Positions 1-46,024 of a stretch of 46,024 bases of DNA are shown here, one piece after another. The DNA is from an uncultured Lachnospiraceae bacterium. Its GTDB lineage: Bacteria > Bacillota > Clostridia > Lachnospirales > Lachnospiraceae. Made by a program: the position numbers and the translations under genes. The DNA lies in assembly GCA_902781215.1 (NCBI GenBank), contig CACZIO010000037.1, positions 1 to 46,024 on the forward strand. The letters run 5' to 3'. The first letter of the stretch is position 1, and every line of letters begins with the position of its first letter. A model generated the notes under the pieces. That model had not been told where the DNA came from. It did no database searches and saw only the letters and a list, made by a program, of their open reading frames with translations.

Positions 1-1
1 G

Positions 2-919
2 AGGGCTTCGATCATCGAGGTCTCCCCGGAGGAAAGACTGGCCGCGGAAAGGGCCGAAGGTGAGAGGATCTCCGCGGAAAAGAGCCTGGCGGAGCGGATT
101 GCGGCGGAGAAGGCGGAAGCCGAGCGTATTGCCGCGCAAAAAGCAGCCGCAGAGAAGGCGGAAGCTGAGCGCATTGCCGCGGAAAAAGCTGAAGCCGAGC
201 GAATCGCGGCGGAGAAGGCGGAAGCCGAACGCCTGGCTGCAGAAAAGGCCGAGGCAGAGCGGATCGCGGCAGAAAAGGCAGCGGCGGAAAAGGCGGAAGC
301 CGAGCGGATTGCGGCAGAAAAGGCAGCGGCGGAAAAGGCAGAAGCCGAGCGGATCGCGGCAGAGAAGGCGGCTGCGGAGAAGGCGGAAGCCGAGCGGATC
401 GCCGCAGAAAAGGCGGCTGCGGAGAAGGCGGAAGCCGAGCGGATCGCCGCAGAAAAGGAAGCGGCGGAGAAAGCCGAGGCAGAACGGATCGCGGCAGAGA
501 AGGCGGCGGCAGAGAAGGCGGAAGCAGAGCGGATCGCCGCAGAAAAGGCGGCGGAGAAGGCGGAAGCTGAGCGGATCGCCGCAGAGAAGGCAGCGGCGGA
601 GAAGGCCGAAGCTGAGCGGATCGCCGCAGAAAAGGCAGCGGCGGAGAAAGCCGAGGCAGAGCGAATCGCCGCAGAGAAGGCGGCTGCGGAGAAGGCGGAA
701 GCAGAGCGGATCGCCGCAGAAAAGGCAGCGGCGGAGAAGGCGGAAGCAGAGCGGATCGCGGCGGCTGCAGCGAGAACTGCCGCAATGGTCCAGCGCACAA
801 ACGGCCTCGGAACACTGAACGGACGCATTCCCGTGCGCGGCCGCAAACATCGCAGAAACTGGAAGCCGGGAGATATGAAGGCTCTCAAGCAGCGGGAACA
901 GGATTCGGAAGAAAACTGA
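2..919 (+). CDS. Coiled-coil Ala/Glu/Lys/Arg repeat protein, C-terminal part
   Basis: Reading from base 2 there is one open frame of about 305 codons with no start codon, ending at TGA 917-919, so the 5' end lies outside the window. From roughly residue 30 to 255 it consists of repeats built on AEKAEAERIA and AEKAAAEKAEAERIA, with the Arg-Ile pair recurring every 10 or 15 residues (one unit of 14). Such Ala/Glu/Lys sequence forms long stable helices, as in TolA-like stalks or coiled-coil spacers. The last 50 residues are different and basic (GRIPVRGRKHRRNWKPGD, then an acidic end). The function is not recognisable; a structural or surface spacer is an inference. The DNA repeats at 30/45 bp, so copy number may vary between strains. 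A terminator-like hairpin lies 82 bp downstream. Confidence 0.8.
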   Translation, partial: RASIIEVSPEERLAAERAEGERISAEKSLAERIAAEKAEAERIAAQKAAAEKAEAERIAAEKAEAERIAAEKAEAERLAAEKAEAERIAAEKAAAEKAEAERIAAEKAAAEKAEAERIAAEKAAAEKAEAERIAAEKAAAEKAEAERIAAEKEAAEKAEAERIAAEKAAAEKAEAERIAAEKAAEKAEAERIAAEKAAAEKAEAERIAAEKAAAEKAEAERIAAEKAAAEKAEAERIAAEKAAAEKAEAERIAAAAARTAAMVQRTNGLGTLNGRIPVRGRKHRRNWKPGDMKALKQREQDSEEN

Positions 920-1000
920 TCAGCATGAGTGGTATGGGACGACCTGCGCGCATCCGTTTAGATAACAGGAGTACAGCAGCTCCGCTGACATGCAAATAAC

Positions 1001-1046
1001 AAGGCCGGTACAATCTCACTGTAGGGATTGTACCGGCCTTCTTTTA
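1001..1046. terminator. Rho-independent terminator, probably bidirectional
   Basis: A perfect 15-bp stem (1001-1015 with 1026-1040) with a 10-nt loop is followed by CTTTT on the plus strand; the minus strand has no long T run but the same stem. It sits between the convergent ends of the coiled-coil gene and the cytidine deaminase gene. Confidence 0.85.
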
Positions 1047-1153
1047 CTTATTATACTTGTTACTTTTGATATGGTATTTGCTTCCTAAAATATGCTGTAT
1101 GATGAAAAAGTATGTACAGCGGGCACGGGACGGAAGACGCTTCGCATCGATTC

Positions 1154-1591
1154 TCACTTTTTTCCGGGGGCTTTCATCCGCAGGTTTTCGGGGCCGAAGC
1201 TCTCCGGCAGGAGCTGATCCAGGGTGAAGGTTTTATAGTCTGCTGTATTTTTGGCCACGATGATCTGAAAACCGGGGCTGCAGAATTCGCGCAGGGTCTG
1301 GCGGCAGAAACCACAGGGCGTGGAATAATCATCGGATTCATCGGTGAATCCGCCGACAACACAGATGGCGGAAAAGCTGTGAACCCCCTCGCTGACGGCC
1401 TTGGCGATGGCGGTGCGCTCCGCGCAGATAGAGGGAGCATAGGCGGCGTTCTCGACATTGCAGCCCGTGAATATACGTCCGTCTGCCGCCAGGAGGGCGG
1501 CCCCGACGCGATATCCTGAATAAGGGGCATAGGAGAGCTGCCGCTGTGCGGCGGCAGTTTCGATAAGTGTGCGGAGCTGTTTTTGTTCCAT
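1154..1591 (-). CDS. cdd: Cytidine deaminase
   Basis: Hydrolytic deamination of cytidine and deoxycytidine to uridine and deoxyuridine in pyrimidine salvage; a cytosolic zinc enzyme. With the ATG start the protein is 145 residues, the usual length of the tetrameric bacterial form. Visible motifs are C-A-E at 56-58 (zinc ligand Cys and catalytic Glu) and PCGFCRQ at 92-98 (two further zinc Cys), plus the N-terminal substrate segment YAPYSGYRVGAA. A GTG three codons upstream (1600) is possible, but the AGAGG box is then only 3 nt away; with the ATG at 1591 it is 12 nt away, so the start is uncertain by three residues. It lies downstream of the uridine phosphorylase gene on the same strand, matching a cytidine to uridine to uracil salvage pair. 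Confidence 0.93.
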   Translation of the reverse strand: MEQKQLRTLIETAAAQRQLSYAPYSGYRVGAALLAADGRIFTGCNVENAAYAPSICAERTAIAKAVSEGVHSFSAICVVGGFTDESDDYSTPCGFCRQTLREFCSPGFQIIVAKNTADYKTFTLDQLLPESFGPENLRMKAPGKK

Positions 1592-1666
1592 ATTTGTCAC
1601 GATCCTCTGTTTTTTAGCTGTTACAGCATGCTCTCCTTTTTTGAACCTGTCGCAGTCTGCTGTTTA

Positions 1667-1691
1667 CCGAAAAAAGACATCGCGATGTCTT
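1667..1691 (-). terminator. Weak terminator between udp and cdd
   Basis: On the minus strand the palindrome AAGACATCGCGATGTCTT overlaps the end of udp and runs straight into a T6 tract. The stem is short (about 7 bp with a CGCG loop), so it may only attenuate transcription into cdd. Confidence 0.5.
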
Positions 1692-2476
1692 CATTTCTGT
1701 GTCTGCTGATCCTGCCGGATCAGGTTCCGGACGCCTTCGATGCCGACCCGGATCGCCTGGTCCATGTCGTGAATGACCGGGTTATAGAGGCCGAGGCGCT
1801 CCCGCTCCTGATTGGCGACCACGAGCAGGCAGGTGCCCGCGCGGGCGTGAAGTCTGGCAGCGACGATGAAGAGCGTGGCGGATTCCATTTCCGAGGCCAG
1901 GCATCCGAGTCTCTTCCAGGCCTCCCATTTCTGCTGTAATTCATAGCCGACAGGCATGACCTCCGGCTCGTGCTGGCCGAAGAAGGAGTCTTTGCACTGG
2001 ACAACGCCGGTGTGGTAAGGGAAGCCCTGCTGTGCAGCCGAGGAGACCAGGGCGTTGGCGACCTCCAGGGTTGCGACAGCGGGATATTCGATGGGCGCGT
2101 ACTCTCTCGTCGTGCCCTCCATGCGGACGGCGCCGGTGGCGATCACGATATCGCCGCTCTCCACCTCCGTCTGCATACCGCCGCAGGTGCCGATCCGGAT
2201 AAAGGTGTCGACGCCGCACAGATGGAGCTCCTCCATGGCAATGGCGGTGGATGGTCCGCCGATCCCGGTCGATGTCACGCTGACGGGAACACCGTCCAGC
2301 GTACCGGTATAGGTGATATATTCGCGGTTGTCGGCGATCAGCCTGGCATCGTCCAGGTATTTCGCGATGTGGGCACAGCGCTTGGGATCGCCGGGCATGA
2401 GAACATAGCGCCCGACATCACCGCGCCCGACCTGTGTGTGATATTGCTTCGATGCGTCTTCTGAGTAGTTTTTCAT
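1691..2476 (-). CDS. udp: Uridine phosphorylase
   Basis: Reversible phosphorolysis of uridine to uracil and ribose-1-phosphate; a cytosolic member of the nucleoside phosphorylase-I family. The 261-residue protein shows PGDPKR at 28-33, [14 protein letters not shown] at 71-84, RIGTCGG at 94-100 (phosphate contact Arg) and EMESATL at 196-202 (ribose-binding Glu-Met-Glu), in the same order and spacing as E. coli Udp, rather than the purine-type family. The start is the ATG at 2476, 9 nt after CAGGAG; an in-frame extension of 28 residues further upstream has no ribosome site and is not family-like. It is upstream of cdd with about 100 bp between, containing a weak terminator, so the two genes probably form a leaky salvage operon. 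Confidence 0.93.
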
Positions 2477-2651
2477 CTTGAAATGCTCCTGGAGAGAAAA
2501 CGCGCCGCGAGTATGCGCACGGATGTGGTGCGGACGCGGTTGATCTGTCTTTGAAAACAAGTCATGTCAACCCGTATCCGGCGCGCAGGACTCACGAGCG
2601 AGTCTGGATTACTGTCTTTGCCGCTTCTTTACTTATTTTTTTCCTTTACGG

Positions 2652-2951
2652 TCATCCCTCTACGATCAGATAGCGTCCGTCCCCGACCGGGAAGACCTCC
2701 GCCGCAGAGAATATGTCCTCCCCGTCGATGTCCGTGCCGACCTCTTCAAAATAGGTGCGGACTTCTTTTTTTGACTTCGCGACGACGGCGAAGCACATCT
2801 CCAGGAAGTCGGCAGCCTCCTCCGGGGTCTCGGCGACGATCTCCGGAAACAGCTGCAGCTGCTTCTCCAGGAAGCAGTCCAGGACAGCGGCGTCATAATC
2901 GGGGTGTGAGAAACTGCCTGAGCTCTTCTTTGCGGGTGTCTTGCGGGCCAT
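2652..2951 (-). CDS. Small conserved protein of unknown function
   Basis: A 99-residue acidic protein beginning MARKTPAKK, with a basic N-terminal tail, then a predicted helical, Phe/Glu-rich body (FLEKQLQLFPEIVAETPEEA near 31-50) and a C-terminal strand-like end (DGRYLIVEG). The ATG at 2951 follows GGAGGAGG by 5-6 nt; a longer start five codons upstream is less likely. It has its own promoter at 2990-3018. From memory, similar short proteins are common in Lachnospiraceae genomes, but I know no function. No metal site, membrane segment or catalytic motif is visible. The gene is divergent from degV. Confidence 0.75.
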   Translation of the reverse strand: MARKTPAKKSSGSFSHPDYDAAVLDCFLEKQLQLFPEIVAETPEEAADFLEMCFAVVAKSKKEVRTYFEEVGTDIDGEDIFSAAEVFPVGDGRYLIVEG

Positions 2952-2989
2952 GGGAACCTCCTCCAAAACTGTCTGTATGTTGATTCATA

Positions 2990-3018
2990 ATTATACCATT
3001 GATTCGAAAAGGCCTCAA
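2990..3018 (-). promoter_or_regulatory. Sigma-A promoter for the 99-aa protein gene
   Basis: On the minus strand TTGAGG (3013-3018) is separated by exactly 17 nt from a perfect TATAAT (2990-2995), about 40 bp before the start codon at 2951. Confidence 0.7.
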
Positions 3019-3020
3019 GG

Positions 3021-3050
3021 AGGGCCGGAGAACCGTCCCCGTGGTTACCC
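3021..3050 (+). repeat. REP-like AGAACCGTCCC element
   Basis: Contains the core GGAGAACCGTCCCC shared with copies near 8550, 8580, 14550, 22930 and 32920. Lies in the divergent region between the 99-aa gene and degV, with GG(C)CC / GTGG-type arms that can partly pair. Confidence 0.6.
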
Positions 3051-3064
3051 GCCCGTTTTGTATT

Positions 3065-3093
3065 TTACAAGGTGTGCTGCCAGCAAGTATAAT
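3065..3093 (+). promoter_or_regulatory. Promoter of degV
   Basis: TTACAA (3065-3070), 17-nt spacer, perfect TATAAT (3088-3093), 46 bp before the degV start. Confidence 0.7.
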
Positions 3094-3139
3094 GAGAAAA
3101 GCAGGAACCACCGGCACACAGGAGACGAAAGGTAAACAT

Positions 3140-4009
3140 ATGGCAATCAGGATCATGACGGATTCAGGAAGTGATATCAGCCAGGCGACGGCAAAGAGAT
3201 GGGGAATCCATGTCTTTGCGCTTCCGGTCAGGTTTGGCAATGAGGAGTTTCTGGATGATGTCACGCTGTCCGCGGACGGTCTGTACAGGCGGATGATCAA
3301 CACGGGGGAGATCCCCAGGACGAGCCGCGTGCCGTCCTATATTTATGAGATGGCCTTTGCGGAGGCTGTTGCGGCAGGGGATACCGTGATCTGTATCACC
3401 CTGTCGTCCGGTATGTCCGACTGCTACCAGAGTGCCTGTGCCGCAGCAGAAAAGTTCGGGGACAGGGTCTCTGTGGTCGACAGCCTGAATGTCTGCGCGT
3501 CCCAGTTCGCCCTCGTGCGTTATGCGGAGGGCCTGTCGCGCATGGGCAAGACGCATACGGAGATCGTTCAGCGCCTCGAGCGCGACAAGCGGCGTCTCCA
3601 TGTGATCTCATATGTTGATACCCTGGAGTATATCTATAAGGGCGGACAGCTGAATCTGCTCCAGGCGCTGACGGGCGGAATACTCCGGATCAAGCCTGTT
3701 ATCACGGCGGACGAGGAGGGCAAGGTCCGGATCCTGGGGCAGGCCAGCGGCAGGGCCAATGCCTTCAAGATATTTACGCAGAGCGTGGAGGATGCCGGCG
3801 GCATTGATTTCTCGCTCCCGGTCTGCATGTCCTACTCGGGTCTGTCCGATGAAAATATGCAGGAATACATGCGGAGGGAGGCTGCCCTCTTTGAGGAAAA
3901 GGAAAACCGGTTCCATAGGTCCCGGTTCGGCCCAACCGTGGGAACCTATGCCGGCCCCGGAGCCTTCGCGATCGGCTTTTTCCACAAAAGGATCGCGTCC
4001 TTTTCCTGA
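3140..4009 (+). CDS. DegV family fatty-acid-binding protein
   Basis: DegV/FakB-type proteins bind a fatty acid and, in the FakA/FakB system, present it for phosphorylation before incorporation into phospholipid. The 289-residue protein has the N-terminal TDSGSD at 7-12, TSRVPS at 61-66, the SSGMSDCYQSA ligand-site segment at 89-99, and a C-terminal half rich in glycine (KPVIT, ASGRANAF). The ATG at 3140 is preceded by AAAGG and gives the family start MxIxIxTDSGSD; the frame is open 47 codons further upstream but that part overlaps the promoter. No fakA kinase gene is adjacent, as is usual for FakB paralogs. Monocistronic, between its promoter and a hairpin at 4167-4199. Confidence 0.9.
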   Translation: MAIRIMTDSGSDISQATAKRWGIHVFALPVRFGNEEFLDDVTLSADGLYRRMINTGEIPRTSRVPSYIYEMAFAEAVAAGDTVICITLSSGMSDCYQSACAAAEKFGDRVSVVDSLNVCASQFALVRYAEGLSRMGKTHTEIVQRLERDKRRLHVISYVDTLEYIYKGGQLNLLQALTGGILRIKPVITADEEGKVRILGQASGRANAFKIFTQSVEDAGGIDFSLPVCMSYSGLSDENMQEYMRREAALFEEKENRFHRSRFGPTVGTYAGPGAFAIGFFHKRIASFS

Positions 4010-4019
4010 GCGCTGATCC

Positions 4020-4160
4020 TGTGTGAGCGTGAAGCCGGAACGCCCGGTGAACACGGCGCAAGGCAAGTGATGAAGGCCCGGGAGAGGTGACCTGCGTAAG
4101 GCAGGTGGTCAGACTACAGGCTGAAAGGAATGCCTGAAAGGAAAGAAACCCGGGAAGAAA
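4020..4160 (+). other. Structured RNA-like block, possible group II intron 5' fragment
   Basis: Starting 11 bp after degV is a non-coding block that folds well. CCCGGG at 4076-4081 can pair with CCCGGG at 4149-4154; within it lie a hairpin around ACCTGC-GTAAG-GCAGGT (about 4089-4105) and another with CAGGC/GCCTG arms (about 4116-4135), giving a three-way junction. Upstream of it GCCG and CGGC arms (about 4033-4055) add another stem. The start GTGTG followed by purine-rich joins resembles the 5' end of a group II intron domain I, but no reverse transcriptase or domain V is present, so this would be a remnant. The identification is an inference from general resemblance only. Confidence 0.35.
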
Positions 4161-4166
4161 ATCCTG

Positions 4167-4199
4167 AAAAGAATGCAAAAAGCGTTGCAGTATTCTTTT
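4167..4199 (+). terminator. Terminator-like hairpin after degV
   Basis: AAAAGAATGCAA (4167-4178) pairs with TTGC...ATTCTTTT (4185-4199) with a 3-nt bulge, ending in four T. A-rich on one side and T-rich on the other, so it could work in both directions. Confidence 0.6.
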
Positions 4200-4278
4200 G
4201 CCGGAACCATAATATATTTTGTAGTAAAAACTGAAATGCCGGTGAGGTATTTATACCCTGCTGCAAGGAGGACAGGAG

Positions 4279-5592
4279 ATGCGATCAAAAATTAAAAAAT
4301 GTCTGGCGCTTGTACTGACGGTGGTGACACTCTGTTCACTGACCATCGTAAACGCGGATGTCAAAAACCCGGCGACAGCCGATGAAGCGCTGGGAAATTT
4401 CAGGAATGCCAGGGCAGGCAGTATCGGTGCCAATTGTCTGTACCGCAGTCAGCATCCCGTGAACGGCAGCTACCGGTCGCGGTTCGCTCTCAAACTCATG
4501 CAGGAAAACAATATCCGTACGGTCCTGGACCTGTCGGATTCGGACAGCAGCCTTAAAAAGTATTTCAAGAAAAATAATATCGGAGCTTCGAACTATTACA
4601 GGATGCTGTATAACAGCGGGAGTGTTTATACCGCCCATATGAGCGGCGGCAGCCGCAAAGGATCCTCCACCCGCAAGAAGGTCGCAAAGGTCGGCAGGTT
4701 CATGGCCAAAAAGAAGGGCCCCTACCTGATCCACTGTGAGCTTGGCAGGGACCGGACCGGCTTTGTAATGCTGGTCCTGGAGAGCCTGATGGGCGCCCCC
4801 TATAGCTATATGCTGGACGACTTCACCTTCACGGACATGAACCGCAAGGGCGATACCTACGAGAAGTCAAAGAAAACTGCCATCAGCCGCCTGAACAGCG
4901 ATCTCAGCATCATGACCGGCAAGAGCAAAAAGACCAACTGGAGCAAGCAGGATCTGGCCAAATACGCAGAGAAGTATCTGAAAAAGGGCGGGATGACCAA
5001 GAGTGAGATCGCAGCCCTGAAGAGGAACCTGACGGTATCCTATCCGAAAGCCAGCTATACAGGAAGCACTGCTCCCGCCAAAACGGTTACTGCGCCGGTG
5101 ACGACAACGCCGAAGACCACGACCGGGACGGCCCCGGCAGCCACGGCCACTCCGGCGGACAGCACAAAGTCGACGACCGGGAAGGCCCCTTCGACAAATA
5201 CAAAGACGCCTTCGACGCCGGCGGCGACTGCTCCTGAGACAACGGCCCCGGCAGCCAGTACCAGGACGACCGCCACACCGGCAGCTGCCAAAAAGACCAC
5301 CAGCAAGGAATCACCTGCCTACCGCAACCTGTCCATCAATGGCAAGACAATTCTGTCGAAGACCATCAAGGTGGGGCAGACCTATACCTTTAACTACAAG
5401 CTGGAGCAGGGTGACCTGAAAAACTACGCCGTGGAGTGCTACAATTCCAATAAGTCAAAGGTCAAAGTCAAAGCCTGCGGAAAGGGGAAACTGACCATCA
5501 AGGGGCGCAAAAAGGGCACCGTCGTCCTGCGTCTGCGCAACAAGAAGGACCACAATAAGCGCGTAAAGATCACGATCACAGTGAAGAAGTGA
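4279..5592 (+). CDS. Secreted Cys-based phosphatase with Thr/Pro linker and C-terminal beta domain
   Basis: A 437-residue exported protein. Residues 1-26 form a signal peptide (KIKK, then a hydrophobic stretch ending near NAD). Residues about 30-245 resemble a protein-tyrosine/dual-specificity or phytase-like phosphatase: the P-loop is HCELGRDRTG at 152-161 with C153 as nucleophile and R159 as phosphate-binding Arg (CX5R), and DLSDSDS at 84-90 is a candidate acid region. Residues about 250-345 are a low-complexity Thr/Ala/Pro/Lys linker with repeated TTPKTTTGTAPAAT-like segments, typical of wall-spanning regions. Residues 350-437 form a Lys-rich beta domain (VGQTYTFNY, KGTVVLRLRNKK) resembling a BIG-like module. 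Start: AGGAGG 7 nt before the ATG. Substrate unknown: phosphoprotein, phosphoinositide or phytate are all possible. Confidence 0.8.
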   Translation: MRSKIKKCLALVLTVVTLCSLTIVNADVKNPATADEALGNFRNARAGSIGANCLYRSQHPVNGSYRSRFALKLMQENNIRTVLDLSDSDSSLKKYFKKNNIGASNYYRMLYNSGSVYTAHMSGGSRKGSSTRKKVAKVGRFMAKKKGPYLIHCELGRDRTGFVMLVLESLMGAPYSYMLDDFTFTDMNRKGDTYEKSKKTAISRLNSDLSIMTGKSKKTNWSKQDLAKYAEKYLKKGGMTKSEIAALKRNLTVSYPKASYTGSTAPAKTVTAPVTTTPKTTTGTAPAATATPADSTKSTTGKAPSTNTKTPSTPAATAPETTAPAASTRTTATPAAAKKTTSKESPAYRNLSINGKTILSKTIKVGQTYTFNYKLEQGDLKNYAVECYNSNKSKVKVKACGKGKLTIKGRKKGTVVLRLRNKKDHNKRVKITITVKK

Positions 5593-5602
5593 CATATCCA
5601 TG

Positions 5603-5638
5603 ATCAATGCGGCACGCAGATGCCGCATTGATTTTTTT
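5603..5638 (+). terminator. Strong Rho-independent terminator
   Basis: A perfect 12-bp stem (5603-5614 with 5621-5632), 6-nt loop and a T7 run end the phosphatase transcript. Confidence 0.93.
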
Positions 5639-5660
5639 CACGGAAAAGAAAAGAGAAAAA

Positions 5661-5795
5661 GAGCGAAAAAAACTGTCGATACAGTATTTTTCGCTCTCAG
5701 AGCTTTGTGCCGCGCGGCGGCCCAAAGCTCCGCTAATCGCATCGGAGAAACCCTTGCGGGCTTTCTCCTCGCGTTGCCGCTCTGACGAGCGGCAT
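5661..5795 (+). repeat. Multi-hairpin repeat element, copy 1
   Basis: Four consecutive hairpins. H0 (5661-5696): 16-bp GAGCGAAAAA-type arm closing on CGAT, one A-A mismatch. H1 (5701-5729): AGCTTTG...CAAAGCT around GCCGC/GCGGC. H2 (5744-5768): GGAGAAA/TTTCTCC with CCC/GGG. H3 (5776-5793): GCCGCTC-TGAC-GAGCGGC. The same four modules occur at 41584-41746 with compensated changes, and H0/H1 at 15426-15491. Ends 11 bp before the AEC permease start, just upstream of its ribosome site. Confidence 0.75.
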
Positions 5796-5806
5796 GGGAG
5801 GTAAGC

Positions 5807-6739
5807 GTGAACACAAGTCTGGTATTAATGAGCAAACTGGCATCCATGATGCTGGTCGCCGCGGTCGGCTTTGCCACCGTCCGCACAGGAATACTGGAGG
5901 AACGGGACAAGGCGCAGCTGTCCAGGCTGACGCTCTATGTCCTGCAGCCCTGCCTGATCGTCCTGTCCTTTCAGATCGATCTGACATCCGCGAGGATGCA
6001 GGGCTTCATCGCAGCCCTGATCTTTTCCTGCGTGGTGCATGTCCTCTTTATCGCGGTGGCAGCCCTGTTGGGAAGGCTGGGCATGCTGGGTGTCGTCGAG
6101 GAACTGTCCCTGATCTACACCAACTGCGGCAACCTGATCCTGCCCATTGTGGCCATGACTCTTGGAGAGGAGATGGTCTTTTATGCCAGCGCCTACCAGC
6201 TGACCTACAATCTCCTCTTCTGGACCCACGGCAACAGCCGCATGAGCGGTGCCCGCAGTGTCGAGTGGAAGAAGATACTGCTCAATCCCAATGTCATCGC
6301 CATCTTTGCGGGTATGCTCCTGCTGGTGACCGGCATCCGGATCCCGGGGATCCTCCGGACCTCCATGGAGATGCTGGAGGGCATGGTCGGGCCCTGCTGT
6401 ATGCTGGTTATCGGGATGACCATGGCGGGCAGCAGCCTGCAGGAGGTCCTCAGCTTCCGCAAGGCCTGGCTGGTCTGTTTCCTGCGCCTGCTCGTCCTGC
6501 CCATGCTGGCCATGGCTGTGCTCCACCTGAGTGGTTTTATGGACCGCTTTCCGGAGCTGGTTCCCGTCCTGCGCGTCTCCTTCCTAGCTGCGGCGGCCCC
6601 GCCCGGCGCCAACGTCGCCCAGACGGCGGTTCTCTACAACCGCGAGCCCGTCCGCGCGGGCGTCTACAACCTCATGGGTATGTTCTTCTGCATGCTGACC
6701 ATGCCGCTGATCGATTATCTCTATGCAGTGCTATTCTGA
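5807..6739 (+). CDS. AEC (auxin efflux carrier) family permease
   Basis: A 310-residue membrane protein with about ten hydrophobic segments in the two-times-five arrangement of the AEC family; bacterial members export or exchange organic acids such as malate. Family-like features are the first helix pair followed by LSRLTLYVLQPCLI (about 39-52), the Asn-Cys-Gly-Asn segment IYTNCGNLILPI (about 103-114), and the AAAAPPGANVAQ motif (about 262-273) in the last third. The start is GTG at 5807, 5 nt after GGGAGG. Its ribosome site lies directly against the last hairpin of repeat copy 1, so the repeat forms much of its leader. Single gene, followed by a hairpin at 6806-6854. Substrate cannot be told from sequence. 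Confidence 0.87.
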   Translation: MNTSLVLMSKLASMMLVAAVGFATVRTGILEERDKAQLSRLTLYVLQPCLIVLSFQIDLTSARMQGFIAALIFSCVVHVLFIAVAALLGRLGMLGVVEELSLIYTNCGNLILPIVAMTLGEEMVFYASAYQLTYNLLFWTHGNSRMSGARSVEWKKILLNPNVIAIFAGMLLLVTGIRIPGILRTSMEMLEGMVGPCCMLVIGMTMAGSSLQEVLSFRKAWLVCFLRLLVLPMLAMAVLHLSGFMDRFPELVPVLRVSFLAAAAPPGANVAQTAVLYNREPVRAGVYNLMGMFFCMLTMPLIDYLYAVLF

Positions 6740-6805
6740 GGAAGGAGGCAGGGGAATTCCATCCCGCCCGAAGGAGGAAAAGATACCGAACCGGTCAGAA
6801 ACCAC

Positions 6806-6854
6806 AAGGGACGGGTCCAGGCGGTACTTTTTGTATCGGCCGGATCCGTCCCTT
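6806..6854. terminator. Inverted repeat between convergent AEC and scpA genes
   Basis: AAGGGACGGGTCC (6806-6818) pairs with GGATCCGTCCCTT (6842-6854), one G-U pair, 23-nt loop; weak T-richness after it (ACGTTTT). It may end both convergent transcripts. Its GGGACGG arm resembles the core of the REP-like family. Confidence 0.6.
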
Positions 6855-6884
6855 ACGTTTTCGGATGATTTAAGTGTTTTTTGA

Positions 6885-8354
6885 TCAGTGATATCTGCGT
6901 CTTGCCCAGAGGCGGGAGAGGCGCTCCCGTTTCCAGGCCCCGGGCATGAAGCGGGGAGTGCTGCCATGCCAGAGATGGGTGGAGAAGTGGGGCGGGGACA
7001 TTTCGCTGATTTCCGCCTGCATAATCGATGTGTCCGCTGCATCTGTCATTTCCAGATCGGCCATGCTTTCCAGATCATCCTGATCAGAGGACCATGTGGA
7101 ATCCAACGTGGGCTCCTGCTGCATCGGGGAAATCGTTGTTATGAACGGGATGGTCTCAACAGGCGCAGGCGGCGCAGCCATGGGGGCAATGCGCTCGACG
7201 CCGCGGAAGGCCCGCACGGCGGAGAGAGCGAGACCCGATGAAGTGCTGTGGGCGGGTACGGAAGACTTTGCAATAGACATCTCTGCAGTTTCTTCCTGAA
7301 AATCTGAATCTTCGGTTATTTCTTCAATTGGCTCTTCCGCTGTTTCCTCCGGCACTTCTCTGGTGATCTCTTTGGCTGAGGCTTCTGTGCTTTCTCCGGT
7401 GATCTCTTTGGCTGAGGCTTCTGTGCTTTCTCCGGTGATTTCTTCAAATGAGCCTTCCGGGCTTTCCCGAATGATTTCGGCGGCAGTCATCGCTTCAGGA
7501 GAAATAGAGTCATCCTGAGTCACTTCCATGCGTTCTTCGGGAGAGGCATTGGCATCCTGTACCGGTGCCGGGTTTTGACCGGAGACGTCGTCGGCATCCG
7601 CCTTCGGAGCAGTCGCCTCGATGAGGATGCGGCCGCCGATGTTGTCCTGGATGATGAAGACCTTCTGGGTCTTCATGAGCTCCAGCAGGATCAGGAAGGT
7701 GACGATGACTTCCTCCCGGCTGGAGCCGGACTCCAGGAGGGCGCGGAAGTCTGTATGCGGGTGGGCCTGCAGGTAGGCACGGATGTAGAGGGACTTGGTG
7801 TCCATGCTGACTTCTTCGCGTCTGATCTTGCCGAAGCCGCTGCGGATGGGATCGCGGCGGCTTTTTTTTCTGCGGAGGACTTCGCCGAAGACCTTCTGCA
7901 GGGTCTGGAGGTCGGTGTCCCGGAGCAGGTCGTCGTAATCGATGGGCGGCTGGTAATTGCGGACCTCTTTGGGGAGGTTCTGTGCGCGGAAAAAGCGCCC
8001 GCCGGCTTCCTCGCGGCAGACGGTGAGCTCTTCGGATAGATATTTGTACATCTTGTATTCCAGAAGGCGCCGGACCAGCTCCTCGCGGGGGTCGGCTTCC
8101 TCCTCACCGGTCTCCTCGTCCTTTTCGCGGGGCAGGAGCATGCGGCTCTTGATGTCCAGGAGGGTCGCCGCCATGACGAGAAATTCGCTGGTGACGTCCA
8201 TATCCTCGTGATCCATCTGATGGACGTATTCGAGGTACTGGTCGGTGATCTCGACGATCGGAATATCGTAGATGTCGATCTTGTTTTTTTCAATCAGGTG
8301 CATGAGGAGGTCCAGAGGGCCTTCGAACACCGGAAGCTTTACGGGAATTGCCAT
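6885..8354 (-). CDS. scpA: Segregation and condensation protein A with long acidic C-terminal extension
   Basis: ScpA is the kleisin that bridges the Smc dimer and ScpB in chromosome condensation and segregation. Residues 1-252 are a full-length normal ScpA: PVKLPVFEGPLDLLMHLI at 4-21, EFLVMAATLLDIKSRMLLP (about 57-75), and a C-terminal winged helix ending around GRILIEATA. The protein then continues for some 235 residues, rich in Glu/Ser/Thr, with an internal direct repeat (TGESTEASAKEI twice, near 305-330) and a basic end. ScpA normally stops near 250, so the tail is extra. Start ATG at 8354; an extended -10 promoter is at 8450-8455. scpB, often next to scpA, is not next to it here. Confidence 0.92.
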   Translation of the reverse strand: MAIPVKLPVFEGPLDLLMHLIEKNKIDIYDIPIVEITDQYLEYVHQMDHEDMDVTSEFLVMAATLLDIKSRMLLPREKDEETGEEEADPREELVRRLLEYKMYKYLSEELTVCREEAGGRFFRAQNLPKEVRNYQPPIDYDDLLRDTDLQTLQKVFGEVLRRKKSRRDPIRSGFGKIRREEVSMDTKSLYIRAYLQAHPHTDFRALLESGSSREEVIVTFLILLELMKTQKVFIIQDNIGGRILIEATAPKADADDVSGQNPAPVQDANASPEERMEVTQDDSISPEAMTAAEIIRESPEGSFEEITGESTEASAKEITGESTEASAKEITREVPEETAEEPIEEITEDSDFQEETAEMSIAKSSVPAHSTSSGLALSAVRAFRGVERIAPMAAPPAPVETIPFITTISPMQQEPTLDSTWSSDQDDLESMADLEMTDAADTSIMQAEISEMSPPHFSTHLWHGSTPRFMPGAWKRERLSRLWARRRYH

Positions 8355-8449
8355 AGTCTGTTCGCTGGTGTATTGGTCTTTTGATTTGCTGACGGCATTT
8401 GTGCACGGGTACGTCGTGTCCTGACGGCTTTGACCTGTGCGCTCGTTGC

Positions 8450-8455
8450 ATTATA
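8450..8455 (-). promoter_or_regulatory. Extended -10 promoter of scpA
   Basis: On the minus strand TGTTATAAT (TG-n-TATAAT) lies about 95 bp upstream of the scpA start; no good -35 box is visible, as expected for an extended -10. Confidence 0.6.
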
Positions 8456-8489
8456 ACATGCTTTGCGCAAATTGCCACAGATGAATCTG

Positions 8490-8600
8490 AGAAAACCGTC
8501 CTCTACCGCCCGGGACGGCCTTTTTCAGTGGTACAAAAAGAAGCGGGAGAACCGTCCCCGGCGGAACTAAAAGAACCGGGAGAACCGTCCCGGGTGGTAT
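8490..8600 (+). repeat. Cluster of REP-like AGAACCGTCCC elements
   Basis: Three units in a row: a hairpin with CCGTCC/GGACGG arms (about 8496-8518) followed by CCTTTTT, then GCGGGAGAACCGTCCCC (about 8543-8559) and AACCGGGAGAACCGTCCCGG (about 8574-8593). Lies in the 387-bp divergent region between scpA and the sugar importer, which otherwise holds the two promoters and one leader hairpin. Confidence 0.6.
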
Positions 8601-8649
8601 AGCTTTGGAATCTTCCAAAAAATATCCCCCCTGAAGTGAAAATAGACCG

Positions 8650-8677
8650 TTGAGGCAAAATGGCGGTTTGATAAAAT
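8650..8677 (+). promoter_or_regulatory. Promoter of the sugar importer operon
   Basis: TTGAGG (8650-8655), 16-nt spacer, TAAAAT (8672-8677), 65 bp before the ATPase start. Confidence 0.55.
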
Positions 8678-8700
8678 ATGCGAGGATTAAATCTGCGGAG

Positions 8701-8726
8701 AACCTGTGCGTGTCGGTGCACAGGTT
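8701..8726 (+). promoter_or_regulatory. Leader hairpin before the importer ATPase
   Basis: A perfect 9-bp inverted repeat, AACCTGTGC (8701-8709) with GCACAGGTT (8718-8726), ends 4 nt before the GGGAGG ribosome site. It could be an operator or a 5'-UTR structure affecting translation. Confidence 0.45.
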
Positions 8727-8741
8727 TATAGGGAGGAAACT

Positions 8742-10235
8742 ATGGAATATATTCTGGAAATGAAAAACATCAGCAAGACATTTCCGGGTGTCAAGGCGCT
8801 GGACAATGTGCAGCTGCAGGTGAAGCCCGGAGAGGTGCACGCGCTGATGGGTGAGAACGGCGCCGGCAAGTCGACGCTGATGAAGATCCTGATGGGGATC
8901 TACACGAAGGATGAAGGCGGCGAGATCCTCTTTGACGGCAAGCCCTACAACCCTTCGAATCCCAAGGAAGCCATGGACATCGGTGTGGCGATGATCCACC
9001 AGGAGCTGAATCCGATCCTGGACATGCCGGTGTATGAAAATATTTTCGTCGGCCGCGAGATCCGCAGGAACGGACTCGTGGACAAGAAGGCGGAGATCGA
9101 GGAGTCGAAGAGGCTGATCGCGGAGTGCGGTCTGCACGTCTCCCCGATGGAACTGCTCAGGAACCTGACGGTGGCGCAGTGCCAGCTGATCGAGATCATC
9201 AAGGCGATCTCGGTCAACGCCAAGGTCATCATCATGGATGAGCCCACGGCGGCGATCACGGACCGCGAGGTCGAGCTGCTGTTCGGCCACATCCGCAGGC
9301 TCAGGGAGCAGGGCGTCGCGATCATCTACATCTCCCACCGCATGGACGAGATCTTCAACATCTGTGACCGGATCAGCGTCTACCGCGACGGAACCTACAT
9401 CGGAACCGGCGAGACGAAGGACCTGGATGAGCCCCAGCTGATCAAGATGATGGTCGGCCGCGAGATCACGGATGTCTTTCCCAAGGCGGAGGCCGAGATC
9501 GGCGAAGTCGTCTTCGAAGCGAATCACATCGTCCGCGCGGACAACAAGGTCAAGGATGTCAGCATCAGCGTCCGCAAGGGCGAGATCCTGGGCATCGGCG
9601 GCCTGGTGGGCGCCGGCCGCAGCGAGCTGGTCGAGGGCATCTTCGGCATGCACAAGCTCTCCCAGGGCGAGATCATCGTCAAGGGCAAAAAGGTCCATGT
9701 CCGCTCTCCCAGGGACATCATCAAAGAGGGTGTCGCCCTGGTCACCGAGGACCGCAAGTTTACAGGTCTGAACCTGCGCGGGACGGTCAACGACAATATC
9801 GCCATGGTCGCGATCAACAAGCTGCTGGAGAACGGCCTCTACAGCAAAAAGAAGGCGCTGGCGGCATCGAAGGAATATATCGAAAAGCTCAAGATCAAGA
9901 CGCCCTCCGGCGATCAGATCGTCGGCAACCTGTCCGGCGGCAACCAGCAGAAGGTCGTCATCGGCAAGTGGCTCCTCAACGATCCGGACATCATCATCCT
10001 GGATGAGCCCACGCGAGGCATCGATGTCGGCGCCAAGCGCGACATCTACCTGCTGATCGGCGAGCTGGTCCAGCAGGGCAAGGCGGTCATCATGATCTCC
10101 TCGGAGATCCCCGAGCTGATGGGCGTCTGCGACAGGATCGCCGTCATGTCCGAGGGCGTCCTCTCCGGAGAGCTGCCCCGCAGCGAATTCTCCCAGGAGA
10201 AGATCATGACCCTGGCTTCCAAAATCGAGGTCTGA
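8742..10235 (+). CDS. Sugar ABC importer, ATP-binding protein (MglA/RbsA type)
   Basis: Double-domain cytosolic ATPase of CUT2-class sugar importers, 497 residues as is normal. Domain 1 has Walker A GENGAGKST at 38-46, signature-like LTVAQCQLIEI (about 145-155) and Walker B VIIMDEPTAAIT (about 162-173). Domain 2 has the usual degenerate P-loop GLVGAGRSEL (about 287-296), full signature LSGGNQQK (about 387-394) and Walker B IIILDEPTRGID (about 412-423). The ATG at 8742 follows GGGAGG by 5 nt; an upstream in-frame start lies in the leader hairpin and is less likely. First gene of the operon ATPase - permease - lipoprotein. Galactose, ribose or another monosaccharide is possible; sequence alone does not decide. 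Confidence 0.93.
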   Translation: MEYILEMKNISKTFPGVKALDNVQLQVKPGEVHALMGENGAGKSTLMKILMGIYTKDEGGEILFDGKPYNPSNPKEAMDIGVAMIHQELNPILDMPVYENIFVGREIRRNGLVDKKAEIEESKRLIAECGLHVSPMELLRNLTVAQCQLIEIIKAISVNAKVIIMDEPTAAITDREVELLFGHIRRLREQGVAIIYISHRMDEIFNICDRISVYRDGTYIGTGETKDLDEPQLIKMMVGREITDVFPKAEAEIGEVVFEANHIVRADNKVKDVSISVRKGEILGIGGLVGAGRSELVEGIFGMHKLSQGEIIVKGKKVHVRSPRDIIKEGVALVTEDRKFTGLNLRGTVNDNIAMVAINKLLENGLYSKKKALAASKEYIEKLKIKTPSGDQIVGNLSGGNQQKVVIGKWLLNDPDIIILDEPTRGIDVGAKRDIYLLIGELVQQGKAVIMISSEIPELMGVCDRIAVMSEGVLSGELPRSEFSQEKIMTLASKIEV

Positions 10236-10397
10236 TAAGACCCTTTCACGAACAGAAAGTAATCGAAATAACAAAAGGAATATCCAAAGAAAGAATATCT
10301 GCAGAAGGACTATTCATCAAAAAGGATTATTCGTAGAAAAATATCTGCTGAAAAGACTGGTAGAGAGAATTATCCATCGAAAAAGGGAGGAGCACCC

Positions 10398-11360
10398 ATG
10401 AAACAGGACGAGCTGAAGAAGGGGAAGGACGCCAAGGCGTTACTCAGTGAGTACTTTATTTTTGTTATTTTTATCGTGATCGTCATCGGTCTGACGATCC
10501 TGAAGCCCAGCTTCATCACACCCAAGAACCTCGTGAACATCCTCAAGCAGGCCTCCATCAACGGAATCCTGGCATTCGGTATGATGTTCGTCATCATCTC
10601 CGGCGGTTTTGATATGTCCGTCGGTTCCACCGTTGCCTTTTCCGGTATCCTGGCGGCGCTGCTGGGACAGGGCAACAACCCGCTGGTCCTGGCCCTGGTC
10701 GCAGCTCTGCTGGCAGGCCTGGGCGTCGGCATTGTCAACGGTGTCGGCGTGGCGGTCGGCGACCTGCCGCCCTTCATCATGACCCTGGGCACCATGACGG
10801 CGGTCCGCGGCCTGGCACTGCTGGTCTCCAACGGCAAGCCGGTCATCGGCATGAGTGAGCAGTACAAGGCCATTGCGGCGAGCTCCATCGCGGGCATTCC
10901 CATGCTGGCCGTCTTCCTGGTGATCGTCATCCTCATCTGCTCCTTTGTCCTGGCCAAGACCGTGTACGGCCGCAGGGTCTACGCATGCGGCGGCAACCTG
11001 CAGGCTGCCCGCGTCGCAGGCATCAACACGACCGCGATCCGCATTTCCACCTTCGCGATCGCAGGCCTGCTGGCAGGTCTGTCCGGTTTCCTGATGACCT
11101 CCCGCGTCACCATCGGCCAGCCCACCGCGGCAGAGAGCTATGAGATGGATGCCATCACTGCCTGCGTCGTCGGCGGTGTCTCCATGACCGGCGGTGTCGG
11201 CAAGCCCTGGGGCGTTGTCGTTGGCACCCTGCTGATCACGGTCATCGCGAACGGCCTGGATATCCTGGGCGTCTCCTCTCACTGGCAGAAGATCGTCAAG
11301 GGTCTCATCATCGTCCTCGCCGTCCTGATCGACGTCAAGGGCAAGAGCAAGAAGGACTGA
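10398..11360 (+). CDS. Sugar ABC importer, permease (RbsC/MglC type)
   Basis: A 320-residue membrane protein of the BPD_transp_2 family forming the homodimeric channel of a CUT2 sugar importer. About nine hydrophobic segments; family landmarks are PSFITPKNLVNILKQAS (about 35-51), the loop IISGGFDMSVGS (about 68-79), and GRRVYACGGNLQAARVAGI (about 193-211), which contacts the ATPase. GGGAGG precedes the ATG by 7 nt. The 162-bp gap to the ATPase gene is A-rich, with short imperfect repeats of an AAAGGA-TATTC pattern and no terminator. It is separated from the lipoprotein gene by a 41-bp tandem repeat array. Confidence 0.92.
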   Translation: MKQDELKKGKDAKALLSEYFIFVIFIVIVIGLTILKPSFITPKNLVNILKQASINGILAFGMMFVIISGGFDMSVGSTVAFSGILAALLGQGNNPLVLALVAALLAGLGVGIVNGVGVAVGDLPPFIMTLGTMTAVRGLALLVSNGKPVIGMSEQYKAIAASSIAGIPMLAVFLVIVILICSFVLAKTVYGRRVYACGGNLQAARVAGINTTAIRISTFAIAGLLAGLSGFLMTSRVTIGQPTAAESYEMDAITACVVGGVSMTGGVGKPWGVVVGTLLITVIANGLDILGVSSHWQKIVKGLIIVLAVLIDVKGKSKKD

Positions 11361-11373
11361 TCAGCTTCAGACA

Positions 11374-11496
11374 CATGCGGCGCTGTCCCGCAGCCGGCAT
11401 CGCCGGAGGGAGAGCATGCGGCGCTGTCCCACAGCCGGCACGGTCAGAGGGAGAGCATGCGGCGCTGTCCCGCAGCCGGCATAACCGGAGGGACTG
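11374..11496 (+). repeat. Three tandem copies of a 41-bp repeat
   Basis: Units start at 11374, 11415 and 11456, each opening CATGCGGCGCTGTCCC. They differ at a few positions, mainly in the second half (GCCGGCATCGCCGG, GCCGGCACGGTCAG, GCCGGCATAACCGG); units 1 and 3 contain a short CCGG inverted repeat. The array fills half of the 275-bp gap between permease and binding-protein genes. Confidence 0.9.
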
Positions 11497-11635
11497 AGGG
11501 TGGTCTGAAGAAGAAATACAGGAAAAGAAACATAGAAAAGCAATGCGGAAACAGAAAATGTAACAGCGGAGCCTGCGAGGGCTTCCGCTGATGCATAAAT
11601 GAAACATCATCAAATTTTTTTCAGGAGGAACAGTT

Positions 11636-12616
11636 ATGAAGAAGAAGGTAATGGCTATTCTGATGGCCGGCATCCTGTCTGCAGGCCTGCTGGCAGGCTG
11701 CGGCAGCAGCAGCTCTTCCACATCCGGCAGCTCCGACAATGCGGCAGCTGCTTCCACCGGCGCAGCGGCAGGCGGCTACAAGATCGCTCTGATCCAGCAG
11801 CACCAGACCAACGCTTTCCAGATCGGTGTCTCCGAGGCAGCGGAAGCCAAGGCAAAAGAGCTCGGTGTTGACCTCACCATCCTCAGCGCGGACCAGGATG
11901 CACAGAAGCAGATCAGCCAGATCGAGCAGTGCGTCTCCGAAGGCTATCAGGCAATCCTGTTTGAGCCCGTTGATCCCGATGGACTGGGTGATGCGGCACA
12001 GGCTGCAGCGGACCAGGGTGTTGTCATGATCAACGTCATCTCTGCCTGCACAGACTGGGAGAACCACGGTATCTCCGCTCTTTCCTGCGGCGACAACGTC
12101 ACAGCAGGCGAGACCGAGATGCAGCATGTTGCCGACCTGCTGGGCGGCAAGGGCAAGATCGCGATCCTGACCGGCCCCTCCGGCGATGCAGGCGGTCTGC
12201 AGAGACTGGAAGGCTATGAGAACATCCTCAAGAACTATCCCGACATCGAGCAGGTCGTTGAGCCCGCTGACTGCCAGTGGGATACCGCTGCCGCACAGGG
12301 CACAGTCGAGAGCTGGCTCTCCGCTTATGATCTGGACGCGATCGTCTGCGAGAACGACGGCATGGCAGTCGGTGCAGGCAATGCTGCAGGCGCTGACAGC
12401 GGCATCATCATCACCGGCGTTGACGGCACGCCCGACGGCTTCGAGGCCATCAAGGACGGCAGGATCACCGGCACAGTCTCCCAGGACGGCGGCGCAATGG
12501 CAGCCAACGGCATCGAGGCAGCCTGCAAGCTGATCGACGGCGAGACCCTTGAGAACAACACCATCATCACCACCAACATCTGGATCGACAAGGAGAACGT
12601 CGCTGATTACGAGTGA
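11636..12616 (+). CDS. Sugar ABC importer, substrate-binding lipoprotein
   Basis: A 326-residue solute-binding protein of the periplasmic-binding/LacI sugar family, anchored outside the membrane. Residues 1-22 are a lipoprotein signal with lipobox LLAGC (Cys22), followed by a Ser/Ala-rich tether to about residue 42. The binding fold starts at YKIALIQQHQTNAF (about 43-56) and contains ILFEPVDPDG (about 103-112), ILTGPSGDAGG (about 179-189) and ITGVDGTPDG (about 258-267), typical of galactose/ribose-type proteins. AGGAGG lies 6 nt before the ATG. Last gene of the importer operon, followed by a strong terminator at 12731. The regulator and kinase downstream are good candidates for its controllers. 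Confidence 0.92.
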   Translation: MKKKVMAILMAGILSAGLLAGCGSSSSSTSGSSDNAAAASTGAAAGGYKIALIQQHQTNAFQIGVSEAAEAKAKELGVDLTILSADQDAQKQISQIEQCVSEGYQAILFEPVDPDGLGDAAQAAADQGVVMINVISACTDWENHGISALSCGDNVTAGETEMQHVADLLGGKGKIAILTGPSGDAGGLQRLEGYENILKNYPDIEQVVEPADCQWDTAAAQGTVESWLSAYDLDAIVCENDGMAVGAGNAAGADSGIIITGVDGTPDGFEAIKDGRITGTVSQDGGAMAANGIEAACKLIDGETLENNTIITTNIWIDKENVADYE

Positions 12617-12700
12617 TCAGACGAGATGTTTTACAGTGTACGCCCTCTGAGGGGACGGTACCTGTCGTCAGATGCACGGGCTATGGAACAGTTCTAATGT

Positions 12701-12729
12701 TTTCCAAATTGCCTTAATCCGTGTATAAT
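12701..12729 (+). promoter_or_regulatory. Promoter-like site in front of the terminator
   Basis: Perfect TATAAT at 12724-12729 with TTTCCA 17 nt upstream (12701-12706). The predicted start (about 12736) falls inside the next hairpin, so its role (attenuated leader of the regulator gene, or chance) is unclear. Confidence 0.4.
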
Positions 12730-12730
12730 A

Positions 12731-12776
12731 AATGCTGCCACGTATTCGTTTTTTCTAATGCGTGGCAGCATTTTTT
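12731..12776 (+). terminator. Terminator of the sugar importer operon
   Basis: An 11-12-bp stem (ATGCTGCCACG with CGTGGCAGCAT), 18-nt loop, then T6. Ends the importer transcript 115 bp after the lipoprotein gene. Confidence 0.9.
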
Positions 12777-12857
12777 GTATGAATGGTTCTGTGATATGAA
12801 TTCCGAAAGGACACAGGGAGTTTTCATATCACTTGAAGGCTTTCGGGGGAAATATAT

Positions 12858-13655
12858 ATGCTGCGGGTGGTACTGGCGGATGACGAGCGGAAGGTGATCT
12901 TCCTTCTGCGGGAGCTGATCGACTGGGACAAACTGGGATATGAGATCGTGGGTGTCGCGCACGACGGACTGCGGGCGCTGGAGCTGGTGGCGGACAAGCA
13001 GCCCCACCTGCTGGTGACGGATATCCGGATGCCGGGCTGCAGCGGGCTGGACCTCATCCGGCAGGCCAAGGAGCGCCAGCCGGGCATGCACTGCATCATC
13101 ATCAGCGGATACAGGGAGTTTGAGTATGCGCAGAGTGCGCTCAAATACGGGGTCGAGGACTATCTGCTCAAGCCCATCAAGAAGGAGGAGCTGACCAGCC
13201 TTCTGCTGCGTCTTCGGGACAAGCTCGGAGAGGAGGAGCGGCAGGAACTGAGCCGGGCCCGGTCCGAGGAAAACCAGCAGGAGCATCTGATCCTGGACCT
13301 GCGGCAGGCTGCGGTGCAGGAGAATGAGCCGCAGGACAGCTTTTTTTCAGCGGAGGAGATCGGGGAGAGATACGGTCTGCGATTTCCGGATCATGGATCC
13401 CCGGAAAGAGAAAAAAACGACGGCGCACCCGGCAGTACAGACAAAGAAGATAAAGAAATCAAAGAAGGCAAAAAATACAAAGAACCTGGTACATCCGGAT
13501 ATTCCGGACGCCGCCGGCAAGCCGGACAGCTACCGGATCCTGCTGCGGCACGCCGCGGAGATCACCCGCAGGAATATTGCCGGGATCGCGGCGGCTTCCG
13601 CGGTGGCAGAGATCCCGGAGGGGATCGCGGCGCTCATCAGCTGTTCCCGGTATGA
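12858..13655 (+). CDS. Response regulator, YesN type, N-terminal part (frameshifted)
   Basis: The first about 180 residues are a normal receiver plus linker of a YesN-like regulator: acidic pair D8-D9, phospho-acceptor D55 (VTDIRMPG), S83, K105 (LLKPI). The middle domain begins at FFSAEEIGERYGLRF, but the frame then runs into a Lys/Glu-rich stretch and an Arg/Gly/Pro-rich nonsense tail. The true continuation is in the next frame (13324-14538). The switch must lie between about 13395 and 13500; a run of seven A at 13411-13417 is the most likely site, where one base fewer would restore one frame. So this is half of a broken gene, a sequencing error, or a slippage-dependent gene. Start: ATG 12858; the ribosome site is weak (GGGGGAAA). 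Confidence 0.75.
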   Translation: MLRVVLADDERKVIFLLRELIDWDKLGYEIVGVAHDGLRALELVADKQPHLLVTDIRMPGCSGLDLIRQAKERQPGMHCIIISGYREFEYAQSALKYGVEDYLLKPIKKEELTSLLLRLRDKLGEEERQELSRARSEENQQEHLILDLRQAAVQENEPQDSFFSAEEIGERYGLRFPDHGSPEREKNDGAPGSTDKEDKEIKEGKKYKEPGTSGYSGRRRQAGQLPDPAAARRGDHPQEYCRDRGGFRGGRDPGGDRGAHQLFPV

Positions 13656-14538
13656 TGCCGCCGAGGTGCGGCACTGCATGACCAGGATCTGCAGGGAGAT
13701 CGAGAAGGAACGCGATCTCTTCTGGGACATCCGCGCTTTTATCGCGATTGGAAGCCGGAGGGGCAGCATGGAGGAGATCCTGCCTTCCGTGCGGGAGGTG
13801 CTGTGGCTCTGTGCGGACAGGATCTGCAGTCCCGGGAGGGAGTCTGTGATCCGGGACGCGGAAGCGGAGGAAATCCATCTGCAGCTCCATTATGCGATGG
13901 ATCCGGGTATGCGCAAAAAGATCCAGGAGACCGGAGAATACCTGGCGGCGGAGAATTTTGAGGCTGCGGCTGCGGACAGCTTTGACGTAATCCAGCGCGA
14001 CCGTGACCTGACCGGGGCCATGGTCAAAGAGTGGTATGATGAAGTCATCCGTGCCTGTGTGTACGGGATGGAGCTGAACGGAAAGAAGGATCCGCAGTTC
14101 ACGGATCTGATGCAGAAATGGTTCTGGTCCTGCAGGACGCCGCAGGAGGTATTCTCCCTGCTGAAAAGTCAGCTGAGCGCGCGCATGCACAGTCTCCGGG
14201 AGGAGAAGGCACAGCAGGAGAGCCGGCCGATCGCCGAGGCGAAGCGGTATATTCTGGAGCACTGCGATCAGCCCCTCCGCCTCGAGGATGTGAGTGACCA
14301 CGTGGGCTTCAATGCGACCTATTTTTCTACTTTTTTCAAGAAAGAGACGGGACAGGGTTTTGCGGATTATCTGGCGGGCGTCCGGATCGAGCGCGCCAAG
14401 GGCCTGCTGGTGCGGGACGACCTGTCCGTGATGGATGTCTGCGAGCAGGTCGGCTACAAGGACCTCAAATATTTCTCCAGGCTCTTTAAAAAGGTGACCG
14501 GGATCAGCCCGTCTGATTACCGGAAATTGTACAGGTGA
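13324..14538 (+). CDS. Response regulator, YesN type, C-terminal part with AraC DNA-binding domain
   Basis: Meaningful sequence begins near 13490 (VHPDIPDAAGKPDSYRI) in a frame shifted by one from the receiver half; the formal start at 13324 or 13393 is only the first Met in this frame. It contains the middle helical domain and, in the last about 100 residues, a full AraC double HTH: AKRYILEHCDQPLRLEDVSD, the recognition helix region NATYFSTFFKKETGQGF, then VMDVCEQVGYKDLKYFSRLF and TGISPSDYRKLY. With the upstream half it makes a standard about 540-residue two-component regulator. Both halves look well conserved, so the break is recent or bypassed. The partner kinase follows directly. Confidence 0.75.
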   Translation: MSRRTAFFQRRRSGRDTVCDFRIMDPRKEKKTTAHPAVQTKKIKKSKKAKNTKNLVHPDIPDAAGKPDSYRILLRHAAEITRRNIAGIAAASAVAEIPEGIAALISCSRYDAAEVRHCMTRICREIEKERDLFWDIRAFIAIGSRRGSMEEILPSVREVLWLCADRICSPGRESVIRDAEAEEIHLQLHYAMDPGMRKKIQETGEYLAAENFEAAAADSFDVIQRDRDLTGAMVKEWYDEVIRACVYGMELNGKKDPQFTDLMQKWFWSCRTPQEVFSLLKSQLSARMHSLREEKAQQESRPIAEAKRYILEHCDQPLRLEDVSDHVGFNATYFSTFFKKETGQGFADYLAGVRIERAKGLLVRDDLSVMDVCEQVGYKDLKYFSRLFKKVTGISPSDYRKLYR

Positions 14539-14569
14539 GGGACCGGAGAACCGTCCCCTGGTCCCCGGG
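14537..14569 (+). repeat. REP-like AGAACCGTCCC element between regulator and kinase
   Basis: A GGGACC arm, core GGAGAACCGTCCCC and a GGTCCC arm that can pair; fills nearly all of the 40-bp gap between the two genes and leaves the kinase with a poor ribosome site. Confidence 0.65.
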
Positions 14570-14578
14570 TAAAAGATT

Positions 14579-15424
14579 ATGTGGCTGATTTCACAGTTCA
14601 GGCTCTACCGCGCGCTGCGCCAGTACGGCCGGGAAAAAAATATCAAGCGGATCCTGTCACAGGGGTGGGAGGACGTGCCCGGACTGCGGGACTTTTTTGC
14701 GGATGTCGAGCGCCGTCTGTATGGAGAGGAGCAGCAGAAGCTCCAGCAGAAGCAGGCGGAGTATCTGGCCCTGCAGAACCAGATCAATCCGCATTTCCTC
14801 TACAACAGTCTGGAGGCGATCCGGGCGGACGCGCTGATGGCGGGCTGCGAGGAGGTCGCGGAGACGACGGAGGCGCTGGCGACCTTTTACCGGTATACGA
14901 TCTCCAATGTGCGGGAATTCGTGACCTTTTCCGATGAGCTGGACAATGTGGAGAATTATTTCACTGTGCAGAAGTGCCGGTTCGGCGACAAGCTGTCGCT
15001 GGAGGTCGACATGGAAAATGAGGAGCTCCTGGAGGCGCGCATGCCCAAGCTCATCCTGCAGCCCCTGGTCGAAAACGCGATCGTGCACGGACTGGAGGGG
15101 AAGATCGAGGACGGGACGGTCCGCGTCCGGATTGAGAACAGTGACCGGACATTGTTTCTGTCGGTGCGGGACGACGGTGTCGGCATGCCCGGGGAGGAGG
15201 TCGACCGGATGAACCGGCGGTTTGCCGGGGAGGAAGGAACGGAGACGGCCGAGTCAGATGCCGGGGACGGCGCCCGGCCGGGGCGGCGGGGAGGTATCGC
15301 GCTCGCCAATGTCAACGCCCGGATCCGCCTCATGTTCGGGGAGGATTACGGACTGCAGATCTACAGCGTGGAGGGGGCCGGGACGGAGTGCCGCCTGACG
15401 CTGCCGCTGCTGTTTGAGCAGTGA
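14579..15424 (+). CDS. Sensor histidine kinase, LytS/YesM type, without membrane domain
   Basis: A 281-residue HPK7-type kinase that should phosphorylate the adjacent YesN-type regulator. Visible: LQNQINPHFLYNSLEAI (about 65-81) with phospho-acceptor H72, N-box PLVENAIVHG (162-171, N166), G-box VRDDGVGMPG (about 196-205), and a final GGIALANVNARIRLMFG (about 239-255). The family usually has an extracellular sensor with two membrane segments; here the protein starts only about 65 residues before the His box and has no membrane helix, so input must come from a partner or from the cytosol. A Glu/Ala/Gly/Arg-rich insert (about 215-237) interrupts the ATPase lobe before the last motif. The ATG at 14579 has no clear ribosome site. 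Confidence 0.87.
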   Translation: MWLISQFRLYRALRQYGREKNIKRILSQGWEDVPGLRDFFADVERRLYGEEQQKLQQKQAEYLALQNQINPHFLYNSLEAIRADALMAGCEEVAETTEALATFYRYTISNVREFVTFSDELDNVENYFTVQKCRFGDKLSLEVDMENEELLEARMPKLILQPLVENAIVHGLEGKIEDGTVRVRIENSDRTLFLSVRDDGVGMPGEEVDRMNRRFAGEEGTETAESDAGDGARPGRRGGIALANVNARIRLMFGEDYGLQIYSVEGAGTECRLTLPLLFEQ

Positions 15425-15425
15425 A

Positions 15426-15491
15426 AGTAGTGAAAAAAACGCCCGGCAGCGTCTTTATACTCCGGAGCTTTGTGCCGGAGCACAAACCTCC
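15426..15491 (+). repeat. Multi-hairpin repeat element, partial copy 3
   Basis: Right after the kinase stop: an A-rich H0-like arm AAAAAACGC with GCGT (looser than in other copies), then H1 in altered form (15464-15491), GGAG-C-TTTGTGC paired with GCACAAA-C-CTCC. It shares GAGCTTTGTGCC with copy 1 (5700-5711). H2 and H3 are not recognisable. Confidence 0.55.
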
Positions 15492-15622
15492 ATCTGATGC
15501 AAAAGAGAGATCCCCTGGAGACATGCCGGACAGCAGGCGGATGTGCTTTGGTCTTTTCTGTCTGAAGCATATAGGGCTGCCGGGCCGGCGAAAGACCTGA
15601 CGGGAAAAGCAAGAGAGTTTCT

Positions 15623-17233
15623 ATGATTGAAGAACTGATCCGTGTCGATCACGGGATTTTTACATATGCCGATACGCAGTACCTGATCGATCTGGCGATC
15701 TCGCGGGGAGAGTGTGTCGGCATTTTTGTCGATAATCACAGAACCTCAGGAACCGCCTGCATGAGGCTCTTCACGGGGCAGACCAGGATCGAGAGCGGGA
15801 CAGTATTTGCCGGTGGTGTCCGGATCGGCTACCAGGAGCTCTATCGCTGGATCAGGGAAAACACGGCGGTGGTCAACCGGGACCGCTTTATGTCCGGGGA
15901 ACTGACGGCCGGGGACTTTGTCTGTGCGATGCGGGGCGGCAGGAGCAGCAGCGCGTCCGGCCTGATGCGTGTGCGGGAAGAAAGGCTCCGCGGGGAGACT
16001 GTGGAAAAGATGCGCGGCCGGATGGGGATCGCTTTTCCCTGGGAGACGCCGCTGCCGGAGCTCTCCATGCTGGATTATTACCGGCTCGCGGTCTTCCAGG
16101 CCTGGATGGCCGGCAGGAAACTGATCGTTCTGGACCGGATCACGGAGATCCTGCGCCGCCAGGACCTGGATCAGTTTATGGAGTGCATCATGGTCGTGCT
16201 GGAGCAGGGAACGGCCGTTTATCTGTTGGATCTGGATGAAAATTACATGTTCCGCTATGCGTCCCGGATCGATGTGATGAAAAACCGCCGGCTGGTCTGG
16301 CACCTGGTCCCGGAGGAGTACGGAGACAAGCTGTATCAGGTCCTGGGATGGAGACGGGACCGGGGCGGAGAAGCCGGTTCTCAGCACAGGGAAGGGCAAA
16401 CTGCTTCAGAAGAACGGGCGGTGGAAAGACGTTTTTCGACAGAGGAAAACAGGAAAAGAAGCCTGTCGGAAGGAAGTTTTTCAGCAGAGGAAAAAAGGAA
16501 AAGAAGCCTGCCGGAAAGAACTGACACGAACAGATTCGGATATAAAGATGAGAATCAGGTGTTGCTGAAGGTCTCTGATCTGACCTTTGCGGAGCTCGCG
16601 CCCATGAATTTCCGCCTGGACCGGGGCGAGATCGGGATCCTGCAGGATGAAAACTACAGGACCGGCGCCACGATACGGGCATGCTTTCTGGGGGACGGGA
16701 GAGCAGGACAGGCGACGGGCTGGCAGCGGGGGACTTTTGTGCTGGACGGCAGGGCGTACACCCACCGGGAGCTGCAGAAGATGGTCGGCGGTCAGATCGC
16801 GGTCCAGATCGAGATGCCGGACCGCAGCGGCGGCGTTCTGTTCGACAACCTGACAGCGCTGGAAAATCTGAGCAGCAGCCTGATCCCCAAAGCGGGTAAG
16901 CATATCATCCGGAAGCCGCTGGTGGACAGCATCCTGCGGGAGGCCTCGGAGTGGTTTGACCGGGATGCCCTGCTGCAGCCAATCAGTAGCTGGCCCATGC
17001 CGGAGCGCCTCCGCCTCTCCTATTACAAGTGGTATCTGCTCAATCCGAAGCTCCTGATCTGCCTCTTTCCATTCCTGGGGCAGGAATCCATCCACCACGA
17101 GATGATCCTGGACCTGATCCTGCGCTGCGCCAAGCGGGGCATGGGAATCTGGATCGTCTCCTCCGGAATCAGTGAGATCCGCGAAAAGAGCGGCAGCAGG
17201 GACTTTCTCGACCGGCTGAGCTATCTGGACTGA
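15623..17233 (+). CDS. Motif-less double ABC-ATPase-like protein (pseudo-ATPase)
   Basis: A 536-residue protein with the overall plan of an MglA/RbsA ATPase but with its nucleotide motifs lost. Domain 1 (1-240): where Walker A should be is FVDNHRTSGTA (35-45), without Gly-Lys-Ser; LSMLDYYRLAVFQAWM (148-163) sits at the signature position, and LIVLD (167-171) at Walker B is followed by Arg instead of the catalytic Glu. Domain 2 (about 312-536): QDENYRTGAT (341-350) replaces the P-loop and LLICLFPF (477-484) replaces Walker B. The linker (243-310) is charged, with a duplicated FSxEExRKRSLxE unit. Encoded downstream of a two-component pair and a sugar importer, it may be a non-catalytic regulator or partner of such importers. 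The long intact frame argues against simple decay. Confidence 0.72.
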   Translation: MIEELIRVDHGIFTYADTQYLIDLAISRGECVGIFVDNHRTSGTACMRLFTGQTRIESGTVFAGGVRIGYQELYRWIRENTAVVNRDRFMSGELTAGDFVCAMRGGRSSSASGLMRVREERLRGETVEKMRGRMGIAFPWETPLPELSMLDYYRLAVFQAWMAGRKLIVLDRITEILRRQDLDQFMECIMVVLEQGTAVYLLDLDENYMFRYASRIDVMKNRRLVWHLVPEEYGDKLYQVLGWRRDRGGEAGSQHREGQTASEERAVERRFSTEENRKRSLSEGSFSAEEKRKRSLPERTDTNRFGYKDENQVLLKVSDLTFAELAPMNFRLDRGEIGILQDENYRTGATIRACFLGDGRAGQATGWQRGTFVLDGRAYTHRELQKMVGGQIAVQIEMPDRSGGVLFDNLTALENLSSSLIPKAGKHIIRKPLVDSILREASEWFDRDALLQPISSWPMPERLRLSYYKWYLLNPKLLICLFPFLGQESIHHEMILDLILRCAKRGMGIWIVSSGISEIREKSGSRDFLDRLSYLD

Positions 17234-17349
17234 AAAGTCCGGGACATACAGAGAAACCGCCCGACGGAGGCGCCCGCTGAATTCGGAGCAAAAATATCCG
17301 TCAGTGTTGTTGACAGCATTGCTGCCGGGTATGCATAAAACTGCGTGGC

Positions 17350-17604
17350 TTGCGTCATACAGCCATGGAGCGCAAGTATAATCAAAAAAATGAAAAAAAC
17401 TGCAGAAAAAGAGTTCATCAGATCGGCGAGAGAGTATTTCACCTGCTCAGAGGAGAGGTCTATGAGATATTCGGCAGTTATTATTTTACATTCGGAGGAG
17501 CCAGGAGCGTCTCCGGCTATGTGGAAGGGATAGAAGGCGTCGACTGGTGGACGGGAGAGGAGCCCCTCCCCGGTCAGACCTTTGTGTTGTTCAGTGAACG
17601 TTGA
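17350..17604 (+). pseudogene. Remnant of a metallophosphoesterase gene
   Basis: The 357-bp gap between two genes holds an 84-codon frame whose middle (HQIGERVFHLLRGEVYEI, YYFTFGGARS, then DWWTGEEPLP) looks like the central part of a calcineurin-type phosphoesterase common in Clostridia, in which a GGARS segment is followed by a Trp-Trp-x-x-Glu. The N-terminal metal-binding Asp/His motif and the whole C-terminal half are absent, and there is no ribosome site. A decayed fragment is the simplest reading; it overlaps the end of the convergent beta-helix gene by 14 bp. The remaining part of the gap (17234-17349) shows nothing. Confidence 0.45.
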
Positions 17605-20104
17605 GATTCTCATAGGTCGGAAAGGCGGGCAGGGGCATGTCGGCGTCGTCGTCGATGTAGGCGTTTTCGTAGGTGCTGACGCCGCTGGCGCCGAAGCGAA
17701 GGATGGAGGCGCCGCCGCTGAGCCAGCCAACGTGGCGGTAGCGGTTGCCGTAGGCGGTGACGTTGGAGGTATGGCCTCCGCCGCCGGGGGTGCCGATGCC
17801 GATGGCGGCCTCGGCGCAGTCGGTGAGGAGGTTGTCCACGATTAGGATGTCGCGGGTGCCGTGCCCGCCGTGCTCGCAGCCGGCCTCGATGCCGCCGTCG
17901 CAGTCCTTGACGGTGTTGCCGATGAAATCGATGTTCTGGGCGCCGTCCGCGTAGATGGCAAAGCCCGTGTCATAGAGGCAGTGGCAGTTGGTGATGGTGT
18001 TTCCGTAGACCAGTGCTCCGCGTGGGTAGTCGACGCTCGAAGGGGCATTGCCGTAGTTGCCGGACAGGCAGATGGCGATGTTGCCGGTGTCGTCGAGGCG
18101 GTTGCCGACGATGTTGACGTCGGCGACGTTGGCGGAGACGGCGATGGCCTCGGACCAGCCGGTCTCGCAGTTCTCGATGGAGTTGCGGAAGAGGAGCACG
18201 TTGGAAATGGTGCTGCCGCTGCGGCCCATCAGGAGGATGGCGTTGGCGCAGTGATCCTCGCTCTTGGGGCTGGGCGTCGTGATGTTGTGGATATAGAGGT
18301 CACTCACGACGACATGGTGGGTGCCGGGCTCCAGCAGGATGGCGCTGGAATCACGGCCGTGGGCGTTCCGGACGGTGAAGCCGGACAGCTGGACATAGCT
18401 GCAGCCGTAGAGCCAGAACATGGAGGGGCCGCTCTGATCCTGGTCGTGGCCGTTGAGGCCGGATCCGTCAAAAACGACATCCTCGCCGGGCGCCGCCGCG
18501 ATGGTGATCCAGGCGTCGGGCCTGCCCTGCACGCCGCCGTAGAGGCGGATCTTGCGGTTGTAGACGCCGCCCCGCAGATAGAGGGTATCTCCGGGCCCCA
18601 GGCTGTTGATGATGCCCTGGACGTCGTCGGAGGGGCCTGCGTAATAGACCTCGCCCTGAGAAGAAGGCGCCGTCACCCCGGTCTCGATGACCCGGCGGGC
18701 GTGCGCCTGGAAATCCTCGTCGCCCCGCAGCTGGTATTCGTGCTGCCAGGGGGCATAGTTCGATGATTCCGCAGGCGCGGCTTCAATGTCCTCGCGCTCG
18801 TGCAGAGTCCCTGAGAACTCCTTATCCGGGTCCACGGACAGGAGCGCTTTACGGATCTCGTCCGTCAGTTTGTTCTGGTCCTCACTGTCCAGGTAATTGG
18901 AGGTGCGGATGACGCAGGTGCCCTCGACGGCGACCGAACCTGCGTCCATGACACTGCCTGTAAAAAAGGCCAGGCGCTGCGCGCGGGCTTTTGCCGACTC
19001 TTCCGTGGCGAAGATCTCGACCGCGCCGCCGCCGTTGGTGCCCAGCATGACGACGTCGATGGAGGGACCGGAGGATTCAGGCTCAGAGGACGATTCCGCC
19101 TGTGCTGCAGTTTCCCCGGCCGCGGTTGTTGTGGATGTGGCTGATGCGGTATCTCCGTCAGCAGCTGTGGCGGAAGCTGTTGATGCCGCAGTCGATGCAG
19201 GATCTCCGTCAACAGCTGTTGAAGAGGCAGTAGAAGCTGTTGTGGAGGCATTTTTTGATTCCTCTGCTTCCGTTTCCGCCTTTTTCTTTTCTATTTCTTT
19301 GTCTTTTTCCTTTTCGTTATCAGAACCCTTATCCTTTTCGTTATCAGAATCCTTATCCTTCTTTTTTTCCTGTTCTTTTTCGAAGGCCTCCTGCGGGAGC
19401 AGGGACCGGTCGATGCGGTCGTCCAGGAAATAGACGCAGCCGGTGTAGCCGTCCTCCCTGCCGAGGAGGCCGTTGGGATCATGCTCCGCGGTGACGGCCT
19501 GGGCCTGTACAACGGTGTCGATCTTCGCCAGGCGGTCCTTGACGAAGGTGTCCGGCGGCGCCGTGACGTTGGTCAGCATCTGAACGCTGTCGGTGTAGGC
19601 CTTCTGCGCCTTTTCGACAGCCTCGACCTGCTCTGTGTAATCGGGGACTTCGGGGACCTCCGGTATGGTCTTCATGGCCTTCTCGACGGCGGCTTCGGCG
19701 GCCTGTGCCTCGATCTGCTGGACCTCCATGTCCGCCCGGCGGAAGCTGTTTACGAGCGTCTGGGGCTGGAAGGGATCGATCTGGACGGGCACTTCCACAA
19801 AGACCTTGGAAGCCTTGTCGACGGCCTTCTGCAGGTCTTTTTTCGTCCTGGGCTCATAGGCGTCGGCATCCTTGTCCAGGAGGCCCTGCGCCGCGTCAAT
19901 GACACCCTGCAGGCGGTCGTTCTCGGCGCCGGTCTGCGCCGCGGCCTCGTTGTAGGGAGCGATCTTTCCGTTATAATCCTCCGCAGCTGTGTTGTAGGAA
20001 TTGATGGCGGCGGAGGCCTGACTGCGGGCCCGCCAGAGCAGGATGCCGAAGACAGCTGCGATGACAGCGGCGACGATCGCGAAAAAGGCAATGATTTTTT
20101 TCAT
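17591..20104 (-). CDS. Membrane-anchored right-handed beta-helix surface protein
   Basis: An 837-residue extracellular protein. Residues 2-24 are an uncleaved signal anchor (KKIIAFFAIVAAVIAAVFG). Residues 25-200 are helical and Ala/Glu/Lys/Gln-rich, probably coiled-coil. Two related small domains follow: one around EHDPNGLLGREDGYTGCVYF (about 210-229), and one around VVMLGTNGGGAVEIFATEE (about 343-361), ending CVIRTSNYL. They are separated by a highly charged linker with an imperfect KDKDSDNEKDKGSDNEK repeat and a Thr/Ala/Ser-rich stretch. Residues about 480-837 are a parallel beta-helix (YAGPSDDVQGIINSLGPGDT, then many G-N/V-x-N turns such as IVGNRLDDTGN), the fold of pectate lyases and other polysaccharide-acting proteins. 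Catalytic residues cannot be assigned. The start MKKII (20104) is preferred over one 11 codons upstream. Confidence 0.82.
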   Translation of the reverse strand: MKKIIAFFAIVAAVIAAVFGILLWRARSQASAAINSYNTAAEDYNGKIAPYNEAAAQTGAENDRLQGVIDAAQGLLDKDADAYEPRTKKDLQKAVDKASKVFVEVPVQIDPFQPQTLVNSFRRADMEVQQIEAQAAEAAVEKAMKTIPEVPEVPDYTEQVEAVEKAQKAYTDSVQMLTNVTAPPDTFVKDRLAKIDTVVQAQAVTAEHDPNGLLGREDGYTGCVYFLDDRIDRSLLPQEAFEKEQEKKKDKDSDNEKDKGSDNEKEKDKEIEKKKAETEAEESKNASTTASTASSTAVDGDPASTAASTASATAADGDTASATSTTTAAGETAAQAESSSEPESSGPSIDVVMLGTNGGGAVEIFATEESAKARAQRLAFFTGSVMDAGSVAVEGTCVIRTSNYLDSEDQNKLTDEIRKALLSVDPDKEFSGTLHEREDIEAAPAESSNYAPWQHEYQLRGDEDFQAHARRVIETGVTAPSSQGEVYYAGPSDDVQGIINSLGPGDTLYLRGGVYNRKIRLYGGVQGRPDAWITIAAAPGEDVVFDGSGLNGHDQDQSGPSMFWLYGCSYVQLSGFTVRNAHGRDSSAILLEPGTHHVVVSDLYIHNITTPSPKSEDHCANAILLMGRSGSTISNVLLFRNSIENCETGWSEAIAVSANVADVNIVGNRLDDTGNIAICLSGNYGNAPSSVDYPRGALVYGNTITNCHCLYDTGFAIYADGAQNIDFIGNTVKDCDGGIEAGCEHGGHGTRDILIVDNLLTDCAEAAIGIGTPGGGGHTSNVTAYGNRYRHVGWLSGGASILRFGASGVSTYENAYIDDDADMPLPAFPTYENLNVH

Positions 20105-20146
20105 AGTGATTCCCTGTGCGTGGATAAAAAAGGACAACCGGGTATC

Positions 20147-21511
20147 TTACACATTCTCCTCGCGGAGTTCGGGCAGGACGACGCGCAGCATGGTGATGAA
20201 GCAGGCGAGTCCGCCGACGACGTTGGAAATGGGCTCTGCGGCGAAGACGCCGGTGGTGTCCATGTGGAAGACGTAGGGCAGGAGGTAGGTCAGGGGAATG
20301 ACAATGACTGCCTTGCGGAAGAGGGAAAAGAAGATGGCGTGGTTCTTCTTGCCCAGGGATTTAAAGGTGGACTGGCCGCCATGCTGGAAGACCATGAAAA
20401 TAAAGGTCGAAAAGTAGAGGTTGAAGCAGGGCAGGGCGGTCTCCTTCAGGACCGGGTCGGAGCTGAAGATGCCCAGCAGGAACATGGGAAAAAGGCGCAT
20501 GATGCTCCAGACGATGATGCAGTAGCCAAAGCTCATGACGAACATGATCTTGCCGGCATCGAGGACATTGTGCATGCGGCGAGCGCCGTAGTTGTAGCTC
20601 ATGATGGGTGAGGTGCCCTCGGAGATGGCCAGAAGGGGCGTCTCGAACATCTGGCGGGCGGAGTTGATCATGGTCATTGCGGAGACATAGATATCGCCGC
20701 CGGTGTGGGCGAGCACGTTGTTGCAGCTGATCGAGACGACGCTGTTGGTGAACTGCATGATGAAGGCGGCCATGCCGAGCCCCATGATCTTGCGCGCGCG
20801 GGGGCCGCATCTGCGGACCTCGTCGCCGCGGAGCATGTGCAGCCGGTAGTCGACCTTTTTCCCGAGGAGAAAACGCAGAACAAAGGCGGCCGACAGGGCC
20901 TGGGAGAAGACAGTCGCGATCGCGGCGCCCTCCACCCCCATGCCGAGGGCGAAGATCAGGATGGGGTCCAGGATGATATTGGTGCCGGCGCCCAGGATGA
21001 CGGTGGTCATCGCGGTGGTCGAGTAGCCCTGCGCCGTGATAAAGGGGTTCATGCCGGTTGCGATCATGGAGAAGATGTTGCCCAGCAGATAGATGCGCAG
21101 GTAGGGCATGGCGTAGATCAGGGCGTTCTCCGAGGCGCCGAAGGCGATCAGGATGGGGCGGCCGAAAACTTCGCCGAAAACGGTCAGGATGACAGCGGTC
21201 ACGACCAGCAGGAAAAAGGCCGTGTTCTGGATGGCAGAGGCCTCCTCCCGGCGTCCGGCGCCGCGCGCCATGGAAAAGAGGGGCGCGCCGCCGCTGCCGT
21301 ACATGTTGGTGAAGGCTGTGATCAGGATGACCAGGGGAAAGCAGAGGCCGACGGCGCCCAGGGCCGCGGTCCCGATCTCCGGAATACGGGCGATGTAGAT
21401 CCGGTCCACGATGTTGTAGAGCAGGTTCAGGATCTGTGCCACCAGCATGGGGAGCGCTGTTGCCAATATATTGTGAAGGGTATTTCCGTTATCAAAATCA
21501 ACTCGTTTCAT
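20147..21511 (-). CDS. MATE family multidrug/cation efflux transporter
   Basis: A 454-residue membrane protein with twelve hydrophobic segments, exporting organic cations or drugs by Na+ or H+ exchange. Family-like segments: LPMLVAQILNLLYNIVDRIYI (helix 1, about 20-40, written here with its ends only approximate), the TNMYGSGGAPL loop (about 68-78), AQGYSTTAMTTVILGAGTN (about 143-161), and the repeat-half equivalent SNVLA/EGTSPIMSYNYGAR (about 278-291). I chose MKRVDFDNGN (21511), which fits the family start; an ATG directly after the mnmA stop (21571, TGAATG) would add 20 residues and allow translational coupling, but neither start has a clear ribosome site. Downstream of mnmA in a minus-strand run. 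Confidence 0.88.
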   Translation of the reverse strand: MKRVDFDNGNTLHNILATALPMLVAQILNLLYNIVDRIYIARIPEIGTAALGAVGLCFPLVILITAFTNMYGSGGAPLFSMARGAGRREEASAIQNTAFFLLVVTAVILTVFGEVFGRPILIAFGASENALIYAMPYLRIYLLGNIFSMIATGMNPFITAQGYSTTAMTTVILGAGTNIILDPILIFALGMGVEGAAIATVFSQALSAAFVLRFLLGKKVDYRLHMLRGDEVRRCGPRARKIMGLGMAAFIMQFTNSVVSISCNNVLAHTGGDIYVSAMTMINSARQMFETPLLAISEGTSPIMSYNYGARRMHNVLDAGKIMFVMSFGYCIIVWSIMRLFPMFLLGIFSSDPVLKETALPCFNLYFSTFIFMVFQHGGQSTFKSLGKKNHAIFFSLFRKAVIVIPLTYLLPYVFHMDTTGVFAAEPISNVVGGLACFITMLRVVLPELREENV

Positions 21512-21571
21512 GATTACAGACGATGGGTCCTTTCTAAAAATGTATCGGGAGGAACCGGGGGAACGGTTCAT

Positions 21572-22774
21572 TCAGATAATGAAGCCGCCGCCGATGAGGC
21601 AGTCGTCATCATCGTAGAAGACGGCGGTCTGGCCGGGGGCGGGGGCGCGGACGGGCGCGTCAAAGTGGATGCGGAGGGTCCCGTCCTCCAGCATCTGCAG
21701 TTCGGAGTCCGCCGCCGCGTGGTGGTAGCGGATCTTGGATCTGGCGCGCAGGGTCTGTCCGGGCGCAAGGCCGGGGATGGAGAGAAAATTGACGTCCCGG
21801 CACAGGACGGTCCGGTGGAAGAGGGCGGGCTCGTCGGAGAGCACGACTTCATCGGCGGCGGGCCGGATCTCTTTGACATAGACGGGGCGGCCCAGGGCGA
21901 TGCCCAGGCCCTTGCGCTGACCGACGGTATAGTGGGTGATGCCCTTGTGCATGCCCAGGCGGTTTCCGTCTTCGTCGACGAACCAGCCGGGGGCGGGGAC
22001 CCGCCAGAAATCCTCCGCTTCCGGGCTTCCTTCGGGGCCGTCTTCATGCGGCGCCGGGGGAATGGTTTTTTCCTGACTTGTGTCGTCCCCGGACGGTGTG
22101 GATCCGGATACGGGCGCAGGCCTTCCCTGGATCGTTTCTCTTTTTTGTATGTAGTCCTGCAGAAAATCAGAGTAGTGGCCGTCGGTCACAAAGCAGATTT
22201 CCTGGGAGTCGGGCTTGTCCGCGACGGGGAGGCCGGCCTCCTGCGCGATGCGGCGGACGTCGTCCTTGCTGTAGTCGCCGAGGGGCATGAGAGTCGCGGC
22301 CAGCTGTTCCTGACTGAGACGGCAGAGCATGTAGGTCTGGTCCTTGGCGGCGTACCGGGCGGTTTTGACGGTATAGCGGCCGTTGTCGAGACGAAGGACG
22401 TGGGCGTAGTGGCCTGTGGCGACGTAGTCCGCCTCCATGACCTTCGCGGCGTAGAGCATTTTGTCCCACTTGATGGAGCGGTTGCAGATGACGCAGGGGT
22501 TGGGGGTCTGGCCGCGCAGATAGCTGGCGGCAAAGGGGTCGACGACATCGCGGGCAAATTCGCGTGTGCAGTTCAGGGTGTAGTATTGGATCCCCAGCTT
22601 CCAGGCGACTCTGCGGGCGTCGTCGATCTCACAGCAGCGGCTCTCGGCGCCGTCTTCGCCCTCCCAGGTGCGGAGCGTCACGCCGCACACTTCGTATCCT
22701 TCCTTCTGCAGCAGGTATGCTGCCACAGCGCTGTCCACACCTCCGGACATGCCGACCAGTACTTTTTTATTCAT
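21572..22774 (-). CDS. mnmA: tRNA-specific 2-thiouridylase MnmA
   Basis: Thiolates U34 of tRNA-Lys, -Glu and -Gln at position 2 using a persulfide relayed from a cysteine desulfurase. Motifs: PP-loop SGGVDS at 10-15, catalytic C94 in NPCVICN, TGHYAH at 120-125, and second catalytic C194 in SQEICFV. The core is 360 residues in most bacteria; this one has 400 because of a hydrophilic insert (about 211-262, rich in Pro/Ser/Asp/Glu) between the catalytic domain and the central domain that begins PGWFVDEDG. The ATG at 22774 follows GAAAGG. A folded leader (22786-22826) precedes it. No desulfurase gene is adjacent. Confidence 0.94.
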   Translation of the reverse strand: MNKKVLVGMSGGVDSAVAAYLLQKEGYEVCGVTLRTWEGEDGAESRCCEIDDARRVAWKLGIQYYTLNCTREFARDVVDPFAASYLRGQTPNPCVICNRSIKWDKMLYAAKVMEADYVATGHYAHVLRLDNGRYTVKTARYAAKDQTYMLCRLSQEQLAATLMPLGDYSKDDVRRIAQEAGLPVADKPDSQEICFVTDGHYSDFLQDYIQKRETIQGRPAPVSGSTPSGDDTSQEKTIPPAPHEDGPEGSPEAEDFWRVPAPGWFVDEDGNRLGMHKGITHYTVGQRKGLGIALGRPVYVKEIRPAADEVVLSDEPALFHRTVLCRDVNFLSIPGLAPGQTLRARSKIRYHHAAADSELQMLEDGTLRIHFDAPVRAPAPGQTAVFYDDDDCLIGGGFII

Positions 22775-22785
22775 GAAATCCTTTC

Positions 22786-22826
22786 AGGTGCCTGCAGGGC
22801 TTCGAACGATGGGAAGCGCGGCACCT
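22786..22826 (-). promoter_or_regulatory. Hairpin in the mnmA leader
   Basis: On the minus strand AGGTGCC pairs with GGCACCT, with an inner GCTTC/GAAGC stem; it ends directly before the GAAAGG ribosome site of mnmA. On the plus strand the same structure is followed by T5 and would look like a terminator, but no plus-strand gene precedes it. Confidence 0.4.
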
Positions 22827-22918
22827 TTTTCAAAAATAGGCTGAATATAAATGGTCGGGACAGAGCGGTGAGCCCGTCCCTGTAGTACCCGGAATGGTAC
22901 GCCGTTTTTCATGAAAAA

Positions 22919-22945
22919 GGGACCATAGAACCGTCCCCGTGGTCC
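22919..22945 (+). repeat. REP-like AGAACCGTCCC element at the helD end
   Basis: Arms GGACCA (22920-22925) and TGGTCC (22940-22945) pair perfectly around the core TAGAACCGTCCCCG; ends 2 bp before the stop codon of the helicase gene. Confidence 0.7.
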
Positions 22946-22946
22946 T

Positions 22947-25220
22947 TTACGGGAGCAGGGGCGTCATTTTGCCGCAGGACAGGGCGGTCAGGCGCCGTGT
23001 CGCGCGGGAGAGTGCCGTGTAGAGGCGGTGGCGGGACAGGAGCGTGTCCGGGTAGGTGTCCGCGCCCGCGTCGGGAATGATCACGCCGTCGAATTCGAGA
23101 CCCTTGGCGTGGGCCAGGGTGATGAAGAAGACGCCGCTTTCCGGGAGGCTGTCGCCGGCGCGCAGGACCGGGATCTGATCATCTCCCAGCAGGGCTGCGG
23201 TTTTCTCCATGCTGCGGGTGCCGGCACAGATGATGGCGGTCAGGCCTTCGGCCTGCGCGGATTCTCGGACGGCCCGGGCCAGGGCGGCCCTGTAGCTGTT
23301 CCGATCGTCACAGGGACAGAAGACAGGGGCGTTTCCGGAGGGCTGGACGGAGGAGACCAGGATCTGCTTCTCGGCGGGCAGCAGGCCTGCGAAGAGGGCG
23401 GTGATCTCGGGCGATGACCGGTAGCTGGTGTTGAGGAGCAGCTCGGTCACGGCGGGGGTCTTCCCCCTGTCCGAAGCTTTTCGCTTATTCAGTCCGGTCC
23501 GGACGCGGGGGCCGGTCCCGGCGATGGAAACAGAGGCGGCAGCGGAGGTCACGGAGCCCGTTCCGGACTGCGCAGGCGCCTCAAACAGGTCGTGGATCTG
23601 CGCGAAGGAGGCTGTGCCCTCGCGGATGGCCTGGAATTCGTCCCCGAGCAGCATGAAGCGGGCGCGGGGGTAGTATTTTTTCAGGATCATGAGCTGGGCG
23701 GGAGTGTAGTCCTGGACCTCGTCGACCATGACGTATTTGGTGCGCAGGTCCTTCTGGCCGGTGAGCAGCATCTTGGTATATAGCCACTCGACGGCGCTCA
23801 GGCGCTTTTTGCCCAGGAGACGGCAGCCGATCCGGCCGATGTCCAGCCACTGGCAGGTGTTGATGGCGTGAAAGGCACCGCCGTACTGGCTCTGGATGCG
23901 GTTCTCCTCGGCGCCGGGGCTGCGCCCTGTCGTGTCCTGGCTCTCTGTCCGGCCGGCGTCCGCTCCCGATTCTTTGTCCGAGTCCTTCTCCATCCGGCGG
24001 ATCTCACGCTTGGCCAGCTCCCTGAGGTCGTCGATGGCGATCTGGATCAGGCGCTCGCCGGTGGGGATCTCCGGGTGCTGTGCCAGCACGGCAGCGATGG
24101 TCTGCGCGGACAGGATCTGCTGGCTCTTCTGGCGGACGGGGCGCAGGTCCCCGGGCTCCAGGGTCAGGCCGGGAAGCCCCTCTTCGATCTGTGCCAGCGC
24201 CTTTGCCGGTGTGCGGGTGCCGCCGCTCTGCCCGGACAGGAGTCCGGCGGGGACACCGGCCATGGACAGAAAGTCGCTCCAGGTCAGAGAGACGGGGTTC
24301 ATTTCGCCCATATCCGGCAGGACCTGGTCGATGTAGCGGCGGAAGATGGGATTGAGGGTCATCAGGACGACCTCGTCCGGGCGCAGGGTGTCGCGCTGGC
24401 GGTAGAAGAGCCAGGCGATGCGCTGCAGCAGGACGCTGGTCTTGCCGCTGCCGGCGATGCCGTTGACCAGCAGGACCGGGACGTTCTCGTGGCGGACCAC
24501 GGCGTTCTGTTCCTTCTGGATGGTGGCGGTGATGGCCTGCATCTTGTCACTGCGCTGGCGGGTGAGGGAATGGATCAGGAGCGGGTCCTCGAGCGCGATC
24601 TGCGTGTCAAAAAAGGCCCGCAGCCGGTCCTGAGACAGCTCGAACTGGCGGCGGAGCAGAAGCTCGACCTCGATGCGGCGGCCCTCCACCGTGTAGAAGG
24701 TCCGGCCGTTGTCCTGGTTGTAGTAGGTCTCCGCGACGGGGGACCTCCAGTCGATGACCAGGGGCTCCAGGGCGTTCTCGGAGACACCGGCGCTGCCGAT
24801 ATAGTACTCCTCCGGCTCCTCGTCCGGCTCGTAGCGGAGCTGGACCTTGGCGAAGTAGGGCGCCTTGAGCAGGCGCTTCACCCGGCTGAGCTTCTCCATG
24901 GCGGCGTCGCGCTCGATATTGTACTGGTCGATGGCGTGGTTCATGACCTCGAACTCGATGTAGGTCTCCATAGAATCGGAGTCGCCGTCGAAGTTGAGGG
25001 CCAGGTTTTCCCGGATGTCCAGCTTTTCCGCCGCAGCCTTTTCCGCGATGGCGCCGATCCGGGACTCCAGCTTTTCCTCCATATCCTGAAGGGTTTGACA
25101 GGTTGCGGACAGGTGGGCCTGTTCCTGCGCGAAGATGCGGTCATGTTCCGCGGCGGTATCGACCTCCGCGTTTTGATGATGATCCGGACAGAGCGGGGAA
25201 TGTTTGATCATGTCTGACAT
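22947..25220 (-). CDS. HelD-like superfamily 1 helicase / RNA polymerase-recycling ATPase
   Basis: HelD proteins bind RNA polymerase, prise it off nucleic acid and recycle it; some confer rifamycin tolerance. The 757-residue protein has an N-terminal helical, coiled-coil part (about 25-140) and the family segment VIDWRSPVAETYY (about 155-167), then the SF1 motor: Walker A GIAGSGKTS (about 255-263), motif Ia LMTLNPIFRRYI, motif II VDEVQDY, motif III MLLGDEFQAI, motif IV/V NTSYRSSPEI and ITLAHAKGLEFDGVI, motif VI ALSRATRRL near the C-terminus. Charged inserts occur around residues 405-435 and 560-590. UvrD/Rep helicases lack the DWRSP segment, so HelD is the better call. The ATG at 25220 follows AAAGG by 9 nt. 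Upstream on the same strand is an intrinsic terminator at 25362-25398. Confidence 0.85.
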   Translation of the reverse strand: MSDMIKHSPLCPDHHQNAEVDTAAEHDRIFAQEQAHLSATCQTLQDMEEKLESRIGAIAEKAAAEKLDIRENLALNFDGDSDSMETYIEFEVMNHAIDQYNIERDAAMEKLSRVKRLLKAPYFAKVQLRYEPDEEPEEYYIGSAGVSENALEPLVIDWRSPVAETYYNQDNGRTFYTVEGRRIEVELLLRRQFELSQDRLRAFFDTQIALEDPLLIHSLTRQRSDKMQAITATIQKEQNAVVRHENVPVLLVNGIAGSGKTSVLLQRIAWLFYRQRDTLRPDEVVLMTLNPIFRRYIDQVLPDMGEMNPVSLTWSDFLSMAGVPAGLLSGQSGGTRTPAKALAQIEEGLPGLTLEPGDLRPVRQKSQQILSAQTIAAVLAQHPEIPTGERLIQIAIDDLRELAKREIRRMEKDSDKESGADAGRTESQDTTGRSPGAEENRIQSQYGGAFHAINTCQWLDIGRIGCRLLGKKRLSAVEWLYTKMLLTGQKDLRTKYVMVDEVQDYTPAQLMILKKYYPRARFMLLGDEFQAIREGTASFAQIHDLFEAPAQSGTGSVTSAAASVSIAGTGPRVRTGLNKRKASDRGKTPAVTELLLNTSYRSSPEITALFAGLLPAEKQILVSSVQPSGNAPVFCPCDDRNSYRAALARAVRESAQAEGLTAIICAGTRSMEKTAALLGDDQIPVLRAGDSLPESGVFFITLAHAKGLEFDGVIIPDAGADTYPDTLLSRHRLYTALSRATRRLTALSCGKMTPLLP

Positions 25221-25361
25221 ACGTGGCTACCTTTATTTGAATCCTTATCTTTATTTGGAGTGTTATTTGTATTTGGCTGGTATATTGATTTGGATTGCTG
25301 CCTTTATTGGATTTGTTACTTTATTCCTATATTTCCATTTTTAGTATTTCCTAATCATACC

Positions 25362-25398
25362 AAAAAAAGGCCCTGCGAACAATAAGGCGGGACAGGGC
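25362..25398 (-). terminator. Intrinsic terminator upstream of helD
   Basis: On the minus strand GCCCTG...CAGGGC is followed by CTTTTTTTGG. No minus-strand gene lies directly upstream, so it either ends an unseen RNA or attenuates a longer helD leader. The rest of the 481-bp gap is AT-rich (25221-25360, repeated TTTATTTG words) or carries the promoter and folded leader of the next gene. Confidence 0.6.
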
Positions 25399-25486
25399 TG
25401 ACCGGGCGTCTGTCCCGGAAAATAGAAGGCCGGTTTGCGCAGACATATCCCGTGCCGAGGGGACCGTAGCCGGAAAATCACATTTT

Positions 25487-25516
25487 TTGCGCGATTCATG
25501 GGAAGAGTGCTATAGT
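25487..25516 (+). promoter_or_regulatory. Promoter of the lipoprotein gene
   Basis: TTGCGC (25487-25492), 18-nt spacer, TATAGT (25511-25516). The transcript would carry a leader of about 180 nt with several inverted repeats, including the palindrome GCAGACGTCTGC near 25630 and GCCTGC/GCAGGC arms after it. Confidence 0.55.
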
Positions 25517-25701
25517 AATATCAATGTGACAGGCAGATGACCTTTTGGGTCCCCGGCCTTATCATAACGGGGGATGAATATGATCCGTGTCTTGTTTGAG
25601 ACAAAAAACGCGATTGACCGTGTCTCTGCCGCAGACGTCTGCCTGCCGGCTTCAGGCGCAGGCGGGCATTTCACAATTATCTTTCAGGAGAGGACAGAAA
25701 A

Positions 25702-26310
25702 ATGAAAAAACAGTGGTTGATCACATGTGTACTTGTCATGGGTGTGCTGGTCTTTGCGGCCTGCGGCAAAAAACAGGAGAGCGCGGCAGGGGAGGGAGAC
25801 CAGACCGGCGCGGTACAGGAGACAGAGGCTGAAGCGACGGAAGAAGTGAAAGAGGAAGTGGAGGATGCTGCCCTGGCAGGAACAGACCTGCTCGCCGGGG
25901 CGGAAAATGCGGGCGATGCGGCCAGCGATGCGATCGCCATGCAGGCAGACATTCTGGCGGATTATACGGGCGAAATAGACCTGAACGGCAGCTGGCAGGA
26001 TGAGGTCAGCCAGCGCGCATCGATGGACATCGAACAGGCCGGGACCGGAACCTGCCATATCCTGATCCACTGGGCAGGCAGTGCCAAAGAGGCTGCCATC
26101 TGGGAAATCAGCGGAATCTATGATGAGACCTCCGGCATGCTGTCCTATGAGGACGGGCACTACAGTGTCCACACCTGGGACGACGAGGACCAGGAGACGG
26201 TCTCCGGTGAGAAGCTGACCAAGGGGACCCTGATGAAGGAGGGCGACAAGCTTCGCTGGCAGGATTCCGAAATCAGCGAGGACGCTGTGTTCGTGAAAAT
26301 CTCCGAATGA
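25702..26310 (+). CDS. Small acidic lipoprotein of unknown function
   Basis: A 202-residue predicted lipoprotein: signal peptide with lipobox VFAAC (Cys21), an acidic Glu/Ala tether (about 25-80), then a compact domain (about 90-202) starting DYTGEIDLNGSWQDE and containing a regular beta pattern (CHILIHWAGS, WEISGIYD, LSYEDGHYSVHTWDD, DKLRWQDSE). The strand order and WxxxGxY-type core suggest a small beta-barrel or lipocalin-like fold; that is inference. I recognise no named family. GAGAGGAC precedes the ATG. Single gene with its own promoter and a strong terminator. Confidence 0.82.
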   Translation: MKKQWLITCVLVMGVLVFAACGKKQESAAGEGDQTGAVQETEAEATEEVKEEVEDAALAGTDLLAGAENAGDAASDAIAMQADILADYTGEIDLNGSWQDEVSQRASMDIEQAGTGTCHILIHWAGSAKEAAIWEISGIYDETSGMLSYEDGHYSVHTWDDEDQETVSGEKLTKGTLMKEGDKLRWQDSEISEDAVFVKISE

Positions 26311-26340
26311 CCGGAGCATCGTAAAAAAAGAAAATGCAAA

Positions 26341-26387
26341 AGCCGGAAAGAGGTGACGGAAGAAGGCCTCTTTCCGGCTGTTTTTTT
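26341..26387 (+). terminator. Strong terminator after the lipoprotein gene
   Basis: A perfect 13-bp stem (26341-26353 with 26367-26379) and T7; also well placed to end the convergent AraC gene transcript, although the T-rich side serves the plus strand. Confidence 0.92.
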
Positions 26388-26425
26388 CATTACATAACAT
26401 ATTTAGCTACGCTGCAATGGCGTAT

Positions 26426-27295
26426 TTACAGAGAGGAGGTCACGCCGCTGATCAGCTTCCTGAACTTCAGGGGCGTGGTGCCGGTGCTCTGCCGGAAGGC
26501 GCGGATGAAGTTGGCGGAGGAGCAGAAAGCGCAGTGGTCCGCGATCTCCTCCACGGAGGAGGTCGTGTTGAGCAGCATCTTCATGGCCTGGTTCATGCGG
26601 ACACCGGTCAGGTAGGCATAGGGGGTCATCCCCGTCTCCTCCCGGAAGACGCGGAAGAGGTGGGACTGGCTGAACCGGGAGGCCTCCGCGATCTCCGCCA
26701 TGGTGAGCTTGTCCATATAGTGGCTGTCGATAAAGCTTTTTGCCAGGGCCACGCCGTCGGTCAGGGCGACGCCCCGCCCCGCCGCGGAATACAGGAGGGC
26801 CAGGATCCTGTGGACATGGACGGACAGGATCCCCTCGTCCGGCACATCGCTGCGCAGCTGGTCGTGGACCAGGACGAAATATTCCTCCATTTTCCGCAGT
26901 CCCTCGAAGTGGATGCCCTTGCCGCCTGTGAAATGGTCAAAATAGGCCTCCGAAGAGCAGCCGTCAAAATGGAACCAGTAGAACTCTGTCCGTGTCACGG
27001 CACGATAGTGGTGGGGGCGCCTGCAGTCCAGCAGGACAACATCCCCGGCATGTGCCACAAAGGTACGGCCCTCATATTCAAAGAGGATTTCGCCCTCCCT
27101 GATATAAAAGAGCAGAAAAGAATGAAGACCTGCGCGCCGCACCTCGTACTGCGGATCGCAGACGTAACGGGCTGCCAGGCGGGCACAATAGAGATGATCA
27201 GAGGCAAACTGAGAGGGGGTGTGGATGTAGATCCCGTCCCGCTCCAGGATGCCTTTTTCTTTTCTGATCAGATATTCCTCGGGAAACTGCCGCAT
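26426..27295 (-). CDS. AraC-family regulator with cupin-type sensor
   Basis: A 289-residue one-component regulator. Residues about 35-110 are an AraC_binding cupin (HSFLLFYIREGEILFEYEG, then AGDVVLLDCRRPHHYRA), which binds a small molecule; residues about 190-289 carry two HTH motifs (LTMAEIAEASRFSQSHLFRV and VEEIADHCAFCSSANFIRAF, ending STGTTPLKFRK). It is divergent from the URO-D methyltransferase gene, with the two promoters facing each other only about 25 bp apart, so it very likely regulates that gene and itself. The inducer may be the methylated substrate. The start MRQFPEEYL is the first Met of the frame; its ribosome site is AAGGAG. Confidence 0.88.
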   Translation of the reverse strand: MRQFPEEYLIRKEKGILERDGIYIHTPSQFASDHLYCARLAARYVCDPQYEVRRAGLHSFLLFYIREGEILFEYEGRTFVAHAGDVVLLDCRRPHHYRAVTRTEFYWFHFDGCSSEAYFDHFTGGKGIHFEGLRKMEEYFVLVHDQLRSDVPDEGILSVHVHRILALLYSAAGRGVALTDGVALAKSFIDSHYMDKLTMAEIAEASRFSQSHLFRVFREETGMTPYAYLTGVRMNQAMKMLLNTTSSVEEIADHCAFCSSANFIRAFRQSTGTTPLKFRKLISGVTSSL

Positions 27296-27350
27296 ATGAT
27301 CTCCTTATCTCCTGTTTGGTTTCTTTACAGCGCGATGATAGGATATGCAT

Positions 27351-27379
27351 ATTTTACAATAGGAAATGCCAGTGTACAA
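27351..27379 (-). promoter_or_regulatory. Promoter of the AraC-family gene
   Basis: On the minus strand TTGTAC (27374-27379), 17-nt spacer, TAAAAT (27351-27356), 56 bp before the start codon. Confidence 0.65.
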
Positions 27380-27405
27380 TGCTTTGCAGTGTAGTAGGAT
27401 AGTAT

Positions 27406-27434
27406 TTGCAAAGTGAAACATGCTTCGGTAGAAT
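27406..27434 (+). promoter_or_regulatory. Promoter of the methyltransferase gene
   Basis: TTGCAA (27406-27411), 17-nt spacer, TAGAAT (27429-27434), 118 bp before the start. Lies back to back with the AraC promoter; the about 26 bp between them is a likely operator zone. Confidence 0.65.
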
Positions 27435-27551
27435 AGATATGACGGCAGCTCTGAAATACAGACCGAAAGCTGTGATTATCGAAAAGACGGAAATTGATAG
27501 ACGGCATAATCGCACAACCGGACTAAGATCCGGACAGGGGAGGTAACAGAC

Positions 27552-28811
27552 ATGACATCCAGAGAGAGAGTTCTGACAGCATTTGCACATAAGGAGCCGG
27601 ACAAGGTGCCGGTGGATTTCGGCGGCATGTGCACGTCCATGGTCAACTGCCAGGTGGTGGCCCAGCTCCGCGACTATTACGGACTGGAGAAGAAGCTGCC
27701 CCGCATCAATGACATGAGCACCATGACGGCCTTCGTGGATCCGGATCTGGGCGAGTGTATGGGCGTCGACGTCCAGAACCTGGACAACTTCGGCGACACC
27801 TACGGACACCACAATGACGCCTGGAAGGAGTGGGAGTACCGCGGCACCCCCATCCTGATCCCCGCCAATGCCACCCTTCACGACGACGGCAAGGGCGGCA
27901 CCTGGGTCTATCCCGAGGGCGATGATTCCGTCGCGCCCAGCGGGCACCTGCCCGCCGGCGGCTACTATTTCGACAATCTGGAGCGCCCGGAGGAGGAGAT
28001 CGACGAGGACGATCCCGACCTGTCCGGCAACGTCGAGGACTACATGCTGGCCTCCGATGAGCAGATCGCCTTCCACCACAAAAAGCTGGAGGAGTACAAG
28101 CCCCTGCAGCGCGCCATCCAGGTCATTCCCGGCTACTCCTGCCTGGGCGATGCCAACAACATCCCCGGCCCCAACATCAGACACCCCCGCGGCATCCGCA
28201 GGATCGCCGACTGGTACATGGCGCCCCTGCTCTACCCGGATGAGGTGGAGGAGGTCTTCGACCAGGGTACCGACATCGCCATCCAGAACTTCCAGAAGTA
28301 CTGGGACGAGTTCGGCTCCGACATCGACATCGTCTACATCTGCGGCACGGACTACGGCTCTCAGAACAGCCTCATGATGTCCCCCGACACCTATGAGGAG
28401 ATCTATCTTCCCTACTACAAGAAGATGTGCGACTGGATCCATGAGCACACCACCTGGAAGACCCTCAAGCACTCCTGCGGCGCGGTCTACGACATGATCC
28501 CGCTCTTCATCGAGAGCGGCTTCGACGCCCTCAACCCTGTCCAGTGCTCCGCGACCGGCATGGATCCTCAGAAGCTCAAGGACAACTACGGCAAGGACAT
28601 CCTCTTCTGGGGCGGCGGTGTCGACACCCAGCACACCCTGCCCTTCGGCACACCCGAAGAGGTCCGCGAGCAGGTCCTGCAGAGACTGGAGATCTTCTCC
28701 AAGGACGGCGGCTATATCTTCAACACCATCCACAACATCCAGGCCAACACCCCCATCGAGAACATCGTCGCGATGGTCGAGGCTGTCAAGGAATTCAACG
28801 GCGACAAGTAA
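27552..28811 (+). CDS. URO-D-type corrinoid-dependent methyltransferase
   Basis: A 419-residue member of the uroporphyrinogen decarboxylase/MtaA-CmuA fold, in a corrinoid cluster and therefore a methyltransferase rather than a haem enzyme. It starts with the family motif TSRERVLTAFAHKEPDKVPV (2-21). H307-x-C309 (KHSCGAVYD) matches the His-x-Cys zinc site; the third Cys ligand typical of MtaA near the C-terminus is replaced (IHNIQANTP). This resembles substrate-side (MT1) O- or N-demethylases more than coenzyme M transferases. It would move a methyl group from an unknown donor (methoxyaromatic, betaine-like or other) to the corrinoid protein encoded at 30462. GGGGAGG lies 8 nt before the ATG. 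Codon use is strongly biased to C-ending codons, as in highly expressed genes. Confidence 0.85.
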   Translation: MTSRERVLTAFAHKEPDKVPVDFGGMCTSMVNCQVVAQLRDYYGLEKKLPRINDMSTMTAFVDPDLGECMGVDVQNLDNFGDTYGHHNDAWKEWEYRGTPILIPANATLHDDGKGGTWVYPEGDDSVAPSGHLPAGGYYFDNLERPEEEIDEDDPDLSGNVEDYMLASDEQIAFHHKKLEEYKPLQRAIQVIPGYSCLGDANNIPGPNIRHPRGIRRIADWYMAPLLYPDEVEEVFDQGTDIAIQNFQKYWDEFGSDIDIVYICGTDYGSQNSLMMSPDTYEEIYLPYYKKMCDWIHEHTTWKTLKHSCGAVYDMIPLFIESGFDALNPVQCSATGMDPQKLKDNYGKDILFWGGGVDTQHTLPFGTPEEVREQVLQRLEIFSKDGGYIFNTIHNIQANTPIENIVAMVEAVKEFNGDK

Positions 28812-28901
28812 CTGCGTCGACTGACGACCACGCAGAATCTGCGAAATCAGGCAGACAGACTGGACTGATTATTTCGCTGCAGTTTCTGAGTCGTCTGTCA
28901 G

Positions 28902-29024
28902 CCTGAAGCTTCAGGAGAATTCAAATGAGGCGGGGATCATCTCCCTGTCTCATTTGTGTATGCGAGGGAAGTCTTCCCGGACATTGTTTTTTGTGGAAAA
29001 ACAATGTCTACTGTCTCATTTGTG
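28902..29024 (+). promoter_or_regulatory. Folded leader of the PocR regulator gene with alternative pairings
   Basis: CCTGAAGCTTCAGG (28902-28915) is a 14-bp palindrome over an AGGAG box. CAAATGAG (28923-28930) can pair with CTCATTTG at 28949-28956 or with the identical CTCATTTG at 29015-29022, because CTGTCTCATTTGTG occurs twice, 66 bp apart. Between these lies a perfect 12-bp hairpin, GACATTGTTTTT with AAAAACAATGTC (about 28979-29008). Two mutually exclusive folds are possible, as in attenuators or riboswitches. Confidence 0.45.
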
Positions 29025-29098
29025 CGTACACGGGAGGTATTTTCCGCGGAGAAACTGCCAATGCCGGGGGTGCGGATGGGAGACAATCACATCTTTAA
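28925..29098 (+). CDS. Possible small Cys-rich leader ORF
   Basis: A 57-codon frame starting 7 nt after a good AGGAG box, which is a better ribosome site than that of the PocR gene it overlaps. It encodes a peptide with two related blocks, CLICVCEGSLPG and CLICAYTGGIF, produced by the 66-bp (22-codon) DNA duplication, and ends 38 bp inside the PocR frame. It could be a translated leader that controls PocR translation, or a chance frame; no homolog is known to me. Confidence 0.25.
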   Translation: MRRGSSPCLICVCEGSLPGHCFLWKNNVYCLICAYTGGIFRGETANAGGADGRQSHL

Positions 29099-30326
29099 AT
29101 ACATCTCCAGGAACGATCTCGAGGAGATGCTGAGGGCATTTCACACAGCCGCAAAACTGAATGTCATGCTGATCACGGAGGACGGCAGGACCATCCTTTC
29201 CTTCGGGGACCAGTATGCCTTCTGCCGGGACTACCTGCAGTACGGGATGCCCGCCAGGACCTGCGCGCAGGAGCATGCGCGGGCCGGGCAGATGGCGAGA
29301 GATTTCGGGGAATCCTATGTCTTCAGCTGCCACAGCGGTCTCCACCACATCGTCTATCCGGTCATGGTCAAGGGCAAACAGTTCGGATCCGTGCTGGCGG
29401 GCCCCTTCCTGATGGAGGAGCCGGATGAGACCCTGGCAGAGGATATGGAGGTCAGCGGCAGGATCACCCGCGACAGGATCGCGATCCTGATGAAGGACGC
29501 AGGAGAGCTCCCCGTCTATTCCCCCGAAGCCGTCACACAGATCAGTGTGCTCTTCCGCTACCTGATGCGGAGCGTCCTGGTGGAGAGCCGGGCGATCATC
29601 GCCACCAACAAGGAGAAGCTCCTGCAGCAGTCCAGGATCAACGAATCGATCCAGCTCTACAAGAACAGCGGCGTCCGGGAGGGACGGAGCTACCCGATCG
29701 AGCTGGAGAATGAGCTCATCAGCAGCATCAAGGTCAACAATGTCGAAAAGGCCAGGGAAAATCTCAATACGCTGCTGGGCCATATCCTGTTATATGAGGG
29801 GCATGATACAGAGAAGATCAAGCTGAGGATCGTGGAGCTGTGCGCCCTGCTCTCGCGCGCCGCGATCAGCCGCGGGGCGGATTCGAACACGGTCCTTGAG
29901 ACGACCCAGCAGCTGATCCTGGCCATCTCCCGGTCCCGCAGTGTCTATGACATCTGTTACCGATTCCAGGACAACATCGAGATCTTTACGGACAGCATTT
30001 TTCAGTCGCCTGAAAAAAACAGCAGGGTCATCAAAAACGCCGTGGACTACATCGCCCACCATTTTCCGGAGGAGATCACCCTGGCCAGTGTCGCGGAGGA
30101 ATATCATGTCAATGCCTCCTACCTGTCCATGCTGTTCCGGCAGGTCACCGGCATGACCTTCAAGGAGTATCTGAACCGGGTCCGCGTCGAGGAGGCGGAG
30201 CGCCTGCTGACCAACACGGACTATCCCATTATCGACATTGCCGTTGCCTGCGGCTACCGCGACCAGAGTTATTTCACCAAGGTCTTCAAAAAATATACGG
30301 GCCTCACGCCGCGCCAGTACCGGTGA
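29061..30326 (+). CDS. PocR-domain AraC-family transcriptional regulator
   Basis: A 421-residue regulator. Residues about 8-175 form a PocR sensory domain, with the conserved Cys/His pattern FCRDYL...RTCAQEHA...FSCHSGLHHIVYPV and GKQFGSVLAGPF; in other bacteria PocR senses small compounds such as propanediol. A helical middle segment follows, and the C-terminal 100 residues are an AraC double HTH (ITLASVAEEYHVNASYLSML, then IIDIAVACGYRDQSYFTKVF, TGLTPRQY). PocR-AraC proteins often sit next to corrinoid methyltransferase genes, so it probably activates this locus. Start choice: MPGVRMGDN at 29061 has GGAG 9 nt upstream; the frame is open from 28956 but that part is leader with duplicated sequence, and MGDN (29076) is also possible. 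Confidence 0.88.
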   Translation: MPGVRMGDNHIFKYISRNDLEEMLRAFHTAAKLNVMLITEDGRTILSFGDQYAFCRDYLQYGMPARTCAQEHARAGQMARDFGESYVFSCHSGLHHIVYPVMVKGKQFGSVLAGPFLMEEPDETLAEDMEVSGRITRDRIAILMKDAGELPVYSPEAVTQISVLFRYLMRSVLVESRAIIATNKEKLLQQSRINESIQLYKNSGVREGRSYPIELENELISSIKVNNVEKARENLNTLLGHILLYEGHDTEKIKLRIVELCALLSRAAISRGADSNTVLETTQQLILAISRSRSVYDICYRFQDNIEIFTDSIFQSPEKNSRVIKNAVDYIAHHFPEEITLASVAEEYHVNASYLSMLFRQVTGMTFKEYLNRVRVEEAERLLTNTDYPIIDIAVACGYRDQSYFTKVFKKYTGLTPRQYR

Positions 30327-30461
30327 ACGCCGGTGATGCGGCCGGAAAAACCTACTAATTTTTCAATATTATTACCAAAACAGAGACGGCTGCTTCGATA
30401 AAATATTGATCAGCAATATATGCAACAAATACTGGGGATTTTTAACGAAAGGAGAAAACAG

Positions 30462-31100
30462 ATGAGTGAAGTTCTGGAGCAGATCGCGACAATGCTGCAG
30501 AAGGGCAAGCGCAAGGATGTCGCCAAGCTCTGTCAGCAGGCGATCGACGAAGGGATCGATGCCAATGAAGTTCTGACCAAGGGTCTTCTGGCCGGTATGG
30601 ATGTTGTCGGCGCCAAATTCAAGGCGAATGAGATCTTCGTCCCGCAGGTCCTTGTGTCCGCGCGTGCCATGAAGGCCGGATCCGAGGTCCTCAAGCCCTA
30701 TCTGGCGGGTGAGAATACGACCGGCAAGGGCAAGGTCGTCATCGGCACGGTCCAGGGCGACCTGCACGATATCGGCAAGAACCTGGTCATCATGATGTTT
30801 GAAGGCAAGGGCTTCGAGGTCATCGACCTGGGCGTCGATGTCTCTCCGGAGAAGTTCATCCAGACAGCCATCGATGAAAACTGCGATATCATCGGCCTGT
30901 CCGCCCTGCTCACCACCACCATGCCCGTCATGGGCGAGGTCGTCAAGGCGGCGGAGGAAGCCGGCATCCGCGACAGGGTCAAGATCATGGTCGGCGGCGC
31001 GCCTGTGACCCAGGAGTTTGCCGACAGCATCGGGGCAGATGCCTATACCGAGGACGCGCCCAGTGCGGCGGAGAAGGCCCTGGAGCTTCTGGCGGGCTGA
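30462..31100 (+). CDS. Corrinoid (B12-binding) methyl-carrier protein
   Basis: A 212-residue carrier that holds the cobamide receiving the methyl group, as in MtaC/MtbC/MttC. Residues 1-85 are the helical cap (LEQIATMLQKGKRKDVAKLC...), and 90-212 the Rossmann B12-binding domain with D100-L-H102-D-I-G105, the His that binds cobalt from below, then SALLTTTMPVM (about 147-157) and GGAPVT (about 181-186). AAGGAG lies 7 nt before the ATG at 30462; an upstream ATG at 30420 is not needed. It is followed after 124 bp, containing a hairpin, by the corrinoid activator gene. Its partners are the methyltransferases at 27552 and 33777. Confidence 0.93.
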   Translation: MSEVLEQIATMLQKGKRKDVAKLCQQAIDEGIDANEVLTKGLLAGMDVVGAKFKANEIFVPQVLVSARAMKAGSEVLKPYLAGENTTGKGKVVIGTVQGDLHDIGKNLVIMMFEGKGFEVIDLGVDVSPEKFIQTAIDENCDIIGLSALLTTTMPVMGEVVKAAEEAGIRDRVKIMVGGAPVTQEFADSIGADAYTEDAPSAAEKALELLAG

Positions 31101-31150
31101 TCATTCGCTGCCGGACCGATTTGATCGGGGATTTACAGTAACAGACAGAC

Positions 31151-31181
31151 ACAGGCCTCCGTGGAAAATACGGGGGCCTGT
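31151..31181 (+). promoter_or_regulatory. Intercistronic hairpin between corrinoid protein and activator genes
   Basis: A 12-bp stem (31151-31162 with 31170-31181, one G-U) and 7-nt loop without a T run; likely an mRNA-stability or partial-attenuation structure that lowers expression of the activator relative to the carrier. Confidence 0.5.
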
Positions 31182-31223
31182 TGTGTATAGCGGCAGGGGG
31201 GGAGCACAGACCGGGGATACAGG

Positions 31224-32834
31224 ATGGAAGACAGAAAGATCATCATCGAAGAGACAAATGGAGAAAAGACGCTGCTGGACCTGCTGCAGGGCCGCGGTGT
31301 ATATGTGCCTGCCTATTGCGGCGGGAGCGGCACCTGCGGAAAATGCAGGGTCCGCATCCTGAATGATCCTCCGGCGGTGACAGAGGCGGAGCGGGAGCTT
31401 CTGAGCGCGGATGACCTGGAAGCGGGCGTGCGCCTGGCCTGCCTGACGGAGCCGGAGGTCGGCATGGAGGTCGAGATTCTGGCAGGGGACGAAGCGGAGA
31501 TGAAGGTGGAGACTTCATTTTCTGTGTCAGCGGAGGCGCTGCGGCAGCCGGACGGGCAGGGAAGCGGGAAAGACCTTTCTGCACCTGCGAAAGCGTCGGA
31601 AAAAGGCAGTGGACAGAACGAGCAGGGCAGTCAGGACCGGCAGAGCGGACAGGACGAACAGAGCGGCCAGGTGGAGGCCTGCAGTGCCGGATCTCCTGTC
31701 GTGGCGGCTGTGGATATCGGGACGACGACCATTGTCATGTCCGCGGTGGACGCAGGCTCGGGACAGGTCCTGGGGACAGCCGCGGGGGTCAACCACCAGC
31801 GGGCCTTCGGGGCGGATGTCATCAGCCGGATCGACGCGTCCAATCGCGGAAAGGGGGCAATGCTCCGGAGCACGATCCTGCGGGACCTGGACCTGCTGCA
31901 GGGACAGCTTGGCCTGCCCGCCGGGACAAGGCGGGTGATCAGCGGCAATTCGACCATGCAGCATCTTTTGCAGGGACTCTCCTGCAGGACGCTGGGGGTC
32001 GCGCCCTATACGCCGGTCGATATCTCTCTGCATTCCTATGAAAACATGACGATCCTGCCCGGCATCTCCACCTTTGTCGGGGCGGATATCGTCAGCGGGA
32101 TCGTGGCCTGCGGTATGGACCGGAGCGAAGAGGTCTGCATCCTGGTGGACCTGGGCACGAACGGGGAGATGGCGATCGGAAACCGCGACAGGATCGTCTG
32201 TGCCTCGACGGCGGCGGGTCCTGCCTTCGAGGGCGGCAACATCAGCTGCGGCATGGCCGGCATCCCCGGCGCCATCAGCGCCGTCACGATTACAGAGGGA
32301 CGTGCCGCGGTGGAGACCATCGGCGGTGCCCCGCCCGCGGGTCTGTGCGGGACAGGTGTCATCGAGGTCATGTACGAACTTCTGAAGGAGGAGATCGTCG
32401 ACGAGACCGGCTGCATGGACGACGAGTGGATCGAAGACGGCTTTCCCCTGGCGGAAGGCGTTACCTTCTCGGCAAAGGATGTCCGCGAACTGCAGCTGGC
32501 CAAGGCCGCGGTCCGCGCCGGCATGGAGGTCCTGCTCCAGGCCTTCGGTATGGACTATGACGGCGTCGGAAGGGTGTATCTGGCCGGCGGTTTCGGCCAG
32601 AAGATCAACCTGGAGAAGGCGGTCGGCATCGGCCTGCTGCCGGAGGAGCTTCTGGACCGGATGGAGCCTGTCGGCAACAGCTCCCTGGCCGGCGCCGTGA
32701 TGGCGGCGCAAGACCCCTCCGTCCTGGAACGCATGGCAAGAACCGCGGAAATGGCGCAGGAGACGGCACTGGCGGAAAATCCTCTCTTCAGCGACCTCTA
32801 TATGGAGCATATGTTTTTTCCGGAGCAGGAATGA
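31224..32834 (+). CDS. Reductive activator of corrinoid proteins (2Fe-2S plus ASKHA domain)
   Basis: A 536-residue RACE/RamA-like protein that uses ATP and electrons to return inactive Co(II) to Co(I) on the carrier. The N-terminal ferredoxin domain has 2Fe-2S ligands C32, C38, C41 and C73 (CGGSGTCGKC, then LACLTEP). An unusual linker (about 92-156) is rich in Gln/Gly/Ser with repeats like SGQNEQGSQDRQSGQDEQ. The ASKHA ATPase domain starts at AVDIGTTTI (162-170), followed by SGNSTMQHLLQG, FVGADIVSG, LVDLGTNGEMAIG (phosphate loop) and LAGGFGQKIN. Start: ATG 31224 with GGGG/GGATAC upstream, a weak site. The gene between carrier and DUF2284 fits its role in keeping both methyltransferases active. 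Confidence 0.92.
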   Translation: MEDRKIIIEETNGEKTLLDLLQGRGVYVPAYCGGSGTCGKCRVRILNDPPAVTEAERELLSADDLEAGVRLACLTEPEVGMEVEILAGDEAEMKVETSFSVSAEALRQPDGQGSGKDLSAPAKASEKGSGQNEQGSQDRQSGQDEQSGQVEACSAGSPVVAAVDIGTTTIVMSAVDAGSGQVLGTAAGVNHQRAFGADVISRIDASNRGKGAMLRSTILRDLDLLQGQLGLPAGTRRVISGNSTMQHLLQGLSCRTLGVAPYTPVDISLHSYENMTILPGISTFVGADIVSGIVACGMDRSEEVCILVDLGTNGEMAIGNRDRIVCASTAAGPAFEGGNISCGMAGIPGAISAVTITEGRAAVETIGGAPPAGLCGTGVIEVMYELLKEEIVDETGCMDDEWIEDGFPLAEGVTFSAKDVRELQLAKAAVRAGMEVLLQAFGMDYDGVGRVYLAGGFGQKINLEKAVGIGLLPEELLDRMEPVGNSSLAGAVMAAQDPSVLERMARTAEMAQETALAENPLFSDLYMEHMFFPEQE

Positions 32835-32910
32835 GCGGATGGGCCGTGTATGGGCGGCGGGAGCGGAGATGACAGGTCGGCTGTATATTGTCAGACGCGC
32901 AGTTTGTGAG

Positions 32911-32940
32911 AGGGAACCGAAGAACCGTCCCTTTGTCTCC
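32911..32940 (+). repeat. REP-like AGAACCGTCCC element
   Basis: Core GAAGAACCGTCCC with GGGAAC and GTCTCC flanks that pair only partly; in the leader of the DUF2284 gene. Confidence 0.55.
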
Positions 32941-32982
32941 GGAATACAGGAAAAAGGTACAGGAGGACCGGGAGAAACAGAC

Positions 32983-33522
32983 ATGACAAAAGAAGAAGCG
33001 ATTGCACTGGCGGAGGAACTGGGCCTGCGCGGCAGAGGAATCTTTGCGGCGAAGGATCTGAAATTCCTCAAGGAAGTGCGGGATATGTGCAAGACCGACA
33101 AGTGCGGAAATTATAAGAAGACCTGGACCTGCCCGCCTGCCTGCGGAACCCTTGCGGAGAGTAGGAAAAAGGCGAAGCAGTACAGCTGGGGGATCATCCT
33201 GCAGACGACGGCAGAGATGGAGGATGAGTTCGACGGAGAGGCAATCGAAGAGGCATCCTCGCTGCAGCGCAGCCGCTTTCTGGAATACTGCACCCGCATC
33301 CGTGAGACGGGAGAGGATATACTGCCGATGGGGAGCGGCGGCTGCGGTGTGGATTGTGCGCCCTGCACCTACCCCGATGCGCCCTGCCGCTTCCCGGACC
33401 GCGCCTTCACGTCGATGGAGGCCTACGGACTGCTGGTCACGGATGTCTGCAAGAGCGCGAATACGCCTTATTATTACGGCCGCAACACGGTGACCTTTAC
33501 CGGGTGTGTGCTGTTTCACTGA
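32983..33522 (+). CDS. DUF2284 Cys-rich metal-binding protein
   Basis: A 179-residue protein with many cysteines in metal-binding spacing: CKTDKCGNYKKTWTCPPACG (36-55), then GGCGVDCAPCTYPDAPC (about 118-134), and later VCKSA and TGCVLF. The pattern CxxxxCxxYxxxWxCPP is the DUF2284 signature. Such proteins are frequent beside corrinoid methyltransferase genes; a role in electron delivery or metal (iron-sulfur) handling is an inference. The ATG at 32983 is 8 nt after GGGAG; the frame is open 48 codons further up, but that region carries a REP-like element. It lies between the activator gene and the MtaA-like gene, with its own leader. Confidence 0.85.
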   Translation: MTKEEAIALAEELGLRGRGIFAAKDLKFLKEVRDMCKTDKCGNYKKTWTCPPACGTLAESRKKAKQYSWGIILQTTAEMEDEFDGEAIEEASSLQRSRFLEYCTRIRETGEDILPMGSGGCGVDCAPCTYPDAPCRFPDRAFTSMEAYGLLVTDVCKSANTPYYYGRNTVTFTGCVLFH

Positions 33523-33677
33523 TATTGCGCGGATCACAGGTGACGGACGGGACGTGACGGGATCGGGAGGGATACTGGAAAGGACTCCGGCCAGGAGCCA
33601 AAAAAATTACAAAAATGCAGAGGATTGTTTCTAAAAAGACATCTGACCGGAGCTTATAATTGGGTTACTGTATACGG

Positions 33678-33725
33678 ATGAATCAAAAAGGCATGCATCA
33701 AAAAGGTATGCATAAAGAGAAGTAA
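33678..33725 (+). other. Three 15-bp repeats forming a micro-ORF before the MtaA-like gene
   Basis: ATGxATCAAAAAGG occurs twice and a third partial time at exact 15-bp steps, and reads MNQKGMHQKGMHKEK then TAA. No ribosome site is visible before the first ATG. TATAAT at 33655-33660 (no clear -35) suggests transcription starts just upstream, so the repeats would be at the very start of the leader. It could be a regulator-binding array or a leader peptide. Confidence 0.35.
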
Positions 33726-33776
33726 AACCACTTGTTTAGACGAGGAGGTCTCGAAAAACCTCGGAAAGGATGAAAA

Positions 33777-34820
33777 ATGAATTCAATGGAGCGCGTCGTC
33801 ATGGCGCTGAATCATCAGGAGCCGGATCGTGTGCCGGTCTATCCCCTGCTGGCGGGTGTCTCCCGCAACCTGATCGGGGCCAACTGCCGCGAGTGGTCCA
33901 CGGATGCGGACACCTGCGCGAAGGGTCTGCTCAAGGCCCGGGAGGAGTTTGACCTGGACTGCATCGTGACCCTGATCGACCTGTCTGTCGAGTGCACAGC
34001 CTGGGGCCAGGAGCTGGTTTTCCCCGAGCACGAGGCGGCTCACCCCAATTACAAGAATCAGGTCATCGGCGATGAGGACGAGTACGACAAGATCCAGTAT
34101 GTCGATTTCCATACCTGCGACCGCATGATGATGCACATTGATGTCTGCAAAAAGCTGGTGGAGGCATCCAAGGGCGAGTTCCCCGTGATCGCCTTTGTCT
34201 TTGGACCGCTGGGCACGCTCTCCATGCTCCGCAACCAGGAGGAGATGTACGTCGACTGCATCGAGCAGCCCGAGGTCGTGCACGACACCGCAGGTATCAT
34301 CACTCAGGTTCTGCAGGAGTACTGCGATGCCCTTCTGGATACCGGCGTCCAGGGCATCATGTTTGATACGCTTTTCTCCTCCGGCTCCATCATGAGCAAG
34401 GACATGTGGGACGAGCTCGAGGGCGAGTGGGTCCAGCAGCTGGCCGAGCATGTGCACGCAAGGGGCGCCATGGTCATGATCCACAACTGCGGCGGCAAGA
34501 TCTATTTCGACGCCCAGATCAACCGCATGCACCCCGAAGCCATTTCCTTCCTCTATCCGCCGGATGACTGCGCCGACTTCGTCGAGTGCAAGGAGAAATA
34601 CGGCGATGTCACGACCCTGATCGGCTGCGTAGCTCCCACCACCGTGACCGTCGGAACGCCCGAGAAGGTCGAGGCCGAGTGCAAGGCCAACATCGACGCC
34701 ATGGCCAAGGGCGGCGGCTTCATGCTGGCGACCGGCTGTGAGCTGATCTCCCCGGATGCCTTTGACAATGCCCGCCTCATGGTCGACATTGCCAAGACCT
34801 ACGGTGCCTATAAAAAGTAA
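33777..34820 (+). CDS. MtaA-like URO-D-fold methyltransferase
   Basis: A 347-residue member of the MtaA/URO-D family, the usual length for MtaA. The family start NSMERVVMALNHQEPDRVPV is followed by GPLGTLSML (about 142-150) and the zinc-site residues H236-x-C238 (IHNCGGKI) and C321 (ATGCELISP), the three ligands that bind the thiol or methyl acceptor in methylcobamide:coenzyme M methyltransferases. It is the second methyltransferase of the locus; it could move the methyl group from the carrier to an acceptor, or be a second substrate enzyme. No MtrH-type tetrahydrofolate transferase is in the window, so the final acceptor is unknown. AAAGG is 7 nt before the ATG. Strong codon bias and its own strong terminator. 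Confidence 0.88.
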   Translation: MNSMERVVMALNHQEPDRVPVYPLLAGVSRNLIGANCREWSTDADTCAKGLLKAREEFDLDCIVTLIDLSVECTAWGQELVFPEHEAAHPNYKNQVIGDEDEYDKIQYVDFHTCDRMMMHIDVCKKLVEASKGEFPVIAFVFGPLGTLSMLRNQEEMYVDCIEQPEVVHDTAGIITQVLQEYCDALLDTGVQGIMFDTLFSSGSIMSKDMWDELEGEWVQQLAEHVHARGAMVMIHNCGGKIYFDAQINRMHPEAISFLYPPDDCADFVECKEKYGDVTTLIGCVAPTTVTVGTPEKVEAECKANIDAMAKGGGFMLATGCELISPDAFDNARLMVDIAKTYGAYKK

Positions 34821-34850
34821 CAGCGTGAAATAGAGTCATAGGAATATCTC

Positions 34851-34893
34851 AAAAAGGACAGAGCCCCTGACTGGAGGGCGTCTGTCCTTTTTT
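34851..34893 (+). terminator. Terminator of the methyltransferase locus
   Basis: AAAAAGGACAGA (34851-34862) pairs with TCTGTCCTTTTT (34881-34892), with an inner GCCC/GGGC, ending in T6. Confidence 0.92.
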
Positions 34894-35035
34894 CAACAGT
34901 GAGCTCTGTGTTCCGCTTCGAGATATGCTTTTTTACTTGCATCCCGCTGCAGGAAGACCTATAATTGTACAAAAGTACGTCCAAAGACGTAGTGTATTTT
35001 AATGGTATTATTATTTTCAGTAAAGGCGGAAACAG

Positions 35036-35755
35036 GTGAGAAAGATCTATCACGGTTCTGTGAAGATAATAGAAAAGCCGCAGTACGGCGCCGGCAGAAG
35101 GGACAATGATTATGGCCTGGGCTTTTACTGCACAGAGGACATAGAGCTTGCGAAGGAATGGGCTGCGGCAGATGAGCGCGGCGGATTTGTGAACTGCTAT
35201 GAAGTGGACGAGAACGGGATGTCTTATCTGAATCTCCAGCAGGTGCCGGAAAGGAGGCAGCGGCTGCGCGGTGCACAGCCCCCGGCGCAGATGGGGGGAG
35301 GTGTCGACCTTTCCACGGAGGAAGAGGTGGTTCTGCAGTGGATGGCGATCCTTGTGGACAACAGGTCGGTCAGGCTTGGGAGTCCCGTTGAGAGAAGGGG
35401 GAAGGAATTTCTGTGCACACACCTTCTCCCGGATATTTCAAAATATGATTATCTGATCGGTTACCGGGCGGATGATTCTTATTTTTCATATGCACGCGCT
35501 TTTTTGAGCAATACGCTGACAGTCGGCCAGCTGTCTTCGGCTATGCGCCTGGGAGACCTTGGACTTCAGTATGTGATACGGAGTCCCCGGATGTTTGAAA
35601 GGCTTCGTTTCCGTGACGCAGTTCCTGTGGATGGAGGTGTGTATTATCCGAAGAGAATGCAGAGGGATCAGACTGCCAGGCAGAAGTTCCGCAGAATGCT
35701 TGAGGATGATGCGGAGGAAGGCAGATACCTCAGCGACCTGATGAGAAATACCTGA
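35036..35755 (+). CDS. DUF3990 protein, probable ADP-ribosyltransferase-like toxin
   Basis: A 239-residue protein whose N-terminal half fits DUF3990, a family with an ADP-ribosyltransferase-like fold: IYHGS at 4-8, DNDYGLGFYCTEDIELAKEWA in the stretch 23-43 (Tyr/Gly/Phe-Tyr core), and a later DYLIGYRADDSYF (about 137-149) that resembles the strand carrying the acidic catalytic residues. Start is GTG at 35036, 9 nt after AAAGG. The gene is followed after 20 bp by an XRE gene, the layout of a type II toxin-antitoxin pair with the toxin first. The region around it is less GC-biased than the methyltransferase genes. The toxin role is inferred from family and context, not shown by the sequence alone. 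Confidence 0.72.
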   Translation: MRKIYHGSVKIIEKPQYGAGRRDNDYGLGFYCTEDIELAKEWAAADERGGFVNCYEVDENGMSYLNLQQVPERRQRLRGAQPPAQMGGGVDLSTEEEVVLQWMAILVDNRSVRLGSPVERRGKEFLCTHLLPDISKYDYLIGYRADDSYFSYARAFLSNTLTVGQLSSAMRLGDLGLQYVIRSPRMFERLRFRDAVPVDGGVYYPKRMQRDQTARQKFRRMLEDDAEEGRYLSDLMRNT

Positions 35756-35775
35756 GAAAGCAGGGGGGAGACATC

Positions 35776-36414
35776 ATGCGAGGAGCTTACTCTGAGATTT
35801 ATCTGGATGACGCCATGAGAAATATGGGTGAAATGGTCGAATACGGGGAGGAGGCCTGCGGCCTGGATCAGGACCTGCTGCTGAGAATGTTTGTCCGCAG
35901 TGGATATGCCGACCGGTGGGAAAAGGGGGATCCGCGTGTCATCTGCGGTCTGTCCGGAACCGAACTGTGCCGCCGTTTGCTTGAAGCAACCTATGCGGAC
36001 AGGGGGGCGGAGCCGGCGCCTCTTGTCCGCTATGACACGGGGGAAGCATACTGGAGGGGATTTGCCCTGGCCTATTACCAGTGGCGGAGCGGCAGGACCT
36101 TTCCGGAGATTCTTGCATTTATAGGAGGACAGGATCTTCAGCGCATGTACCCCGCCTATCACACGGCGTCGGAGGAAAAGACGGCGGACGAACTCGAAGC
36201 GCTATTGCAGCGAAGGGGCGGCATCTCGCGCTTGCAGATGTACCGGAAAAGGCTGGGCATGTCCCAGCAGGAGCTCGCCGAGCGATCGGGTGTCAACCTG
36301 CGGACTCTGCAGGAGTATGAAGTCGGGAGGAAGGATGTGCGCAGGGCGGCTGCAGAGACGGTTCTGTCCCTGGCCGGAGCTCTCTGGTGCAGTCCGTCAG
36401 ACCTGGTCAACTGA
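35776..36414 (+). CDS. XRE-family regulator, probable antitoxin of the DUF3990 pair
   Basis: A 212-residue protein. The last about 60 residues are a Cro/CI-type helix-turn-helix (MYRKRLGMSQQELAERSG, then LQEYEVGRKDVRRA, LSLAGALWCSPSDL), at the C-terminus rather than the usual N-terminus. The first 150 residues (YSEIYLDDAMRNMGEMVEYG, GLSGTELCRRLLEATY, then YWRGFALAYYQWRSGRTF) form a separate helical domain that probably binds and neutralises the partner. GGGGGAG lies 5 nt before the ATG and the gap to the upstream gene is 20 bp, so the two genes are co-transcribed and the HTH is the likely autoregulator. Confidence 0.78.
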   Translation: MRGAYSEIYLDDAMRNMGEMVEYGEEACGLDQDLLLRMFVRSGYADRWEKGDPRVICGLSGTELCRRLLEATYADRGAEPAPLVRYDTGEAYWRGFALAYYQWRSGRTFPEILAFIGGQDLQRMYPAYHTASEEKTADELEALLQRRGGISRLQMYRKRLGMSQQELAERSGVNLRTLQEYEVGRKDVRRAAAETVLSLAGALWCSPSDLVN

Positions 36415-36441
36415 TTGGAACAAAAAAACTGAAATAATTAC

Positions 36442-36469
36442 CAGACATTGCGATAAAAAGTCGTATAAT
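36442..36469 (+). promoter_or_regulatory. Promoter of the first B12 riboswitch transcript
   Basis: CAGACA (36442-36447), 16-nt spacer, perfect TATAAT (36464-36469), starting transcription just before the riboswitch. Confidence 0.6.
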
Positions 36470-36489
36470 GTACAAGTATTAACAGAATT

Positions 36490-36776
36490 CTGCAGGTGCC
36501 TCCGCTATTCAAATCGGAGGTGAAAAGGGAACCGGGTGGAAATCCCGGACTGTCCCGCAACTGTAATTGGCAGGAAGTCATATCCACTTTCCGCATACGG
36601 CCACTGGCAGCAGTTCACATTTACAGATTCTTCTCCGGGATCTGTATGTAACTGCATGGAATACTGCCGGGAAGGCGCGGAAAGGAGCCTGTGGTGGAAA
36701 CGTCACGAATTGTCATGACACATCATGACATGTTTCCGGACAGGCTGTGCCATAAGTCAGGAGACCTGCCTGCAGG
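36490..36776 (+). promoter_or_regulatory. Cobalamin riboswitch 1
   Basis: Conserved parts of the B12 aptamer are present in order: GAGGTGAAAAGGGAACCGGG, the segment ATCCCGGACTGTCCCGCAAC then TGTAA, CCACTGGCA, GCCGGGAAGGCG, and the B12 box AAGTCAGGAGACCTGCC. The closing helix is CTGCAGG (36490-36496) with CCTGCAG (36769-36775). It controls the exported CbiK-like chelatase gene 325 bp downstream, probably by termination at 36897-36926. Confidence 0.95.
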
Positions 36777-36896
36777 AGAATGTCTGTGGTCACGGTGCAT
36801 GACCGGAGGACAGAACAGAAGGTGATCTGCGCGGGAGCGTTCCGGCACAGCCGGGAAGACCTGCTGCGGGTTCTTTTGTTGTTTTCCGATGATGTG

Positions 36897-36926
36897 ACCG
36901 TCCCTGACCGGGGCGGTTTCTTTTGT
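36897..36926 (+). terminator. Expression-platform terminator of riboswitch 1
   Basis: ACCGTCCC (36897-36904) pairs with GGGGCGGT (36910-36917), 5-nt loop, then TTCTTTT. Lies between the aptamer and the chelatase gene. I see no further feature in the following 170 bp. Confidence 0.7.
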
Positions 36927-37101
36927 TATTACAGAGAGCCCTTTGCGGCAGGAAAGCCCTTTACAGCAGGTGATCAGGCAGCTGATCATGCCGGAATCCG
37001 GCGGAATGTCTGCCGACGCAATGCCCGCGGGCTGTCTGTGAGACGCAGTCGTGCGCCCGTACCACACTCGGAAGCACATTTGTTTTTCAAGAGGAGGAAC
37101 C

Positions 37102-38430
37102 ATGAAAAAGAAAGTTGCAGCAATCATTTTGTCAGCTGTCATGGCAGGTGCTCTTCTGGCCGGCTGCGGCAGCAGTGCAGGCAGCAGTTCCGCACCCGCT
37201 GAGAGCGCGGCAGAGGAGACAGAGGAAGAAGCCGGCGGCGAGGAAGCTGCGGAAGACGCAGGCGACACCGCTGAGACGGATGTTGCCCCCGCGGCAGACA
37301 CGGCAGCAGCGGCGGCGACCGTAGCGGCAGCCGGCCAGGTCGCAAAGACCGACGAGGAGCTGGCGGCTGAGTGCGCGGCCCTGATCGACGCCATCTATGT
37401 GCAGGAGCGCACAGAGACAACCGACGCGGATATCGCGGCGGCAAGGGCGGCATGGGATGCCCTGACCGATGAGCAGAAGGCCATGGTCGAAGGCGAGGAA
37501 GCGGATCCCGATTATTTCGGCCGCGACACCGGCGACGCCTCTGCGGATGATCCCCGCAACGGCGACGACATCGGCGAGAACGAGCTCCTGGTCGTGAGCT
37601 TCGGCACATCCTTCAACGAGAGCCGCGCGACCGATATCGGCGGCATCGAGGCAGCCCTGGAAGCGGCGTATCCGGACTGGTCCGTCCGCAGAGCCTTCAC
37701 CGCCCAGATCATCATCAACCATGTCCAGGCCCGCGACGACGAGGCCATCGACAACATCGACCAGGCCCTGGCCCGCGCCAAAGAGAACGGCGTTAAGAAC
37801 CTGGTGATCCAGCCCACACACCTGATGCACGGCGCCGAGTATGACGAGCTCACCGCCGCTGTCGACGCAGTGAAGGGCGACTTTGAGTCCGTCCGCATCG
37901 CGGAGCCCCTCCTGGGCGAGGTCGGCGAGGACGCCACGGCTGTCAACGACGACAAGAAGGCCGTTGCGGAAGCCGTCACGGCGGAAGCGGTGAAGGAAGC
38001 AGGCTATGACAGCCTTGATGCCGCCGCACAGGACGGAACAGCCTTCGTATTCATGGGCCACGGAACCGCGCATGTCGCCAAGGTGACCTACAGCCAGATG
38101 CAGTCCCAGATGGATGAGCTTGGCTATAAGAACGTCTTCATCGGAACCGTCGAGGGTGAACCCGAGGAAACCTCCTGCGAGAACATCATCGCAAGGGTCA
38201 AGGAAGCCGGTTATAAGAAGGTCATCCTTCGTCCCCTGATGGTCGTGGCGGGCGATCACGCCAACAACGACATGGCCGGCGACGACGAGGATTCCTGGAA
38301 GAGCATGTTCACGGCGGACGGGAGCTTCGATAGCGTCGACTGCCAGATCGCGGGTCTCGGCCGCATTCCTGAAGTCCAGGCCCTCTATGTGACCCACACC
38401 GGCGCAGCCATGGAGGCGGACGCGGACTAG
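37102..38430 (+). CDS. Exported CbiK-like sirohydrochlorin/tetrapyrrole chelatase, lipoprotein
   Basis: A 442-residue predicted lipoprotein: signal with lipobox LLAGC (Cys22), a Glu/Ala-rich tether, a short helical domain (about 92-145), then a CbiK-type chelatase domain (about 173-435). Candidate metal residues follow the CbiK pattern: His in QPTHLMHGAEYD, Glu in GTVEGEP and His in VAGDHANND, plus FMGHGTAH. Cytosolic CbiK inserts cobalt in B12 synthesis; an extracellular form suggests a role in tetrapyrrole or metal capture, as proposed for exported CbiK homologs. It is under a B12 riboswitch. GAGGAGG precedes the ATG by 4 nt. The frame stops at a TAG (38428-38430), but meaningful sequence continues in the same frame (38431-38829), so the full product may be longer. 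Confidence 0.88.
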   Translation: MKKKVAAIILSAVMAGALLAGCGSSAGSSSAPAESAAEETEEEAGGEEAAEDAGDTAETDVAPAADTAAAAATVAAAGQVAKTDEELAAECAALIDAIYVQERTETTDADIAAARAAWDALTDEQKAMVEGEEADPDYFGRDTGDASADDPRNGDDIGENELLVVSFGTSFNESRATDIGGIEAALEAAYPDWSVRRAFTAQIIINHVQARDDEAIDNIDQALARAKENGVKNLVIQPTHLMHGAEYDELTAAVDAVKGDFESVRIAEPLLGEVGEDATAVNDDKKAVAEAVTAEAVKEAGYDSLDAAAQDGTAFVFMGHGTAHVAKVTYSQMQSQMDELGYKNVFIGTVEGEPEETSCENIIARVKEAGYKKVILRPLMVVAGDHANNDMAGDDEDSWKSMFTADGSFDSVDCQIAGLGRIPEVQALYVTHTGAAMEADAD

Positions 38431-38829
38431 GGATCTGCTGATGCGTCCGCGTCTGCGGCACTTGAGGACGGCACCTACACCGCGACATTTACGACAGACA
38501 GCAGCATGTTCCACGTCAATGAGGCGAAGGAAGGCAGGGGCGAGCTGACCGTGAAGGACGGGCAGATGACCATCCATGTCAGCCTGGCCTCCAAAAAGAT
38601 CGTCAACCTCTTCCCCGGCACAGCCGAGGAGGCCCAGGCGGACGGCGCCGTCCTGCTGGAGCCCACCACCGACGAGGTGACCTACAGCGACGGCATGACC
38701 GAGGAGGTCTACGGCTTTGATATCCCCGTCCCCGTCATCGGTGAGGAGTTCGACTGTGCCCTGGTCGGTGAAAAGGGCAAGTGGTACGACCACAAGGTCA
38801 AGGTCACGGATCCCGTGAAGGCGGAATGA
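38431..38829 (+). CDS. C-terminal domain in frame behind an amber codon
   Basis: In frame with the chelatase gene and separated only by TAG, 132 codons encode a Ser/Ala spacer (GSADASASAA) and a beta-rich domain: LEDGTYTATFTTDSSMFHVN, then GRGELTVKDGQMTIHVSLAS, EEVYGFDIPVPVI and GEKGKWYDHKVKV. It resembles ligand-binding domains found at the end of riboswitch-controlled surface lipoproteins, possibly NEAT-like. The domain has no start of its own: the first in-frame ATG (38506) lies inside it and has no ribosome site. So it is expressed only by amber readthrough, by suppressor tRNA, or not at all (recent nonsense mutation or sequence error). Confidence 0.7.
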   Translation, partial: GSADASASAALEDGTYTATFTTDSSMFHVNEAKEGRGELTVKDGQMTIHVSLASKKIVNLFPGTAEEAQADGAVLLEPTTDEVTYSDGMTEEVYGFDIPVPVIGEEFDCALVGEKGKWYDHKVKVTDPVKAE

Positions 38830-38950
38830 TCCATCCATGATCAGTGTCAGACGGCGCAGCCGGAACAACGGCCCCTGACATATTTGCGCTGTCACTGTGC
38901 GGAGGCACTTTTGACTTAATATGACGGACAAGCATGACGGCGGACATCAG

Positions 38951-38996
38951 AAAAGACAGCCGGCATCCGGGTAAACACGGATGCGGCTGTCTTTTT
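38951..38996 (+). terminator. Terminator after the chelatase gene
   Basis: AAAAGACAGCC and GGCTGTCTTTTT with an inner CATCCG/CGGATG form a long stem ending in T5. It also faces the end of the convergent hyuA-like gene. Confidence 0.9.
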
Positions 38997-39068
38997 ATTG
39001 TCGTGGATGCTGTGTTTCACGGAAAAATGTCCGAAGGCATGAAGCTCTCACGGCTTTTCCTCGCTGCT

Positions 39069-41099
39069 TTACATGATGGATCCGGAGGCGGTAAAGCGCA
39101 GGGTGTCGCCGAGCCAGATGGTCCCGTAGCCCATGGGGGCCTCGTTGCGGACCCGTTCCTCGCGGATCTCGAGCTCGTCCGCCGCGCCCTGGGCCAGGGC
39201 CTTCTCACGGACGATGCGGCGGCCTTCTTTGCGCGCGAAGCTGAGCGCTTTCGCGCGGGAACTGAAGACCTGGCGGGTGTCCTGCGCGACGACCAGGGCG
39301 TCGCCGTAGTTGTCACCGGTGACGGGGCGGATCTCCACCTCCGCGATGGCGATCACGCGGCCGGTGACGGCGCCGACGGCGTTGGCGACCGCGGCGTGGT
39401 CGGGCAGGACGGCCTGCGTGCGGAGCATCTTCGCCACCCGGGGCAGGAAGATGTGGGTCGGGGCGCCGACGCCGACCAGCTTCGCGCGGGTCTCGAAGAT
39501 CTGCGGCAGGAAGCCGCGGACCCGGCGGCTGCCCGTGCGGGCCAGCTGCCAGGCGTAGTCGATGAGGGTCTCCATCTGGCTGTCGAAGGGTTTCTTTGCC
39601 AGAGGGTCGCATTCAGTCGTCAGGAGGATCCGGACAAGGTTTTTGTAGAGGCGCTCCGTGACCAGATCGTAGGCCTTCGCGGTGAGGTCCTCCACGGATT
39701 CCGCCTCGGAGCTGCGGACAAAGAAGGAGGCTGCGCAGGCCGAAGCCTCTCCGCAGTAGGCGTCGAAATCGCCGCGCAGGTGCATGAAGTCCGTGGGCGT
39801 CAGCCCGCATCGCAGGATGACCCGGGCTGATTCCAGCCGGGAGAAGTCCGCCGTGTAGATGTCCTTTCCCATGGCGGCGGCCGCCTTCTCGAAGGAGAGG
39901 GGGCCTTCCTGCAGGGCCCGGCAGAGGGCGTGCTCGCTGTTGTAGAAGCGGGTGTGGTCCGGATCCTCCGGCCCGATGTCCCGCAGGAGGATGAAGTGTT
40001 CGTGGAGCGGGGCGACATTGAGCCGGCCGGAGGCGTCCAGGGTGCGCAGGTCTTCCAGGACCTGGGGATATTCCGCGGCCAGCGAGCAGAGGGGCTGGAC
40101 GCGGGTCTTTGCCAGGCGGATCCTGCCTCCGCGGTCGTAGTAGATGCGGGTGTCCCCGCCCAGGCCGAAGGTGTCGACGTAGAGGCCCTTGACGAAGGTC
40201 TTCCAGTCGCCGACCTGGATGCCGTCCTGGGCCCGGCGGACGATGCGGTTTTTGACGATGGCGATGTCCGTCGTCGTGCCGCCCATGTCGACGACCAGGG
40301 CATTGGGGGCATCCGACAGGGTGCAGGCGCCGATGACACTGGCGGCGGGGCCGCACAGGAGCGTTTCGACCGGCCGCTCCGACGCGAAGGTCTCCGACAT
40401 CTGGGACCCGTCGCTGCGGATGATCGTGATCGGCACGTCGAGCTGATAAGATGCAAAGACCTCCCGGATGGCCGCCATGAAGGCGCAGACGACCGGGACC
40501 AGGCGGGCGTTGAGGAGGGCGCCGGCCCCGCGCCGGATGGCGTTGCGGTCCGCGAAGAGTGTGTTGCCCAGGATGACCGGCATGTCCGCGAAGGCCGGGA
40601 AGGACCGGATGATCTCCTGGGCCTTCAGCTCATAGGCCCCGCCGTGGTCCGCCGCGTAGAGCTGGACCACGCTGACGCAGTCGCAGTCCGCGAGGAAGGC
40701 GGGGATCTTCTCCCTGAAGGCAGCCCAGTCCGGCTCCTCCGATTCGGCCGGATCCGAGACGATGTGACAGTCCACCAGCATGATGTCATCCAGGGACCGG
40801 AAGCCGTAGCTGCGCCAGGTCTGTTTGAATACCTTGCGCGAGACGCCGAAAAAGATGATCTTGCCGCGCCCGCCCAGGTTCTCCACGCAGGCGTTGGTGG
40901 CCAGCGTCGTCGACAGCGCCGCCTGCCCGCACTCCCGCAGCAGGTCCTCCGGGAGCCGGCGCAGTGCCTCCGCGATGCCGATCTTGAGGTCGTGGTGGGT
41001 GGTCAGTGTCTTGGCCGAGGCCGCGACGGTCCCGCTCTCAAAATCATAGATCACGGCGTCCGTACACGTGCCGCCCGTATCAATGCCGATGCCTTTCAT
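39069..41099 (-). CDS. Hydantoinase/oxoprolinase-family (HyuA-like) ATPase
   Basis: A 676-residue HyuA-type protein with the ASKHA-like fold. Visible: GIDTGGTCTDAVIYD (4-18, phosphate loop 1), ALSTTLATNACVENLGGRG (about 61-79), FADRNAIRRGAGALLNARLV (about 197-216), VVDMGGTTTDIAIV (about 288-301, second phosphate loop) and DTFGLGGDTRI (about 329-339). HyuA proteins open lactam or amide rings, carboxylate ketones together with HyuB, or act as ATPases in activation systems. No hyuB is adjacent, so a classical hydantoinase is unlikely. Lying between two B12-regulated units and a corrinoid locus, it may serve corrinoid or methyl metabolism; that is inference. AAGGAG is 9 nt before the ATG. Confidence 0.82.
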   Translation of the reverse strand: MKGIGIDTGGTCTDAVIYDFESGTVAASAKTLTTHHDLKIGIAEALRRLPEDLLRECGQAALSTTLATNACVENLGGRGKIIFFGVSRKVFKQTWRSYGFRSLDDIMLVDCHIVSDPAESEEPDWAAFREKIPAFLADCDCVSVVQLYAADHGGAYELKAQEIIRSFPAFADMPVILGNTLFADRNAIRRGAGALLNARLVPVVCAFMAAIREVFASYQLDVPITIIRSDGSQMSETFASERPVETLLCGPAASVIGACTLSDAPNALVVDMGGTTTDIAIVKNRIVRRAQDGIQVGDWKTFVKGLYVDTFGLGGDTRIYYDRGGRIRLAKTRVQPLCSLAAEYPQVLEDLRTLDASGRLNVAPLHEHFILLRDIGPEDPDHTRFYNSEHALCRALQEGPLSFEKAAAAMGKDIYTADFSRLESARVILRCGLTPTDFMHLRGDFDAYCGEASACAASFFVRSSEAESVEDLTAKAYDLVTERLYKNLVRILLTTECDPLAKKPFDSQMETLIDYAWQLARTGSRRVRGFLPQIFETRAKLVGVGAPTHIFLPRVAKMLRTQAVLPDHAAVANAVGAVTGRVIAIAEVEIRPVTGDNYGDALVVAQDTRQVFSSRAKALSFARKEGRRIVREKALAQGAADELEIREERVRNEAPMGYGTIWLGDTLRFTASGSIM

Positions 41100-41395
41100 A
41101 TCCGGTGTCTCCTTTATTTATGCCTCACTGTTTATCTCAGTGGGGAAGAGCGCCGCTTTTATAAGCGGGACGTAAGAATCATGAGTGAGTCTTGAATGTC
41201 TTTTTCTCTTTTCCCTGTCTATTCTAATCTCTTTTGTCCATATGATTGTCATTATTTTTGTTTTAATGGGATAAATTTTGGAATTGCGGGATCATGGTCC
41301 TTCCAGGTGATGATGACAACTCAGCCTTTGCTGTAACATGAAAAATACGAAAATACAAAAAAAGCATAATAATTACAAAGAACAGCTGAAATCTG

Positions 41396-41404
41396 TGTTA
41401 TAAT
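41396..41404 (+). promoter_or_regulatory. Extended -10 promoter of the second B12 riboswitch
   Basis: TGTTATAAT (TG-n-TATAAT) 16 bp before the riboswitch; TTACAA at 41373-41378 is too far (20 nt) for a normal -35. The AT-rich stretch 41100-41395 holds nothing else I can identify. Confidence 0.6.
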
Positions 41405-41419
41405 GGCAGAAATTCAAAT

Positions 41420-41789
41420 CTTTCACAGCGCTCACAAGAGCTCAATAAGGAATCCGGTTGAAAACCGGAGCAGCCCCCGCTACTGTGAGGCAGACAAATC
41501 CCGTTCCAGATTGCCGGACATTTTCCGTACCGGACGACATCAGGGAAGTCACTGAGACATTATTCTCGGGAAGACAGGGAGAAGAGTGAAAAAAACGCTT
41601 GATAGCGTTTTTTCACTCCAGCATTTGTGCCGCGAGGCGGCCCAAATTGCATGATCCTTCAGAGAATATCGCCAATTTCAAAGCCCTTATATGTAAGGCT
41701 TTGAAATGCGAATTTCTCTTCAGGTTGCCGCTCTGACGAGCGGCATTATCAGAAAGGATGAAGCCAAGCCAGGAGACTTACTGTGAAAG
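41420..41789 (+). promoter_or_regulatory. Cobalamin riboswitch 2, with a repeat element inside the aptamer
   Basis: B12 aptamer parts in order: AAGGAATCCGG, TGAAAACCGGAGC, AGCCCCCGCTACTGTGAGG, TCAGGGAAGTCACTG, CTCGGGAAGACAGGG, then, after a 163-bp multi-hairpin repeat (41584-41746), GGATGAAGCCAAGCCAGGAG and ACTTACTG (B12 box). A perfect 9-bp closing helix, CTTTCACAG (41420-41428) with CTGTGAAAG (41781-41789), spans everything, so the element lies inside the aptamer, probably as an extra arm in a variable peripheral region. It should control cobT and cobQ, with a terminator at 42101-42132. Confidence 0.9.
41584..41746 (+). repeat. Multi-hairpin repeat element, copy 2 (inside riboswitch 2)
   Basis: H0 (41584-41618): GAGTGAAAAA-type arm with one bulged A, loop TGAT, ending in T6 before CACTC. 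H1 (41621-41650): ATTTG...CAAAT around GCCGC-GAG-GCGGC. H2 (41661-41719): long arm with AGAGAA/TTCTCT outside and an 11-bp ATTTCAAAGCC/GGCTTTGAAAT stem inside. H3 (41727-41744): GCCGCTC-TGAC-GAGCGGC, identical to copy 1 over 23 nt. Confidence 0.75.
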
Positions 41790-42100
41790 GAAAACGGCCT
41801 TCCTCGGTGGGAGGAAGAGACGGTCAGAGCAGAAGAAACAGGAACAAGAGACAAGTCCTGTCCATGGTCAGTTCATTGCTGCGGCGCATACTTATATTGC
41901 ATCGCTGCGGAGGAGACAGAGAGAACACAGGACTAGGACAGCCTGGATCCGACGCTTTTTTGACAGAATCAGAATCTGCGGGGGCATTCTGCAATCAGGG
42001 CGGAACGTCCCCGTTTCTATTTTACAAGCTGGATGCCGCCCATCCATACCGGACATGTTCATTTGTTGTTAAAAATCCCCAGTTTTTAGCATGATGATAT

Positions 42101-42132
42101 GACAAAAGCGGCATCTCCTGCCGCTTTTTGTC
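42101..42132 (+). terminator. Terminator in the cobT leader
   Basis: A 13-bp stem (GACAAAAGCGGCA with TGCCGCTTTTTGTC), 5-nt loop. It lies 49 bp before cobT and 310 bp after the riboswitch, so it is the likely expression platform. The stretch 41790-42100 between holds no convincing gene, only a REP-like GGAACGTCCCC near 42001. Confidence 0.85.
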
Positions 42133-42181
42133 TATGCGGATTTACGAAATTTGAAACTTCTTACGGGAGGTATAGAGAACA

Positions 42182-43480
42182 ATGGACACGTTTCAGGAGA
42201 AACTCCGGGAAAGGATGACGGAACAGGAACTGAATGAACTGCTGCAGGGAGTCCGCGGCGCGGACGCGGAGGCTGCACAGGCGGCGCGGCGGTACGTCGA
42301 GTCATTGGCGGCGCCGCCCGGAAGCCTGGGCAAGCTCACCGATGCAGCCATCCAGCTGGCCGGAATCACCGGCAGGGTGAATAACACTGTGAAGCGCAGG
42401 CGGATCATCGTCCTGTGCGCGGACAACGGGGTCGTCGAGGAGGGAGTCTCCTCCACACCGCCCATCGTCACCCTTTCCCAGGCTCTGAACATGACCAGGC
42501 ACCTGACCGGAATGTCCGCCATGGCCGCCCATTTTGGCTGCGATGTGGATGTCGTGGATGTCGGGATCGCGACGCCCTATGAGATTCCCCGGAATACCGG
42601 TGCTGAAAGTGCAGCAGAAGGGCATGCTGATTCGGATAATATCAGCATTTCCGCAGAAACGAAGTCTGGACAGAGAGCGGAATCTGTCGGACGGGCGGGA
42701 TCTGGAATCGTTCAGCGCAGGATTCGCCGTGGCACGGGCAACATTGCCAAGGAGCCCGCGATGACGCGTGAGGAGGCCATTGCTGCAATCGGTGTCGGGA
42801 TCGAGCGCGCCCGGAAGGCACATCAGGACGGGATTCAGGTGATCGGTGTCGGCGAGATGGGCATCGGCAATACGACGACATCCTCCGCGGTCCTCGCGGC
42901 ACTGACAGGCCTGGCTGTGGAGACCGTGACCGGTCGGGGCGGCGGGCTGACGGACGCCGCTTTCGCGAAAAAGAAACGGGTCATCGCAGACGCCTTAAAA
43001 CTCCACGGGCTGGACACGCAGAGGAGCGCCCGTCAGAATGCCTTTCGGCGGGAAGGAACGGATGGCACCGCGGAGGCTGACGGGGTGCCGGATGTCATCG
43101 ATATTCTGGCAAAGGTCGGCGGCCTGGACCTGGCGGCCATGTGCGGTGTTTTTCTCGGCGCTGCCATCTTCCGGATCCCGGTCGTCATCGACGGCTTTAT
43201 CTCCATCGTGGCAGCTCTCTGCGCCAAGAGAATCTGCCCGTTCAGCAGGGATTTTATGTTCCCATCCCATGCCTCGGAGGAGATCGGCTATATGCGCGCC
43301 GCCAGGGAACTCAAACTGGACCCCTGGCTTCAGCTGAACATGCGCCTGGGCGAGGGCAGCGGCTGCCCCCTGGCCTTCCAGGTCCTGGAAGCCGCCTGTG
43401 TGCTCATGAATGACATGGCAACTTTTGAGGAGGCGCAGATCGACGACGGGTACCTGGCGGAGATCCGCGCCATGCGGTAG
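42182..43480 (+). CDS. cobT: Nicotinate-nucleotide--dimethylbenzimidazole phosphoribosyltransferase
   Basis: Activates the lower ligand base of cobamides by moving phosphoribose from nicotinate mononucleotide to the base. Family motifs: LAAPPGSLGKLTDAAIQLAG (about 41-60), LCADNGVVEEGVSSTPP (about 79-95), GTGNIAKEPAMTREEA, GEMGIGNTTTSSAV (about 223-236), GRGGGLTD, and FSRDFMFPSHASEEIGYM (about 352-369) with the catalytic Glu region. The usual length is about 350; this has 432 because of two hydrophilic inserts, about 137-180 (Ser/Glu/Gly-rich) and about 282-305. GGGAGG lies 12 nt before the ATG. First gene after riboswitch 2; cobQ follows after 252 bp of hairpin array. It ends in TAG. Confidence 0.94.
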   Translation: MDTFQEKLRERMTEQELNELLQGVRGADAEAAQAARRYVESLAAPPGSLGKLTDAAIQLAGITGRVNNTVKRRRIIVLCADNGVVEEGVSSTPPIVTLSQALNMTRHLTGMSAMAAHFGCDVDVVDVGIATPYEIPRNTGAESAAEGHADSDNISISAETKSGQRAESVGRAGSGIVQRRIRRGTGNIAKEPAMTREEAIAAIGVGIERARKAHQDGIQVIGVGEMGIGNTTTSSAVLAALTGLAVETVTGRGGGLTDAAFAKKKRVIADALKLHGLDTQRSARQNAFRREGTDGTAEADGVPDVIDILAKVGGLDLAAMCGVFLGAAIFRIPVVIDGFISIVAALCAKRICPFSRDFMFPSHASEEIGYMRAARELKLDPWLQLNMRLGEGSGCPLAFQVLEAACVLMNDMATFEEAQIDDGYLAEIRAMR

Positions 43481-43482
43481 GA

Positions 43483-43700
43483 AACACCTGAGTCGGTTCT
43501 CCCGGTTCAAAAGAACCGCCTGTAACCGCTTGGGACGGTTCTCCCGGTACAAAAAACCACCGGGATCGATTTTCCCGATACAAAAGAATCGCCTGGTGCG
43601 ATTCTGTCGGTTCAAAAAAACCGATGAGATACGTCCCGGGTGGCTCACCGGGTGGCTCAAAAAGAGCCAGCTAGATACGTCCCTGGCGACTCACCAGGAG
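43483..43700 (+). repeat. Array of six related hairpins before cobQ
   Basis: Six imperfect units, each with different but complementary arms: CGGTTCT/AGAACCG (43494-43518), GGTT/AACC (about 43537-43557), CGATTTT/AGAATCG (43567-43591), TCGGTT/AACCGA (43607-43624), TGGCTC/GAGCCA (43653-43669), CCTGG/CCAGG (43682-43698). Loops often contain CCCGGTTCAAAA or a relative. GGGACGGTTCTCCCGGT (about 43532-43548) is the reverse complement of the core of the REP-like family. The last stem overlaps an AGGAGG box. Confidence 0.75.
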
Positions 43701-43705
43701 GATCA

Positions 43706-43729
43706 ATGACAAGCGAAGATACGGAGTAG
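43706..43729 (+). other. Seven-codon leader ORF in frame with cobQ
   Basis: ATG with a perfect AGGAGG box 4 nt upstream reads MTSEDTE then TAG, and the cobQ ATG follows 3 nt later in the same frame. CobQ has a weaker ribosome site (GGAG), so termination and reinitiation from this micro-ORF may set its translation. It could also be chance. Confidence 0.4.
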
Positions 43730-43732
43730 AAA

Positions 43733-45385
43733 ATGGTGAAAGCAATCATGATCCAGGGGACCATGTCCAATGCGGGCAAGAGCCTGCTGGCGGCTGGTCT
43801 GTGCCGGATCTTCCGGCAGGACGGCTACCGGGTCGCCCCTTTCAAATCCCAGAATATGGCCCTCAACTCCTACATCACAGCCGACGGGCTGGAGATGGGG
43901 CGGGCCCAGGTCATGCAGGCGGAAGCCGCCGGGATCGAGCCGGATGTCCGGATGAACCCGGTCCTGCTCAAACCCACCACAGATACCGGATCCCAGGTCA
44001 TTGTGCGGGGCGAGGTCCTGGGCGACATGGACGCCAGGAAGTATTTTTCCTACAAGAGGAGCCTCATGCCCATGATCCTGGAGTCCTATCGGTCTCTGGC
44101 TTCGGAGTATGATATCATTGTCATTGAGGGCGCCGGGAGCCCCGCCGAGATCAATCTGAAAAAGGATGACATCGTCAACATGGGGCTGGCAAAAGCGGTC
44201 GGCGCGCCGGTCCTGCTGGCCGGCGACATTGACCGGGGCGGGGTCTTTGCCCAGCTTCTGGGCACGCAGATGCTGCTGGATCCGGACGAGCAGGCCCTGC
44301 TCAAGGGCTTTATCATCAACAAATTCCGGGGCGACAAGACAATTTTGGATCCGGGGATCGCCATGCTGGAGGAGCGGGGCGGGATCCCGGTCGTCGGCGT
44401 GGTGCCCTACATGCAGCTGGACATCGACGACGAGGATTCCCTGGCGCCGCAGCTGGCGCAGACCAACCGGTCTCCGGCGGGGAAACCGGTGGAGATCGCG
44501 GTCGTCCGGATCCCCCACCTGTCCAACTTCACGGATTTTAATGTTTTTTCCAGAATCCCGGAGGTCGATCTGCGCTACGTGTCGCGGCCGGATGCCCTGG
44601 GCGATCCCGATATGGTCATTCTGCCGGGATCGAAGAATACCATGGCGGACCTGCGCTGGCTGCGTGAGAGCGGCATGGCGGCGGCGGTCGATGAGATGCG
44701 GCAGCGGGGACGCGTGATCTTCGGCGTCTGCGGCGGCTACCAGATGCTGGGCCGCTGGATCGCGGATCCGGACAGGACCGAGGAAGGCGGAACCGCGGAG
44801 GGACTGGGATACCTGAACCTGGAAACGGTTTTTTCTTCTGAAAAACGGCGCACCCGGGTCCGAGGCCGGATCGGGAACCTGCCGGGACCTCTGCAGGCCC
44901 TGGGCGGCATGGAGATCGAGGGCTATGAGATCCACATGGGCCGCACGGAAGCAGCCCGCAGGGATGCGTGCAGGAGCGCTTCAGGAGAGCCAGACGTGTC
45001 GCCTGATTCACATATTTCCTGCGAAAGCCGGGAAAATGCTGATATAGAGAGCGGGAAAACAACGACAAAGGCGGAGGCTTTCTGCCATATTCGGGACCTG
45101 CGCACGGAAGAGGAAGCTCCGGACGGAGCCGCGTGGGAAAATGTCTACGGGACCTACGTACACGGAGTCTTTGACGCACCCGGCGTCGCCCGCCGGATCT
45201 CGCAGATCCTGGCGGAGAGAAAAGGGTTTATGCTGGCGCAAGGGAACGAAAAAGGCACAGGAGCAGAAGCAGAGAATCCACTGACATATAAAGAGGTTCA
45301 GTATGATCTGCTGGCGGAAACGCTGCGGGAACATCTGGATATGCCGAAGATCTATAAGATTCTGGACGGTTCCATGGAGTCTTGA
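43733..45385 (+). CDS. cobQ: Cobyric acid synthase
   Basis: ATP- and glutamine-dependent amidation of the b, d, e and g side chains of adenosylcobyrinic diamide. The N-terminal P-loop domain has IQGTMSNAGKSLLAAGL (7-23), KSQNMALNSY (about 38-47) and VLLAGDIDRGGVF (about 161-173); the C-terminal glutaminase has the nucleophile C333 in GVCGGYQMLG and H477 in TYVHGVFD. An insert (about 405-445, Ser/Glu/Lys-rich) between the last two motifs makes it 550 residues instead of about 500. The start MVKAIMIQGT fits the family. It is downstream of cobT in the riboswitch 2 unit; no other corrin ring genes are in the window, so the rest of the pathway, if present, lies elsewhere. Confidence 0.95.
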   Translation: MVKAIMIQGTMSNAGKSLLAAGLCRIFRQDGYRVAPFKSQNMALNSYITADGLEMGRAQVMQAEAAGIEPDVRMNPVLLKPTTDTGSQVIVRGEVLGDMDARKYFSYKRSLMPMILESYRSLASEYDIIVIEGAGSPAEINLKKDDIVNMGLAKAVGAPVLLAGDIDRGGVFAQLLGTQMLLDPDEQALLKGFIINKFRGDKTILDPGIAMLEERGGIPVVGVVPYMQLDIDDEDSLAPQLAQTNRSPAGKPVEIAVVRIPHLSNFTDFNVFSRIPEVDLRYVSRPDALGDPDMVILPGSKNTMADLRWLRESGMAAAVDEMRQRGRVIFGVCGGYQMLGRWIADPDRTEEGGTAEGLGYLNLETVFSSEKRRTRVRGRIGNLPGPLQALGGMEIEGYEIHMGRTEAARRDACRSASGEPDVSPDSHISCESRENADIESGKTTTKAEAFCHIRDLRTEEEAPDGAAWENVYGTYVHGVFDAPGVARRISQILAERKGFMLAQGNEKGTGAEAENPLTYKEVQYDLLAETLREHLDMPKIYKILDGSMES

Positions 45386-45414
45386 GCTGTATCATCCTTG
45401 ACAAAAACGATTGT

Positions 45415-45453
45415 AAAAGAAAAACAACCGCCACTCGGCCAAGTGACGGTTGT
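45415..45453 (-). terminator. Terminator of the brnA gene, shared with cobQ
   Basis: ACAACCG-CACT pairs with AGTG-CGGTTGT with one mismatch; on the minus strand it runs into TTTTTCTTTT. Outer GTATCA/TGATAC arms may extend it. Confidence 0.75.
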
Positions 45454-45562
45454 CTGATACAGGTTTTCTGCATTGGATTCGCAGCGACTGACTGAGACCA
45501 GCCGCCTACCGTAGTGTTTATCTTAAACAGACGGTTAATATGTCGGAATAATTGGAAGCAGA

Positions 45563-45844
45563 TTACAGAACACGCTTGATTAAATTTGTATCCTGCAGTG
45601 CAAGATTCAGGAGCCGTGTGAGTACTGATTGATAGTTTTTACCAAAGGACCTTACAGTGCTTATATTTGACTGGCTGATCTGCACAGGAACGGTATCAAA
45701 CCGGTGAAATTGTGAAAGCATTTTTTCTGTCATTTGAGGGGAGTCCTCATCATACACAATCTCTCTGGACTCCAGTGCTTCGAGTTCCCTGATTTCCTCT
45801 TCTGATAACTCAGCTGATAATCCAGTCATCGTAACTTTCGCCAT
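45563..45844 (-). CDS. BrnA-like antitoxin
   Basis: A 93-residue small protein ending with a ribbon-helix-helix segment: VPVQISQSNISTVRSFGKNY (about 52-71) then SVLTRLLNLALQ, the layout of BrnA antitoxins, which bind the BrnT nuclease and repress their own operon. The N-terminal half is acidic (ELSEEEIRELEALESREIVY) and would cover the toxin. AGGAGG lies 7 nt before the ATG. The end of a brnT-like frame overlaps the first 35 bp on the same strand, as in brnT-brnA operons, but the toxin is truncated, so the antitoxin is orphaned. Confidence 0.78.
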   Translation of the reverse strand: MAKVTMTGLSAELSEEEIRELEALESREIVYDEDSPQMTEKMLSQFHRFDTVPVQISQSNISTVRSFGKNYQSVLTRLLNLALQDTNLIKRVL

Positions 45845-45912
45845 ACCGGTACCTCCTTTCCTCCATTTTATTTGCCTTTCTGGCAGATATAATGCGAACG
45901 GTATTCTGACTT
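45810..45912 (-). pseudogene. BrnT toxin remnant, C-terminal end only
   Basis: On the minus strand, in the frame overlapping brnA, the sequence reads NTVRIISARKANKMEERRYR and on to a TGA at 45810-45812. VRIISARKA with a following Glu-Arg-Arg-Tyr is the C-terminal signature of BrnT ribonuclease toxins. Upstream of about 45912 the resemblance stops abruptly and an in-frame TAA follows near 45954-45956, so only about the last third is left. The break coincides with what looks like an insertion-element end. Confidence 0.6.
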
Positions 45913-46024
45913 TTGAACAAACACTGGCGCATTCTCGTGACTTCAGTCGTGAGTTAGCCGGTCAACTATTAATTAATATCTTCATCAGTTACATGGCGAA
46001 TCCACATAAATACATAAATCTTAC
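45913..46024 (-). mobile_element. Possible right end of an IS605/TnpB-type element, cut by the window edge
   Basis: CTCGTGACT-TC-AGTCGTGAG (45934-45953) is a 9-bp hairpin of the kind found near the end of IS200/IS605-family elements. On the minus strand it is followed after about 18 nt by TTGTTCAA, matching the TTCAA-type cleavage sequence of some of these elements, and directly by the BrnT remnant. No transposase or TnpB sequence is visible in the 110 bp available (a short frame ending at 45969 is not recognised). Inference only. Confidence 0.35.

Follow-up and report, generated by a model that had tools for sequence, protein, structure and literature searches.

Long variable arms are a known feature of riboswitches. 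For the cobalamin riboswitch, 'variable insertions' are mentioned in one survey (Barrick & Breaker 2007, PMC2258182); the locus described here concerns the same aptamer, with the insertion being a repeat that has dozens of copies in the genome. In pneumococcus, a BOX repeat is located between two T-box riboswitches upstream of trp, and these riboswitches were inferred to be still functional (Croucher 2011, PMC3049150). In that case, too, a regulatory leader contains an interspersed repeat that is modular and folded, but the likeness is by kind only, as BOX separates two whole riboswitches and lies outside the aptamer, and as repeat, organism and ligand are all different. ERIC, BIME and RUP (named in the same article) and RU (PMC2759123) are also short, folded and dispersed intergenic repeats. 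In contrast to these, the present element consists of four separate hairpins, and neither terminal inverted repeats nor a consistent target duplication, which would mark a MITE, were seen by eye in a 27-row alignment; many of its copies end by repeating their own start (AAAGAGTGAA), and tandem copies occur that are joined exactly, the end of one running into the start of the next. Within the open-licence literature retrieved, part of which was off-topic, no earlier description of an aptamer that contains a dispersed repeat was found.

The window analysed here is a stretch of 46,024 nucleotides from an uncultured Lachnospiraceae bacterium (contig CACZIO010000037.1), the genome of which comprises 3.33 Mb in 132 contigs and is 94.7% complete. 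The three named records nearest to its CobT come from metagenome isolates that carry the label Lachnospiraceae or Eubacteriales, with roe deer omasum as the source of one, and the bacterium probably has a gut or rumen-type habitat. The whole genome holds two cobalamin riboswitches as judged by RF00174, both of which reside in the window, at 36477-36787 and at 41409-41799. The latter is matched on the forward strand over the full length of the model (positions 1-189) with 63.4 bits at a gathering score of 31.5, and by this covariance-model threshold it is a cobalamin riboswitch, as had been proposed in a preliminary description of this DNA, with the B12 box at the place given there (41766-41777). 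The model treats 41592-41761 as a single huge insertion. Downstream of the aptamer lie the B12 genes cobT and then cobQ, and the riboswitch and its surroundings consist of the following parts:

41409..41799, + strand: cobalamin (B12) riboswitch aptamer including the inserted element (RF00174)
41420..41428, + strand: P1 5' strand CTTTCACAG (sequence; predicted mean pair probability of P1 0.977)
41473..41480, + strand: L5 loop GCCCCCGC (sequence; conserved in nine relatives)
41499..41502, + strand: P7 5' strand TCCC, pairing with 41577-41580 (predicted fold)
41548..41575, + strand: P10 arm with GGGAAG (covariance-model alignment, predicted fold)
41766..41777, + strand: B12 box AAGCCAGGAGAC (covariance-model alignment)
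41781..41789, + strand: P1 3' strand CTGTGAAAG (sequence)
41970..41991, + strand: candidate L13 hairpin, loop GCGGGGGC (41978-41985) an exact complement of L5
42066..42097, + strand: leader block TTGTTAAAAATCCCCAGTTTTTAGCATGATGA, common to the window and the relative G009
42101..42132, + strand: terminator-like hairpin preceding cobT (sequence)
42182..43480, + strand: cobT (TIGR03160, 361.5 bits at a cut-off of 319.3)
43733..45385, + strand: cobQ, cobyric acid synthase (NF001989 and TIGR00313, each above its cut-off)

The two strands of P1 (41420-41428 and 41781-41789) form a perfect helix of 9 bp that spans the insert, again in agreement with what had first been described. A side domain of P8-P10-P11 marks the AdoCbl (Cbl-I) subclass. 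Here, P10 is present, while the arm preceding it is unlike that of the relatives; the riboswitch would be of the P8-P10 side-domain type, and adenosylcobalamin is the expected ligand. A pattern scan found no sigma-70-like promoter pattern on the + strand of 41200-42250, and the pattern scan did not pick up the terminator-like hairpin at 42101-42132.

The insert itself, and two further copies of the same element in the window, are located as follows:

41582..41756, + strand: four-hairpin interspersed element, full length, on the strand of cobT (covariance model R1, 128 bits, model positions 1-148)
41584..41618, + strand: element hairpin A (predicted fold, covariation)
41619..41653, + strand: element hairpin B (predicted fold, covariation)
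41656..41724, + strand: element hairpin C, long form (predicted fold; covariation at its base)
41726..41745, + strand: element hairpin D (predicted fold; little covariation)
5659..5805, + strand: second full copy, short form of hairpin C (R1, 145 bits)
15426..15608, + strand: degenerate third copy (R1, 33.8 bits)

The element lies 3' of P7/P10 and 5' of the B12 box and, at 175 nt, is longer than the 163 originally assigned to it (41582-41756 is the corrected extent). Each end could be off by some 3-4 nt, as excision of the element leaves a gap of 18 nt compared to 21-23 in relatives. In the aligned copies the element starts with AAGAGTGAAAA and ends near GGTCGGAAAG, with hairpins A-D between; hairpin C exists in a short and a long form, the latter being that of the inserted copy. 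Folding of the isolated element yielded a z-score of -9.35 against 200 shuffled sequences. When 41580-41760 was compared to its own genome by blastn, 74 pieces were obtained at E<=10, the query itself included, among them near-complete copies at C26 (85%, E 4.8e-50), C17 (83%) and C22 (73%). The covariance model R1, built from 24 copies with the window insert among them, matches the insert from end to end and has at least 50 matches in the same genome. The element is a genuine dispersed repeat with shared sequence and structure, and the earlier view that a complete multi-hairpin repeat resides inside the aptamer was borne out by both searches.

Across the genus, R1 matched 42 of the 62 genomes at E<=0.01 (own genome included), with high counts per genome being lower bounds, and at E<=1e-4 in 20 of 150 genomes of sampled genera of the family (own included), with up to at least 18 in another genus; the genus and family scans by R1 and RF00174 (over 40 genomes) used stricter Infernal filters, which may lose weak and perhaps long matches. 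The analysis brings out a structured repeat family, present in 20 of the 150 sampled genera of the family, that had no Rfam match in the scans made, that is, none overlapping the element in the window (E<=1) and none in 11 loci from other genera.

Evidence on how the repeat came to lie in the aptamer is provided by related riboswitches. Nine riboswitches of the genus, which score 88-99 bits with RF00174, align over the aptamer and do not have the element. The spacing from GGGAAG of P10 to the B12 box is 21-23 nt in these nine (21 in G055, counted by eye) as opposed to 193 nt here. In the window the order is GGGAAGACAGGGAGA, the element and AGGATGAAGCC, the first bases past the element being common to the element's end, and the flank resumes in register: four of the nine read GGGAAGACGGGACGG followed by AGGATGAAGCC, and the rest deviate at a few bases, with more deviations in G009. 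Using a profile HMM of the nine, nhmmer gave one match of 110.0 bits to the joined flanks, which broke up into two (77.0 and 21.1 bits) when the element was left in place, and the corresponding whole-sequence scores by hmmsearch were 119.2 and 106.8. Insertion into the aptamer is therefore well supported by the empty sites together with the genome-wide repeat match. The genus as a whole yielded 44 RF00174 matches (42 above the cut-off), distributed over 37 of its 62 genomes and with spans of 100-391 nt, and the present aptamer is the longest of them (391 nt), followed by two of 313 and 311 nt. A cobalamin riboswitch of 313 nt (G029:C53:38380-38692) is located in a genome without a match to the element. 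Best-scoring cobalamin riboswitch matches are biased toward short aptamers, and ten of 25 riboswitch loci span 196-210 nt in all and are therefore too short to hold the element. No relative with the same long arm was seen in the genus and the covariance model does not place the B12 box elsewhere, so that the insertion proposed in the preliminary description stands uncontradicted.

That description had also suggested looking for an empty site in related cobT leaders. The nine related riboswitches do lack the element, but none of them was found to precede cobT: seven are located upstream of a cbiK-like gene, the leader of G009 precedes an aminotransferase and a CbiC gene, and the riboswitch of G010 has neither cbiK nor cobT within 5 kb. 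The empty site is therefore one by sequence and not by position. The leader of G009 shares with the window the aptamer and the block TTGTTAARAATCCCCAGTTTTTARCATGATGA, a core pattern of which was found in this one of the nine relatives' leaders and was not found in the other eight, as well as a terminator-like hairpin, which has a different stem there. The same leader (L068:372-556) also harbours a Clostridiales-1 RNA (RF01699, 75.8 bits) between its L13 motif and the terminator-like hairpin.

A junction at a repeat may also be produced by assembly, as repeats can misjoin and as this 132-contig genome may be metagenome-assembled like those of its nearest named relatives. However, the two flanks form a perfect P1 and, when joined, give a riboswitch near the length of its relatives (a gap of 18 versus 21-23 nt), which a chance misjoin would not be expected to fit. 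We thus regard an assembly artefact as highly improbable.

Taken together, we propose that a full copy of the dispersed four-hairpin element has been inserted into J7/6 of the cobalamin riboswitch of cobT-cobQ, where it forms an extra arm, and that the switch is most likely still working; we would assign this explanation a probability of about 0.72. The riboswitch would control cobT-cobQ, probably via transcription termination. The copy would have entered, on the transcript strand, the linker just 3' of P7 (J7/6), a point that would separate the 5' half of the ligand-binding core from the B12 box. During transcription the element is expected to fold locally and to leave the contacts free; with four hairpins folding by themselves as an extra arm, P1, P2, P4, P7, P10, the B12 box and the L5-L13 kissing loop could therefore form. 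Judging from known cobalamin riboswitches, the ligand would then hold P6/B12 box and the L5-L13 contact, favouring the terminator before cobT.

Several features of the aptamer are consistent with a functional switch. Across the ten sequences, both sides have changed in 5 of 10 pairs of P1, and none of the ten pairs is lost in the window, where one is a U-G; only columns of P1, P2 and P4 were counted, and in the plain alignment the B12 box of the relatives fell opposite the first part of the element. L5 (41473-41480) and the loop of the candidate L13 are exact complements over 8 nt and could form the kissing contact. The L13 motif occurs 3' of the aptamer in all nine relatives, in seven exactly and in two with one change, and is located much nearer to the aptamer there than in the window. 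In the predicted minimum-energy fold of the whole aptamer, P1 closes the domain and the element stands as separate hairpins within. The predicted mean pair probabilities of P1, P2, P4, P7 and P10 are 0.98, 0.80, 0.98, 0.91 and 0.92 with the element and 0.98, 0.91, 0.97, 0.92 and 0.91 with the flanks joined; four of the five helices are thus predicted to be equally probable in both states, while P2 falls from 0.91 to 0.80. With shuffled inserts, the means were 0.35 for P7, 0.75 for P10, 0.95 for P1 and 0.93 for P4. Random inserts accordingly largely spare P1 and P4, the five-helix mean of the real element is matched by 24 of 300 shuffles, and the reversed element is about equal to the real one except for P2 (0.63), so that the benign folding is only weakly special.

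The alternative to be weighed at this point is that the insertion has damaged the switch and that the leader is constitutively on or off, with decay yet to come. The element has been seen at the riboswitch site in one genome only, and an additional 175 nt have to be transcribed after the first half of the binding site before the second half is reached. Even the closest other copy in the alignment shares only about 84% identity with the inserted one, which does not fix the date of the insertion; a count of private changes would be a poor clock, as the alignment is shifted in P8/P10 and as the donor copy carries its own age. In addition, a U-G pair adjoining P1 in the relatives is C-A in the window. 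C-A can mimic U-G when the A is protonated, but the change may also be damage. On the other hand, the core is conserved, no pair of P1 is lost, L5 and L13 still match, a terminator-like hairpin is present, and the predicted helix probabilities are nearly unchanged except for P2. Damage is therefore unlikely in our view, and the element is likely to be tolerated as an extra arm. Of the original suggestion of an inserted repeat that hangs off the aptamer and leaves the switch working, the insertion is well supported, and the working arm is a prediction consistent with the intact core; adoption by the riboswitch, which had been raised as well, would go beyond these observations.

It might further be speculated that the element is more than a tolerated passenger and represents a functional RNA module, acting for example in processing, stability or protein binding, which would place the cobT leader under an additional level of control. 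Such a role would not conflict with the explanation proposed above and goes further. Related elements occur in other genera, and on the 24 copies of the alignment a structure of 52 pairs is 95.6% paired, with both sides changed in 23 of the 52 pairs. Its covariation score is 0.250 compared to 0.091 for shuffled alignments (0 of 500 as high) and 0.026-0.067 for slid versions; related copies among the 24 inflate covariation scores, and the structure has an advantage over its slid versions because part of it was derived from the consensus predicted for this alignment. Covariation in hairpins can, however, also arise through the correction of palindromes. Among 20 copies from six genomes of other genera, hairpins A and C are shared and B keeps the sequence plan with different bases, whereas the 3' part (D) is variable and some predicted folds pair B with D instead of leaving B on its own; outside the genus, the term 'four-hairpin' is therefore less sure.

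The orientation of the copies points in the same direction. In a sample of 92 distinct full copies (106 before removal of duplicates), with loci chosen mainly by high score and genes called by a home-made codon model, the element lies on the strand of the two flanking genes in 61 cases and on the strand opposite to both in 11 (61 of 72 decided cases); counting one copy per locus, the numbers are 50 and 8 of 76 (50 of 58 decided). The stop codon of the upstream same-strand gene falls on element positions 6-8 in 16 of 70 cases (TGA; TAA in two), and a downstream start codon follows 1-2 nt past the element in 6 of 69. An insertion mechanism could cause such a strand bias as well, and we know of no binding protein or RNase for the element. 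Moreover, by curated Rfam thresholds, 60 other loci with whole or partial copies contain two tRNAs, one SRP RNA and no regulatory RNA, and the insertion into a riboswitch is therefore unusual for the element, too. A functional role as a second control layer thus appears rather improbable, and we are similarly doubtful of the wider notion that the multi-hairpin element, spread over many Lachnospiraceae, serves operons as a portable RNA module under selection and has now become part of an aptamer. If the latter were true, dispersed repeats would supply riboswitches with arms and possibly with second inputs.

The insertion into J7/6 proposed here provides a concrete case in which the arm of a riboswitch is a copy of a dispersed repeat and in which related riboswitches have the empty site; the origin and tolerance of aptamer arms are therefore directly testable. 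This suggests that the insertion of repeats is one route by which riboswitches gain parts.

With regard to the mobility of the element, a Y1 transposase (PF01797) in the manner of REP/RAYT was considered as mobiliser and rejected, as its presence does not track that of the element: three genomes (G031, G040 and G038; 80-96% complete) have 41-48 element matches and zero Y1_Tnp matches, while another (G061) has 38 Y1_Tnp matches and zero element matches. Two further stretches of the window were considered as repeat insertions and rejected. For 41790-41980, as a possible second insertion, no repeat copies were found in ten genomes (best other E 0.0035). The other riboswitch of the window (36477-36787, 103 bits with RF00174), which precedes a CbiK-type gene, carries two long extra arms, neither of which is a repeat in its own genome; no copies of 36600-36760 were found (best other E 0.13). 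The CbiK-like protein encoded at 37051-38430 bears a lipoprotein-like signal, its CbiK domain is preceded by well over 100 additional residues, and its score of 188 bits is under the NCBIfam CbiK cut-off of 400. Other repeats of the window are a tandem repeat with a period of 45 nt at 40-852 (15 overlapping register copies), located inside a predicted gene at 2-919, and three direct repeats of 41 nt at 11374-11496, the second and third of which are 88 and 90% identical to the first.
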